Shown: one piece after another, positions 1 through 64,000 of the stretch
Numbering within the stretch: position 1 is the stretch's first letter
Layout of the letters: each line of letters starts with the position of its first letter
Assembly: GCA_030280995.1 (NCBI GenBank)
Contig: JASXTE010000011.1
Coordinates: 372,001 to 436,000, forward strand
Source: Hemileia vastatrix
Taxonomy: Eukaryota; Basidiomycota; Pucciniomycetes; Pucciniales; Zaghouaniaceae
Length of the DNA stretch: 64,000 bases
Reading direction: 5' to 3'
Notes under the pieces: generated by a model
What the model saw: only the letters and a program-made list of their open reading frames with translations
What the model was told of the DNA's origin: nothing
Databases searched by the model: none
Made by a program: the position numbers and the translations under genes

Positions 1-954
1 AGCTGGTGGTGTGATGGTAAAGATGAGATTTTTGTCAATGCAGTATTGGCAAGGACCCATGTCAGTGGCAGATTTGGAAAGAAATCTGAACATGGTGAAT
101 GTGATATAGGAGAATGTGGACATTCACTATTGGAGGGAGGATGTTGTCTTCCAAGATCAGTGGAGCCCTTTGTTGGCCTGTTTGGTGTTGTTTCGATATG
201 TCTTAAATGGCATTGTATAATAATTGGGTGTTTTTCTGTAATTATTTGTTGAAAATTGAGACTGCGGAGATGTGGGTAATACCATTGGACAGCCCACGTT
301 TTTCTCTATATTTTATGTCTTGATGAAATTTTTCATATTCTAATTATTTAAGGGATTGTTTCTCATTTTTCATTTTAAAAGATTTCTGTTGAATTGTTTT
401 TTGCATTTAACGGGTTAAGTGCTTAGTACCATTACAATGGGCTAATTTCTCTCTATTTTTCATGTCACAATGTTGTTATAGCTTAATTATGTGTTTTAAA
501 GGTTTTAGTAGTCGTAGTAGATTTTTCTAAGTATTTTGGGTATTTTTTGGATGTTTTTGGTGGTTTTCTGGCTTCAGGGTTGTCCGGCCGCCTCAGACAG
601 GCCTCCCAACGTTGGGGGACCACCCACCTCAGTGATAGAAGGCTGGGAAGCATTTCTAGAGGGTATTTATGTAATTTGGCACTCAGAAACGCCAAATTTG
701 TTGATGTGCATGGGCTCTTAGATAGTGGTTTGTGTGTATATAGTGAATAAGACAGTTTGGGGCAACCTTAATCATCATAAAACTATCCGAAGGTGATATC
801 CTTTTTCCTCACTCAGTTTTTACTGTTTTTGGCCACAAGTAGCTGCGTTTGTTGCAAGGTTGGTTCTTCATATAACTCAACTTTGGAAACTGTTTTCTCT
901 GGTGTAGTCTTGCAAGCTATATCAAGTATTATTGTTTTCTCTGGTGTGGATTTG
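1..954. other. Unassigned left flank, possible edge of an LTR element
   Basis: No gene is recognised here. The first 250 bases are open in frame 1, but the translation matches nothing I know. At 131-141 there is a purine run (GGAGGGAGGA) followed by TGTTGTC. The family B elements further right have the same purine run followed by TGTGGTAG as polypurine tract and LTR start, so this could be the end of another LTR element with its LTR running right until it is cut by the LTR at 955. The LTR body is not recognisably similar to family B. Low confidence. Confidence 0.25.
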
Positions 955-1733
955 TGTCAAGGGTCTTTCAAGTCTAGAAGGTTTTTCACAACAGTCCAAT
1001 AGCTGTAACAAAGGGATTTGTGGATTTCAATCTTGGGGTACGTATTTCCTTATCTTCTCAAATATTTACTCAATAGAAAAAGGTAAACAATTAAATTATT
1101 ATTATAATTAATGGATTAGAGTTATGTGAATGTAAATACTAAAGCAATAATAGATAGTAATAAATATTTTAAGTAGTTTTAATAAATAAGTCAGTAATGG
1201 AATGCTGAAAAACAACCAAAAGAGAGGCCTTATATAGGCAAAGGAGGGACAAAGCACAAAAATAAAATTCTAAAAACAGTAGTATGAGAGAGAGAGAAAA
1301 TGAATATTCCAGAAGTAACATTTTCAAATAATAAAGTTGTTCTAAAAAGAAGGCGTCAAAAAGATGTATTTTCAGGGTATGTCAGGAATACATTAATTTA
1401 TTTAATATTTACCGCAAAGGTCAATTCTAAATAAGAATTTTGAATTTTTTGTATATATTTATTTTTATTTGAATATTAAAAGTATATTTTAATTTTAAAA
1501 TATATTTTTATTTCTTTCAACCTGTCAAAGAGCACGGTGTTAGAGAATTAAAATATAAGGGACATTTTCATATTTTATTTTAATTTTTCATTAATTTTAC
1601 CATTCTGTAATTAGTTGATTTATTATAGGTAAATTTAATGTAAATAATTTATAATTAAATAATTAAAATAATAAGGTGTGGCCTCATCCAGTAAATAATT
1701 AATTATTTAACTGGGTAAGTCTAGCAGCCTGGC
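955..1733 (-). repeat. Older family A LTR (3' LTR of element A2), split by A1
   Basis: The segment starts TGTCAAGG and shares its layout with the two A1 LTRs: a TACGTATTT block, AGAGAGGCCTTATATAGGCAAAGG, a GGCGTCAAAAAG block and the end GTAAGTCTAGCAGCCTGGC. It is clearly more diverged than the two A1 LTRs are from each other. Its last five bases (TGACA) lie at 10513-10517, on the far side of A1. The internal end of element A2 follows them directly, so this is the A2 3' LTR, read on the minus strand. Confidence 0.8.
1729..1733. repeat. Target site duplication CTGGC, left copy (A1)
   Basis: CTGGC directly precedes the TGTCA end of A1 and recurs directly after its TGACA end at 10508-10512. Removing A1 and one CTGGC restores a continuous family A LTR end. 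Five base pairs is the usual duplication size for Ty3/gypsy integrases. Confidence 0.9.
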
Positions 1734-2556
1734 TGTCAAGGTATACTTTTTGTCTAGAAGATTTGGTACGTAGTTCTACGAGGATTTAAAAGGCTATAAT
1801 GGGTTCTCAACAGATTTGTACGTATTTCTTAATTCAAGTTGAATTTTTTACTCAATAAAAGAGGTAGGTTTTAAAATATTAATATAAATTATACTTTAGA
1901 ATTACGCTATTGTAAATACTAATAATATAGAATATAAGAATAAGTGTTTAGTTGGTTATTGTTGTAATAAAATGAGTTGGTAAAATAGAATGATCAAAAG
2001 ACAACAAAAAGAGAGGCCTTTTATAGGCAAAGGAGAGACAAAGCACGGAAAACAAATTCTAAAAACAGTAGGAAAAGAGAGAGAAAAAGAACATTCCAGA
2101 AAAGTATTTCAAATGATAAAGTTATTCTAAAAAGAAGGCGTCAAAAAAGATGTATTTACAGAGTATGTCAGAAATACATCAATATTTTCAATATTTACTG
2201 TAAATGTCAGTCCCAAATAAGAAATTTGATTTGTTTGTATATATTTAATATTATTTGAATATTTAAATCTTATTTTATCTTGATAGTTTATTTTCTTTAA
2301 ATATAAAGTTTGATTTTTCCCAACCTGTCAATTGAGCACGGTGCTAGAGAAAAATATAAGGGACAAAATTATAATTTTAATTTTACTTATTTATTTAATT
2401 AATTAATTAAATTTTTACATTCTGTAACTAGTTAATTTATAACTAATTTTAATGTAACTAAATGATAATTAAATAATAATTAAAGATGATAAGGTGCGGC
2501 TTCATCCAGTAAATAATTGCTTATTTCACTGGGTAAGTCTGGTAGCCTGGCTGACA
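1734..2556 (-). repeat. A1 3' LTR
   Basis: 823 bp, bounded by TGTCA and TGACA. On the minus strand it holds a TATA-like TATAAAAGG (2017-2025). It is the same length as the right LTR and about 99 percent identical to it by eye. Confidence 0.93.
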
Positions 2557-2566
2557 CTCCCTTACT
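2557..2566 (-). promoter_or_regulatory. A1 polypurine tract
   Basis: In the element sense AGTAAGGGAG lies directly before the 3' LTR, where plus-strand DNA synthesis is primed in LTR retrotransposons. A T-rich stretch precedes it. The same AGGGAG-LTR junction is kept in A2 at 10518-10523. Confidence 0.7.
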
Positions 2567-2597
2567 CTAAAAAAAAATAATAAAAAAAAAAAAAATG

Positions 2598-3536
2598 CTA
2601 TGATTTTTTCTTCTTATACTTTTTTAGTAGAGTAGGAAGATTAGATATCTCCTTCCCAGGTATCCAAGAATCATATTCAGATGATTTATTCTTGAATCTC
2701 AATAAGTATTCTGTACCTTTCTCAGCAGTGACTATTCTGTCATTTAATATTTTTTCAATTTCTGCTGTCTCAGTGATTTCATTTGGGGTTTTCTTTGGTC
2801 TACCCCTCCTTCTTGGAAATAAATCACTATTGGATGTGTAAGGTTTCAAAAGAGATATTGGAAAAACAGGATGTTTTCTGTCATATGGGGAATACAGAAT
2901 AACTTCAACTGCATTATCTCCAATCATTCTTCTGACAACAAAAGGACCAACAAATGGATCTTTTAATTTGTTATTACCTTGTAAGTTGAAGTGGACTGTA
3001 GAAATCAACAATTCATCACCCTTTTTAAAAGTGTATTCTTTATGGGATTTGTCCCATCTTTTCTTCTCATATTCAAATGATTTTTCAATACATTTTTGAG
3101 CATGATTTCTGCATAGTTGTTGCATTTGAAGAAAAGATTTTACACCAGGATGTATATCCAATTTAGGTATTTTGTTATTGAGAATTTGGGCAGGAGTATT
3201 AGGAACATATCCAAGCCAGAGCTCAAAAGGCTTTCTTTGAGTAACAGAATGAACAGTGCTATTATAAGCAAATTCTAACCCAGGAAGTAAGGTAACCCAA
3301 TCATGAGTGAATCTTTCATTATCTTTATACTCAAGGCCAAAGGCACAATATCTTCTTATCATGTCTTCTAAAGTCTGAATCATTCTTTCAGCTAAACCAT
3401 CAGTCTGAGGGTGATGGGCAGTAGAAAGTTTCAGATCACAACCACAAACATCCATCAGAGACATCCAGAATTCAGAAGTAAATTTAGGGTCTCTGTCAGA
3501 GATTATGGCTTTAGGAAAACCAGCAGTATTAAACAT
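2598..3536 (-). CDS. A1 integrase, C-terminal part (after nonsense codon)
   Basis: This continues the long frame in phase after the TAG at 3543-3545, so with that one codon restored the element would have a single frame of about 2007 residues. It holds the second and third catalytic residues of the DDE core (SDRDP and LAERM), then a GPF-type domain (DPFVGPFVVRRM). The tail (YLLRFKNKSSEYDSWIPGKEISN) resembles a chromodomain-like fold but is short of clear cage residues. It cannot be made as a free protein in any obvious way and is best seen as the downstream half of a broken gene. Confidence 0.88.
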   Translation of the reverse strand: MFNTAGFPKAIISDRDPKFTSEFWMSLMDVCGCDLKLSTAHHPQTDGLAERMIQTLEDMIRRYCAFGLEYKDNERFTHDWVTLLPGLEFAYNSTVHSVTQRKPFELWLGYVPNTPAQILNNKIPKLDIHPGVKSFLQMQQLCRNHAQKCIEKSFEYEKKRWDKSHKEYTFKKGDELLISTVHFNLQGNNKLKDPFVGPFVVRRMIGDNAVEVILYSPYDRKHPVFPISLLKPYTSNSDLFPRRRGRPKKTPNEITETAEIEKILNDRIVTAEKGTEYLLRFKNKSSEYDSWIPGKEISNLPTLLKKYKKKKS

Positions 3537-3542
3537 ATGAGA

Positions 3543-6500
3543 CTACCATAAGAAAGCTAATTCTTTAGTGGAAACATCCTTGTGGGTAGCGATAAATTTA
3601 CACATTTTTGTGAATCTGTCCACAATAACCCAACAAGAGTTATAACTGTCTTTACCAGCAATAGGTAATCCTGTTACAAAATCCATGTTTATTATTTGCC
3701 ATGGGGCATCAGGAGGTTCAATATGTTGCATTAATCCTGCTCTTTTACCAGTTAATCTTTTTGATTTTTGGCATGAATCACCGGATTCAACATATAATTT
3801 TGTGTCTTCAGACATATTAGCCCACCAAGCAGTGTTCTTAATTCTGATCATTGTTTTGTCAAGATCAAAATGTCCAGCTAATATGTCATCATGACAAATT
3901 TTCAAGATGATTTCTTTCATAGAAGGAGGAATAACAATAACATTACTCAAGTTTCTTCTATAATATAGATATCCTTCATCAATTGAAAATTTTCCTTTTT
4001 CCAAACCTTTTTGGTACTTTGGTGGAAGGGTTTTAAGTAATGCTTGTATTGAAGCATTCTTTGGATCATTTAATATGGTGCATAACTTTTTCAAGTCAGT
4101 GTCCTTATCATATGATTCCAGAATAAGCTGTAATAGCTCTTCCTCCATATCAACCACATATATCCCATGGATATGGATAATTTCATCCTCAGGATCATAT
4201 GCAGGATTTGAGTCATCATTTGGTAAGGGTAACCTTGATAACATATCCACATTTGAGTGACAAATACCAGCTTTGTGAATAATTGTCATTCTCCCTCTGT
4301 ACTCTTGAACAGCCAGCTGCCATCTAAACATATGTCTATTAGGTGTTTTCAAGTTTAAAAGGGATTTAACTGCACTGCAGTCAGTGACAAGTTCAAATTT
4401 CTGGTCATCTAGGTAGTAATGAAGCTTTTCTAGAGCCCATACTACAGCTAAACACTCTAATTGAGTAGCAACATATTTCAATTCACTATTTCTCAAGGTT
4501 CTTGAAATATAACAAATTACTACTTCTGAAACTTTATCATTTATCACTTGTTTTTGATGGAGGGCAGCACCAAGACCAATGAAACTGGCATCAGTGTACA
4601 AAACAAATGGTTGATCAAAGTCAGGTAAAGCAAGAATTGGTGCTGACATCAAACAGTGTTTCATAGTGTCAAAGGCTCTTTGTCTTTCACTATTCCAGAC
4701 AAAAGCAACATCCTTTCTAGTTAATTGGGTAAGGGGTAAAGCTATGACTTGGTAATTTTTAATATACTGTCTATAGTATCCACACATTCCCAAAAAACTT
4801 TGGAGCTCTCTTACTGTTGTAGGAGCTTTCACCTGTTGTATGGCTGCCACTTTGTTCTGGTCAACACATATCTGTAAGCCTGAAACAACATGACCAAGAA
4901 CTTTTAAAGAATGGAAACCAAATTTACATTTCTTCAAAGCAAGTGTCATATTTATTTTGTCCATTTTCTGGAATACTTTACACAGGTGTTTAAGATGGTC
5001 CTCAAATGTTTTTGAGAATATAATGATATCATCAATATAAACCATCATCCAACCTTCAATTATCTCTTGATGGAATGTGTTATCCATTACTTTTTGGAAA
5101 ACTGAAGGGGCATTTTTAGGGCCAAAAGGCATCCTAATATACTTATAAATACCCATATGAGTGGCAATCATCAGAAAGTTCTGAGAATTTTTCTCAACAG
5201 GTACCTGGTGATATCCCTTATTACCATCCAAACAGCTGATATATTTAGCACCCTGTAAAGTAGCATGTATAGAGCTGATTCTAGGTAAAGGATAGATATC
5301 ATTAACAGTATAAGTATTTAGTGCTCTATAATCACCACATAACCTGGCTTTATCTTTCTCATAAGAAATTAGGACAGGTGAGATAACACAATATTTAGGT
5401 GTTTCAACTACCTTTTCAATAATATTCATTTTTAAAAGGGTAGAGATATTATCTTCAATATCTTTTCTCTTTGTGGGAGAAGCAGGATAAGGCTTCTTCT
5501 TTAAACTAGGTGGTATATCAGTTAATGTGCAAGACAATAAAAGTTTCATTTCCTCTTTAACTAATCCCAGTTCATGTGACCCATGAGCAAAGGCCATAGG
5601 AAAAGATTTTAGCAAGTTAATGATGGAATCTTTATCCTCACCAGAAAGTTGTTCTCCAAAAGAGGCATTGTCAATTTCAGACATAAGGGCATGCATTTCC
5701 TTTGTAGATCTTCCTTTATATTGAACCACAGAATTACATGTGTTCAATTCTGGTTTTAATAATTTTTTAGGGGAGGAAATTTTAAATTTTCTCTTCCCAT
5801 TCAACCCCATTGTGAAACATTGGTTTGAAGGATCCAATTTTATGCCATACTTGGTTAAAATATCATTCCCTACAATAAACCAATTGCTCAAGTTATCATT
5901 TTTCATGACAACAAAATCACAAATAGCTCTTACAAATCCATGGTTATATTTAAAAAACACTGTGGCTTTGTATTTACCAATGGGGGACAAAACAGAGCCA
6001 TACCCTCTCCAATTTTCAGAAATGATAGGCAACAGTTTAGATTTATAGTCTTGATCTACTGAGGCAAGTGCTCTTTCAGATACTACACTTCCTCCAACTC
6101 CAGAATCCAGAACAACTTCAATGCTGGTTCCATTAATCAAGACTGGTGCCTTAAGAGGGGCAATAACAATTGAGTTATCCTCAATGTTCTTTATGATCTC
6201 AGCATCCTCAACTGCAGATAAATCATTATTATCAACGTCAATAGTATTCAAATAATGAATATCTTCTTCCAGGATCAAGATTTCTTGTTGAGATTCATAT
6301 GAAATATTGCTGGCCCAATCACTTGATGTATCATCCAGTGCCACTGTGTCATCAGCATGCTCCTCTGTTTGTTCCACAAGATTTATCTTCTTGTCACAAA
6401 CATGGCCTTTCTGCCAAGGCTTGTTGCACTTGAAGCAAGTGTTTGTTGCATACTTCTTTGGTGCAACAGGGGCAGAAGGTTTACCAACCTTTTCCAGAGG

Positions 6501-8621
6501 TTTTTGTTGGTAAGTGGAGGGTTTCTCCAAAGGGGTCCTAGGAATGAATCTTCTTGCATCATACTTATTGTTTAGAAGTATCTCATTGCAAGTATTAATG
6601 AAAGAAGAGGGTTCTTTGGAGAACTCAGTCCTAGCCACAATCAAGTCTCTCAGAGACATTGTTAATTTATAGAGGATCCTGTCCTTCCATAAATCAAACT
6701 CCATATTTGGGTCCATTGCCCTTAAGATTTTTACAAGTTTCATTAAAAACTCAATAGGTTTATCAGTAGAAGAGCTATATCTAGTTTCCTCATACTGCCT
6801 TTGTTGAGCCATTCTGAACTTGGAGCCACCAAATTGTGCTTTAATTAATTTCTTCCAATCCTCCCATGAATAGTCATTCCCATCCAGGAGAACAGATTCA
6901 TACCACATCAGGGCAACATTAGTGAACAAAGAAATTAATTTGGACACAATTTCCTCATCTGGGAGTTTGTAAGAATTTTTTAAATTATCAATTCTGCAAA
7001 TAAATTGTTGCCAATCAGAGGAAGAATCACCATCAAATGTTGGGTACTGGTCAAGTTTTGGCCAATTCTTTTGATTTGAAGGAGTCTCCTTAGTACTAGC
7101 TTGTTTCTGAGTAAGAAGCAGCTGTAATTTCTCTAATTGTGCTGAAATCTCATTGTTTAATCCTTCTGTTGCAGATCCTGGTGCATCATCAGTTTTTGAT
7201 GGAAACTCAGTGTTATCAACAGGTATTTCTGGATCAATTTTTATTTTAGATGAACTAGCCACAGGTACTGGTTGAGAATCCTGCACTATATGTTCCTTCA
7301 CAGAATTGTCAGAATATTTTTGGTCATTTAACAATGAATTCAATGTTTCTTCAATGGTTGTTAGTCTTGTTTTCATTCTTGGAAGACTAGATAAACTTTC
7401 ATTGACAGTTGCAAAAGATAATTGATTTTTATGTTGAAAAGATGACAACTGGTCACTCAATCTTTTCAGATTTATCTTATCTATCTCTACCTCCTGGCAA
7501 CAGGCAGATACAGTATCTTTTAGTTTAGACAAATCATTTTTTATATTTTGCCATAAAGCAATTTTCTTTTCATGGGTTGCTTTGTAATGAGACAATTCAT
7601 CAGAGACTCTCTGTGCTTCACTTTTTAATGCTTGATAACCCTGATCAGTTAACAAACTATTATATCTCTGAGTCAATTGCATATTGTTCATTATATGATT
7701 TTGCTTGGCAATAATATCTCTCAAGTGCTCATCATTAATTCTTGCTACATCTGGAGTGTTTCTCAATAAGGAAACTGAGTAACTTTCCAGACTCTCATAG
7801 AACTCAGGGTCAAGAGTTTCATCAATCACAGCCATATCAGGATTAATCATTGAGGTAGCAATTAAAAAAAATGGATTGGATACATGAGATAACTGTCTAC
7901 TATTCCCAGCCTCTATAGGTCTCAAGGTTTCATCTTGCCTTCCAGATTTACCTGAAGGAACAGAGTCAGCCACAAGAAAAGGCACTTGAGAATCAATAGA
8001 GGGACATACCAGGGTTTGCTGGGTATCACCATATTGGGCTTCCTTCTTCTTTTGCCTCCTTGATAAGGGTGGGGAGGAGTGGGATTGGTCTGGGTGGGCC
8101 TTGATGGACCTACCTGAGGTAACTGATGCTGGTTTTGAGCCAAGTAGTCCCACTGAGTGTTGAGCCAGTCCCACTGCCACTTGGACACTTCTACCATCTC
8201 TTGGGATTGGGGAGCCAATTGTTGTTGATCCCTGGGAGGAAGAGGTTTCCTTTTCTCTTGGAGAGAAGTATTTTTTCTTTTCTCCCATTCTTCCAAGGCA
8301 TCTACCCTTACCTTTAGTTTTAAGCTGTCTGTCTTTAACTCCTTTATGTGGGTTGACAGATTCTTTATCTGCTGGGACAAAGGCATCTTTTTTATCTTGA
8401 AGCCTCTTGGAAGCTCTTCTGGTGGGTTTGTCTTGGGTTTCTGATCCTGAGTATTGTCCACTAGGATTTCTACTTCTTCCATTTCCACATCCTGTTTGGG
8501 GCAAGGATTTATTAGTTTGAGAAATTCTTCTTGTTAAAGGAGAACTTACAGAAGTAGGCTCATCATAATCAATTAAGTCTAGTTCTTCTTCACGTGCAGT
8601 AAAACCACTTTGATCAGTCAT
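3543..8621 (-). CDS. A1 Gag-protease-RT-RNase H-integrase polyprotein, first part
   Basis: A 1692-residue frame. Residues about 290-480 are predicted coiled-coil-like Gag; a zinc knuckle variant CFKCNKPWQKGHVC lies near 727; the protease motif VLDSG near 839; the RT has CLDGNKGYHQV, RMPFGPKNAPSVFQ and the catalytic YIDD near 1196; RNase H has YTDAS near 1343. Integrase begins with a zinc domain in which the first cysteine of the CxxC pair is glycine (ESGDSC); the older copy A2 has SCDSC there. The first catalytic Asp (NMDF) is near 1645. The frame ends at TAG (3543-3545) after AFLW. A2 has TGG at the matching place, so this is a point mutation inside integrase, not a natural end. The product would make element DNA from RNA in virus-like particles. 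Confidence 0.9.
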   Translation of the reverse strand: MTDQSGFTAREEELDLIDYDEPTSVSSPLTRRISQTNKSLPQTGCGNGRSRNPSGQYSGSETQDKPTRRASKRLQDKKDAFVPADKESVNPHKGVKDRQLKTKGKGRCLGRMGEKKKYFSPREKETSSSQGSTTIGSPIPRDGRSVQVAVGLAQHSVGLLGSKPASVTSGRSIKAHPDQSHSSPPLSRRQKKKEAQYGDTQQTLVCPSIDSQVPFLVADSVPSGKSGRQDETLRPIEAGNSRQLSHVSNPFFLIATSMINPDMAVIDETLDPEFYESLESYSVSLLRNTPDVARINDEHLRDIIAKQNHIMNNMQLTQRYNSLLTDQGYQALKSEAQRVSDELSHYKATHEKKIALWQNIKNDLSKLKDTVSACCQEVEIDKINLKRLSDQLSSFQHKNQLSFATVNESLSSLPRMKTRLTTIEETLNSLLNDQKYSDNSVKEHIVQDSQPVPVASSSKIKIDPEIPVDNTEFPSKTDDAPGSATEGLNNEISAQLEKLQLLLTQKQASTKETPSNQKNWPKLDQYPTFDGDSSSDWQQFICRIDNLKNSYKLPDEEIVSKLISLFTNVALMWYESVLLDGNDYSWEDWKKLIKAQFGGSKFRMAQQRQYEETRYSSSTDKPIEFLMKLVKILRAMDPNMEFDLWKDRILYKLTMSLRDLIVARTEFSKEPSSFINTCNEILLNNKYDARRFIPRTPLEKPSTYQQKPLEKVGKPSAPVAPKKYATNTCFKCNKPWQKGHVCDKKINLVEQTEEHADDTVALDDTSSDWASNISYESQQEILILEEDIHYLNTIDVDNNDLSAVEDAEIIKNIEDNSIVIAPLKAPVLINGTSIEVVLDSGVGGSVVSERALASVDQDYKSKLLPIISENWRGYGSVLSPIGKYKATVFFKYNHGFVRAICDFVVMKNDNLSNWFIVGNDILTKYGIKLDPSNQCFTMGLNGKRKFKISSPKKLLKPELNTCNSVVQYKGRSTKEMHALMSEIDNASFGEQLSGEDKDSIINLLKSFPMAFAHGSHELGLVKEEMKLLLSCTLTDIPPSLKKKPYPASPTKRKDIEDNISTLLKMNIIEKVVETPKYCVISPVLISYEKDKARLCGDYRALNTYTVNDIYPLPRISSIHATLQGAKYISCLDGNKGYHQVPVEKNSQNFLMIATHMGIYKYIRMPFGPKNAPSVFQKVMDNTFHQEIIEGWMMVYIDDIIIFSKTFEDHLKHLCKVFQKMDKINMTLALKKCKFGFHSLKVLGHVVSGLQICVDQNKVAAIQQVKAPTTVRELQSFLGMCGYYRQYIKNYQVIALPLTQLTRKDVAFVWNSERQRAFDTMKHCLMSAPILALPDFDQPFVLYTDASFIGLGAALHQKQVINDKVSEVVICYISRTLRNSELKYVATQLECLAVVWALEKLHYYLDDQKFELVTDCSAVKSLLNLKTPNRHMFRWQLAVQEYRGRMTIIHKAGICHSNVDMLSRLPLPNDDSNPAYDPEDEIIHIHGIYVVDMEEELLQLILESYDKDTDLKKLCTILNDPKNASIQALLKTLPPKYQKGLEKGKFSIDEGYLYYRRNLSNVIVIPPSMKEIILKICHDDILAGHFDLDKTMIRIKNTAWWANMSEDTKLYVESGDSCQKSKRLTGKRAGLMQHIEPPDAPWQIINMDFVTGLPIAGKDSYNSCWVIVDRFTKMCKFIATHKDVSTKELAFLW
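7922..8488 (-). CDS. Overlapping alternative-frame ORF inside A1 gag
   Basis: A 188-codon frame, shifted +1 relative to the long gag-pol frame. It would normally be dismissed as a shadow. However, A3 keeps the same frame at 18142-18660 with clear protein similarity: PRGFKIKKMPLSQQIKNLS against LKGINIKKIPLNQQFNNFS, and later WQWDWL, GPSRP and PPHPYQ against WKWDYL, GPSRT and PPHPYQ. By eye the main frame is less conserved over this interval. It could be a separate accessory protein, or the true N-terminal Gag frame joined to the rest by a frameshift. It is hydrophilic and proline/glutamine-rich; its function is unknown. Confidence 0.55.
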   Translation of the reverse strand: MEMEEVEILVDNTQDQKPKTNPPEELPRGFKIKKMPLSQQIKNLSTHIKELKTDSLKLKVRVDALEEWEKRKNTSLQEKRKPLPPRDQQQLAPQSQEMVEVSKWQWDWLNTQWDYLAQNQHQLPQVGPSRPTQTNPTPPHPYQGGKRRRKPNMVIPSKPWYVPLLILKCLFLWLTLFLQVNLEGKMKP

Positions 8622-8719
8622 TTTAAGATTCTACTGAAATGAAGAAAAAGAGACAAAATTAATTAGTCTTTTATTTTTAATTTTTATTTAACAGAAATAA
8701 AATAAAAATAAATAAAAAA

Positions 8720-9345
8720 AAATCTTTTTAGGATAAAAATCGACTTAAATAAAATTAATAAAAACAAATTTAAAACCAGGATAATGCAATCAACTGTAGA
8801 AATAAATTAGAATTTCTATTAATTTTTATTTTCAGGATTTAAATCAACTAATTTATTACCAGGATTTATTGTCAACTGAAATAATCAAATATGAATCTTT
8901 ATCAATAAAAATTATTTTAACTTATTAATTAACTACCAGGACTTAATGTCAACTGAAGTAATTTAAATATGAATTTTATTACTTAAAAAGATTTATTGGA
9001 TTACCAGGACTCAAAGTCAACTGAATTAGTGAAATGTTAATTATTTAATAAAAAAGAAATATAATTGTCAGGACAATTTGTCAACTGGAACAATTAATTA
9101 ATCAGGACAAATGTCAACTGAAAAATTAAAATAATTATTTTATTTAATAAAATATTTTATTGTCAGGACAGTTTGTCAACTGGAACAATTAAAATTCAAA
9201 TTAATCAGGACAATTGTCAACTGAAAAATGATAATAATTAATACTAATATATAATTATTTTATTACCTCTGGGACTAAGAACAGTTGTTGCTCTATTATG
9301 GTCAACCAGGAAAAATAAAAAAAAAATATAATAATAAAATTAAAT
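8720..9345. repeat. Array of GAY...RTC-AACTG hairpin motifs in A1 leader
   Basis: On the plus strand about eleven units recur every 40-80 bases: AGGAT or AGGAC, a short loop, ATC or GTC, then AACTG or AACTA. Examples are CAGGACTCAAAGTCAACTG, CAGGACAATTTGTCAACTGG and CAGGATTTAAATCAACT. The three-base stems change together (GAT with ATC, GAC with GTC). The last unit (about 9281-9308) is longer, with GACTAAGAAC on one side and TCAACC on the other. The A3 leader has comparable units. Confidence 0.7.
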
Positions 9346-9511
9346 TCCAATTACCAGACACCTCCCCCTGCAAAATGAGCAAATTAATGCCACTTACAGA
9401 GTGCTGAGTAAAAGGAAATACGTAGCAAATGAAGAGTGAAGAGTAACCCACAAATAGTAATTACAATAATTACCACAATATATACGATCTTTAGTCAGTA
9501 TATGAACTTAA

Positions 9512-9542
9512 GTTTTGGAGCACGGTTCGATTCCCGTTCGCA
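9512..9542 (+). other. tRNA T-arm-like fragment in A1 leader
   Basis: The plus strand reads GCACGGTTCGATTCCCGT, which resembles a tRNA T-stem and T-loop (GGTTCGATTCC). I could not build a full cloverleaf around it. In the element sense it is the complement of a tRNA, so it could be an extra primer contact or a remnant. A3 has the weaker CTTGGTTCAATTCATGG at the matching place (about 19365). Confidence 0.35.
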
Positions 9543-9668
9543 GCAAAAACTTTTATCACGTGACGTATGATGTTTGTCGTTTTCTTGCCTCCACTCGTCC
9601 CTTACAGGTGCTTCTACGCCGATGGTCCTCTCGATTACGCCTCAAGTAACGTTGCGCCGTCGATATTT

Positions 9669-9682
9669 CGGAAAGGCCCCCA
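9669..9682 (-). promoter_or_regulatory. A1 primer-binding region
   Basis: In the element sense TGGGGGCCTTTCC lies two bases inside the 5' LTR, the usual place for a primer-binding site starting with TGG. A3 keeps TGGAGGCCTTTCC at the same distance from its LTR-like boundary (19469-19481). I cannot name the matching tRNA. Confidence 0.5.
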
Positions 9683-9684
9683 AT

Positions 9685-10507
9685 TGTCAAGGTATACTTT
9701 TTGTCTAGAAGAATTGGTACGTAGTTCTACGAGGATTTAAAAGGCTATAATGGGTTCTCAACAGATTTGTACGTATTTCTTAATTCAAGTTGAATTTTTT
9801 ACTCAATAAAAGAGGTAGGTTTTAAAATATTAATATAAATTATACTTTAGAATTACGCTATTGTAAATACTAATAATATAGAATATAAGAATAAGTGTTT
9901 AGTTGGTTATTGTTGTAATAAAATGAGTTGGTAAAATAGAATGATCAAAAGACAACAAAAAGAGAGGCCTTTTATAGGCAAAGGAGAGACAAAGCACGGA
10001 AAACAAATTCTAAAAACAGTAGGAAAAGAGAGAGAAAAAGAAAATTCCAGAAAAGTATTTCAAATAACAAAGTTATTCTAAAAAGAAGGCGTCAAAAAAG
10101 ATGTATTTACAGAGTATGTCAGAAATACATCAATATTTTTAATATTTACTGTAAATGTCAGTCCCAAATAAGAAATTTGATTTGTTTGTATATATTTAAT
10201 ATTATTTGAATATTTAAATCTCATTTTATCTTTATAGTTTATTTTCTTTAAATATAAAGTTTGATTTTTCCCAACCTGTCAATTGAGCACGGTGTTAGAG
10301 AAAAATATAAGGGACAAAATTATAATTTTAATTTTACTTATTTATTTAATTAATTAATTTAATTTTTACATTCTGTAACTAGTTAATTTATAACTAATTT
10401 TAATGTAACTAAATGATAATTAAATAATAATTAAAGATGATAAGGTGCGGCTTCATCCAGTAAATAATTGCTTATTTCACTGGGTAAGTCTGGTAGCCTG
10501 GCTGACA
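9685..10507 (-). repeat. A1 5' LTR with TATA box
   Basis: 823 bp, the partner of the left LTR. The minus-strand TATAAAAGG at 9968-9976 is the likely core promoter for the element's RNA, judged from sequence and position only. Confidence 0.93.
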
Positions 10508-10512
10508 CTGGC
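10508..10512. repeat. Target site duplication CTGGC, right copy (A1)
   Basis: Right-hand copy of the A1 target duplication. It is followed by TGACA, the last five bases of the interrupted A2 LTR, and then by the A2 polypurine tract. Confidence 0.9.
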
Positions 10513-13098
10513 TGACACTCCCTCAATCTAAAAAAAATTATAATAATAATAAAATGCTATGATTTTTTCTTTTTATATTTCTTTAGCAGAGTAGGAACAT
10601 TAGATATCTCCTTCCCAGGTATCCAAGAATCATATTCAGTAGATTTATTCTTGAATTTCAATAAGTATTCTGTACCTTTTTCAGAAGTAACTATTCTGTC
10701 ATTTAGAATCTTATCAAATTCTGCTGTCTCAGTGGTTTCATTAGGTGAAATTTTTGGTCTTCCCCTCCTTTTTGGAAATAAATCACTATTGGATTTGTAA
10801 GGTTTCAAAAGAGATATTGGAAATACAGGATGTTTTATGTCATATGGAGAATACAAAATAACTTCAACTGCATTATCACCAACCATTCTTCTGACAATAA
10901 ATGGACCAACAAACGGGTCTTTCAATTTTTTATTACCTTGTAAATTGAAGTGGACTGTGGAAATCAACACCTCATCACCCTTTTTAAAAGTGTATTCTTT
11001 ATGGGATTTTTCCCATTTCTTCTTGTCATATTCAAAGGATTTTTAAATACATTTTTAAGCATGACTTATGAAAAGTTGTTGCATTTTAAAAAAAGATTTT
11101 ACACCTGGATGTAAATCTAATTTAGCTATTTTATTATTGAGAATTTGGGCAGGAGTATTTGGAACATATCCAAGCCAGAGCTCAAAAGGCTTTCTTTGTG
11201 TAACAGAATGAAAAGTGCTATTATAAGCAAATTCCAACCCAGGTGGTAAGGTAACCCAATCATGAGTGAATCTGTCGTTGTCTTTATACTCAAGGCCAAA
11301 GGCACCATACCTTCTTATCATTTCCTCTAAATTCTGGATCGTTCTTTCAGCTAATTCATTAGTCTGAGGGTAATGGGCAGTAGAAAGTTTCAGATCACAG
11401 TCACAAACATCCATCAGAGACATCCAAAATTCAGATGTAAATTTGGGATCTCTGTCAGAGATTATGGCTTTAGGAAAACCAGCAGTATTAAACATATGAG
11501 ACCACCATAAGAAAGCTTATTATTTAGTGGAAACATCCTTGTGAGTTGGGATAAATTTACAGATTTTTGTGAATCTGTCCACAATAAACCAACAAGAGTT
11601 AAAACTGTCTTTTCCAGCAATGGGTAATCCTGTTACAAAATCTATTTTTATTATCTGCCATGGTGCATCAGGAGGTTCAATATGTTGCATTAACAAAGCT
11701 CTCTTACCAGTCAATCTTTTTGATTTTTGGCAAGAATCACAAGATTAAACATATAATTTGGTGTCTTCAGACATATTAATCCACTAAGCAGTGTTTTTAA
11801 TTCTGATCATTGTTTTTTCAAGATCAAAATCTCCAGCTAATATGTCATCATGACAAATTTTCAAGATTATTTCTTTCATAGAAGGAGGAATAACAATGAC
11901 ATTACTCAACTTTCTTCTATAATATAGATATCCTTCATCAATTGAAAATTTACCTTTCTCCAAAGCCTTCTGGTACTTTGTCGGAAGGGTTTTAATTAAT
12001 GCTTGTATTGAAGGATTCATTGGATAATTTAATATGGTGCATAACTTTTTTAAGTAAGTGTCCTTATCATATGAATCCAGAATAAGCTGTAATAGCTCTT
12101 CCTTCATATCAAATACATATATCCCATGAATATTAATAATTCCATCCTCAGGATCATAAGCAGGATTAAAGTCATCATTTAGTAAAGGTAACCTTGATAA
12201 CATATCCACATTTGAGTGAACAATACCAGGCCTATGAATAATTGTCATTCTCCCTCTGTATTCATGAACAGCTAACTGCCATCTGAAAATATGTCTATTA
12301 GTTTTTTTCAAGTTTAAAAGGGATTTAACTGCACTTCAGTCAGTGGAAAGTTCAAATTTCTGGTCATCTAGGTAATAAAGTAACTTTTCTAAAGCCTACA
12401 CTATGGCTAAAAATTCAAGCTGAGAGGCACCATAATTCAATTCACTATTTCTTAAGGCTCTTGAAATATAACAAATTACTACTTCTGATAATTTATCATT
12501 CATCACTTGTTTTTGATGGAGGGCAGCACCAAGACAAATAGAAATGGCATCAGTGTACAAAACAAATGGTTGATTAAAGTCAGGTAAAGCAAGAATTGGT
12601 GCTGACATTGAACAGTGTTTCATAGTGTAAAAACCTCTCTTTCTTTCACTATTCCAGTCAAAAGAAACATCCTTTCTAGTCAATTGGGTAAGGGGTAAAG
12701 CTATGACTTGGTAATTTTTAATATAATGCCTATAGTACTTACACATTCCCAAAAAAACTCTGGAGCTCTCTAACTGTGGTAGGAGACTTCACCTGTTGTA
12801 TGGCTGCTACTTTGTTTTGGTCAACACACCTCTGTAACCCTGAAATAAAATGACCAAGAACTTTCAAGGAATGAAACCAAAATTTACATTTCTTCAAGGC
12901 AAGTGTCATATTTATTTCATCCATTTTGTGGAACACTTTACACAGGTGGTTAAGATGGTCCTCAAATTTTATTGAGAATATAATGATATCATAAATATAA
13001 ACCATCAGCCATCCTTCAATTATCTCTTGATGGAATGTGTTATCCATAACCTTTTGAAAAACTGAAGGGGCATTCTTAGGGCCAAAGGGCATCCTAAT
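10513..13098 (-). pseudogene. Element A2 remnant: RT, RNase H and integrase, decayed
   Basis: Starting with the last LTR bases and the polypurine tract, this runs (in element sense, right to left) from RT (RMPFGPKNAPSVFQ-type region, YIYD in place of YIDD) through RNase H (LYTDA), the integrase zinc domain, the DDE core (SDRDP present) and the integrase tail. Frameshifts and stops break it into pieces at 12739-13092, 12396-12752, 11784-12311, 11520-11714, 11055-11495 and 10557-10970. It is close to A1 in sequence and keeps tryptophan where A1 has the TAG. It stops abruptly in RT at about 13098, where sequence of another copy begins. Confidence 0.85.
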
Positions 13099-16000
13099 TT
13101 ATCAATACAATTCTGAGCATGTTTCCTGCACACTTGTTGCATTTGAACAAAAAGTTTTACACCAGCTTGTAATTTCAATTTAGGTAATTTACTATTGAGT
13201 ATTTGAGAAGGAGTATTAAGGACAAAACCTAGCCAAAGCTCAAAAGGCTTCTTTTGAGTAACAGAGTGAACAGTGCTATTAAAAGAAAATTCAAGACCTG
13301 GGAGCAAAGTAACCCAGTCATGAGTAAATCTGTCATTATCTTTATATTCCAAGCCAGAGGCACAATACCTTCTAATCATATCTTATAGAGTTTGAATCAT
13401 TTTTTCAGCTATACCATCAGTCTGGGGATGGTGAGCAGTAGATAATTTTAGTTCACAACCACATAAATCCATTAAAGACATCCAGAATTCAGATGTAAAT
13501 TTGGGATCTCTGTCAGATATAATGGCCCTAGGGAATCCAACTATATTACACACATAAGACCACCATATGAAATCTAAGTCTTTGGTGGAGACATCCTTCT
13601 TTGTGGGAATGAATTTTCTCATTTTAGTAAATCAACCCACTATTACCCAGCAATAATTGTAACTGTCCTTACCTGCTACAGGAAGACCAGTGACAAAATC
13701 CATAATAAAGATTTACCAGGGAGCATCAGGTGCTTCAATATGTTATAATAACCCTGCTCTTTTACCTGTCAACCTTTTAGATTTCTGGTAGGAATCACAA
13801 GATTCAACAATAAATTTTGTATCTTCAGACATATTAGGCGGCCAAGCAGTGTTTTTGATTATAATCATAGTTTTTTCAAGATCAAAAAGACCAGCTAATA
13901 TGTCATCATGACAAAGTTAGAGGATAGTTTCTTTCATAGAAGGAGGAATTACAAGTACATTAGTAAGCTTTCTTCTATAATATATATAACCATCTTCAAT
14001 AGAAAACTTTCCCTTAATCAAAGCATTTTGATACTTTTCAGGAAGAGTTTCAATCAATTCTTGAAATGAAGCATTCTTAGGATCATTTAAGATAGTAACT
14101 AATTCATTTAAATCAGAATCTTTATCATATAAATCCAGAATTAATTGTAATAACTCTTCTTCCATATCAGCTATAAATATACCATGGATATGAACAGTAT
14201 CATTTTCAAGTACATAAGCAGAATTGGAGTCATTATTTGGCAGAGGTAATCTGGAAAGCATATCAAAATTGGAATGAACATTTCCAGCCCTATGGATAAT
14301 TGTCATTCTTCCTCTGTATTCTTGAACAGCAAGTTTCCACCTAAACATATGTCTATTAAGTGTTTTTAGGTTTAAGAGGGACTTTACAGCACTACAGTCA
14401 GTTACCAATTCAAAATTTTGGTCATCCAGGTAGTAATGAAGCTTCTCAAGAGCCCAAAAAACTGCTAAAGCACTCTAATTGAGTGGCACCATATTTCAAT
14501 TCACTATTTTTCAAAGTTCTTGAAATATAACAAATTACAACCTCTGAGGACTTATCATTAATACTTTGTTTCTGGTGAAGGGAAGCACCCATACCAACAA
14601 AGCTAGAATATGTTTACAGGACAAAAATTTTGTTTAAATCTGGAAGAGCCAAGATAGGGGCTGTCATTAAACACATTTTAATGCATCAAAAGATTTTTGA
14701 CAGTCATTATTCCAGATAAATTCAACATCTTTTCTAGCTAGTTTGGTAAGAGGCAAGGCTATGACCTGATAACTTTTAAGACATTGTCTATAATAGCCAC
14801 ACATACCCAAAAAAGTTTGGATTTCTCTTACAGAAGTTGGTGCCTTAATATTTTGAATTTAAGCAACTTTTTTGTGGTCCACACAAATTTGTAGGCCTGA
14901 CAAAACATGGCCAAGGACTTTCAAAAATTGGAAACCAAATTTACACTTTTTTAAGAACAAGGTCATATTAATTTCATCCATTTTCTGAAAACTCTATTTA
15001 AGTGAATCAGATTTTCATCAAAAGTTTTAGAAAAAACTATAATATCATCAATATACACCATGTGCCATCCCTCAATTATTTCATGATGGAAAGTGTTATC
15101 CATGAATTTTTGAAAAACTGTAGGGGCATTTTTAGGGCCAAATGGCATTCTAACATACTTATATATTCCCATATGAGTAGCAATAAGTATAAAGTTTTGA
15201 GAATTTTTCACAACTGGAACTTGATGATATCCTTTATTACCATCCAGACAACTAATAAATTTTGCACCATGCAATTTATAATGTATTGAATTAATTCTGG
15301 TTAAAGGATAAATATCATCAACAGTGTAAGTGTTTAATGCTCTTTAATCTCTACATAATCTAGCCTTATCCTTTTCATAAGAAATAAAGACTAGGGAGAT
15401 GACACAATAATTGGGGGTGACATCCACTTTCTCAATGATATTCATTTTTAATAATGTGGCAATATTATATTCAATATCCTTTCTTTTTGTTGGAGAAGCA
15501 GGATATGGTTTTTTCTTAAGACTAGGAGGAATATCACTCAAGTTACAGGATAAAGAAATTTTCATTTCATCCTAAGCACTTCCTAAGACATAAGAACCAT
15601 GAGAAAAAGCCATAGGGAAAGAGGTAATTGAGGCAATTATAGAATCATTTTGTTCACTAGTTAACTGATCAACAAAAGAAGCAGTATTTATTTCATTCAA
15701 TAAATTATCCATTTCACTTTTTGGTCTGCCTTTAAACTAGACCAATGAGTTACAATAATTTAACAGATGAACAGAAGGTTTTCTAGGAGAGGAAATTTTG
15801 AACTTTCTTTTTCAATTCAATCCCAAGGTGAAGCAATTATTAGATGGGTCCGATTTCACACCAAACATGGTTAAAATATCATTACCCATAATAAACCAAT
15901 TGCTTAAATTATCATTCTTCATGACAATAAATTCACAAATAGCTCTGAAAAAACCACCATTATATTTGAAGAATACAGAGGTTTTGTATTTGCCAACAGG

Positions 16001-18769
16001 ACACAAAGTAGAACCATACCCTCTCCATTTTTCTGATTTCATAGGTAATAATTTACTCAAATAATACTTATCCACTGAAGCTAGTTCTTTTTCAGACATT
16101 ATACTTCCTCCAGCACCAGAGTCAAGAACTACCTCAACATTTTTACCATTAATGATAACAGATGCCTTTAAAGGGATATGGATATAGAATTTTTAGTAAT
16201 GTCTTTAATTATTTCAGTATTTTCCACTGAAGATAAATCCAATACACATACTTCAGATATATTATCTAAATAATGGACATCCTGTTCCAACATTAAAACA
16301 TCTTTAAAAAATTCATTTTCATAGGAGATATTACTTTCACAGTCACTAGAAGAATTATTGATATCAATTTCAGCATCATCAGTGTCTTCATTTTGTTCAA
16401 CAAGATGAATTTTCTTGTCACAAACATGACCCTATTGCCATGATTTGTTACATTTAACACAAGTATATGATGCATATGTTTTAGGTGCAACTGGGGCAGA
16501 GGGTTTACTAGATTTTTCTGGGGATTTGTAGAGGGTTTATTTTGATCATGATAAGATTTTCCAAGGTATTTTTGGTTCATATCTATGGTTGGGCAGTACT
16601 TCATTACAGATATTAATGAAAGAAGAATTTTCCCTCACATGCTCAGTTCTAGATACAATTAAATATCTAAGAGAATTTGATAATTTATACAGGATTTTAT
16701 CTCTCCAAATATCATAATCCATCTTTGGATCAATTGCTCTCAGGATTTTTGTTAATTTCATAAGAAAAATAATGGGTTTTTCAACCGAGGAGGATACATA
16801 TTTAGTATTTTCATACAGTCTCTGCTGAGCCAACCTGAAATTTGAACCACCAAATTGATTCTCAATCAAGGTTTTCCATTCACTCCATGTATAATGGTTT
16901 TTATGTAAAAAAACAGATTCATACCACATCAAGGCAACATTAGAAAATAAAGAAACTAACTTAGAAAAAATTTCTTCATCTGGAAGTTTATAAGATTTTT
17001 TCAAATTATCAATTCTTTGGATAAAGTGTTGCCATTCAGATGAAGAATCACCATCAAAGGTAGGATATTGGTCTAATTTAGGCCAATTTTTATTACTACC
17101 AGGATGGTCAGTTTTAAGGTTTGAACTATTCAAGGTTATCAATTCTTGAATTCTTGAAAGGTTTTCAGATATTTCATTATTTACAGAGGTAGATGGCTCA
17201 TTGTGAGCATTAAAATTATTCTTATTTATTGTAACAGATTTTACAGAAAAACTTTCAGCTGGCAAAATTGGTACATTACGAGGGAGAGAAGAAACACCCT
17301 GTTCAGGCTGTTTATTTTTATGATTAGCAGGTTAAGAAATATTTTTTAACTCATGATAATGAGTATTCTGAACAGCCTGTAAAGCAGAAATTTTTTCCTC
17401 AAAATCAGACAATTTATTTCTCAAATCAGGAATATAAGATATTTTATCATTAATCCTAGCAATAGATAGAAGATTTCTGTCCTTATCTATAGAGAATTTA
17501 TTACCTAAATTTTGTAAATCAATTTTCATTTTGCTTAAATTACTATGCAGAAGCATATTTTCATATTTTAAAGAAGTATTTTTATCTTGAAAAGGTTTCA
17601 TATCATCAATAACTTTGCATAGATGAATATATTTATCTGAAAGTGATTTTTGATCAATTTTAATAGACTTATGTTGAGCAAGGAAATTATTTAATGTGTC
17701 TTTTAATTTGAAATAAACTGTTTCTTGAACAGAAGAACTTACTTTTCAATGTTAATGAAAATTATTTAATCTATCAATTTCATGTTTTAAAATTTGCTCA
17801 AGGGTTTGTCTTTGATAACATTAAAATCAGGGGAGTCTCTGAATATTATTCAGAGGTTTTTCCAAGTAAAACATAAATTTCTGAAGCAAAAGAAACTTTC
17901 TTAGTAGCAAGAGTAGTGTTAATTAAAGAGGTAGAGGTTAAATGTAATGGTTCATCAAAAGAAAGTATACTTAAAACATCTATAATGCTACTAGTTACAG
18001 GAAGCTGTCTTTTAACAGGTTTAACTGTTCTTTCACCATTCTCAATAATATCACCTGTAGAAGAAGGCTTATTACAATATACTCCAAAATTTTTATCAAC
18101 TAAACTACCTACCATGGCAGAGGAGGAAACTTCCCATGGGATTAAGTTTGGGCTTGGGCCTTATTTTTCCTGCTTTGTTGGTATGGATGAGGAGGAGGAT
18201 GGAAATTGGGTGTTCTGGATGGGCCAGGCTGATGATGAGAAGGATGTTGCACATTCTGCTGATAGTGGCTCATGAGATAATCCCATTTCCATTGTTCTAC
18301 CTCCAGAGTATTTTGGTTTTGCTGGAAGGAGGAGGGAGATTGAGGAGGCTGAGGTTGAGTTTATGACATGGGAGGAGGATGAACCTGCTTTTGAGATACA
18401 AGCTCTTGCATCTGGGACCAAAGGGTGTCCACTCTTGACTTTTATATCACAACTTCTGCTCTCAGCTCCTTGATGTGGCTAGAAAAATTGTTGAATTGCT
18501 GGTTTAGAGGAATCTTTTTTATGTTTATACCTTTTAGAGGATTTTCCTTATTGACCAGAGGTTTGACTTCTTTCTGACTGGTTGGGGGAAGGGGGCTTAT
18601 TGCCTCTACCCCTCCTGAAATTTCTATGTCCTGTAGAATGAGAATGTTTATAATCAGCAATTGATTTTTGACAAATTAATTTTGAAGAGCTTACAGAATC
18701 AGCTTCACAATCAACATCAATTTCATCCACTTGAAGGTTATCCATGCTCTCAGTCAACTTACTAGTCAT
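13099..18769 (-). pseudogene. Element A3 remnant: gag-pol, strongly decayed
   Basis: A second, more diverged family A copy, starting mid-integrase at the junction with A2 and ending at a gag ATG (18769) whose first residues (MTSKLTESMDN) match A1 in position only. Recognisable pieces: integrase core (13020-13622, with SDRDP), integrase zinc domain and RNase H (13917-14408), RT with YIDD (14963-15274), the RT N-terminus (15344-15565), retroviral-protease flank (15812-16099), a zinc-knuckle region near 16430 and Gag (16546-17265, similar to A1 Gag over WPKLDQYPTFDGDSSS). Stops and frameshifts are everywhere. The right end is the element's leader. Confidence 0.83.
18142..18660 (-). pseudogene. 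A3 copy of the overlapping gag-region ORF
   Basis: The same alternative frame as the 188-codon ORF of A1, here about 172 codons with two in-frame stops (near 18443 and 18360). Similar blocks occur in the same order: GINIKKIPLNQQF, SSHIKEL, EVEQWKWDYL, QPGPSRTPNF and PPPHPYQ. Conservation of amino acids rather than just DNA is the argument that this frame was once translated. Confidence 0.55.
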
Positions 18770-19483
18770 TTAAGTGGAAAGATTAATTAAGTATTTTCTC
18801 TAAAATAATTATATTTTTTAGTTTTATGAAACCAAAATAATAGTAAAAATTTATATCAAAATTTTTTATTTATAAAAAGAAATAAAAATGATTTAAATGT
18901 AAAAAATTTATTTAATATAATTAAATAAAGAAAATTTATATAAGAAATAATTATTATTGGGACTAAACAATAAGCTTTAATGTCAACCAACAATAAAATT
19001 ACCAAATTTGTATATGGCAATCACTGGGACTAAGTACAGAGTACTATTATAGTCAACCAAAAATCAACAAAATTAATAATAATAAAAATTAATTTAATAA
19101 TTTAAATATTAATATTAAAATTTTGTGAAATTCTTCTAAGACTAAGAGGTATTAACCCTCTATAATAGTCAACTAGGAAAAAAATTAAAAATAAATATTG
19201 AACACTTACACTCAGTGACTCAGCACTAGGCCACAATCACTGTTATTACAGGAAAAAATCTAATATAAGAGTTGATAGGAGCAAAACTTGACTTACAGTG
19301 GTGATTGTTAAATCACCCACAAAGTATATAACTTTTTAAAAATATATTAAACTAAAATTAAGATCCTTGGTTCAATTCATGGTTGTGGAAAAAGTGTACT
19401 TTTTGCACGAGATGGTCCATGCCTTTTGTTGTTTGCGCAAAATTTCACCAAGTTGATTGTCATTGTATGGAAAGGCCTCCACT
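18770..19483 (-). other. A3 5' leader with hairpin repeats and primer-binding region
   Basis: The non-coding leader of A3. It repeats the layout of the A1 leader: units starting GGGACTA and ending AGTCAAC (about 18959-18990, 19022-19060, 19138-19175). Two contain an inner stem that differs but still pairs: AGTAC/GTACT in one and AGAGG/CCTCT in the other. The primer-binding region TGGAGGCCTTTCC is at 19469-19481 on the minus strand, two bases from a TGTAGGCC boundary at 19484. Confidence 0.6.
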
Positions 19484-19786
19484 TGTAGGCCCGCTTGTCT
19501 AGGAGAAGGTAAGAAGGAAGGTGGAAAAGGGATATTAAAGGGCTAGGAGTAAAATAGAAAATAAGAGAGGGGAGTAAAAGGATTTGGAAGATGAAGTAAT
19601 GGGTCTAATAGACAAAGTGGACGAGGGACAGTATGGTTAATATATTAAGTACTTTTATTTTCTCTCTGCTCAATTATCAACAACTAAATATTTGATTACT
19701 CTTAAAACAACCTTTAGATTTTATTTTAATATTTAAGAAGGCTGAGGTGCAACTAAACAATGTAAATAAAAATATGATATAATGTA
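19484..19786 (-). other. Possible A3 5' LTR remnant
   Basis: By position (two bases from the primer-binding region, starting TG) this should be the A3 5' LTR. Apart from that start I see little similarity to the A1 LTR, so it could be a diverged LTR or unrelated flank. No ORF. It ends near the palindromic repeat at 19787. Confidence 0.3.
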
Positions 19787-19827
19787 CACCACAGAAAATT
19801 TGGGGGGGGTATTGCTAGCAATACCCC
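19787..19827. repeat. Palindromic 40-bp repeat, copy 1 (possible transposon end)
   Basis: CACCACAGAAAATTT, a G run, then the perfect palindrome GGGTATTGCTAGCAATACCC. The same sequence lies at 22398 in the same orientation. The CACCACAGAAAAT start resembles CACTA-type terminal repeats (CACTAC...). The flanks of the two copies differ, so they are not ends of a simple tandem duplication. Confidence 0.55.
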
Positions 19828-22397
19828 TTGCTTGAATTACTTTGAGCCACAAATCTATGCCTGAATTATGCACACATCATCATCATGGAGGAAATTGTTT
19901 GGCCTTACATTTAGTCAGAGATTTGTCACAAATTGAGCTCAAGATGAACCTACATTGATTACTGTTTGATCTTTCAAAATCATAATTTGATCATGAGTTG
20001 AACTCCCTTTGAGCTCACTTTGATCTAAAATAAGCTTTTTCATATCCAATATGTCAACTATTCACTTTCAAAAAGATTTGTATTGAATTTAACAAGGAAT
20101 ATCAGAACCGAAACCAGTAATTTTGAGTAAATGGCTCCTCAACAAAATTAATCTACAATAAAATACCATCAAAATTCAATATGATTACTGAAAACTTTTG
20201 GTAAAATGACTAATAGATATTTAAATTGGAAAATAATATTCAATTTCTCAATTTCAAATTCAAAATATAAATCCTTGTTTCAAATGTGAATTTTGTAGAT
20301 TCTTCACCTTACTATATTATGAGTAATATTTGAGGTATTGTACACCTTTGTAAATATGGTGTTGTGCTGCTAGAAATTATCTCTGTTTGAAGTCAACCTT
20401 ATTTAAGCTTGATTCCAGAATGATACATATTTTATAACTATTTTGAGAAAAAAGTCACTAGTATTGAATTTAGCCTTTTATCTGTCCTTTATTAAACCAC
20501 ACTTAATCCTACTTAAATCCAAATTGACCCACAAAAACCTTATTCAAGATATTTTTTAGCCCAGGATGATTCAAGATTGGAGCAAAATATTATTTTACAT
20601 ATCTAATATGGCTATTGATTAAATTTCTTTAGGCTTACTTAAAATTCACATTAACATTAACATTCACTGGAAGTATTAAACACAAATATTGAAAATATTG
20701 TATGAAAAATCAAAATAAATCTAATATAATATGCTTACAACAAAATTTTCTTTCTTGATTTATTGAAACAAAAAATTGTTCATTTGTGAAAATAGAAAAA
20801 ATACTATCCATCCTGAATTTAGAATTTATTTTTAAAAATTTAATGCCCGCTCACTTTCAAGTTTATCATGTATTTCAAAAATTATATTTTTAATAATTTT
20901 GTGAATAGTACACCTGAGCTATAAACCTTGGGGATATCAAAAACTAAAACATAAGCAAATTGAAATGTTTTTTATTGATATGAATTGAAATAATTATTGA
21001 AAAAAACCATTAGAGCAAGTTTGATTCTGTATAATAGGCATACTTTCTCATGTAAATTTCAATAAAAATAATTATTATTCTTACATAAGTTGCAGTGGAT
21101 AAATTTGAGCTCAAAAAGAATTAAAATTGACAAAATAAGACTTCTATAATTAATATTCAAAAATGAAATCACCCTTCATTATCTACCTGTAAACTAGTTT
21201 AAATTATATAATTTCAAAGTCAGTATATACTGATGTTATTTTTTCTTCTAAAAAAATTTATTATATAGATTAATAATCATAAACAGTTGACATAGATGTT
21301 AATTTTATATAAGCAATCTTTAATGCATAAAATAATAAAACTATCTTTTATGTAAAAAGTGATGTAAAAAAAAATATTATTATATTTTTGATGCACTATC
21401 AATAAAATTGAAGATAGAGCATATCGAAAGTTTAAACTTAATTTCAATTTTGATATCATCATTTTATTTAATTTTACTTGAGTAGAAAACAGATTTTAAA
21501 TCTCAATATAAATTTAAATCCCATTAGTTTGTAGATTTCAACATTTTAAACTATGAAATAAATATTTAAATATATTATATCAATATTTTATTTTATAATT
21601 AAAATAAATTTAATATCAATTTTATTATCATATAAAATAAGTATACATCAATTTAATTATCATATTCCATATAAAGGGATGCATTTTTTATGTATTTAAT
21701 AAATAAATAATTAATTAAATTTTTATAATATAATTACATCTCATTAATTATCTTATATTGTAATTACATTATTTAATAAAATTAAATATGAAATTAAACT
21801 TTTCATATAAAATATTATCCATATTTGTTAGCGCTTTTTTGGCCCTTAAATTTTTCAGTAAATTATTAAATAATTTAAAACACTTATTTAATAAAATAGT
21901 ATTCAATTTCTCACTTTAAATTAGTAATATCATTAAATTTTTTATCTGTTTCATTAAAACTAGTTATTAATGTAATTACATAGTTAAAACAATTAATTAA
22001 TTTTTCTTTATACTAGGTTAACTTGCTTACATAAAATTTTGCCTCAAAATAATTTTTTGTTTCAATTAAAACACTTACATCCTACTTTAATGTCTGTTTT
22101 GGACTCTTTTTCTCACATTTCTTATGTTTCAGACTTACTTAGTTGCTCACAATTTGAATTAACTGGTTTGGTAAATTATGGTGGGAAAAACTAGTTACTT
22201 ATTCATGGGTTTAGTTAATGGTTTCATGATTTTCCCTTAATATCTATGTTTTATTTCTATTCTTTTATATTCTTGTTTTAGCTTATCACTTATTTGTATA
22301 TACTGCTTTGTGGCACTTCAGAGGCCCCTTGTCTATAAAAAGACCTTGGGTAATCCTCTTTAGCCCATCACTTATTACTCATCATATTTTAAATTAC
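19828..22397. other. AT-rich stretch without recognisable genes
   Basis: About 2.6 kb, very AT-rich, between the two copies of the palindromic repeat. The longest open frame is 61 codons, low in complexity and without similarity I can see. I find no LTR, tRNA or protein motif. It may be decayed transposon interior. Confidence 0.5.
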
Positions 22398-22436
22398 CAC
22401 CACAGAAAATTTGGGGGGGTATTGCTAGCAATACCC
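22398..22436. repeat. Palindromic 40-bp repeat, copy 2 (possible left end of DNA transposon)
   Basis: The same CACCACAGAAAATTT, G run and GGGTATTGCTAGCAATACCC palindrome as copy 1. It is followed at 22448-22492 by short repeats of GTTGGGAAGCT, like the subterminal repeats of CACTA-type elements. A Tnp2-like transposase lies downstream, so this could be that element's left end. The right end would be beyond element C and was not seen. Confidence 0.5.
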
Positions 22437-23784
22437 TTCGTTTAAAAATGTTGGGAAGTGGTTGGAAAGCTGTTGGGAAGCTGTTGGGAATTCATTGTGA
22501 AACCAGATTTAAATCAATTGGACAAAGATTTGGTAATTGGTTAGACCTAGGTTCAACCCAACTCAATCACAGGTCTCTTGGAGCTTGGTGATTATTTTGA
22601 TCTTCAGCTGAGCACAGATTGAGCAAAGCTTGAACATATCAATTAACATATCATAATATTCACTTTCCATCTTGTGGAAAGTAAAATTTGATATTCGGTC
22701 TAAAAAAATCTACAGATATTTTCTTTTCAAGTTGGTAACAGAAGGTTAAACTGTAGTATCTCAATTATTACATTAGAACACATAGATATTTGATAAAACA
22801 TACAATTCAAATCAATTTTAATATTATTGAGATCACCATAAGTGTCTGTCCAGAGACTTACAAAAAGTACGTTAGTATCAAGACATCATTCTAGGTAGTA
22901 GTTTCAATTTGGATTTTGGACTGCCATCTAAAGCACTTTAATATTAGACAGAAACATAAATAAGTGTAATAAGAGTGAAATTATACTATTTTGTGATTAT
23001 AATGTAACAATAAAGCACATTTTTATAAAGAAAATTTTTCTTCTTCCACAAACCCAAATTTACTCTATAGGCTCAAGATTTATTTTTAAGCCATATTATT
23101 TATTTCAGTTATCATTCATTTACTTCCAATTTATTTTAAAAAGATAATAATAATACATGTGATAGAATTATGATCTAAGCATAGCATATTCTAAACAGTT
23201 ATTTTGTTGTTTTATTCAAAAATAAATATTCATTTTTTGGTTCAATTTATCCTTTTAACAACCACTATCTTCAGATAATATTCTTAATTAATATGTCATG
23301 TCTCAGATGTGTTGGACAGTTCTCAATAACAATAGATCAAATTTAAATGAATGTAATTTCAAGATTTAAAATCACCAACCCCCATGATTTTACAGCAAGG
23401 CCATTTGAATGTTCATATTTTTGGACTATTTGAAGAAAGAAAACCAACCCTTGTCAGTAATCTTTCTCAAATGCAGAGTCATCACATTGGACCACTATTG
23501 GGTGACATTGGTTCTGGATCTCACCATTTAAACCAAAGAAGTGCCTTGAATCCTATGTAGCCATTCTATTTTCATGCTTATTTGGTTCCAGTTTTTGGTA
23601 ATCAGTATCAACTTTGGGGATGCCTTTTTTCTTTAAGTACACTAATAAGTCTTGCTAAAGAAGAATTTTCTTCTGCTCAAACCGATTTATGTCTGATTCT
23701 GAACTACGACTCCACTATCTTTTTTAATATCCTGCATGTAATTTTTGAAGGCTCTTTCCAAATATCTCAGAGTACTTAAGATTG
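22437..23784. other. Subterminal repeats and decayed sequence before the helicase gene
   Basis: It starts with four GTTGGGAAG-like units. From about 23380 the base composition becomes more coding-like, and a 65-codon open piece (23582-23779) leads toward the helicase frame. It may be the decayed N-terminal part of that gene, but I recognise no domain. Confidence 0.35.
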
Positions 23785-25559
23785 GAAAGCTGATCAACTT
23801 ATCCAAGGAATCAAAACAGTTCTAAAAACACATCAACTTAAAGCAATAAATTTTATGATTGACAATGAAAAAATGTTAAAGGAAAAGTTGGATATCATGT
23901 GGAGGCACCAGGACAACCATTGGCCTAGAACTAGATTTAATGACTATAAAGATCAGTTTCCTAACAATCAATTAACCCCTGAAGGAAACAGGTCAATACT
24001 CGCTGATGATATGGGTTTGGGAAAGACGCTTTCAACTCTTTCTCTTATAAGTGCAACTCAAAGTGAAGCAAGACAATTCCAGGTATTTAAAAATGAAGAA
24101 GGTATTAATTGGAGTTCAGCAACACTGATTATATGCCCACTGGCAACACTATCAAATTGGATCAATGAAATAAGTGTGCACTTTGAAGATAATGCACTTC
24201 CTTTCAAGGTTCTTTATGGGAAGTATTGTCAAAATACTAATTTCAATGAGCTACAGGACACTTCTATTATTTTAAAAACCTATGAAACAGCTAGCCCAAC
24301 AATGTCGAAAAATCAAAGCCAAAAAAAGATACCGGTGGCTCAAAAGCTCTTTTGGTATAGAGTTGTTTTAGATGAAGCTCAGTTAGTGCCCATTTCTATA
24401 TCTAAAACTTAAAACTTAATTTTTATAATTAATATTTATAAATATTCTTTTAGTTTCATTAAAAATCCTTACTCGCAGAGGGCTCAAACAATATTTGACT
24501 TGGAATCCCAACACCGACTATGCTTGACTAGAACTCCACTTCAGAACAGGCCCACTGACCTTCAAAGTCTCATATTTTTTCTTAGAAGTGAAAAGTGGCA
24601 AGAAGACTGGTTATGGTAGAATTTCCTTTTTTCAGGTTTGCAAAAAGGAAAGGCTAATTCTATAAAATCAATCAATCACTTAATGAAAGTCATAAGCCTA
24701 CATAGAACAAAAGATGCAATTTTGTCTCTTCCAAAAAAGATTCAAAGGGGAATATAAGTTCAATTAGCAGAACCATGGAGGTCTAAACTTGATTTTCTTC
24801 AAGAAGGATTCACTGAGCGATATGGGCCGTCCAGAAGCACTGACCTCCCTTGGGACTCATCTGAGTTTCTTCGAGAGCTGATGATTTTAAGAAATTCTGC
24901 AACAATCCAATCTATGAAAATCTGGATGAAACTCCAATTTTTGATTTCACTTGGCAGCATTCTGAAAAGATTTTTAATCTTATATGCCACTTGAAAAACT
25001 TTTTTTCTGGTGAAAGGGGTATAAATTTTCTGGAAGCTGTTATATTCTCCAACTTTGCAGACTTTTTGCAGATGTTAGTGATTCTATAATCAATTTTTTT
25101 ACAAAACTGTGTTGGCTTATTAAAAACAATTTTCTAATATTTCAAAATAGAATAAAAATGGCTCTAGATGACCACAATATTAGGTATACCCAGCTTATGG
25201 GTGAGCTCAGCAGGGCAAAGCAAGACAAACGTATGCATGAATTCCATTTAAATAAAAATTGCCAAGTTTTGGTTTGAACAATTCAGGCTGCAGGAGTGGG
25301 TATAGATCTCAAGTGTGCTAAAAATGTATATATAATGGTGAGGTCAATGTCTTATATCTCATATTAATAACAAAAATATTAAATTCTTATATGTTCAATT
25401 TTGAAATAGGAGCCGAATTGGAATCCAGAAGTTGAGCAGCAGGCTGTTGATCAGCTGTATAGAATGGGGCAGCAAAATGAAGTAAATGTTTTTAATTTTT
25501 TTGTGCATCAAAGTATAGAATTCAGCATGTATAAGATTAAAAAGAAAAAATGGAGCTAA
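23785..25559 (+). pseudogene. SNF2/Rad5-Rad16-like DNA helicase, decayed
   Basis: An SF2 ATPase of the SNF2 family, which in cells remodels chromatin or acts in DNA repair. Visible in order: LKTHQLKAINFMI; motif I ADDMGLGKT (near 24003); TLIICPLATLSNW; VVLDEAQ at the end of the first open piece; CLTRTPLQNRPTDLQSL (motif III); in the C-terminal half GVGIDLKCAKNVYIM, then EPNWNPEVEQQAVDQLYRMGQ (motifs V-VI). Two introns fit. The first, 24382-24453 (GTTAGT to TTTTAG), turns DEAQ into the expected DEAH box. The second, 25338-25409 (GTGAGG to AAATAG), joins IM to EPNW. Stops at 24617-24619 and about 24755 show decay. It lies in the same decayed block as a transposase and may be element cargo or a host gene fragment. 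Confidence 0.8.
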
Positions 25560-26172
25560 CAATGTGAGCCAAATTAAAATTCTATAAATTTTAATAATAA
25601 TATAAATTGTTAAAATTATGTTTTTGTTTTCAAGGCTAAGTGTCCCAAACAGTAGAAATGAGGAGTATGAGTGTGAAAACCTATTATTAAGGGAGTTTTT
25701 CAATCAATCACATTAGAGGAAGCAAGAATTTCAAGGAGAGCAGGTAAATTTATGGGATTTTGAGGATTTAAAAGTCTGAGTTGTTAAGGATTTAAAGATG
25801 TAAGATATAAGAGAGAATAACAGTCATTTGGCAAACCCAGGGGGACATGAGAAGGATTAAGGTTAGGTGATAATGTAGAAACAAAACTGATTATTTTGTA
25901 CAAGGCCAAGTCCTTTAGCACACTTCCAGAGTAGGTCGAAGTATTTCAAATATCAAAGTGTTGTTGGTCAAGATATTGTGCAACTTTAGAAAAATCTTCA
26001 GACCTCCATTGCATTAAGATACGTCTTAAAGATCCATCATTATCAATTTAAGTGTCTGAACAACACTTGATGTTTGTGAAAAGGTTGTGATAAGTTTCAC
26101 AATGTGGAAGTTGTTTGAGAAGTTTAATTCGGTTAACTGAATTCTAAGAATATTTGTTTTTTGAAATAAAGG
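25560..26172. other. No clear gene; possible end of the minus-strand gene
   Basis: No ORF of note on the plus strand. On the minus strand fragments such as RRILMQWRSEDFSKVAQYLDQQ can be read with stops in between. They may be a decayed later exon of the ORF at 26173-26826. Confidence 0.3.
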
Positions 26173-26826
26173 TCATAAATAAAAATGGTAGAAAAAAAAA
26201 GGATTTTCATACTTTTTTTTTATTCTATATTTATGCTTTCTCACTTCAATTATTTCTTGAGAGCTATCAGAATCCTTCCCAAGTCTTAATTTATCAGAAT
26301 GACCTAAAAACCAACGGTGAAGAACTCCCATTTTATTTGAGAAGCTAATTTGAGTTGAGTCAATTGGATATGCAATCAAATTATTGATTTTTAAGGCATT
26401 TTCCCAGTGCCTAATGAGAATATTTGCCAAGACCTTGTTCCATTTGTCAAACCAATCTAGGTTCCAAGTGAAAGTTGAACCTGGGAAACTGCACATGGGA
26501 AGGTGGTCAATAAAAGATTCACGGAAAATTGGTGGAAACTTTTCCAAAACAGCTGAATTTGATTCTGGATGAGGTAGTTCAAAGGCAATGTTGCAAGAAT
26601 TCATGTCAAATGATGAAAATCTGTCTAATTGCTCTTCAGTAGGGTTTTGTTTCCATCCATTTGATTCTGGTGACATATCTAAAAGTGAATAACAAAAATT
26701 GTGTATAGATCTACAAAAGTGAGAATTGAATGGAGGCAAAGTCTTATTAAAAGTTCTATTAAGTGTTTGTGTGTTTTTGGGAAGGTTTCCATGAGGAAAG
26801 TAAGAGCTACTAGGGTTCCTAAACAA
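26173..26826 (-). pseudogene. Unknown 217-codon ORF in the DNA-transposon region
   Basis: I do not recognise this protein. The open frame has no ATG at its upstream end (it begins at TTG), so it is an inner exon or a decayed gene. The middle part reads like a folded conserved domain rich in aromatic residues (FPPIFRESFIDHLPMC, then TFTWNLDWFDKWNKVLANI and LIRHWENAL). It ends in low-complexity K/F sequence that looks like read-through into an intron or flank. Lying between the helicase and the transposase on the opposite strand, it may be a second gene of the same DNA transposon. No catalytic motif is evident. Confidence 0.45.
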
Positions 26827-27894
26827 TTAGATTGAGAAAGCTTTCAATAAAATTAAACAAGGAGGAAGGATAAATTGTGGAGCTTCAAAACTTTATGATC
26901 AAAGTTGATTTAAGGAGAAGTATCACAAAAATTAAGAATAAGAAATATTTCAATTTTATGGCATTATAATATGCATAATTTATACTTTTATATGCAATTT
27001 GAACTCAAAAGGAATGGTACAAAAGGAAGATAATGATTATGTGATAAAAATGGACTCATTTGAGAAAAGGATTTTTTTTCTTTTCAAAAAATTTTTCCAT
27101 AAAAATAATTTGATAAATGTGAGGCTATGTTCAATTTTTGATTACCAAAAAGTTATTTTTGTTCCAATTTAATAGTAATATATATTCCATTGAGTAATTT
27201 TTTTTCAACCTGAATAAATAGACTAGAGTGTCACTTCTTCACATTTATGTATGAAAATTTATACAATGTTTCAGATTTTTTGTAATGCTTTAAAGTTTAC
27301 ACTTTTGTAGCATCTAATATTTGAGTATTTTTGATTATTTCTTTATGGAAAATTCTACCTAGTACAGACCAATTTTCAAAGTAAAGGAAATATGTTTGTG
27401 ATTGTTTTTTACAAAATATTAACCTTATTTTTGGGTTTAACTTTTATTTTTGGGGTAATTTTTTAAATAATTATGTTAGAAATATGGATTACTTTCTTAT
27501 AGTCCATAACTAAGAATTTTTACTAAAATCAAATAATTATAGGGTAGTTAGATATAACTCAGAAGGCATTTGATAGAAAAATAATAAAGATACTTGTGTG
27601 TACAATAAAAATTTTTCTATGATAGAAAATATTCTGATAAACATGCATGCATTGTTGTACAAATGCAGAGAGTATAGAGAATACAAATAAAGTAGACTGC
27701 ATAGCTTTTAATTAATAAATAATTTATCTGATTAAAAAGTGAACATTTAAACTTAAATAATTTCAACGCATATTCCATCATATTCTTTTGATAAAAAAAT
27801 CTAGCTTATATTAGATAGTACCTTGCAAAAAAATGAATACCTTCAATTGGTAACTTCCAACAGCTAACTTATTCCTACATTTATCACAATTACA
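26827..27894. other. AT-rich spacer without recognisable genes
   Basis: About 1.1 kb of AT-rich sequence between the minus-strand ORF and the transposase. I see no open frame above 60 codons, repeat or motif. Confidence 0.5.
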
Positions 27895-29821
27895 ATGCCT
27901 TTATTTTTTCATGTATGTCAATGTCAAGAGCTTGGATGTGTCAATAGAAAGTATCAAATTTCTCCTGGGTCCTTTGAAGTTGGTATGGCTTTCAAAAGCT
28001 CAAATTCTTATGAAAAACATCAAGAGGAAAGAAATAGGAAGGCCCAGATGGTTATTTCTTCCAACAGTCCACTTAACATTGGAATTTCCAGCTCCACAGA
28101 AACAGTAAGCTGTATATTTATAGTTCAAAGTGAGAATAAAAGTCTTTATGATGTTTCGATGATTTATTATATAGGGGTAGTTGCTTTTGGGGGCAGAAGT
28201 ATCTTAAACAGTCTCTAGAAACTCAAATCTTGGGGAACGGTATAGCCAAATAATTATGTGGCAGGCGGCAAAGCTTTCTCTGAATCATCATTTGAGCAAG
28301 GAAGGTTGTACTCAATTTTTGGATGAAGAAATTAAGAAGCTCAAACTTCTAGGTGATAGTGGAAGACTGGATTCTGATAGCATTGTCCGCCTGATCCCAC
28401 GCTCAATAGATACGGTTTTTAGTCGATTAAAGCTCAATCAATCATTTTTCACTGAAACATGCTGTCCTAAATGCTTTTCTCTTTATGAGTATAACTCTGA
28501 ATCTCAACCATCTATACTATTTTGCAATCAACCGTTTCTTTCATCATCAGAGGGCTATTTAGAAATGTTTGGAGCAGGAAAAATTGTAGTAAAATGTGAT
28601 GAAAGGCTGTATTTGATGAAGGAACATTGAGAACATGTAAAATACTTATCTATTAAAACATTTCATCACCATTCTTTTATCAACTGGCTAAAGGAAAAGA
28701 TCAAACTGTTCAAATTTGAGCTTCTGATTGATAATGAACCGCTGTGCAGACGATGTAGAGTGTGATTTTATGAAGGGTGTTTGTGATGGTTCAATTTGGA
28801 AAAACTTTCCCATTATCACTCCAGTTCTGGGTGGAAAAGATGATGAATATACAAAAAACTTCAGGCAACTAAATGTTTACTTTATATGTTGACTGGTTCA
28901 GGCCTGGTGGTAATAGGATTGGAGTTCATCAGAAGTCTGTAGGAAATATTATGATGGTGTGTATGAACCTACCTCAAGAAGATAGATACTAAATGGAAAA
29001 TCTTTTTTGTATGCTATTATACCTGGACCAACAGAACCCACAAGTGAAAAGCTTAATCACCTTCTAAATACCCTGGTTAATGATCTACAAACTCTATGGG
29101 ATGGTATATTGATTGAAAAGACGCATCTTTATCCAGGAGGCCAAAAATTAAGAGTTTCATTGTTCTCTTTGATAGGTGACATTCCTGCAATACAAAAATT
29201 GGCTGGCTTTTTGAGTCACTGTGCAAGAATGTTCTGCTCTTTCTGTAATATCTCTAATGATGAAATTAGTGAAAAGAATGTGGGAAATTTTTCATTACAG
29301 AATCATGAGGAAAATATGTGCTGGGCAACCAAGTGGAAAAATTCTAAGTCACATTGGGAGCATGTATCAATTGTTCAGAATCATGGGGTACAATGGAGTG
29401 AGTTGAATAACCTTGAATATTGGCGTCCAACTGAATATTGCTCAATTTAGTTTATGCATTCACATATTCTTGGCAACCTAAAAGATCACAGTCTAAGCTA
29501 TTTTCAAATCGAAAATGCAGCAAAAGATCTAGAAAGAAAGCTGGAAAAGTATAAAAATTAGCATGTAAGAGAAGAAGATGAGAATTTCTTTTCTGATACT
29601 TCACTGCACAAACATTCTAAAAAATTTAGAAGTAGCTCAAGCACCAAAAATAATGATGATGATGATACAGAGCACACAAGACAGCACAAGCAGAAAAGAC
29701 TTATAAGTTCAAGACAGTCATCAAGTCATCATGGACTAGATAGTGAAGGATTGGTAACAAATTGATCAAGAAGCCAGAGTAGGTCATCCAGCTCCAAATT
29801 TATTCCTCCATATAGAAATTT
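27895..29821 (+). pseudogene. Tnp2-like (CACTA/CMC, Plavaka-type) transposase, decayed
   Basis: Fragments in order match the usual basidiomycete Tnp2-like transposase: a cysteine-bearing start (CQCQELGCVNRKYQISPGS), WQAAKLSLNHHLSKEG, the TCCPKCFSLYEY zinc motif, a decayed GVCDGSIWKNF region, AIIPGPTEPTSEKLNHLL, LVNDLQTLWDG, FLSHCARMFCSFCN and LNNLEYWRPTEYCS, then a serine- and lysine-rich tail. A likely intron is 28105-28174 (GTAAGC to ATATAG). Stops and frameshifts occur between about 28630 and 29006 and at 29448. The tail is cut at 29822, where the TGTCATGCTCC end of element C begins. The protein would cut and paste its own element; this copy cannot. Confidence 0.75.
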
Positions 29822-30665
29822 TGTCATGCTCCACGTGACACTTGAGGCAAAAGCAGCTCATTAAATCAATAATATTGAGTCTTAAATCTATACTCGAAGC
29901 GCAGAAAGCAATTCTCCATAGCAACTGCCATTTTCCTTTGTGTACTTACTACTTAACTGCGCTAGCCTAAACTCTAAATCTAAACTAGTCAATCGCACAA
30001 TAGGGTGCCTTAGTCTCCTTTTCAATAAGCGACGCACAGCGCTAGGTTCAAAGAAATAGTACAGTAGTAGTTTTTCGTTAAAGTTTTGTTAATTAATTAA
30101 AAAGGGGTAAATTAAGCATGGACAGATATTTAGCGAAGAGGGTCTAAGTGTATGTTAGTAATGGTCAATGGTATGGGAATGGTGCGATGGAAGGGAGGTC
30201 AATGCAAAGAGGAACAAAGGATATAAAAGGGTTGGGTATTTTTGTTCGATATTCCTTAAAATTAAATTATAAATTGTATTTACATTAATAGTGGTAAATC
30301 TTTAAAGTTAAAACATTGTTATTGTATCTTTCTTTCAATTTCTCAATATTCATTTCTAAATCCTAAATATTTGATTATTGAGTTTCCAACCCTTCGTGAG
30401 ATCTTAAGAATTCCTATTACCTTTGAAACTATTTTATAATTCTTCTCGAACGAATCTCGAACCTGTAGTGCTTACTTTGAGTGACCTTCGAATCAGTTCC
30501 TCGAATAATTCCTCTGTGCCTCGAAGAAGTTTCTAAATCTCTCATATCACTTTCAGGAACATCCTGGACCTTTTGCGTAGGTTGTCCGGTGACAGTATAA
30601 TTTAATTCTCCGTAGTTCTCATTCTTTGCACTACTATGTCCTTTTAGGTGTTTTAAAGTTTTAAA
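29822..30665 (+). other. C 5' LTR and leader (LTR end not fixed)
   Basis: The segment starts TGTCATGCTCCACGTGACAC, a plausible LTR start, directly after the transposase reading frame breaks off. A TATAAAAGGG sequence at about 30221-30230 could be the promoter. I could not fix the LTR end or a primer-binding site; one candidate end is TGACA at about 30586. There is no ORF on the plus strand. Confidence 0.5.
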
Positions 30666-31613
30666 ATGGCACCTGTTCAACCCACTCCTCCTCCGGGCGC
30701 TACTACTAGAGCTCGCGCTAGGGGCAGGCCAACAGCCACAAGGTTTGTTTCCCGCACTCACTCTTTGGAACCACTCGACCTTAGGGAACAGCAACATTCA
30801 GTTCAATCTGTAGAAGACATCCCACAAGATTTTGAGGATTCTAGTGATGAAGAAGAAGGAGAGGATACAATGCACAAAGCACCATCTGCCCCAGTCAATC
30901 ACCCTTCTGGTCAATCCTCAGAACCTGGACCATCTAACTCTCTGGAAGATTTCATGAGACTTTTCATGAAAACCCTTTCAAATCCAACGTCTTCAGAGGG
31001 ATCTAAGTTCAAAACTCCTTCTATGAAATCTCCTGACAAATTCGACGGAGATCACCCCGACAGATTGCGACCCTTCTTGCAAACCTGCAAGCTACTGTTC
31101 CATAATGACCCTCAAACCTTTAATAGCGACCGATCAAAAGTCGTTTACGCTTCTTCATTCCTAGCCGGGAAAGCAGCAAGATGGTTCGAACCTTATCTGC
31201 TCATGCTTTCTTTGACAGAAAGCCACTTACTTATCAATAATTGGGAAAAGTTCGAAGACCAACTTTTTACGTTGTTTGGAGACCCTAATGAAATGGACAA
31301 CACAGAAATTGAACTTGATTTCCTTTGCATGAGTGATAATGGTAAAGCCTCTGAATACATCTCAAACTTCAGAGCACTTCAGACTCGAGTAGGTTGGAAT
31401 GATGCTGCCCTTAAGTATCATTTCAAGAAAGGACTTCCTTCGAGGATTCTGGATCAATTAAATCTTCACAGTCAGAAGATGACTACTTTAACGGATTTAA
31501 TGGATCAAACCCTCGAACTTGATGGCGTTTATCAAGGACGACTTCAAAATCGTCAATATGCCAACAAATCTCAATGCCTAAATTTTAAATCGGGACCCTC
31601 TTCACACCCATGA
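30666..31613 (+). CDS. Element C Gag, N-terminal 315 residues
   Basis: Ty3/gypsy Gag: a disordered, arginine- and acid-rich first 110 residues, then the capsid-like region (KFDGDHPDRLRPFLQTCKLLF, AARWFEPYL, NNWEKFEDQLFTLFGDP, YISNFRALQTRVGW). The frame ends at TGA (31611-31613) in a CCATGACC context; the frame then continues open, so this is probably a CGA to TGA mutation. The zinc knuckle CMYCGGKHKLEDC follows at about 31770. The start ATG is the first in the frame after the leader. Confidence 0.8.
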   Translation: MAPVQPTPPPGATTRARARGRPTATRFVSRTHSLEPLDLREQQHSVQSVEDIPQDFEDSSDEEEGEDTMHKAPSAPVNHPSGQSSEPGPSNSLEDFMRLFMKTLSNPTSSEGSKFKTPSMKSPDKFDGDHPDRLRPFLQTCKLLFHNDPQTFNSDRSKVVYASSFLAGKAARWFEPYLLMLSLTESHLLINNWEKFEDQLFTLFGDPNEMDNTEIELDFLCMSDNGKASEYISNFRALQTRVGWNDAALKYHFKKGLPSRILDQLNLHSQKMTTLTDLMDQTLELDGVYQGRLQNRQYANKSQCLNFKSGPSSHP

Positions 31614-34600
31614 CCAAATCAATCCTCCTCGACTCAATCCAAACCCAATAAGGGAAAGGATAAACCACGACCAAAAGGCTTGACCCCAGGCAATATCAGA
31701 AAAGTACTGGAACCTAAAGGGGAACTTAAAGAAGCTGATAGGAAAAGACAAGCAGATAATGGGTTATGTATGTATTGTGGGGGTAAGCACAAGTTGGAAG
31801 ACTGTGTAAAGTTGAAGGAAAGAGAAGGTACTAGTTCGAAGTCAAAAAACTAGTAGATAGTTTACTTGTGTGCAAAGCAAACTATCTTATCTCTCCCAGT
31901 GCACAGAACCTCCATGTCTTAAGGACTGGAGTTGCCTTAAACCGCTTGAGATTCATTCTTTTTAAGGAGGATATTCCCTTCAGTTGTCTTATAGACTCTG
32001 GAGCTTCAATTTCTTTTTTTAGTTTATCTTTTTCTGAGAAGCTTCAACTAAAATTTACAGATATCAATTGAACTCCAATCTATTTGGTCGAATAAGAGGA
32101 ACCCAAATATTGGGTAAGTAAGAAAGTTTTATGGGTTTTCAACTTTCCGAACTTTCCCCCCTTCGAGTGGGAATTATCAGTCTTGGACGCCCCAAGGATG
32201 GACAATACCATTCTTGGCCATGACTTTTTAACGCATTGGAATCCCGAAATTGATTGGACTAAGGGATTGATCACCCTATGCTCTAAGTATATTTCTGATT
32301 CTTCAATGCAGGTCAATAGGTAGTTAAACAACCCACCTGACAACGTCCTGCTAGAGGACAAGTCTCTGCCAGATGACTTGCAAGCATCTGATCCTTCTCT
32401 AAATGAGCAATTGGCTAACCCTTCTAGCTCGATGACTTCACTCGAAGAGGATTTAAATTTCCTCGAAGTAATTGAATTCTGCTCTCTCAATACAGGTATC
32501 CCCTCGACAGATTCTCTCGAAGATGAAGAGGATGACCAAATCAATGTTGAAGCCATTAAATCAACTCTACCAGAAATCTACCACGATTTACTCGATGTTT
32601 TCTCAATCGGCAAGGCCGATAAGTTACCACCTCATCAACCCTACGACCATCAAATAGAGTTAATAGGCCCAGTACCTCCGGCAGGTCCTGTCTATTCTTT
32701 ATCAAAGGACGAATCTCAAGTTCTTCAAGACTACATTGCAGAGAATGTAGCCAAAGGTTTCATCAGAGCCAGTAAATCTCCAACTGGCTCCCCTGTCCTC
32801 TTTGTAAAAAAGAAGGGCGGTAGTCTTAGGTTGTGTGTTGACTATAGAAAGCTCAACACAGTCACGAAGAAGAATGCATATCCTGTTCCTCCTATGTCAT
32901 TACTTCTTACCCTTTTCAATGGTGCTAATTTCTTTTCTAAAATTGATCTTAGAGGCGCTTACAATCTGATTCGCATTGCAGAAGGTCATGAACCACTGAC
33001 TGAAATGCGCACTAGATTTGGTAGTTTTGAATATTTAGTTATGCCTTTTGGATTATGTAACGCACCTTCAACTTTTCAAACTTTTGTTAATGATATCTTT
33101 CAAGATGTTGTTGAACAATTTGTAGTCGTCATTTAGATGATATTTTAATATTCTCGAAAACGCTAGATGAACATATTCATCATGTTCGACAGGTCCTAAA
33201 TTGTCTTTGAGATCATGGTCTCTACGCCAAGCATAATAAATGTGAATTCCACCTCAAATCAATTGATTTTTTAAGTTTTACGTTGTCCACTGACGGTTTA
33301 GTCATGGATGATAAAAAAGTCCAGAAAATCCTAGAATGGCCTGAGCCCAAAAACATTAAATCGCTCCAAGGAATTTTGGGTTTTGCAAACTTCTATATAA
33401 GATTTATTAAAGATTACTCTAAAACTATTTCCAATCTTACTTCTCTTCTTAGAAAAGACATTCCTTTTGTTTTTACTTCTACAGCATGAAAGGAATTCGA
33501 AGCACTAAAAACAGCGTTCACCACAGCCCCAATTCTTCATCATTTTGATCCTTCTGCCTCGACAATAGTTGAGACAGATGCGAGCGATTATGCTATTGCA
33601 GGGGTCATCTCCCAATTAAATCCTGAAACAAATTTGTTTCATCCTGTTGCTTTTGAGTCACGCAAACTCCTAGCCGCAGAATTAAATTATGAAATTCATG
33701 ACAGAGAGCTTTTAGCTATTATCCATTGACTTAAAAAATGGTGTTCTTTTCTTCTCAGCCTAGATAGTCCTTTTCAAATCTTAACAGATCATAATGCTTT
33801 GAAATACTTCATGTCTTCTAAAGTGTTAACCAGGCATCAAGCCAGGTGGGCTGAATTTTTGTCTGAATTTTTTTTCTCTATTTCCTATCGCCCAGGAAAA
33901 AACTGCATTGTCCCAGATATCTTGTCACGTCGGGACGGTGTTTACCCACAGCGGGGGACACATTTGCTGACAAGAACCCAGCAAATGTGCAATCAATCTT
34001 CAACAAATCAATGTTAACGACTCATCAACTTAATTTGATGACAATTCAATCTTTTCAAAATCCACTATCCAACATCCTTGAAGCTCAGTCGAAGCACAAA
34101 TATTGTTTAGGGTTAAAAGACAAAATACTCTCGAAGCAAGGGGCCAAAAGATTTAGTATTGAATCAGGCCTATTAGTCCTTGAAGGTAGAGTAGTCATAC
34201 CCGACAACAATGAGATAAAATTATGGATTTTCAACAGTCGACATGATTCTCCATTAGCTGGTCATTTTGGGGTTGATAAAACATACCAGTTAATAGTGAG
34301 GGATTTCTTCTGGCCAGGTATGACCAGGGAAATCAAGGCCTATATAAAAACTTGTTATGAATGTAATAGGAATAAGGCTCCCCGTCACCGGAAGCATGGG
34401 TTGCTTCAACCACTTCCTATTCCCTCTAAACCTTGGGAATCTTTATTGATGGATTTAATTTCTCAACTTCCTTTTTATAATGATTTTGATGCTATATTAG
34501 TAATAGTTGATAGATTTTCAAAAATGTCTATTTTCATTAAAACCACTACTACTGCTACAGCAGAATATTTGTCAAAAGTGTTTCTAGAATATGTATTTTC

Positions 34601-35292
34601 TAAACACGGCTTACCAAATGATATTATTTCAGATAGAGGCTCATTGTTTGTATCCACATTCTGGACCCAACTGTGTCGACAACTCAATATCACAAAAAAC
34701 CTCTCCATGGCCTATCACCCTGAAACCGATGGTCAAACAGAAAGAGTTAACCAAATCCTCCAACAATATCTTTGAATGTATTTCAGTTACCAACAAGACA
34801 ATTGGACAACATGGTTACCATTGGCCGAATTTGCTTATAATAACTCGACTCATTCTTCGACACGACAATCTCCCTTCGAAACCATTTATGGACGACATCC
34901 TCGATTCAACTCAATCCATGTAGGAACTAATCATCCTGCGGAACATTATCCTTGAACTATATCACGACTTCAAGAAGAACTTAAAACAAATTTGGAATCA
35001 GCGATTCGAAGATACAAGGAACAGGCCGACAAACATCGACAATCTGCTCCTTCCTTTAAACCAGGCGACAAAGTATGGCTCGATGCACAAAACATTCGAA
35101 CAACATGACCATCAAAGAAACTGGCTGAAAAGCGCTTGGGACCATTTGAAATCAACTCTGAAGTCTCTAAAACTGCATTTCGACTCAAGTTACCTCCTAA
35201 ATGGCAGGTGATTCACCCTGTTTTCCATGTATCTCTCCTGGAACTGGCTCGAGAAATATACCCGGGCAAGAACCAACCCCCTCCGGAACCGG
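31614..35292 (+). pseudogene. Element C protease, RT, RNase H and integrase, decayed
   Basis: Continues Gag with the zinc knuckle (31767-31805), protease LIDSGAS (31987), RT (SLRLCVDYRKLNTVTKKNAYP; DLRGAYNLIRI; VMPFGLCNAPSTFQ), a frameshift at about 33133 that breaks the YLDD box, RNase H ([11 protein letters not shown]), the integrase zinc domain (HFGVDKT, CYECNRNK), the DDE core (LLMDLI; ISDRGS; TERVN) and the GPF/Y region (KRLGPFEI, VIHPVFHVSLLE). Stops at 33208, 33487, 33727, 34773, 34953 and 35106 are each one base from CGA or TGG. B1 interrupts it at 35293. Confidence 0.88.
35289..35292. repeat. Target site duplication CCGG, left copy (B1)
   Basis: CCGG precedes the B1 5' LTR and recurs after the 3' LTR at 48219-48222. 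Removing B1 and one copy restores the reading frame of C between the integrase tail and chromodomain. Four bases are certain; a fifth (A) is ambiguous with the LTR end. Confidence 0.85.
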
Positions 35293-36404
35293 TGTGGTAG
35301 CCTAAAGTTTAGTACGGCACCTAAATATGTAAATGGAGTTATTACGGCGTGCAAGATTGGCATTATCATTTTTTTATATAAAAGGGTTTTATTTAATTTA
35401 TTGGAGTTTAAAATATGAAGAAATTGGTCACGAGCGAATGCCTACACAAATACAATTTATTTTGCGGAGAAAACTTATTTTTATGGTCTAAAAAATTTAT
35501 AAGTATCAAGTCAAGTCACTCAAGAACCTTGGGAAATTTTCCCAGAACTTTTACTATTTTTCTTATATTTTTAAATGAATTTTAAAGTTTTATAGAAATA
35601 TTTACGTTTTCAAAAATTACTTAACTTTGATGAATTTTCACAGGGTAATTAGAGCTGCGCAGACTACGAAAATTAGTTTGGTATGTAAAGAGGAAGTAGC
35701 CTTATTATGTGTAATTTTTCTAGATTTTTTATTATGGTTTTAAGGTTCTAAATTGAGTCCGGAAGTCCGGAGTGACTCCGTACGGACTCCGTACGGACTC
35801 CGTACGGGCTCCGGATTGACTCTGGAAGAGCTCTGGAGGGGAAAACTTAGGCACGTGACTAGGAATACTTAAGCGCTTCTCAAACTCGAAATTGAGAGGG
35901 GGGACACATCATACAGCTTAATCTTTAACCACCACAGTCTCATTTTTTATTACTCAACAAATTAAAATAACTTGTAATACCCTTATAACATTATTATTTT
36001 TTTACATAACATTTTAGAAATACAATTCAACAGTTTAAATAACACTTCATACAGGGTATCTTTAGAAAGGTCTTCATCACTGGGACTTGATTATTGCTGT
36101 CTCATAAAAATTTAAATTATTATAAAAACATAAAAGTCAATCTTTTCAGATCTTTCACTGGTACACCTTAATTGTTGTTATCAGTATTTCTTTCTCAACA
36201 GCCACTTTCTTTTAATCTCAATAAGCGTTAAATATTTTAGAGTTTCTTTATTTTCATCAATCAGATCCAAGTAGATTGGTTAGCTTAGTGATTTAGAATA
36301 CCCATTTTGTTATTTATTGGAAGGACGGGGTTTTCAGCTAAATCCACATATCTCCTCCGGATTCTGCTTACAGCAAGGCGACTGTAAGAGTTTACCTTAC
36401 CATA
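35293..36404 (+). repeat. B1 5' LTR with TATA box and CCGTACGG minisatellite
   Basis: 1112 bp. A TATATAAAAG promoter-like box lies at 35375-35384. A GC-rich block at 35757-35815 holds three perfect CCGTACGG palindromes spaced by ACT, in otherwise AT-rich sequence. Near its end a strong hairpin (CTTACAG/CTGTAAG, 36367-36388) precedes AGTTTACC. Confidence 0.92.
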
Positions 36405-36406
36405 GT

Positions 36407-36428
36407 TGGCGCCCAACGTGGGGTTCGA
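36407..36428 (+). promoter_or_regulatory. B1 primer-binding site for tRNA-Lys(CUU)
   Basis: TGGCGCCCAACGTGGGG and the next five bases begin two bases after the LTR. From what is known of eukaryotic tRNA-Lys(CUU), whose 3' end is ...CCCCACGTTGGGCGCCA, this is a near-perfect complement over about 22 bases, reaching into the T-loop. It is an unusually long match. Confidence 0.85.
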
Positions 36429-36475
36429 TTTCTCTAGCTTTCTTTAAAAGACTTACTTGGATCAAGAATGTTATT

Positions 36476-36538
36476 AGCCTGCAAGAGGCTTATTTTCTGG
36501 AACTCTGATTGGATTTTTGTTATTGGCCTGCAAGAGGC
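36476..36538 (+). repeat. Two GCAAG-loop hairpins in B1 leader
   Basis: AGCCT-GCAAG-AGGCT at 36476-36490 and GCCT-GCAAG-AGGC at 36526-36538, 48 bases apart, just before the gag start. B2 keeps both (51696-51710 and 51746-51758). They share GCAAGAGG with the coding-region hairpins of the same element. Confidence 0.7.
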
Positions 36539-36581
36539 TTGTTATTTTATCGATTGTTAACGCTTTTCATTACTTATTGGG

Positions 36582-39194
36582 ATGTCTTCTTCTGCTGTTG
36601 CTTCTGGATCTTCTAACCCTCTTACTCCCTTAGTTAGAATTGTTTCTTGGGATGGCCCAAAGTTTGATGGGGAGGAGGTTAAATGGTTCATTAGCAGGTA
36701 TGAAGCTGCTGCTGCTGTTGATGGTGCTTCCCATGTGGATATGGTGAAGCAAGTTAGATTTTTTATTGCCAATAGGGAGGTGGAAAAAGAGGTTATTGCT
36801 ATGCAGGCATTTAAGGACAAGGATTGGGTTAAGCTTTCTAAAGCTATGGTTGATAGATGGGGTGTTAGGTTTACTATGATGGACCTCAATAAAATTGTTG
36901 GAGACTGGCAAGCAAAAGGTGGAGTTTCTTCTATGGCTGACTTCAAAAAGCTCTGTGTTCAGTTTGATGAAGTGGTGGAATATCTCATACTGGTGGACGA
37001 GTTAGTGCATGAGAACCAAGCAAAAGATTTGTTTTGGTCGGCATGCAGCAGGGATATTTGTATGGACGTCTTGAAGGATCTTTCAAGAAAAGATTTGATG
37101 AAGGAACTGCCTAATGGTGAGCAGAAACTCACGGCTCTGGAGGTTATCAAAGAGAACATTCAGGCCCATCTCAAGTTATTGGCGTTGGACAAATATCAAG
37201 AGTCATGCACTCAATATGTTAGAAAGGTTAGCGAAGTTTTGGCGGAAAATAACGATATTATGGTCAAAGCCCAGGAGGCCAAGAAGGCTCAAATGGGATT
37301 ACCTGCTGCTAAAGTTGAGGGTAATGTAGATAATAAGATGGTCAATCACTTGGCCGATTTAACGAAACAATTAAAAATATTTGTTCAAGAAACCCAGAAG
37401 GCTAACAAGGCCCCAATTGCTTCTTTGTCGACGTCAACTTCTTATCAGTCTAGAGGGTATGAACGTCGAAATTATAATGGCAATAATAATGGTAACCGCT
37501 TCCCAGGCAATTGGAGAAATGGTGGGAATGGTGGTAGTAATGGATATAGAGGTGGCTATGATGAGCCAAAGGTGTGCTCCTATTGTAATAGGAGGGGTCA
37601 CAGAGCAACAGTTTGTTTTGCTCTTGATAAGGATATGGATTCTGGGCGAGTTTTATTTGATGGTAAAGTTTATAAATTTCCTGATGGTTCGTTCATCAAG
37701 CCCAGTGATGGACAGTCTCCTTCTGATTTGGTCAGAAGAAGTTTAACGGCTGAAAGGAGAGCCAGATTTGAAGAGGTGACGGATGAAGATGTTAATGCCA
37801 AGAGTGGCAAAAATGGTAATGGTAATGGTGGTAAAGCTGACAAGGGCAAGGAGAAAGAGGTCAGTAAAGCCACATTTTCTACTTCTTTTGGTGGTTTAGA
37901 GCTGACGACGGTTGCCCAGGTGGAGGGCAGCTGTATGGCTGGCGAATACGATGTTAATGCTGCTAGAAGAGCAGCTGCTACTAAGGCAAAAAGTAGAATT
38001 CAGAGCCAATTGAGGGCTAATCTTGGCAAGGCCAATAACAAAGTGAACCCTTACTATAAGGACAAGAATTCTAGTGCTCAAACTGCCGCCAACAAATTGA
38101 ACCCTTACTCTAAGGACGAATTATATAAAATGCAGAAGGGGATTGCTGATATGGGGCCCCCTAGTTATGGCAAGTTTGATTTAAATGGTGAGCCTATGCC
38201 AGAGGATGATTCGGATTCTGAGGAGGACGTAACGTTGGCGTCTCTACCCAGACCAAGTTTTAGCGGTCCCATCCCAATGGAGGGAGTAAGAAGGACTAGC
38301 GATGGATCAGGATTAGTGCAAGAAGCTTGTGACGGAGTTAGGGTTATAGAAAGTGAAGATGTTATAATGGGGGGTGAAGATGGCTCGGTTGGACCTCAAG
38401 AGGTACCCAGGGCCAAGGTTGTTAAATCAAAGGTCCAGTATGAGCGGCCAGTAGTTTCTGGTCAAGCTAATGCGATGGACGCAGTTTTGAATAGGGTGAA
38501 TCAACTTCAGATTCCCTTATCTTTGGGGGAGTTATTTACGATTAGTCCGGCGCTTGCTGAAAAGGAAAAGAAGCATTTGACGAGGTGTCGGGTTTCCACT
38601 GGAGAGTTGGAATATATTTGTGAAAATGCTGAAAAGTTTGGGGAAGATGTAGATACACATTTTTCCGCTCCCCTGGGTTACCTGGTGGTAACTCTTAACG
38701 GTAAAGAAGTAAAGGCCTTGGTTGATTCAGGGTCTCAAATTAATTTAATTTCATTGGAGCAAGCGACGAGTATAGGCTTGCCAATTAAAAGTGGAACTGG
38801 GGGAAACCTCAGAGGCATTGGAGGGCATGCAACCGAGCTGATGGGTACTGCTGAGCATGTCAGGTTAGGCATTGGTGGATCTGTTGGTAAGGTTCACTTT
38901 TATGTGGCCAGAGGAGCAGTCAAAACTGTTCTTGGTGGTCCTTTTTTGATGGATTTTGAGGCCAGGATAGGGTATCAAGCTGGCATGGGGATTAGTTTGG
39001 AGATCACTGGTGAAGATATGCGGAGGTTACATATGCGGTTAGCACCTCCTGGAGATGAAGGTTGGGAAACACGGCCAGGGATTACTACTCTGTGCCAGTG
39101 TTGTGTTTGCACCAAGAAGCGGCATATAAAACGGACGGCTTCTGGTGAATTATGTTTGTTGGAAAGGGATGAATGCCCTCATTTTTTGGGGTAG
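36582..39194 (+). CDS. B1 Gag-protease
   Basis: 870 residues. The first 250 or so form an alpha-helical capsid-like region (VRIVSWDGPKFDGEEV, VRFFIANREVEKEVIAM). A glycine- and asparagine-rich stretch (about 290-330) precedes the canonical zinc knuckle CSYCNRRGHRATVC (about 332-345), which binds RNA. A charged middle leads to a retropepsin-like domain with ALVDSGSQINLIS near 714 and a VLGGPFLMDF segment; the protease would cut the polyprotein. The C-terminus is cysteine-rich (CQCCVCTKK). The stop TAG (39192-39194) directly follows the slippery run before pol. The ATG is preceded by the leader hairpins. B2 uses the matching ATG. Confidence 0.88.
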   Translation: MSSSAVASGSSNPLTPLVRIVSWDGPKFDGEEVKWFISRYEAAAAVDGASHVDMVKQVRFFIANREVEKEVIAMQAFKDKDWVKLSKAMVDRWGVRFTMMDLNKIVGDWQAKGGVSSMADFKKLCVQFDEVVEYLILVDELVHENQAKDLFWSACSRDICMDVLKDLSRKDLMKELPNGEQKLTALEVIKENIQAHLKLLALDKYQESCTQYVRKVSEVLAENNDIMVKAQEAKKAQMGLPAAKVEGNVDNKMVNHLADLTKQLKIFVQETQKANKAPIASLSTSTSYQSRGYERRNYNGNNNGNRFPGNWRNGGNGGSNGYRGGYDEPKVCSYCNRRGHRATVCFALDKDMDSGRVLFDGKVYKFPDGSFIKPSDGQSPSDLVRRSLTAERRARFEEVTDEDVNAKSGKNGNGNGGKADKGKEKEVSKATFSTSFGGLELTTVAQVEGSCMAGEYDVNAARRAAATKAKSRIQSQLRANLGKANNKVNPYYKDKNSSAQTAANKLNPYSKDELYKMQKGIADMGPPSYGKFDLNGEPMPEDDSDSEEDVTLASLPRPSFSGPIPMEGVRRTSDGSGLVQEACDGVRVIESEDVIMGGEDGSVGPQEVPRAKVVKSKVQYERPVVSGQANAMDAVLNRVNQLQIPLSLGELFTISPALAEKEKKHLTRCRVSTGELEYICENAEKFGEDVDTHFSAPLGYLVVTLNGKEVKALVDSGSQINLISLEQATSIGLPIKSGTGGNLRGIGGHATELMGTAEHVRLGIGGSVGKVHFYVARGAVKTVLGGPFLMDFEARIGYQAGMGISLEITGEDMRRLHMRLAPPGDEGWETRPGITTLCQCCVCTKKRHIKRTASGELCLLERDECPHFLG

Positions 39195-39844
39195 CAGGGG
39201 CTGATCGCTCTAATGTTGTAATCTCTCCTCAGGATGAGATCCCGGATTGCAATAGGTCAGCTCACTTAGAGATAATTCAAGTGGATTCTCAATTATTTTC
39301 TGTTAATATTACTTTGGAGTGCAAATACGTTTTGGACTTTTCTATATGTTTATTGGATTTACCCTGTTTTTCTATTAAATTTAAAAACGGTGAAAAAGGC
39401 AAAATGGGCCAAATTAGGTTGGATAAAAATTGGAAGGGTATGCATATGGGCCTCCAGCAAGAGGTTAAACTGCAATTGTCTCCTTCTATTTTGGACCTCC
39501 AGCAAGAGGGTAAACTGCAAAAATTACATCAAAACTCGATTAAAAATCTCAGTATAAGTAAAACACAAAAAAATAATTTTTGTGAAAATTCAATTCCGGA
39601 CCTCCAGCAAGAGGTTAAACTGCAATTATCTCCTTCTATCACGGACCTCCAGCAAGAGGGTAAACTGCAAATATCACATCAAAATCCGATAAAAAATCTC
39701 AGTATAATTAAAACCCAAAAAAATAATTTTTGTGAAAATTCAATTCCGGTCCTCCAGCAAGAGGGTAAACTGCCAACTTTCTTTACGGTTGATTTACTGT
39801 TGGATAGGGAAGCAAAGGTGTTGGAAAATCTGTTTATAAATTAG
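39173..39844 (+). CDS. B1 Pol N-terminal linker with repeated L-x-x-E-x-K-L peptides
   Basis: Start of the pol frame, entered from gag by -1 frameshift; the ATG at its start is probably not needed. The first 90 residues are unknown. Five copies of LQQEVKL or LQQEGKL follow, each encoded by one hairpin motif. A 150-bp unit with two hairpins is duplicated in tandem (39451-39600 and 39601-39750) and is present once in B2, so B1 gained 50 residues in frame. The frame is lost by a one-base deletion near 39806 (GATAGGG where B2 has GATAAGGG). Confidence 0.75.
   Translation: MPSFFGVAGADRSNVVISPQDEIPDCNRSAHLEIIQVDSQLFSVNITLECKYVLDFSICLLDLPCFSIKFKNGEKGKMGQIRLDKNWKGMHMGLQQEVKLQLSPSILDLQQEGKLQKLHQNSIKNLSISKTQKNNFCENSIPDLQQEVKLQLSPSITDLQQEGKLQISHQNPIKNLSIIKTQKNNFCENSIPVLQQEGKLPTFFTVDLLLDREAKVLENLFIN
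39181..39194 (+). promoter_or_regulatory. Programmed -1 frameshift site between B1 Gag and Pol
   Basis: TTTTTTGGGG directly precedes the gag TAG. In the gag frame it reads CAT TTT TTG GGG TAG, giving a T TTT TTG slippery heptamer. Pol is open in the -1 frame across this point. The same sequence is kept in B2 (53109-53123). The position right before the stop is typical of such signals. Inference; no pseudoknot was worked out, but hairpins lie about 260 bases downstream. Confidence 0.65.
39451..39773 (+). repeat. Coding hairpin motifs in B1 Gag-Pol linker (5 copies)
   Basis: Copies start at 39451, 39496, 39601, 39646 and 39751. Each has stem CCTC/GAGG, loop CAGCAA and tail TTAAACTGC or GTAAACTGC. 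They are part of the larger 23-nt hairpin family of this element. Confidence 0.85.
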
Positions 39845-39984
39845 ACGAGGGAAAGGAGAAAAGGGTAAAATTTAAAAATGAAATAAAATATTTTTCTAAT
39901 TTTTCTTATTCTGATTCTGGCGATGAAGAAGATTCATTTGATGAGAGTTTTAATGGCGATGTTTTACCTCAAGTTAATTTAGAT

Positions 39985-42519
39985 GTGGACGCAGCCAAAT
40001 ATAAGAAAGTAGCAAATAAAGTTCGACCTATTAATGAACCGCTACCTGCCAAGTTAAATCCACCTTTGAGAAGACCAAGGTTATCAAGAGATCCTTATGA
40101 AAGTCCCTTGGTAAAGAATCCGCCTGAATTTTCTGAGACGTCAAGAATCACTTTTGAGAGACTGGGTGTTGTTAATTTTGGACCTGATGGTTGGTTGTCT
40201 GGAGAAGAGAAGAAGTTGTTGTTGGATGTGATGGTCAAGCGAGAGAAGGCCATTGCTTTTGTAGAAGAGGAGAGGGGTGTGTTGAAGCATTCCTATGGGG
40301 AGCCTTACAAGATTCCTGTGGTATGTCATCAACCGTGGCAGCAGAAACCGATTCCTATTCCGGCTGCATTGAAAGAAGCCTATATTGAAGTTGTCAGAGA
40401 ACCGATACGCACTGGACTGTATGAGCAATCAACATCAAGTTATTCTAGTCCGGTATTTTGTATCAAGAAACCAAATGGCAAGCTTAGAGTTGTTCATGAT
40501 CTTAGGGAATTAAATAGGGTTACAATAAAGGATGCTGGGATACCACCTAGTGCTGAGGAGTTTGTTGAAGCGTTTGCAGGGAGAGTGTGCTATGGTTTGG
40601 GAGATATTATGGGTGGATATGATGAGAGAGAGTTACATCCGGACTCAAGGCCTCTCACTACATTCGATACGCCACTTGGACGTTTACAGTTAACAAGATT
40701 ACCTCAACGAGCAAAAAATTCGGTTGCAGTTTATCAAGCTCAGATGGCTTGGATCCTTCAAGATGAAATTCCACAATATGCTGGAATCTTTATAGATGAT
40801 GGAGGAATTAAGGGACCAACAACCGACTATGATAACCAGGTGTTGGAAGAGAATCCCGGGATACGCAAATTCATTTGGGAGTTTGCAATTACTTTAGAAA
40901 GAATCTTGTTTCAAATTGAAGAGGCTGGTTTAACTATTTCAGGTTCAAAATTTTCCTGTTGTGTGACAGCCTTAGAAATATTAGGCCATGTGGTATGTAG
41001 AGAGGGTAGGATTATGTCCAAGAAGAAAGTTAACAAAATTCAGTCCTGGCCAAGACCCAAGAATACGACCGAAGTTAGAGGGTTTTTAGGCGTTTGTGTA
41101 TATGTTAGAATGTTTATCAAGGACTTTTCTTCATTGGCAGCTCCATTGAGACGGTTAACGAGAAAGGATGCAGACTGGGAGTGGGATGAAGAGTGTGAGA
41201 AGGCGTTTGTGAAGTTGAAGGAGGTTGTGGGGAAGGATTTAGTCCTGCACAAGTTGGATTATGGAAAAGATGCTGGCAGAATTTATTTAGCAGTTGATTC
41301 AAGTCAGATTGCAGCTGGGGCGGTTTTGTCTCAGATGGATAAAGCTGGTTACATCAGGCCAGTTAGGTATGAATCTGTAGTATTTACTGAGGTCGAATCA
41401 AGATATTCTCAACCAAAATTGGAATTATGTGGTGTGGCTAAAATACTGAAGAAACTTCAGCATATTTTGTGGGGGCAACATTTTGAGTTGCAAGTGGATG
41501 CAAAATCGTTAATCCAGATGATTAATTCCCCAAGTTTACCGAACGCACCCATGACGAGATGGGTAGCTTTTATTCAACATTTTTCATTTGATTTAGTTCA
41601 TAAGCCTGGCAAGACTTTTACTATGCCAGATGGTTTATCAAGGAGACCACCCACTGAAGAAGATTCAGACTCAGAAGAGTTCAATGAAGATATACCTATT
41701 ATCAAAGCCAGCACTAAAGGAGCTGAAGACTTTCCATACCTCCCCCATGAGGTTAAACTGGCAGGACTATTGTGTTTAGATTATGATGATGATGATGACC
41801 TCCACCAAGAGGATAAACTGGAAAATAGTTTTTATGTTAATAAAGGTGTTGGAAAAGGTGTAGATAAATTCGGCAGAGAGGAGGTAGAAGAAGATGTGGT
41901 GTATGTAGAGGAAAATGGATTGGTAGTATGGGATAGTAGTAAATTAAGGAATGGTGTATATGTTGGAGAATTAGAGAACTTAAATAAAAAGGTGGATAAA
42001 GAGAAAGAGGTATTTTCAAATACGGTTTTCGAAGGATCCAAAGGTTCAGAAGAAAAACGTCGACATAGCTCGATTAAAGATTTATTTAGGGGTCAACGAT
42101 TATTGGCTCCTTCATGTGCAGGTGATATTGGTGATAGAGAAGTCCCTATTGAGGTTATATTAATCGATTTTCAAGATGAAGTCTGGGGTCAGACTGGTTT
42201 TTATTTTTTGTTAGTCAAATATTTGTTGACTTTAGAAAGGCCAGAAGATTGTGAAGACGATGAATGGGTGGCTATCAAGAGGAAGTCATCTACGTTTTAC
42301 CTATCTGGTCGACGTTTAATGAGGAGGAGGTATCAAAATTCTCAAGTAGTTATAACTCAACAGAAGGGGCAAGATTTAGTTTTGAAATCACTTCATGAAG
42401 ATCTCGGGCAAAGAGGCGTTGGAGAAACGTTTAGAAGAATTTCTGATCGATTTTGGTGGCCTGGCATGAAGATGGCTGTTAAAAAGTGGGTTCAGTCATG
42501 CGAAGAATGTCAAAGATGA
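39985..42519 (+). CDS. B1 Pol: RT, RNase H and integrase zinc domain
   Basis: 844 residues in the frame after the deletion. RT: LRVVHDLRELNRVTIKDAG, DIMGGYDERELHP and catalytic GIFIDDGG; the LPQGATN box of the sister elements is changed to LPQRAKN. RNase H: IYLAVDSSQIAAGAVL, QPKLELCGVAKIL and LQVDAKSLIQMI. A linker of about 150 acidic residues carries two more hairpin-encoded peptides (41739-41761 and 41799-41821). The integrase zinc domain follows, with one histidine replaced (GQRG for GHRG) and the CEEC pair kept. The TGA at 42517-42519 replaces CGA of B3. Confidence 0.87.
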   Translation: MDAAKYKKVANKVRPINEPLPAKLNPPLRRPRLSRDPYESPLVKNPPEFSETSRITFERLGVVNFGPDGWLSGEEKKLLLDVMVKREKAIAFVEEERGVLKHSYGEPYKIPVVCHQPWQQKPIPIPAALKEAYIEVVREPIRTGLYEQSTSSYSSPVFCIKKPNGKLRVVHDLRELNRVTIKDAGIPPSAEEFVEAFAGRVCYGLGDIMGGYDERELHPDSRPLTTFDTPLGRLQLTRLPQRAKNSVAVYQAQMAWILQDEIPQYAGIFIDDGGIKGPTTDYDNQVLEENPGIRKFIWEFAITLERILFQIEEAGLTISGSKFSCCVTALEILGHVVCREGRIMSKKKVNKIQSWPRPKNTTEVRGFLGVCVYVRMFIKDFSSLAAPLRRLTRKDADWEWDEECEKAFVKLKEVVGKDLVLHKLDYGKDAGRIYLAVDSSQIAAGAVLSQMDKAGYIRPVRYESVVFTEVESRYSQPKLELCGVAKILKKLQHILWGQHFELQVDAKSLIQMINSPSLPNAPMTRWVAFIQHFSFDLVHKPGKTFTMPDGLSRRPPTEEDSDSEEFNEDIPIIKASTKGAEDFPYLPHEVKLAGLLCLDYDDDDDLHQEDKLENSFYVNKGVGKGVDKFGREEVEEDVVYVEENGLVVWDSSKLRNGVYVGELENLNKKVDKEKEVFSNTVFEGSKGSEEKRRHSSIKDLFRGQRLLAPSCAGDIGDREVPIEVILIDFQDEVWGQTGFYFLLVKYLLTLERPEDCEDDEWVAIKRKSSTFYLSGRRLMRRRYQNSQVVITQQKGQDLVLKSLHEDLGQRGVGETFRRISDRFWWPGMKMAVKKWVQSCEECQR

Positions 42520-42630
42520 AGTTATTTAAGGCCAAAAGAACCTGGGCGCGCGACCGGTGAATATACACTCTTTGGAAGAGTTAGTTTAGATGCCTTTCAT
42601 ATAAAAGAGGGACAGTATAAATATTTAATT

Positions 42631-43479
42631 GTGGCCAGAGATGATTTATCTGGTTGGGTAGAGGCAGCGCCTCTTATTAATTTAACTGCCAAAAATGTGG
42701 CAGAATTTTTTTTGAATAATTGGGTATATAGGTATGGGGTGATGAAGTTGGTAACGGTAGATGGAGGTCCTGAATTTGGGACAGAGTTTAAAGAGGCCGT
42801 ATTGAAAGTTGGATCAAAGGTTAGGGTAGCAACCCCATATTATCCTGAAGCTGAAGGCATGGTTGAAAGAGGGCATCAAGTTATTAAGGATGCTTTAGTT
42901 AAAATGTGTGGGACAAGTGCTGAAAAGTGGAGGCACTATTTACCTTTAGTTTTATTTGCTGATCGAATCACTGCCAAAAGGACGACCGGATTTTCACCTT
43001 ATGAACTTGTTTTTGGACAGAAAGCAGTTTTACCGGTTGATTTAGAAGCTGAATCATATCTTGGAGTTGACTGGGACACGGTCAAAACTACTGAAGAATT
43101 ATTGTGTGCAAGAATGATGCAGCTAGAAAAGAAAGAAGAATATTTAGAAAAGGCATATTGGCGGATGATGAAGATCCGAAATCAATCAGTTAGATATTGG
43201 GATGAGCGGATGGCACATCGATTAAGGAAACCTTTGAATCCAGGAGATATGGTCCTGGTGTATAATAGGAGTTTGGAAAGTCAGTGGGGAAAAATGTTTG
43301 CAGATAGGTGGAATGGACCGTATAAAATCAAGGAGCAAGTTTCCGGCGGTTCATATGTGCTAGAAGAGTTGGATGGAGTAGTATTGAAGAAGAGGGTAGC
43401 GGCCGATCAAGTGAAACAGTTCTATCCTAGAGGCACCAGGAGTGCCGAAGTCTTCCTCCGCAATGAGGATAAACTATGA
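42631..43479 (+). CDS. B1 integrase core and C-terminal domain
   Basis: Continues pol in the same frame after the TGA at 42517. The ATG at 42631 is internal; the frame is open from 42520. The DDE residues are VSLDAFH (just upstream), VDGGPEFG and MVERGHQ. A GPY-type region follows (FADRWNGPYKIKEQV). The last residues, LRNEDKL, and the stop TGA are encoded by a hairpin motif. It would insert element DNA into the genome. No chromodomain is present. Confidence 0.87.
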   Translation: MARDDLSGWVEAAPLINLTAKNVAEFFLNNWVYRYGVMKLVTVDGGPEFGTEFKEAVLKVGSKVRVATPYYPEAEGMVERGHQVIKDALVKMCGTSAEKWRHYLPLVLFADRITAKRTTGFSPYELVFGQKAVLPVDLEAESYLGVDWDTVKTTEELLCARMMQLEKKEEYLEKAYWRMMKIRNQSVRYWDERMAHRLRKPLNPGDMVLVYNRSLESQWGKMFADRWNGPYKIKEQVSGGSYVLEELDGVVLKKRVAADQVKQFYPRGTRSAEVFLRNEDKL

Positions 43480-43619
43480 TATCAATGAAACTTTATGGAT
43501 TCCTCCGCAATGAGGATAAACTATGATATCTACGAAATTTTATGGATTCCTCCGCAATGAGGATAAACTATGATGTTTATAAAAATCTTATGACGACCTC
43601 CGCAATGAGGATAAACTAT
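43455..43619 (+). repeat. Hairpin motifs over the B1 pol stop codon and just after (4 copies)
   Basis: Copies at 43455, 43502, 43549 and 43597: stem CCTC/GAGG, loop CGCAAT, tail ATAAACTAT. The first overlaps the end of pol, with the stop directly after. Spacing is 47-48 bases, suggesting local duplication. A further copy (AGTC/GACT, loop CACTAA) lies at 43945-43967. Confidence 0.85.
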
Positions 43620-44714
43620 CTTCTCTTCTTTTTTATCAAATAATTTACTATCGTTACACTGCATATGGGCAACGAAACTGTGATGAAACATAACGAAATA
43701 CGAGAAAACCTTCATTGAAAATTTTCAAAATTTAAAATTCTTAAAATATGGGTGAAGATAGTGTTGGAAAAATTTTAAAATTTATTGGAAGAAGTGTTCA
43801 CAGGGGAACCTTCTTAATTTAATATTGGCAAGTGTGGGGGTAATTGATGGGCTGGCTGCTCTATACACAATTACCCCATAATGTTCGTTTCCAAAATTTT
43901 CCCTGTTTCTAGTTGAATCCTGGCTTTGTCTTTTAATTTTAGGAAGTCCACTAAGACTATAAACTGGAACGAATCAAGAGACACCGCTCTCAACTCCGGA
44001 TTCAAGATTTTTTTTATTATTTTATTTTGTTTTTGATTTTTTATGTTAGATTGTGATTTCTTTTCTTTAATATATATATTATGAATTATTGTAAAGGTGA
44101 TGCTCACTGGTGGTCTCTAATCATTTTTATAAATTGGAGGGAGCCCACCCAGTGATCATCATTATAAAAATTTTCTTCTAAAAACTTTCATTTATTTTCT
44201 TTTCTTTTCAATTTCTCAAAATTGTGTAACCACATCAAGTTGCACTTGGATGTGGGTATGATGTCGAGGGTACGGCTCATCAAATGGCCGGGGGGCATCT
44301 TTTAAAATTTTACTTTTAAAATTTTTTTTTTATTATTATTACTTTTTTTCTTTTCACATTCGTTTATCTTTCTTTAAAAATTAAATTTTAACTTTTATTT
44401 CAAAATATCATTTCTAAAATCTTTTATTTTAAATTAAAAACAAAATTAAAAATAAAAATAAAAATAAAATAAAAATAAAAATAAAAATAAATAAATAAAA
44501 AATAAAATAAAAATAAAATAAAAATAAATAAATAAAAATAAAATAATAAATAAATAAATAAATAAAAAAATTAATTAATTAAATCAAATTATTATTATAT
44601 TTCTTAGTTTTATTTTTCAGTCACTATTCTTTTTAGTTTATTCATATAGTTTAGACAGGAAACAGGGTCTAGGGGAACTCAATACCTATGGGATTTTACT
44701 TCAAGACAGCTGTT
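43620..44714 (+). other. B1 3' region: low-complexity part
   Basis: Non-coding sequence between the two hairpin blocks. It contains one isolated hairpin (43945) and a long A/T simple repeat (AAATAAAA units, about 44430-44580). B3 carries the same region in mirror image (about 59900-61050), with a T/A run of different length. I find no ORF worth calling. Confidence 0.6.
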
Positions 44715-45689
44715 AGTCCTCCAAGACTTTAAACTGGCTACTGTTCAAAACTTTCCTTAAGGTTTTATACAAATTTTTGGAGCTGTTAGTCCTCCAAGAC
44801 TTTAAACTGGCTACTGTTCAAAACGTTCTTTAAGGTTTTTTTTTATACGTATTTTGGATCTGTTAGTCCTCCAAGACTTTAAACTGGCTATTGTTCAAGA
44901 CGTTCTTTAAGGTTTTTTTTTATACGTATTTTGGATCTGTTAGTCCTCCAAGACTTTAAACTGGCTACTGTTCAAGACATTCTTTAAGGTTTTTTATTAT
45001 ACGAATTTTGGAGCTGTTAGTCCTCCAAGACTTTAAACTGGCTAATTTTCAAGACTTTCATTAAAGATTTTATATTGGAGCTGTTAGTCCTTCAAGACTT
45101 TAAACTGAATTTCAAGGATGATTAAGATTTTATGGATATTTTTGGAGACGGATTTTTTTTTATATATAAATCAAATGTTAGGTCCACCAAGACCTTAAAC
45201 TGGAGTGTTATGAAATGTTAGGTCCACCAAGACCTTAAACTGGACTGTTATCAAGCTGTTGGGTCCACCATGACCTTAAACTGGATTTTTTATCGATTAA
45301 ATGTTTGGTCCACCATGACTTTAAACTGGTAGTTCATTCATTGTTTAGTCCACTATGACTTTAAACTGGAAAATTAATATCTGCAGGATAATTCAACATT
45401 CATTGGACCACTATGGCCTTATACTGGATTACTTGTCGATCAAATGTTTGGTCCACTATGACATTAAACTGGATTATCAAATTTATTCAATCTTTGGTCA
45501 AGCCTAGGCCTTACTTAGGAATATATCAAGATATTTATGCACTTAAACGATCTTTGGTCCACCAAGACCATAAACTGGCAATCGATTATATGTTTGGTCC
45601 ACCAAGACTTTAAATTGGAATGTCAATCTTGTTTGGATAACTCAATTCAATCTTTTAATTTATCACTGTCCCCTAAGACTTTAAACTGG
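44715..45689 (+). repeat. B1 3' hairpin array, about 15 clear and 2 degenerate copies
   Basis: Copies begin at 44715, 44788, 44865, 44942, 45019, 45086 (stem AGTC/GACT, loop mostly CTCCAA), then 45181, 45221, 45262, 45307, 45347, 45450, 45556, 45596, 45667 (stems GGTC/GACC, G-U variants or AGTC/GACT; loops CACCAA, CACCAT, CACTAT). All carry the tail TTAAACTGG or close to it. Degenerate copies lie near 45405 and 45495. The stem changes on both sides while loop and tail stay similar, as expected for a selected structure. The short ORFs here (45413-45746) only reflect the repeats. Confidence 0.88.
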
Positions 45690-46279
45690 TTATTCAATTA
45701 TTTCTGGAATTGGGTGTTGATAAGCTTTAGGAGGCTAAAATTTTAGGTGGTGATGATTCTAAGGAAAGCATAATGGTTAATTAGGTAAAATTTGTGGCGC
45801 TTTAACATGGTCTAAAGTTAATATTATTATTGGAAGCCTGGCAAAAGTATTTTATGGGTTTGCTGTAAAGCAAAGTTTGAAAATTGTGATGAAGGAATCA
45901 GAAGTTAGGATGGTAGTTGGATTTTAGGGAATGATTTTTTTTAGTGCCTCATAGTTAGGCCATTTTTTTTTGGTGTGAAGCTTGGAGGACCTTATGGCGA
46001 GATTGGAATCATAGAATTCGGCTCAGTGGGGGGCCCTATGAGGTTGGAATCAGGAGTATTCGGCTCATAGGAAGATCCACTCTCTCAATGCTGTGACAAG
46101 AAGGAGCACTGGTATATGGGAGTCTTAAGGGATTCAAACCTTGCTCTCAGCAGTGGAATCATCAGAAGATTTATTTTATTTTATTTTATGTTATATCAAG
46201 CCAGAGAAGAAAGAAAACATCATTTATGTTGAAAGTTTAAGAAGACCAAGCAAAAACAAAATTTTATCAAGTTATACTG
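45690..46279 (+). other. B1 3' region between hairpin array and zinc-cluster gene
   Basis: Non-coding. B3 has a close mirror copy (about 58440-58930), including the run GCTCAGTGGGGGGCCC. I recognise no motif. The sequence near 46160 is an ATTTT repeat. Confidence 0.5.
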
Positions 46280-46972
46280 TTAGAAAAGATAATTTCTTTG
46301 AAATTGTTCAACATCATTATCAAAGCTTTGCATTAAAATTCTTCTTTTAATGAGGTCTTCATGGTTATTAGCTGGAGTTTCTTGAAAATAGGCCAGCATT
46401 TTTAGTTTCAACTCATTAGTAAAGTCAAGAAAAAGATAGCGATGAAAATTTGGGTAATGATTGATATAGTCCGTCTTCACTCTACCAACATCATCAGTGT
46501 TGGTTATTTCGACAGCTAGAAGTTCAAATATGTTATTAAGTCATAGGTTTAGTCAATTTTGATTAAAAGTTTTTTTTAGTAAGATAAATAGGGTCTTACA
46601 TTTAGGGCCAGGAAACATAGTCTCAGCAAAGTTAGTTGGGGGTACTGGCGTTATAGGATTAGGATCTTGTGAAGGCAAAATTAGGCCGGGATCCGTTGAT
46701 GAAGATTGAACTTTTGAAGCTGTTTTTGATCTTATTCGTTTTAAGAAGACAGGAATTTTGGATCGCTTTTTAGAAGTTGAGGGATCAGGGAGAGCTGCTG
46801 GTCCTAAATATACGTTTGTTTTAGAAGGAACTATTGGCCGGTTGCATTTGACTTTTTTCACACGGCATAAGTCGCAAGCTGTTCTGCCAGGAAGATTAGG
46901 GTTGGACATTAAACAAGGTACCTGGTATCGAGCGCAGAGTTCACATGGAGCGACAAGTTCTTTGGAAGACAT
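46280..46972 (-). CDS. Opposite-strand zinc-cluster protein gene in B1, two exons
   Basis: Exon 1 is 46972-46600, exon 2 is 46515-46280; the 84-bp intron (46516-46599) has GTAAGA and TTCTAG ends and a TGACTAAAC-like branch site, and splicing keeps the frame, giving 202 residues. Residues 10-45 hold C-x2-C-x6-C-x12-C-x2-C-x6-C (CELC, then CDLCRVKKVKC). The spacing fits the Zn2Cys6 binuclear cluster of fungal DNA-binding regulators, but the basic half comes second. A KKRSK and RIRSK stretch follows. Most of it lies within a 734-bp segment missing from B3; the last nine or so codons are element sequence. Role unknown; a regulator of the element is one idea. Confidence 0.72.
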
Positions 46973-47046
46973 ATTGATGAAGATGAATTTTATAGTTGAT
47001 TAAAGAAGATGGTGGTTGAAGGTTAAAGATGAATATTGTGTTCAAC
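46307..47046. other. 734-bp cassette present in B1, absent in B3
   Basis: Aligning B1 with the reverse complement of B3, the sequences agree up to TTCAAC at 46307-46312 and resume at TTCAAC at 47041-47046. B3 has a single TTCAACC-like junction (RC of about 58315-58325). The cassette carries nearly all of the zinc-cluster gene. Either B1 gained it or B3 lost it by recombination between the TTCAAC repeats. Confidence 0.7.
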
Positions 47047-47085
47047 CACTTATGCAAAGTTTTAAGAATGGGGACATTCTCGATT

Positions 47086-47095
47086 GGAGGGAGGA
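47086..47095 (+). promoter_or_regulatory. B1 polypurine tract
   Basis: GGAGGGAGGA directly precedes the TGTGGTAG start of the 3' LTR. B3 has the same tract at 58267-58276 on the minus strand. Confidence 0.85.
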
Positions 47096-48218
47096 TGTGG
47101 TAGCCTAATGTTTAGTACGGAACCTAAATATGTAAATGGAGTTATTACGGCGTGCAAGATTGGCATTATTATTTTTTTATATAAAAGGGTTTTATTTAAT
47201 TTATTGGAGTTTAAAATATGAAGAAATTGGTCACGAGCGAATGCCTACACAAATACAATTTATTTTGCGGAGAAAACTTATTTTTATGGTCTAAAAAATT
47301 TATAAGTATCAAGTCAAGTCACTCAAGAACCTTGGGAAATTTTCCCAGAATTTTTACTATTTTTCTTATATTTTTAAATGAATTTTAAAGTTTTATAGAA
47401 ATATTTACGTTTTCAAAAATTACTTAACTTTGATGAATTTTCACATGGTAATTAGAGCTGCGCAGACCACGAAAATTAGTTTGGTATGTAAAGGGGAAGT
47501 AGCCCTATTATGTGTAGTTTTTCTAGATTTTTTATTATGGTTTTAAGGTTCTAAATTGAGTCCGGAAGTCCGGAGGGACTCCGTACGGACTCCGTTCCGG
47601 CTCCGTACGGACTCCGTACGGGCTCCGGATTGACTCTGGAAGAGCTCTGGAGGGGAAAACTTAGGCACGTGACTAGGAATACTTAAGCGCTTCTCAAACT
47701 CGAAATTGAGAGGGTGGACACATCATACAGCTTAATCTTTAACCACCACAGTCTCATTTTTTATTACTCAACAAATTAAAATAACTTGTAATACCCTTAT
47801 AACATTATTATTTTTTTACATAACATTTTAGAAATACAATTCAACAGTTTAAATAACACTTCATACAGGGTATCTTTAGAAAGGTCTTCATCACTGGGAC
47901 TTGATTATTGCTGTCTCATAAAAATTTAAATTATTATAAAAACATAAAAGTCAATCTTTTCAGATCTTTCACTGGTACACCTTAATTGTTGTTATCAGTA
48001 TTTCTTTCTCAACAGCCACTTTCTTTTAATCTCAATAAGCGTTAAATATTTTAGAGTTTCATTATTTTCATCAATCAGATCCAAGTAGATTGGTTAGCTT
48101 AGTGATTTAGAATACCCATTTTGTTATTTATTGGAAGGAAGGGGTTTTCAGCTAAATCCACATATCTCCTCCGGATTCTGCTTACAGCAAGGCGACTGTA
48201 AGAGTTTACCTTACCATA
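47096..48218 (+). repeat. B1 3' LTR
   Basis: 1123 bp, TGTGGTA to TACCATA. It matches the 5' LTR except for about a dozen substitutions and an extra, degenerate unit (CCGTTCCGG) in the CCGTACGG block at 47561-47629. Confidence 0.92.
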
Positions 48219-48222
48219 CCGG
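48219..48222. repeat. Target site duplication CCGG, right copy (B1)
   Basis: Right copy of the B1 target duplication, directly before the chromodomain codons of element C. Confidence 0.85.
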
Positions 48223-48428
48223 TCGAAGTAGAAGATCATCTAGAGTGGGAAGTAAGTCGTATCCTTGATTCAAGAATATGCAAGGGGAAAGTTCAATACC
48301 TCGTGGAATGGGAAAGCTTCCTCAATGACTCAGACAAAACATCCTGGGAACCAGCCATCAATGTTTCTAACGCCCCTGAACTTCTAAAATCTTTTCATTT
48401 GAAATATCCTTTAAAGCCAAAACATTAA
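48223..48428 (+). pseudogene. Element C integrase chromodomain, detached by B1
   Basis: Continues the C integrase frame in phase after removal of B1 and one CCGG. Chromodomain features: EWEVSRILDSRICKGKVQYL, VEWESF and TSWEP, then an alpha-helical end before TAA (48426-48428). Chromodomains of chromoviruses bind histone marks and steer integration. Here it is separated by 12.9 kb from its integrase. Confidence 0.88.
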
Positions 48429-49393
48429 AATTTCTTTTATTTTAAATTTTCTTTTTTTTTTTTTTCTTCTTTCTTTCTTTTTCTTGTAAAAAATCTAAAA
48501 ACACCTCATAAATTTCTTAGCCTTGTTTTCTCTTTTCTCTCTCTTCTTTTTCCTTCTTCTCCTTCTATATAATTTTTCTCTAAAAACCAAATAAAAGTAA
48601 AATCAAAATTAAAATTAAATAAAATAAAATAAAATAAAATAAAAATAAAATAAAATAAATAAAATAAACATAAAAAAAAAATAAAAATAAAATAAAATAA
48701 AATAAATAGAATAAACATAAATAATAAAATAAAATAAAAAACTCTTAAATCTCTCTAAATATTTTCTTTCTTTTCTTTTTTCAATTCTCTAGAATACATT
48801 CTTTTCTTAAATTTAAAATTCTCTTTAAAATTTTCATCTCTAAAAATTTATTCTCTCTTTAAAAATTTTCTTTTCTTCAAACCATCAAATCTTGTACGGC
48901 ACAACCATTTCCTCGAACTTAACTTCAACCTCTAAATCTCCCTATAATAATTCTTCAAACAAATGATTCTTCTTTTCAAATTCTCTTTAAATTCTAAATT
49001 CTGTTTTTTTCTTTTCTTTCTTCTTCCTCTCTTTTCAACTAAAATTTTCTAAAAAAAAAATCAATCAACAACTTTTCGCAAAAAAAAAAAAAAAAAAAAA
49101 TTCTTCTTTCATTAAATTCTCAATTCAACAAACTCATCTCAATCACCAACAGTTTCTTTTTCTCTCTTTTCTTACATAAATTTTTTTCTTTTAAAATTTA
49201 AAACTTCCTTCAATTAAAATAACTTCTTTCTTTCTTATTTAAATTTCTTCCTTCAAATTCTAAAGCAAAATTTTATTTAAAACTTCTTTTTTTCTTCTCT
49301 CTCCCCTAAATCTTATAAAAAATAATAATATTCAGCTACAATAAAAAAATAAAATAAAATAAAACTAAAATACAATTCTACTTTTCTACTTCT
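48429..49393. other. Low-complexity region of element C after the chromodomain
   Basis: Pyrimidine- and A/T-rich simple sequence, with AAAAT repeats near 48600-48740 and a 21-base A run at 49080-49100. No credible gene; the 70-codon minus frame at 48506 is repeat-derived. It separates the C integrase end from the opposite-strand gene. Confidence 0.6.
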
Positions 49394-50367
49394 TTACATC
49401 TCTCTTTTTTTATTTTTATTTTTTTCTTTTAATTTTTCTCGAACCAATCTTTTCATCTCCTCCAAAACTACCCTTATCTCCTTCCTGCATTTCTCAAATA
49501 CCTCCTCCTCTCCTACTGGAACCACCTCTCCAATCTCCAAGAGTTCCTCTGCCACGTCGAAGGAAGCAGCGTCAATAATTGTGTCGACCTCCCCACACAA
49601 CTCTTCCGCAAACCTTACTCGTCGGCCTTGACGAGGTTTCCTCGACCACACCTGGTCCAGTGTGTCTTCAGGTTCTTTGACTACATCCGTGGCCAGAGGG
49701 TTTGCCTCAGTTGGTAAAAGCGGCGCAGGCTCCCCAATCGGGTCTTCAAGGGTATTCGATGTCTAAACAAAACTCATCAGTAACCTCATCCTTAAAAAAA
49801 TAACAATTGAAAACTTACCTCGAAGATGGGGTCAGGCTCTAAGAATAACCTTGGAGCCACCTCTACCTCTGCTTCTCTTTCCTCCTTGTCGTCTTTGATG
49901 ACCACCCGTCGTTTCTTGGGTGCCCGCCCTGGAACAGGGACTTCATCTTCATCTTCCTCCACCAACTCGTTGACCTCTTCCTCGACACCCCGCTTCAAAC
50001 TTGTGGCCTGGGTTACCCAGGCTTTGATCTCATTATTTAGCTCCTTATCATTCTCCCCCACCGATTGTTCATCTTCAATCGAGACATCCCAAATGTCTTC
50101 GACCACCTCTTTTGTTTTAGGGATTACCCAAAACTTGGTCTTGGTAAACCGTTGTTTGATCTCTGCGTTCTTTGTCAACGCATTGCACGCCACTCGTCGC
50201 CAACGGCAAAACTCGCATTTCTGGAGAGGGCCTCGAGTTGCCGTACTTTCGACACAAAAGTATTCCATGCTTAAACAAGCCGTGCAAGTTTGTGAAAATT
50301 GTCGTGTAATCATTCCCCCATCCGCTTTAGGGTGTGGAGGCGTAGGTGTGGGAGTAGGGCATTTCAT
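49394..50367 (-). CDS. Opposite-strand zinc-cluster protein gene in element C, two exons
   Basis: Exon 1 is 50367-49819, exon 2 is 49762-49394; the 56-bp intron has GTAAGT and TTTAG ends with CTGAT near the 3' end, and splicing keeps the frame, giving 305 residues. Near residues 28-62 lies C-x2-C-x6-C-x12-C-x2-C-x6-C (CTAC, then CEFCRWRRVAC), the same spacing as in B1. Acidic stretches (EEDEDEVPV), a basic patch (APKKRRVV), a possible nuclear signal (KPRQGRRVRF) and a lysine-rich end follow. Apart from the cluster it shares little with the B1 protein. Unlike the surrounding C pol, both exons are free of stops. Confidence 0.75.
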
Positions 50368-50483
50368 TATAGAAGGGGAAATTAATAAGTGAGGAGAAAG
50401 TTATAGAATAAGGGAAACTAGTGTGGGAAGATGGCTCAAGCTCAACGGAGTTTGCAATTCTTATACCTGGGCATCTTTCACGC

Positions 50484-51625
50484 TGTGGTAGCCTAAAGTT
50501 TAGTATGGCACCTATGTACGTAAATGGAGTTATTACGGCATGCAAGATTGGCGTTATCATTTTTTATAAAAGAGTTTTATTTAATTTATTTGAGTTTTAA
50601 ATATGAGGAAATTAGTCAAGATCGAATGCCTACACGAAATTAATTTATTTTACGGAGAAAACTTATTTTTACTGTCTGAAAAGTTTATAAGTATCAAGTC
50701 AAGTCACTCAAGAACCTTGGGAAATTTTCCCAGAAGTTTTACTATTTTTCTTATATTTTTAAATGAATTTTAAAGTTTTATAGAAATATTTACGTTTTTA
50801 GAAATTACTTAACTTTGATGAATTTTCACGGGGTGATTTGATGTGCACAGACTACGAAAATTAGTTTGGAATGTAAAGGAGAAGTGGTTCTATCATGTGT
50901 AAAGTTTCTAGATTTTTCATTATAGTTTTAAAGGTTCTAATTGAGTCCGGACGGACTCCATTTGGACTCCGCTTTGACTCCGTACGGACTCTGTTCGGAC
51001 TCCGCTTTGACTCCGTACGGACTCCGTACGGGCTCCGGATTGACTCTGGGAGAGCTCTGGAGGGGAAAACATAGGCACATGACTAGGAATACTTAAGCGC
51101 CTCTCAAACTCGAAATTGAGGGGGGGATACATCATACAGCTTAATCTTTAACCACCACAGTCTCATTTTTTATTACTCAACAAATTAAATAAATTTTAAT
51201 ACCCTTATAACTTTAAATTTTATATATAACATTTTGGAAATACTACTCAACAATTTAAATCACACATCATACAGGGTATCTTTAGAAAGGTCTTCATCAC
51301 TGGGACTTGATTATTGCTGTCTCATAAAAATTTAAATTATTATAAAAACATAAAAGTCAATCTTTTCAGATCTTTCACTGGTACACCTTAATTGTTGTTA
51401 TCAGTATTTCTTTCTCAACAGCCACTTTCATTAAATCTCAATAAGCGTTAATTATTTTATAGTTTCATTATTTTTATCAATCAGATCCAAGTAGACTGGT
51501 TAGCTTAGTGATTTAGAATTCCCATTTTGTTATTTTATTGGAAGGACAGGGTTTTCAGCTAAATTCACATATCTCCTCCGGATTCTGCTTACAGCAAGGC
51601 GACTGTAAGAGTTTACCTTACCATA
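50484..51625 (+). repeat. B2 5' LTR
   Basis: 1142 bp, TGTGGTA to TACCATA. The GC-rich block (50946-51039) is longer than in B1, with three perfect CCGTACGG sites mixed with GACTCCGCTTT units. More diverged from B1 than the two B1 LTRs are from each other. Confidence 0.9.
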
Positions 51626-51627
51626 GT

Positions 51628-51649
51628 TGGCACCCAACGTGGGGTTCAA
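51628..51649 (+). promoter_or_regulatory. B2 primer-binding site, with two G to A changes
   Basis: Same site as B1 but TGGCACCCAACG and GGTTCAA instead of TGGCGCCCAACG and GGTTCGA. Both are CpG losses, weakening the match to tRNA-Lys(CUU). Confidence 0.75.
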
Positions 51650-51800
51650 TTTCTCTAGCTTTATTTAAAGACTTACTTGGATCAAGAACGTTCTTAGCCT
51701 GCAAGAGGCTTATTCTCTGGAACTCTAATTGGATTTTTGTTATTGGCCTGCAAGAGGCTTGTTATTTTAACGGTTGTTAACGCTTTTCTTATGTTTTGGG

Positions 51801-53006
51801 ATGTCTTATACTAGTGGAACTGCTGTGTTGGCTGCTGGTGTACCTGTTAGGGCATCAGTAAGGATTGTATCTTGGGTTGGGCCCAAGTTTTCTGGAGATG
51901 ATTTAGAAGGATTTTTACATAGGTATGAAGCTGCAGCTGCGATTGATGGTGCTTTACCTTTGGATATGGTGAAGCAGATTAGGTTCTTTATTTTGGACAG
52001 AGAGGTGGAAAAGGAGGTTATTTCTATGGATGGTTATAAAGATCAAGATTGGAGAAAGCTCAAGATGGAAATGGAAAAAAGGTGGCCAAAAGTTTATTCA
52101 TTGGAGGATCTAAAGGATATAGCTAGGAAATGGGAATAAAAAGATGTTGTAACATCTTTGCATCAGTATCATCAGTTTATGGTTGAATTTCAGGTGGTTC
52201 TGGATTATTTGTTGGAGTATGAAATTTTATTTCATGATAATGCATCAAAGTATGTTTTTTGGGATGCTATGGGGGAAAAGGTTAAGAAAGATGTTTTGAT
52301 GGTGCTTATTAATGCGAATTTAATGAAGGATCTCCCAGATGGAGAACCTAGGATTCCTGGTATGGAGGTGCTAAAGAAGGTTATTTTGGAACATCTGGAT
52401 ACTCATAACTCTGTTGATTTGGACTCTGGAGAAGACACTGAGGTCGCTCAAGAGATAGAAGAGGATGTTGTAAAAGAACTAGTTACTGATGAAATTTCAG
52501 ATTCAGCCATTCCTGAAGATTTTGTCCAGCCTGAAGATATTATTTTTGTTGACTCTTCTGTTTGGAAAGAAGAGGTTTCTGAAGATGAAGATATTATTGT
52601 CACTGATGAAGAAAATTTGGATGTTGGGGATAATTTTGTTTTGGATAATTTGGAATTTGATTTAGAGGAATATTTACCTCAGGTTTTGTCTTCAAAAGCG
52701 GAGACTGTCTGAAATTCAGATGTGGATATGGTTTATGAATATGGTATATGTATGGTGGATTTGTTTCAATCTCAGGAAGAGATTTTTATGGAGGATATGG
52801 TTTTTCCTGCACTAATTGAGAGTGTAGTGCCATTGGACAATAGGGGGCATAAAGTGGATGCACTCATATTTTGGAAAAAGGTAGTTTATTTTTTATGTCC
52901 TTTTATAGGACAAATTCTGGGAATTTATTTTTGGGTTTTATGGAATTGGTGGATAAGCCCTTGGGGCAAAATTATGGATTATCTCCAGGGGATATCAAGA
53001 ATTTAA
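51801..53006 (+). pseudogene. B2 divergent Gag-like gene without zinc knuckle or protease
   Basis: The first 130 residues match B1 Gag (VRIVSWVGPKFSGDDLEGF, RYEAAAAIDGA, REVEKEVISM) at moderate identity. The ATG at 51801 matches the B1 start. The frame then goes on with stops at 52137-52139 and 52710-52712 as an acidic protein (EDTEVAQEIEEDVVKEL and more), with no CCHC knuckle and no DSG protease motif. Near the end is a hydrophobic stretch (VVYFLCPFIGQILGIYF and WVLWNWW), perhaps membrane-associated. It ends at TAA before a hairpin variant (CTTC/GAGG, loop CGAAAT, at about 53013). The gag region is only 1.3 kb, against 2.6 kb in B1. Confidence 0.7.
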
Positions 53007-53062
53007 TTCTTCCGAAATGAGGATAAACTACCTAAACTGGGCTGAAATTTTCTTTTATTGTT

Positions 53063-56000
53063 ATGTCTTCAATTTATTCAGGATTCAAATTATTATGGAT
53101 GCCCTCATTTTTTGGGGTAGCTGGGGCTGATCACTCTAATGTTGTAATCTCTCCTCAGGATGAGATCCCGGATTGCAATAGGTCAGCTCACTTGGAGATA
53201 ATTCAAGTGGATTCTCAATTATTTTCTGTTAATATTGCCTTGGAGTGCAAATACGTTTTGGACTTTTCTATATGTTTATTGGATTTACCTGGTTTTTCTA
53301 TTAAATTTAAAAACGGTGAAAAAGGCAAAATGGGCCAAATTAGGTTGGATAAAAATTGGAAGGGTATGTTTCTGGACCTCCAGCAAGAGGTTAAACTTCA
53401 ATTATCTCCTTCTATTATGGACCTCCAGCAAGAGGGTAAACTGCTAAAATCTTATCAAAATCCAATAAAAAATCTCAGTATACTTAAAACACAAAAAAAT
53501 AATTTTTGTGAAAATTCAATTCCGGTCCTCCAGCAAGAGCATAAACTGCCAACTTTCTTTACAGGCGATTTACTGTTGGATAAGGGAAGCAAAGGTGTTG
53601 GAAAATCTGTTTATAAATTAGACAAGGGAAAGGAGAAAAGGGTAAAATTTAAAAATGAAATAAAATATTTTTCTAATTTTTCTTATTCTGATTCTGACGA
53701 TGAAGAAGATTTATTTGATGAAATTTTTAATGGCGAATCAAAAGTAAATGTTTTACCTCAAGTTTATTTAGATGTGGATGCAGCCAAATATAAGAAGGTA
53801 GCAAATAAAGTTCGACCTATTAATGAACTGCTACCTGCCAAATTAAATCCACCTTTGAGAAGACCAAGGTTATCAAGAGATCCTTATAAAAGTCCCTTGG
53901 TAAAGAATCTGCCTGAATTTTCTGAGACGTCAAGAATCACTTTTGAGAGACTGGGTGTTGTTAATTTTGGACCTGATGGTTGGTTGTCTGGTGAAGAAAA
54001 GAAGTTGTTGTTGGATGTGATTGTCAAGCGAGAGAAGGACATTGCTATTGTAGAAGAGGAGAGGGGTGTGTTGAAGCATTCCTATGGGGAGCCTTACAAG
54101 ATTCCTGTGGTATGTCATGAACCGTGGCAGCAGAAACCGATTCCTATTCCGGCTGCATTAAAAGAAGCCTATATTGAAGTTGTCAGAGAACGGATACACA
54201 CTGGACTGTATGAGCAATCAACATCAAGTTATTCTAGTCCGGTATTTTGTATCAAGAAACCGAATGGCAAGCTTAGAGTTGTTCATGATCTAAGGGAATT
54301 AAATAGGGTTACAATAAAGGATGCTGGGATACCACCTAGTGCTGAGGAGTTTGTTGAAGCGTTTTCAGGGAGAGTGTGTTATGGTTTGGGAGATATTATG
54401 GGTGGATATGATGAGAGAGAGTTACATCCGGACTCAAGGCCTCTCACTACATTCGATACGCCACTTGGACGTTTACAGTTAACAAGATTACCTCAAGGAG
54501 CAACAAATTTGGTTGCCGTTTATCAAGCTCAGATGGCTTGGATCCTTCAAGATGAAATTCCACAATATGCTGGAATCTTTATAGATGATGGAGGAATTAA
54601 GGGACCAACAACCGACTATGATAACCAGGTGTTGGAAGAGAATCCCGGGATACAAAAATTCATTTGGGAGTTTGCAATTACTTTAGAAAGAATCTTGTTT
54701 CGAATTGAAGAGGCTGGTTTAACTATTTCAGGTTCAAAATTTTCATGTTGTGTGCCAGCCTTAGAAATATTAGGCCATGTGGTATGTAGAGAGGGTAGGA
54801 TTATGTCCAAGAAGAAAGTTAACAAAATTCAGTCCTGGCCAAGACCCAAGAATATGACCAAAGTCAGAGGGTTTTTAGGCGTTTGCGTATATGTTAGAAT
54901 GTTTATTAAGGACTTTTCTTCATTGGCAGCTCCATTGAGACGGTTAACGAGAAAGGTTGCAGACTGGGAGTGGGATGAAGAGTGTGAGAAGGCGTTTGTG
55001 AAGTTGAAGGAGGTTGTGGGGAAGGATTTAGTCCTGCACAAGTTGGATTATGGAAAAAATGCTGGCAGAATTTATTTAGCAGTTGATTCAAGTCAGATTG
55101 CAGCTGGGGCGGTTTTTTCTCAGATGGATAAAGCTGGTTACATCAGGCCAGTTAGGTATGAATCTGTAGTATTTACTGAGGTCACATCAAGATATTCTCA
55201 ACCAAAATTGGAATTATGTGGTGTGGCTAAAATACTGAAGAAACTTCAGCATATTTTGTGGGGGCAACATTTTGAGTTGCAAGTGGATGCAAAATCGTTA
55301 ATCCAGATGATTAATTCCCCAAGTTTACCGAACGCACCCATGAAGAGATGGGTAGCTTTTATTCAACATTTTTTGTTTGATTTAGTTCATAAGCCTGGAA
55401 AAACTTTTACTATGCCAGATGGTTTATCAAGGAGACCACCCACTGAAGAAGATTCAGACTCAGAAGAGTTCAATGAAGATATACCTATTATCAAAGCCAG
55501 CACTAAAGGAGCTGAAGACTTTCCATACCTCCCCCATGAGGATAAACTGGCAGGACTATTGTGTTTAGATTATGGTGATGATGACCTCCACCAAGAGGAT
55601 AAACTGGAAAATAGTTTTTATGTTAATAAAGGTGTTGGGAAAGGTGTAGATAAATTTGGTAGAAAGGAGGTAGAAGAAGATGTGGTGTATGTAGAGGAAG
55701 ATGGATTGGTAGTGTGGGATAGTAGTAAATTAAGGAATGGTGTATATGTTGGAGAATTAGAGAATTTAAATAAAAAGGTGGATAAAGAGAAAGAGGTATT
55801 TTCAAATACGGTTTACGAAGGATCCAAAGGTTCAGAAGAAAAATGTCGACATAGCTCTATTAAAGATTTATTTAGGGGTCAGCGATTATTGGCTCATTCA
55901 TGTGCAGGTGATATTGGTGATAGAGAAGTCCCTATTGATGTTATATTAATCGATTTTCAAGATGAAGTCTGGGGTCAGACTGGTTTTTATTTTTTGTTAG

Positions 56001-56236
56001 TCAAATATTTGTTGACTTTAGAGAGGCCAGAAGATTGTGAAGATGATGAATGGGTGGCTATCAAGAGGAAGTCAACTACATTTTACCTATCTGGTCGACG
56101 TTTAATGAGGAGGAGGTATCAAAATTCTCAAGTAGTTATAACTCAACAGAAGGGGCAAGATTTAGTTTTGAAATCACTTCATGAAGATCTCGGGCATAGA
56201 GGCGTTGGAGAAACGTTTAGAAGAATTTCTGATTGA
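53063..56236 (+). CDS. B2 Pol: linker, RT, RNase H and integrase zinc domain
   Basis: 1057 residues without interruption, showing the pol frame that B1 lost. It has its own ATG (53063) upstream of the conserved MPSFFGVAG start, since the usual gag frame does not reach here. Three linker hairpin motifs (53377, 53422, 53527) encode LQQEVKL, LQQEGKL and LQQEHKL. RT has LPQGATN and GIFIDDGG; RNase H and the acidic linker are as in B1. It ends at TGA (56234-56236) where B3 has CGA in TGATCGAT, a TCG to TTG change. Integrase would follow in the same frame. Confidence 0.87.
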   Translation: MSSIYSGFKLLWMPSFFGVAGADHSNVVISPQDEIPDCNRSAHLEIIQVDSQLFSVNIALECKYVLDFSICLLDLPGFSIKFKNGEKGKMGQIRLDKNWKGMFLDLQQEVKLQLSPSIMDLQQEGKLLKSYQNPIKNLSILKTQKNNFCENSIPVLQQEHKLPTFFTGDLLLDKGSKGVGKSVYKLDKGKEKRVKFKNEIKYFSNFSYSDSDDEEDLFDEIFNGESKVNVLPQVYLDVDAAKYKKVANKVRPINELLPAKLNPPLRRPRLSRDPYKSPLVKNLPEFSETSRITFERLGVVNFGPDGWLSGEEKKLLLDVIVKREKDIAIVEEERGVLKHSYGEPYKIPVVCHEPWQQKPIPIPAALKEAYIEVVRERIHTGLYEQSTSSYSSPVFCIKKPNGKLRVVHDLRELNRVTIKDAGIPPSAEEFVEAFSGRVCYGLGDIMGGYDERELHPDSRPLTTFDTPLGRLQLTRLPQGATNLVAVYQAQMAWILQDEIPQYAGIFIDDGGIKGPTTDYDNQVLEENPGIQKFIWEFAITLERILFRIEEAGLTISGSKFSCCVPALEILGHVVCREGRIMSKKKVNKIQSWPRPKNMTKVRGFLGVCVYVRMFIKDFSSLAAPLRRLTRKVADWEWDEECEKAFVKLKEVVGKDLVLHKLDYGKNAGRIYLAVDSSQIAAGAVFSQMDKAGYIRPVRYESVVFTEVTSRYSQPKLELCGVAKILKKLQHILWGQHFELQVDAKSLIQMINSPSLPNAPMKRWVAFIQHFLFDLVHKPGKTFTMPDGLSRRPPTEEDSDSEEFNEDIPIIKASTKGAEDFPYLPHEDKLAGLLCLDYGDDDLHQEDKLENSFYVNKGVGKGVDKFGRKEVEEDVVYVEEDGLVVWDSSKLRNGVYVGELENLNKKVDKEKEVFSNTVYEGSKGSEEKCRHSSIKDLFRGQRLLAHSCAGDIGDREVPIDVILIDFQDEVWGQTGFYFLLVKYLLTLERPEDCEDDEWVAIKRKSTTFYLSGRRLMRRRYQNSQVVITQQKGQDLVLKSLHEDLGHRGVGETFRRISD

Positions 56237-57107
56237 TTTTGGTGGCCTGGCATGAAGATGGCTTTTAAAAAGTGGGTTCAGTCAAGCGAAGAATGTCAAA
56301 GATGAAGTTATTTAAGGCCAAAAGAACCTGGACGCGCGACCGGTGAATATACGCTCTTTGGGAGAGTTAGTTTAGATGCCGTTCATATAAAAGAGGGACG
56401 GTATAAATATTTAATTGTGGCCAGAGATGATTTATCTGGTTGGGTAGAGGCAGCGCCTCTTATTAATTTAACTGCCAAAAATGTGGCAGAATTTTTTTTG
56501 AATAATTGGGTATATAGGTATGGGGTGATGAAGTTGGTAACGGTAGATGGAGGTCCTGAATTTGGGACAGAGTTTAAAGAGGCCGTATTGAAAGACGGAT
56601 CAAAGGTTAGGGTAGCAACACCATATTATCCTGAAGCTGAAGGCATGGTGGAAAGAGGGCATCAAGTTATTAAGGATGCTTTAGTAAAAATGTGTGGGAC
56701 AAGTGCCGAAAAGTGGAGGCACTATTTACCTTTAGTTTTATTTGCTGATCGAATCACTGCCAAAAGGACGACCGGATTTTCACCTTATGAACTTGTTTTT
56801 GGACAGAAAGCAGTTTTACCGGTTGATTTAGAAGCTGAATAATATCTTGGAGTTGACTGGGACACGGTCAAAACTACTGAAGAATTATTGTGTGCAAGAA
56901 TGATGCAGCTAGAAAAGAAAGAAGAATATTTAGAAAAGGCATATTCGCGGATGATGAAGATCAGAAATCAATCAGTTAGATATTGGGATGAGCGGTTGGC
57001 ACATCGATTAAGGAAACCTTTGAACCCAGGTGATATGGTCCTGGTGTATAATAGGAGTTTGGAAAGTCAGTGGGGAAAAATGTTTGCAGATAGGTGGAAT
57101 GGACCGT
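56237..57107 (+). pseudogene. B2 integrase, decayed and cut by B3
   Basis: Continues pol with further stops (TGA at about 56303, TAA at 56840). The zinc-domain cysteine pair is damaged (SSEEC for SCEEC). The core is readable: VSLDAVH, VDGGPEFG and MVERGHQ. The frame stops at ADRWNGP, where the B3 LTR begins. Confidence 0.88.
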
Positions 57108-58266
57108 TATGGTAAGGTAAACTCTTACAGTCGCCTTGCTGTAAGCAGAATCCAGAGGAGATATGTGGATTCAGCTGAAAACCCCGTCCTTCCAATAAAA
57201 AATAACAAAATGGGAATTCTAAATCACTAAGCTAACCAATCTACTTAGATCTGATTGATAAAATAATGAAACTCTAAAATAATTAACGCTTATGAGATTT
57301 AAAGAAAGTGGCTGTTGATAAATAAAATACTGATAACAACAATTAAGGTGTACCAGTGAAAGATCTGAAAAGATTGACTTTTATGTTTTTATAATAATTT
57401 AAATTTATATGAGACAGCAATAATCAAGTCCCAGCGATGAAGACCTTTCTAAAGATACCCTGTATGAAGTGTTATTTAAACTGTTGAATTGTATTTCTAA
57501 AATGTTATGTAAAAAAATAATAATGTTATAAGGGTATTACAAGTTATTTTAATTTGTTGAGTAATAAAAAATGAGACTGTGGTGGTTAATGATTAAGCTG
57601 TATGACGTGTCCCCCCTCTCAATTTCGAGTTTGAGAGTCGCTTAAGTATTCCTAGTCACGTGCCTAATTTTTCCCCTCCAGAGCTCTTCCAGAGTCAATC
57701 CGGAGCCCGTACGGAGTCCGTACGGAGCCGGAACGGAGTCCGTACGGAGTCTGTACGGAGTCAAAGCGGAGTCCGTACGGAGTCCGTCCGGACTTCCGGA
57801 CTCAATTTAGAACCTAAAAACCATAATAAAAAATCTAGAAAAATTACACATAATAGAGCTACTTCCCCTTTACATACCAAACTAATTTTCGTAGTCTGCG
57901 CAGCTCTAATTACCCCGTGAAAATTCATCAAAGTTAAGTAATTTTTGAAAACGTAAATATTTCTATAAAACTTTAAAATTCATTTAAAAATATAAGAAAA
58001 ATAGTAAAAATTCTGGGAAAATTTCCCAAGGTTCTTGAGTGACTCGACTTAATACTTATAAATTTTTCAGACCTTAAAAATAAGTTTTCTCCGTAAAATA
58101 AATTGTTTTCGTGTAGGCATTCTCTCGTGACCAATTTCTTCATATTTAAAACTCAAATAAATTAAATAAAACCCTTTTTATAAAAAAAAATAATAACGCC
58201 AATCTTGCACGCCGTAATAACTCCATTTACATATTTAGGTGCCGTACTAAACTTTAGGCTACCACA
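57108..58266 (-). repeat. B3 3' LTR
   Basis: 1159 bp in reverse orientation (TATGGTA at the left end, TACCACA at the right). The GC-rich block (57700-57803) has four perfect CCGTACGG palindromes plus several one-base variants, the longest such block in the window. Confidence 0.9.
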
Positions 58267-58276
58267 TCCTCCCTCC
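58267..58276 (-). promoter_or_regulatory. B3 polypurine tract
   Basis: On the minus strand GGAGGGAGGA directly precedes the LTR start, as in B1. Confidence 0.85.
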
Positions 58277-58934
58277 AATCGAGAATGTCCCCATTCTTAT
58301 AACTTTGCATAAGTGGTTGAGAAATTCCAAAAGAATTATCTTGTCTAATAAAATAATTTGATAAATTTGTTTTAGCTGGTCTTCTTATAAATCTTTATAA
58401 TAAAAACTTTCTTTCTTCTTCTCTGGCTTGATATAACATAAAATAAAATAATATAAATCTTGTGATGATTCCACTACTGAGAGCAAGGTTTGAATCCCTT
58501 CAGACTCCCATATACCAGTCTTCCTTCTTGTCACAGCATTGAGAGAGTGGATCTTCCTATGAGCCGAATACTCCTGATTCCAACCTCATAGGGCCCCCCA
58601 CTGAGCCGAATTCTATGATTCCAATCTCGCCATAAGGTCCTCCAAGCTTCACACCAAAAAAAATGGCCTAACTATGAGGCACTAAAAAAATCATTCCCTA
58701 AAATCCAACTACCATCCTAACTTCTGATTCCTTCATCAAAATTTTCAAACTTTGCTATACAGCAAACCCATAAAATACTTTTGCCAGGCTTCCAATAATA
58801 ATTTTAACTTTAGACCATGTTAAAGCACCACAAATTTTACCTAATTAACCATTGTGCTTTCTTTAGCATCATCACCACCTAAAATTTTAACCTCCTAAAG
58901 CTATCAGCACCCAATTCCAGAAATAATTGAATAA
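58277..58934 (-). other. B3 3' region next to polypurine tract
   Basis: The mirror of B1 45690-46300 plus 47041-47085, with the zinc-cluster cassette missing (junction near 58320). No ORF. Confidence 0.55.
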
Positions 58935-59862
58935 CCAGTTTAGAGTCATAGTGGACAGTGATAAATTAAAAGATTGAATTGAGTTATCCAAACAAGATTG
59001 ACATTCCAGTTTAAAGTCTTGGTGGACCAAACATATAATCGATTGCCAGTTTATGGTCTTGGTGGACCAAAGATCGTTTAAGTGCATAAATGTCTTGATA
59101 TATTCCTAAGTAAGGCCTAGGCTTGACCAAAGATTGAATAAATTTGATAATCCAGTTTAATGTCATAGTGGACCAAACATTTGATCAACAAGTAATCCAG
59201 TATAAGGCCATAGTGGTCCAATGAATGTTGAATTATCCTGCAGATATTAATTTTCCAGTTTAAAGTCATAGTGGACTAAACAATGAATGAACTACCAGTT
59301 TAAAGTCATGGTGGACCAAACATTTAATCGATAAGAAATCCAGTTTAAGGTCATGGTGGACCCAACACTTGATAATAGTCCAGTTTAAAGTCTTGGTGGA
59401 CCTAACATTTGATTTATATAAAAGAAATACGTCTCCAAAAATATCCATAAAATCATGATTATCCTTGAAATTCAGTTTAAAGTCTTGAAGGACTAACAGC
59501 TCCAATATAAAATCTTTAATGACAGTCTTGAAAATTAGCCAGTTTAAAGTCTTGGAGGACTAACAGATGTCAAGATAAAGAAAATTATCCTTAATGAAAG
59601 TCATGAAAAATAGCCAGTTTAAAGTCTTGGAGGACTAACAGCTCCGAAATTCGTATAAAACCCTTAAGGAAAGTCTTGAACAGTAGCCAGTTTAAAGTCT
59701 TGGAGGACTAACAGATCCAAAATACATATATAAAAAAAAACCTTAAAGAACGTCTTGAAAAGTAGCCAGTTTAAAGTCTTGGAGGACTAACAGCTCCAAA
59801 ATATGTATAAAAAACCTTAAAGAACGTCTTGAACAGTAGCCAGTTTAAAGTCTTGGAGGACT
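58935..59862 (-). repeat. B3 3' hairpin array, about 15 copies
   Basis: The reverse-strand counterpart of the B1 array: copies read CCAGTTTAAAGTC...GGACT or GGACC on the plus strand, for example at 58935, 59254, 59295, 59340, 59380, 59687, 59767 and 59840. The same stem classes (AGTC/GACT and GGTC/GACC) and loops occur in the same order, so the array is an inherited part of the family. Confidence 0.87.
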
Positions 59863-61050
59863 AACAGATGTCTTGAAGTAAAATCCCATAGGTATTGAGT
59901 TCCCCTAGACCCTGTTTCCTGTCTAAACTATATGAATAAACTAAAAAGAATGATGACTGAAAAATAAAACTAAGAAATATAATAATAATTTTGATTTAAT
60001 TAATTTTTTATTTTTTTATTTTTATTTTTTTTTTTATTTTTTTATTTTTTATTTATTTTATTTTTATTTTTTTTAATTTAAATTTGTTGTTTTTTTTTTT
60101 ATTTTATTTTATTTTATTTTTTTTATTTTATTTTATTTTATTTTATTTTATTTTTATTTTTATTTTTATTTTTATTTTTATTTATTTTTATTTTTATTTT
60201 TATTTTTATTTTTATTTAATTTTAATTTTAATTTTGTTTTTAATTCAAAATAAAAGATTTTAGAAAAGATAGTTTTTGAAATAAAAGATAAAATTTAATT
60301 TTTAAAGAAAGATAAACGAATGTGAAAAGAAAGATAAAAAAGTAATAAAAATTTTTAAAATAAAATTTTAAAAGATGCCCCCCGGCCATTTGATGAGCCG
60401 TACCCTCGACATCATACCCACATCCAAGTGCAACTTGATGTGGTTACACAATTTTAAGAAATTGAAAAGAAAAGAAAATAAATGAAAATTTTTTTTAGAA
60501 GATAATTTTATAATGATGATCACTGGGTGGGCTCCCTCCAATTTATAAAAATGATTAGAGACCACCGGTGAGCATCACCTTTACATTAATTCATAATATA
60601 TATTAAAGAAAAGAAATCACAATCTAACATAAAAAATCAAAAACAAAATAAAATAAAAAAATCTTGAATCCGGCGTTGAGAGCGGTGTCTCTTGATTCGT
60701 TCCAGTTTATAGTCTTAGTGGACTTCCTAAAATTAAAAGACAAAGCCAGGATTCAACTAGAAACAGGGAAAATTTTGGAAACGAACATTATGGGGTAATT
60801 GTGTATAGAGCAGCCAGCCCATCAATTACCCCCACACTTGCCAATATTTAATTAAGAAGGTTCCCCTGTGAACACTTCTTCCAATAAATTTTAAAATTTT
60901 CCAACACTATCTTCACCCATATTTTAAGTATTTTAAGTTTTTGAAAATTTCAAAGAAGGTCTTCTTGAATTTCGTTAAGTTTCATCATAGTTTCGTCGAC
61001 CATATACAGTGTAACGATAGTAAAGTATATTTTTTTATAAAAATAAGAAG
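59863..61050 (-). other. B3 3' region with T/A simple repeat
   Basis: A low-complexity TTTTA run (about 60000-60240) and an isolated hairpin (60702-60724, stem AGTC/GACT). It matches B1 43620-44714. No gene. Confidence 0.6.
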
Positions 61051-61219
61051 ATAGTTTATCCTCGTTGCCGAGGTATAAATTTAATAAAAGTCATTAAAAT
61101 TGTAGTTTATCCTCATTTCGGAGTTCGTCCATATAATTTCATAAATGTCATAGTTTATCCTCATTGCGGAGGAATCCATAAAGTTTCATTGATATCATAG
61201 TTTATCCTCATTGCGGAGG
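61051..61219 (-). repeat. Hairpin motifs at and after the B3 pol stop (4 copies)
   Basis: Minus-strand copies at 61197-61219 (over the pol end), 61150-61172, 61102-61124 and 61051-61073. Stem CCTC/GAGG in three; loops CGCAAT and GGCAAC; one copy (61102) has ACTC/GAGG with one mismatch and loop CGAAAT. Confidence 0.83.
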
Positions 61220-63999
61220 TAGACTTCGGCACTCCTGGTGCCTCTAGGATAGAACCGTTTCACTTGATCGGCAGCTACCCTCTTCTTCAATACAACTCCA
61301 TCCAACTCTTCTAGCACATATGAACCGCCGGAAACTTGCTCCTTGATTTTATACGGTCCATTCCACCTATCTGCAAACATTTTTCCCCACTGACTTTCCA
61401 AACTCCTATTATACACCAGGACCATATCTCCTGGGTTCAAAGGTTTCCTTAATCGATGTGCCAACCGCTCATCCCAATATCTGACTGATTGATTTCGGAT
61501 CTTCATCATCCGCGAATATGCCTTCTCTAAATATTCTTCTTTCTTTTCTAGCTGCATCATTCTTGCACACAATAATTCTTCAGTAGTTTTGACCGTGTCC
61601 CAGTCAACTCCAAGATATGATTCAGCTTCTAAATCAACCGGTAAAACTGCTTTCTGTCCAAAAACAAGTTCATAAGGTGAAAATCCGGTCGTCCTTTTGG
61701 CAGTGATTCGATCAGCAAATAAAACTAAAGGTAAATAGTGCCTCCATTTTTCGGCACTTGTCCCACACATTTTAACTAAAGCATCCTTAATAACTTGATG
61801 CCCTCTTTCAACCATGCCTTCAGCTTCAGGATAATATGGGGTTGCTACCCTAACCTTTGATCCAACTTTCAATACGGCCTCTTTAAACTCTGTCCCAAAT
61901 TCAGGACCTCCATCTACCGCCACCAACTTCATCACTCCATATCTATATACCCAATTATTCAAAAAAAATTCTGCCACATTTTTGGCAGTTAAATTAATAA
62001 GAGGCGCTGCCTCTACCCAACCAGATAAATCATCTCTGGCCACAATTAAATATTTATACCGTCCCTCTTTTATATGTACGGCATCTAAACTAACTCTTCC
62101 ACAGAGCGTATATTCACCGGTCGCGCGTCCAGGTTCTTTTGGCCTTAAATAACTTCGTCTTTGACATTCTTCGCATGACTGAACCCACTGTTTAACAGCC
62201 ATCTTCATGCCAGGCCACCAAAATCGATCAGAAATTCTTCTAAATGTTTCTCCAACGCCTCTATGCCCGAGATCTTCATGCAGTGATTTCAAAACTAATT
62301 CTTGCCCCTTCTGTTGAGTTATAACTACTTGAGGATTTGGATACCTCCTCCTCATTAAACGTCGACCAGATAGGTAAAACGTAGATGACTTCCTCTTGAT
62401 AGCCACCCATTCATCGTCTTCACAATCTTCTGGCCTCTCTAAAGTCAACAAATATTTGACTAACAAAAAATAAAAACCAGTCTGACCCCAGACTTCATCT
62501 TGAAAATCGATTAATATAACATCAATAGGGACTTCTCTATCACCAATATCACCTGCACATGAATGAGCCAATAATTGTTGACCCCTAAATAAATCTTTAA
62601 TCGAGCTATGTCGACGTTTTTCTTCTGAACATTTGGATCCTTCGAAAACCGTATTCAAAAATACCTCTTTCTCTTTATCCACCTTTTTATTTAAATTCTC
62701 TAATTCTCCAACATATACACCATTCCTTAAATTACTACTATCCCACACTACCAATCCATTTTCCTCTACATACACCACATCTTCTTCCACCTCCTCTCTG
62801 CCAAATTTATCTACACCTTTTCCAACACCTTTATTAACATAAAAACTATTTTCCAGTTTATCCTCTTGGTGGAGGTCATCATCATCATAATCTAAACACA
62901 ATAGTCCTGCCAGTTTAACCTCATGGGGGAGGTATGGAAAGTCTTCAGCTCCTTTAGTGCTGGCTTTGATAATAGGTATATCTTCATCGAACTCTTCTGA
63001 GTCTGAATCTTCTTCAGTGGGTGGTCTCCTTGATAAACCATCTGGCATAGTAAAAGTTTTGCCAGGCTTATGAACTAAATCAAATGAAAAATGTTGAATA
63101 AAAGCTACCCATCTCGTCATGGGTGCGTTCGGTAAACTTGGGGAATTAATCATCTGGATTAACGATTTCGCATCCACTTGCAACTCAAAATGTTGCCCCC
63201 ACAAAATATGCTGAAGTTTCTTCAGTATTTTCGCCACACCACATAATTCCAATTTTGGTTGAGAATATCTTGATTCGACCTCAGTAAATACTACAGATTC
63301 ATACCTAACTGGCCTGATGTAACCAGCTTTATCCATCTGAGACAAAACCGCCCCAGCTGCAACCTGACTTAAATCAACTGCTAAATAAATTCTACCAGCA
63401 TCTTTTCCATAATCCAACTTGTGCAGGACTAAATCCTTCCCCACAACCTCCTTCAACTTCACAAACGCCTTCTCACACTCTTCATCCCACTCCCAGTCTG
63501 CATCCTTTCTCGTTAACCGTCTCAATGGAGCTGCCAATGAAGAAAAGTCCTTGATAAACATTCTAACATATACACAAACGCCTAAAAACCCTCTAACTTC
63601 GGTCGTATTCTTGGGTCTTGGCCAGGACTGAATTTTGTTAACTTTCTTCTTGGACATAATCCTACCCTCTCTACATACCACATGGCCTAATATTTCTAAG
63701 GCTGGCACACAACATGAAAATTTTGAACCTGAAATAGTTAAACCAGCCTCTTCAATTCGAAACAAGATTCTTTCTAAAGTAATTGCAAACTCCCAAATGA
63801 ATTTGCGTATCCCGGGATTCTCTTCCAACACCTGGTTATCATAGTCGGTTGTTGGTCCCTTAATTCCTCCATCATCTATAAAGATTCCAGCATATTGTGG
63901 AATTTCATCTTGAAGGATCCAAGCCATCTGAGCTTGATAAACTGCAACCGAATTTGTTGCTCCTTGAGGTAATCTTGTTAACTGTAAACGTCCAAGTGG
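61195..63999 (-). CDS. B3 Pol, partial: RT, RNase H, integrase
   Basis: Open from the window edge to the stop at 61195, at least 934 residues; the start lies outside. RT from PLGRLQLTRLPQGATNSV with GIFIDDGG; RNase H (LAVDLSQVAAGAVL, one S to L change against B1); an acidic linker with two hairpin-encoded peptides (YLPHEVKL and LHQEDKL); a complete integrase: zinc domain LGHRGVGETFRRI with SCEECQRR, DDE residues VSLDAVH, VDGGPEFG and MVERGHQ, then GPYKIKEQV and the end LRNEDKL. It is the reference for judging the breaks in B1 and B2 and may still be functional. Confidence 0.9.
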   Translation of the reverse strand, partial: PLGRLQLTRLPQGATNSVAVYQAQMAWILQDEIPQYAGIFIDDGGIKGPTTDYDNQVLEENPGIRKFIWEFAITLERILFRIEEAGLTISGSKFSCCVPALEILGHVVCREGRIMSKKKVNKIQSWPRPKNTTEVRGFLGVCVYVRMFIKDFSSLAAPLRRLTRKDADWEWDEECEKAFVKLKEVVGKDLVLHKLDYGKDAGRIYLAVDLSQVAAGAVLSQMDKAGYIRPVRYESVVFTEVESRYSQPKLELCGVAKILKKLQHILWGQHFELQVDAKSLIQMINSPSLPNAPMTRWVAFIQHFSFDLVHKPGKTFTMPDGLSRRPPTEEDSDSEEFDEDIPIIKASTKGAEDFPYLPHEVKLAGLLCLDYDDDDLHQEDKLENSFYVNKGVGKGVDKFGREEVEEDVVYVEENGLVVWDSSNLRNGVYVGELENLNKKVDKEKEVFLNTVFEGSKCSEEKRRHSSIKDLFRGQQLLAHSCAGDIGDREVPIDVILIDFQDEVWGQTGFYFLLVKYLLTLERPEDCEDDEWVAIKRKSSTFYLSGRRLMRRRYPNPQVVITQQKGQELVLKSLHEDLGHRGVGETFRRISDRFWWPGMKMAVKQWVQSCEECQRRSYLRPKEPGRATGEYTLCGRVSLDAVHIKEGRYKYLIVARDDLSGWVEAAPLINLTAKNVAEFFLNNWVYRYGVMKLVAVDGGPEFGTEFKEAVLKVGSKVRVATPYYPEAEGMVERGHQVIKDALVKMCGTSAEKWRHYLPLVLFADRITAKRTTGFSPYELVFGQKAVLPVDLEAESYLGVDWDTVKTTEELLCARMMQLEKKEEYLEKAYSRMMKIRNQSVRYWDERLAHRLRKPLNPGDMVLVYNRSLESQWGKMFADRWNGPYKIKEQVSGGSYVLEELDGVVLKKRVAADQVKRFYPRGTRSAEVYLRNEDKL

Positions 64000-64000
64000 C

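What the first reader, a model, noticed from the sequence alone, without database searches (positions are those of the whole stretch)
39451..45689. A 23-nt hairpin motif with covarying stems repeated roughly 25-30 times across one retrotransposon
B1 carries the motif in the Gag-Pol linker (5 copies), pol (2), over the pol stop and after it (5), and in a 1-kb array (about 15). Each copy is a 4-bp stem, a 6-nt loop (C-N-N-N-A-A/T) and the tail TAAACTGG or close. Stems exist as CCTC/GAGG, AGTC/GACT and GGTC/GACC, so both sides changed together, with G-U variants also seen. This argues for selection on RNA (or DNA) structure rather than on sequence or on the encoded peptide. B2 and B3 carry the same. 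I know of no described family like this; possible roles are Gag binding and packaging, RNA stability, or a binding site for an element protein.
Basis: seen in the sequence. Interest (0 to 1): 0.88.

Follow-up and report, generated by a model that had tools for sequence, protein, structure and literature searches.

The report
Virus-like RNA roadblocks in a retrotransposon
A jumping gene in a rust-like fungus carries dozens of copies of a tiny knotted RNA that closely resembles a shape some RNA viruses use to stop RNA-eating enzymes; if a bench test confirms it, this would be a new home for that trick.

Summary
Element B1 carries 28 copies of the 23-nt motif, all in sense orientation. The stem covaries. 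Motif bases diverge about 1.7 to 9 times more slowly than the sequence around them, in coding and noncoding copies. The assembly holds 61,422 exact class II matches (reversed-pattern control 4) and 14,786 class I matches (control 1).

It has a described relative. Copies over the pol stop (loop CGCAAT, tail TAAACTAT) match coremin (xrRNA_C), an Xrn1-resistant viral RNA with hexaloop consensus YGNNAD (PMC10520033). The linker, pol and array copies form a second class without the coremin loop G; they pair loop to tail instead.

Best reading: roadblocks against 5'-3' decay of the element's RNA (0.62). One published coremin requirement, a hairpin directly downstream, was tested and not met, so I do not file it as coremin. 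No Xrn1 assay was possible. Main rival: a Gag or host-protein binding site.

The parts
35293..48218 (+). B1, LTR retrotransposon that carries the motifs (LTRs 35293-36404 and 47096-48218, 97.9% identical)
36582..39194 (+). gag-protease frame (aspartyl protease near its end; zinc knuckle seen by eye only)
39173..39844 (+). linker frame, no Pfam match, holds five class II copies
39451..39773 (+). five class II copies, loop CAGCAA, tail TAAACTGC (loop GCA pairs tail TGC), in 150-nt units
39808..42519 (+). RT-RNase H frame up to the integrase zinc-binding domain
41739..41821 (+). two class II copies (CCCCAT/CTGG and CACCAA/CTGG) in an insert between RNase H and integrase
42520..43479 (+). integrase frame; core domain just under its Pfam cut-off (31.9 against 32.6 bits)
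43455..43619 (+). four class I copies, loop CGCAAT, tail TAAACTAT; the first lies over the pol stop codon
43945..43967 (+). single class II copy, AGTC-CACTAA-GACT, tail CTGG
44715..45108 (+). 77-nt array, six class II copies; the last has loop TCA with tail TGA
45181..45689 (+). 40-nt array, ten class II copies (GGTC or AGTC stems, one GGAC, last one TGTC)

Best explanation
Each motif is a compact H-type RNA pseudoknot: stem 1-4 with 11-14, loop 5-10, and a loop-to-tail helix across an A-rich tail. It is the same kind of structure as the viral coremin motif (xrRNA_C) and most likely acts as a roadblock to the host 5'-3' exoribonuclease Xrn1 on the retrotransposon RNA. Decay that starts at a decapped 5' end would stop at the first folded motif: linker and pol copies would leave fragments that keep pol and the 3' end, the 3' arrays would leave stable 3' fragments, and many copies give redundancy. 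Class I (loop YGNNAD, tail TAAACTAY) fits the published coremin hexaloop consensus; class II (mostly no G at loop position 6, tail TAAACTGS or TGA) replaces that contact by a contiguous 3-bp loop-tail helix. Shown here: the motif, stem and loop-tail covariation, slower divergence of motif bases, sense-only orientation. Inferred: that it stalls Xrn1, and what the protected RNA is for.
For: Consensus match to coremin: loops CGCAAU and CGAAAU resist Xrn1 in the published assays (PMC10520033), and class I copies are CGCAAT/TAAACTAT and CGAAAT/TAAACTAC. At about 80 aligned class I sites G6 differs in 0, A9 in 1, Y5 in 4, N7 in 18. A relative 67-72% identical at DNA level has four copies with loops TGCGAT, CGCAAT, TGCGAT, CGTAAA, all YGNNAD, in 33-nt units in the RNase H-integrase spacer. 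Loop-tail helix: 98.4% of cells paired in all 21 distinct class II strings of the elements in the window, 7-23 as CG 16, GC 4, UA 1; 2-13, 8-22 and 7-23 are the three highest of 253 column pairs by corrected mutual information in 76 distinct motifs. Classes exclude each other: with G at 22, 290 of 294 instances form both pairs and 1 has G6; with A at 22, 113 of 125 have G6 and 5 form both pairs. Of the first 100 class II places listed genome-wide 98 have pyrimidines at 7-8 (26 of 28 distinct). Slower divergence. Coremin stalls yeast Xrn1 (PMC5869530, passages), so a fungal nuclease is a plausible target.
Against: hp2, the hairpin that PMC10520033 calls absolutely required directly downstream, is missing: 22 of 28 copies have none within 0-2 nt and the mean (-0.32 kcal/mol) is weaker than in shuffles (-0.49); the 30 and 45 nt downstream fold no better than shuffles (mean z -0.08 and -0.03). 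Class II loops break YGNNAD; loops CAGAAA and CCGAAA failed in the BNYVV context. Some class I copies end the loop in C (15 copies CGCAAC with an intact stem), which failed there as CGAAAC, although the paper notes natural exceptions. Position 8, free in the consensus, does not vary here (0 of 80). In a nested energy model only 10 of 28 stems have pairs 2-4 above 0.5 in local context. Column pair 13-14, which is no base pair, scores nearly as high as 7-23, and 8-22 partly reflects the class split. No RNA or nuclease data.
Confidence: 0.62

Rival explanations
1. The motif is a multivalent recognition site for the element's Gag zinc knuckle or for a host RNA-binding protein (packaging, assembly or localisation); the coremin-like fold is shared but Xrn1 stalling is not its job.
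For: Many copies in one RNA and copy number that varies between elements (5 to 8 in the linker of eight loci; 10 to 23 in twenty 3' slices) suit multivalent binding; hp2, needed for stalling in the published work, is missing; a zinc knuckle is visible by eye in Gag.
Against: A binding site would not need to follow the measured YGNNAD consensus of an Xrn1-resistant RNA; copies lie in coding and noncoding parts alike. Binding was not testable here.
Confidence: 0.2
2. The motifs act on ribosomes: they slow scanning or elongating ribosomes and so tune translation of linker and pol.
For: Coremin hexaloops block scanning ribosomes in vitro (PMC10520033); seven copies are in coding frames and one over the pol stop.
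Against: 20 of 28 copies lie after the pol stop, where scanning or elongating ribosomes are not expected; the nearest copy is 257 nt after the gag stop.
Confidence: 0.08
3. Tandem-repeat amplification without function: the motif is only the conserved-looking core of repeats that spread by slippage and recombination.
For: Copies are amplified as 150-, 77-, 47- and 40-nt units; covariation measures are sensitive to shared descent, and two of the five do not beat shuffles.
Against: Spacers of the same units diverge about 1.7 to 7 times faster than motifs and B1-B3 show the same; four unlike contexts keep one structure; 318 sense and 0 antisense copies in 20 slices.
Confidence: 0.06
4. Selection on the encoded peptide L-x-x-E-x-K-L.
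For: The seven linker and pol copies are read in the same frame.
Against: Most copies are noncoding; the peptide repeat was not found at these places in 120 relatives (the last 75 residues of the first 62); the linker frame found no homologue at E up to 10.
Confidence: 0.02

Closest known systems
Coremin / xrRNA_C, Xrn1-resistant RNA of beny-, cucumo-, tombus-, solemo-, hypo- and chrysoviruses (PMC10520033, parts 1-5 of 6 read; PMC5869530, passages)
   Same: 4-bp hairpin with inner C-G and U-A, hexaloop YGNNAD and spacer UAAACUAY in class I; sites over stop codons, in coding sequence, 3' UTRs and repeats
   Different: In an LTR retrotransposon; 28 copies in B1; no hp2; most copies are a second class with a loop-tail helix instead of the loop G
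Other viral exoribonuclease-resistant RNAs (flaviviral and tombusvirus/polerovirus types; from PMC10520033 and listings)
   Same: Pseudoknot-based block to Xrn1, often in tandem in 3' UTRs (partly recalled)
   Different: Far larger folds; no sequence likeness was looked for; Rfam search of B1 gave no such family at E up to 1
H-type pseudoknots that stimulate frameshifting (recalled)
   Same: Short stem, 2-nt first loop, 3-bp second stem, A-rich last loop
   Different: No copy sits just after a frame overlap; the first is 257 nt after the gag stop and most are noncoding
Ty3 retrotransposon of yeast and P-bodies (PMC4589538, abstract and passages)
   Same: LTR retrotransposon RNA that depends on P-body proteins; Xrn1 is needed for assembly foci
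   Different: No such RNA motif appears in the passages I read

Membership tests
coremin / xrRNA_C | 4-bp hairpin hp1 | tested here: met
   Stem cells 94.0% paired in 21 class II strings; class I stems CCTC/GAGG
coremin / xrRNA_C | Loop consensus YGAD or, with six nucleotides, YGNNAD: class I copies | tested here: met
   CGCAAT, CGAAAT, and TGCGAT and CGTAAA in a relative; exceptions CGCAAC and CAAAAT exist
coremin / xrRNA_C | Loop consensus YGNNAD: class II copies (24 of 28 in B1) | tested here: not met
   With G at position 22, 1 of 294 instances has G at loop position 6
coremin / xrRNA_C | Conserved 8-10 nt spacer with essential C and U | tested here: met
   N-TAAACTAY in class I and N-TAAACTGS in class II; columns T16, A17, A19, T21 invariant and C20 nearly so in A1
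coremin / xrRNA_C | Second hairpin hp2 directly downstream | tested here: not met
   None within 0-2 nt in 22 of 28 copies; not stronger than shuffles; downstream mean z near 0
coremin / xrRNA_C | Stalls Xrn1 | not testable with these tools
   No assay or RNA data here
Ty3/gypsy-type LTR retrotransposon | LTRs, then protease, RT, RNase H, integrase in that order | tested here: met
   integrase core domain slightly under its cut-off, integrase zinc domain above
frameshift-stimulating pseudoknot | Lies a few nucleotides after a slippery site in a frame overlap | tested here: not met
   Overlaps 39173-39194 and 39808-39844; nearest downstream copies start at 39451 and 41739

The most novel reading that the evidence does not exclude
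A retrotransposon lineage encodes tens of thousands of Xrn1 roadblocks of its own, the first of this kind outside RNA viruses that my searches met, with a second structural class whose loop-tail covariation exposes the pseudoknot contact on which coremin-type resistance rests.
Probability: 0.55. Interest if true: 0.92.

Novelty: new variant of a known kind. Interest (0 to 1): 0.85.

Why it matters
Exonuclease-resistant RNAs are known as a viral trick. The same consensus in a chromosomal LTR retrotransposon, 28 times in one element, would extend it to selfish genetic elements and raise a new question: what does a retrotransposon gain from partial decay of its own RNA? PMC10520033 states that no structure of coremin had been solved. 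The two mutually exclusive classes give a direct compensatory-mutation test of how loop and spacer interact, and the 76,208 exact matches in this assembly are a large natural set of variants.

Tried and rejected
Rfam scan of B1 at E up to 1: four weak matches, all under their gathering scores; one, RF00291 at 45310-45398, overlaps motif copies at 21.9 bits against 42. Frameshift reading: rejected by position. Peptide reading. Viral scans: class II pattern in 3 IMG/VR contigs and the CCTC form in 7; I looked at three of these ten by Pfam: L001 and L009 carry DNA-phage genes, L008 an RNA-phage replicase. By my own rough estimate (no call) that is about what chance gives, so I do not use them. 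Coremin-like hexaloop and tetraloop patterns hit 42 and 8 contigs, many of them long; I examined none, and they warn against reading a bare string as function. Random 200 kb: 22 loose hits against 18 in the reversed control, so only hits clustered in relatives of B1 (L045, L058) are used. A relative in L056 shows only a decayed trace over its pol end, read by eye. Planned genome-wide counts for GCA/TGC, CCA/TGC and class I without G6 did not complete; of that set only GCA/TGG came back (139).

Full report
Anatomy. The window holds an LTR retrotransposon, B1, with LTRs at 35293-36404 and 47096-48218 (97.9% identical). It has a gag-protease frame, a linker frame without any Pfam match, RT-RNase H and integrase. 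About 3.6 kb lies between the pol stop (43479) and the 3' LTR. Two further copies, B2 and B3, are in the window. The assembly has 747.6 Mb; a 1550-base query from B1 returned 40 near-complete copies at 97-100% identity, B1 included, a lower bound since only 40 of 3641 candidates were scored.

The motif. A tail-anchored scan finds 28 copies in B1: 5 in the linker, 2 in pol, 4 over and after the pol stop, 1 at 43945 and 16 in the array. Orientation is always sense: 27 to 0 by a stricter expression in B1 and 318 to 0 in twenty 3-kb slices of other copies. The two pol copies sit in an insert between RNase H and integrase that none of 38 aligned relatives shows, though at least two of those proteins (P0048, P0062) end or break off there. 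Linker copies number 5 to 8 in eight loci.

A second helix. Alignment A1 holds all 21 distinct class II strings of the elements in the window. Pairing loop 7-9 with tail 21-23 gives 98.4% paired cells, with 7-23 as CG 16, GC 4, UA 1; the stem gives 94.0%, with 2-13 as GC 14, CG 7. All seven pairs give 95.9% against 79.8% in shuffles (0 of 500). Two of the five measures, pairs with a double change (312 of 500) and further pair types (460 of 500), do not beat the shuffles. With 76 distinct motifs (423 instances) collected without using columns 1, 2, 6-8, 13-15, 22 or 23, the three highest of 253 column pairs by corrected mutual information are 2-13, 8-22 and 7-23; 13-14, no base pair, follows closely. 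That collection leaves out loops ending in C. Shared descent is real: with nine site families as units the loop-tail permutation gives p = 0.014.

Two classes. With G at column 22, 290 of 294 instances form both 7-23 and 8-22, and 1 has G at loop position 6. With A there, 113 of 125 have that G and 5 form both pairs (association p = 3.7e-87, instances not independent). Genome-wide the class II pattern, which leaves positions 6-8 free, has 61,422 matches, control 4. Of the first 100 listed, 98 have pyrimidines at 7-8, as a GG tail needs (26 of 28 distinct); the mispaired GCA with tail TGG has 139. The class I pattern has 14,786, control 1. I did not test what share of these matches lies in B1-type elements.

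Divergence. B1 against B3: motif 10/460 substitutions, array spacers 69/695. B1 against 20 further copies, where aligned: 47-nt class I array 87/1839 against 350/1566; 77-nt array 15/1077 against 191/1961; 40-nt array 73/2843 against 145/3297. Coding copies, nine other elements or pieces: linker 11/920 against 114/2044; pol 1/414 against 64/3081 in the rest of the insert and 400/19114 in the rest of pol (p = 2.3e-9, 0.005 and 0.004). These tests treat sites and copies as independent, which overstates significance.

Likeness to coremin. PMC10520033 (parts 1-5 of 6 read) describes xrRNA_C: a 4-bp hairpin, a loop YGAD or with six nucleotides YGNNAD, a conserved spacer, and a second hairpin hp2. 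CGCAAU and CGAAAU are among its natural hexaloops that resist Xrn1; sites over stop codons and in coding sequence are listed. Class I copies here are CGCAAT with TAAACTAT over the pol stop, and CGAAAT with TAAACTAC in B2, L014 and the slices. At about 80 aligned class I sites of the slices, differences from B1 are 0 at G6, 1 at A9, 4 at Y5, 18 at N7, 0 at N8 and 22 at position 10. In the random sample, a relative 67-72% identical to B1 pol carries loops TGCGAT, CGCAAT, TGCGAT and CGTAAA in 33-nt units in the same pol spacer, with imperfect outer stem pairs, and two further diverged copies at its pol end. A 76% relative in L058 has decayed copies at the linker and pol places.

What does not fit. 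hp2 is absent, so I do not file the motif as xrRNA_C. Class II loops should be dead in the BNYVV context by that paper's tests; I infer that the tail change compensates, untested. Some class I copies end the loop in C. In a nested-only energy model 10 of 28 stems have pairs 2-4 above 0.5.

Mechanism. I commit to Xrn1 roadblocks (0.62). Coremin stalls yeast Xrn1, in yeast cells and in vitro (PMC5869530, passages). For Ty3, Xrn1 and other P-body proteins associate with the element and are needed for assembly foci (PMC4589538, abstract and passages). The step from stalled decay to benefit (protected 3' RNA, a decoy for decay or silencing, or retention in P-bodies) is open.

Print status. Searches for xrRNA, Xrn1-resistant or exoribonuclease-resistant together with retrotransposon or transposon listed no paper on such RNAs in a retrotransposon, judged from titles and abstract beginnings of the rows shown only. 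The library lacks most subscription journals; the 2019 coremin paper cited there as the source of the YGAD rule is not held.

Noticed in passing
window 46553-46972 (-): A 139-aa ORF antisense to B1, between the array and the 3' LTR, with a fungal Zn2Cys6 cluster match (PF00172, E 1.3e-5, 25.6 bits against cut-off 21). A Cys-rich antisense ORF also lies in the relative L045 (2400-2678 +), without a Pfam match.
   Followed up: partly
window 43740-44290: Well conserved stretch of the B1 3' region (mid region 43626-44290: 373/12656 differences outside the motif) with hairpins visible by eye, between class I copies and array.
   Followed up: no
window 45497-45521: Diverged array copy GGTC-AAGCCTA-GGCC-TTACT-TAGG whose loop CCTA could pair with tail TAGG (by eye).
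   Followed up: no
window 39182-39188: TTTTTTG in the gag-linker overlap, a possible -1 slippery site; the linker-pol overlap (39808-39844) is again a -1 step and shows no such site by eye.
   Followed up: no
IMG/VR contigs L059-L100: 42 contigs, many of them long, hold the string GTC-YGNNAD-GAC-NTTAAACTAC, against 3 contigs for the class II string.
   Followed up: no
L008:4011-4031: A class II-like string (CCTC-CTTTAT-GAGG, tail TAAACTGA, loop TTA could pair with tail TGA) just after the replicase ORF of an RNA phage contig; may be chance.
   Followed up: partly
window 35766-35822, 47576-47636, 50941-51046, 57701-57792: Tandem 11-nt units of the type CGGACTCCGTA in the LTRs.
   Followed up: no
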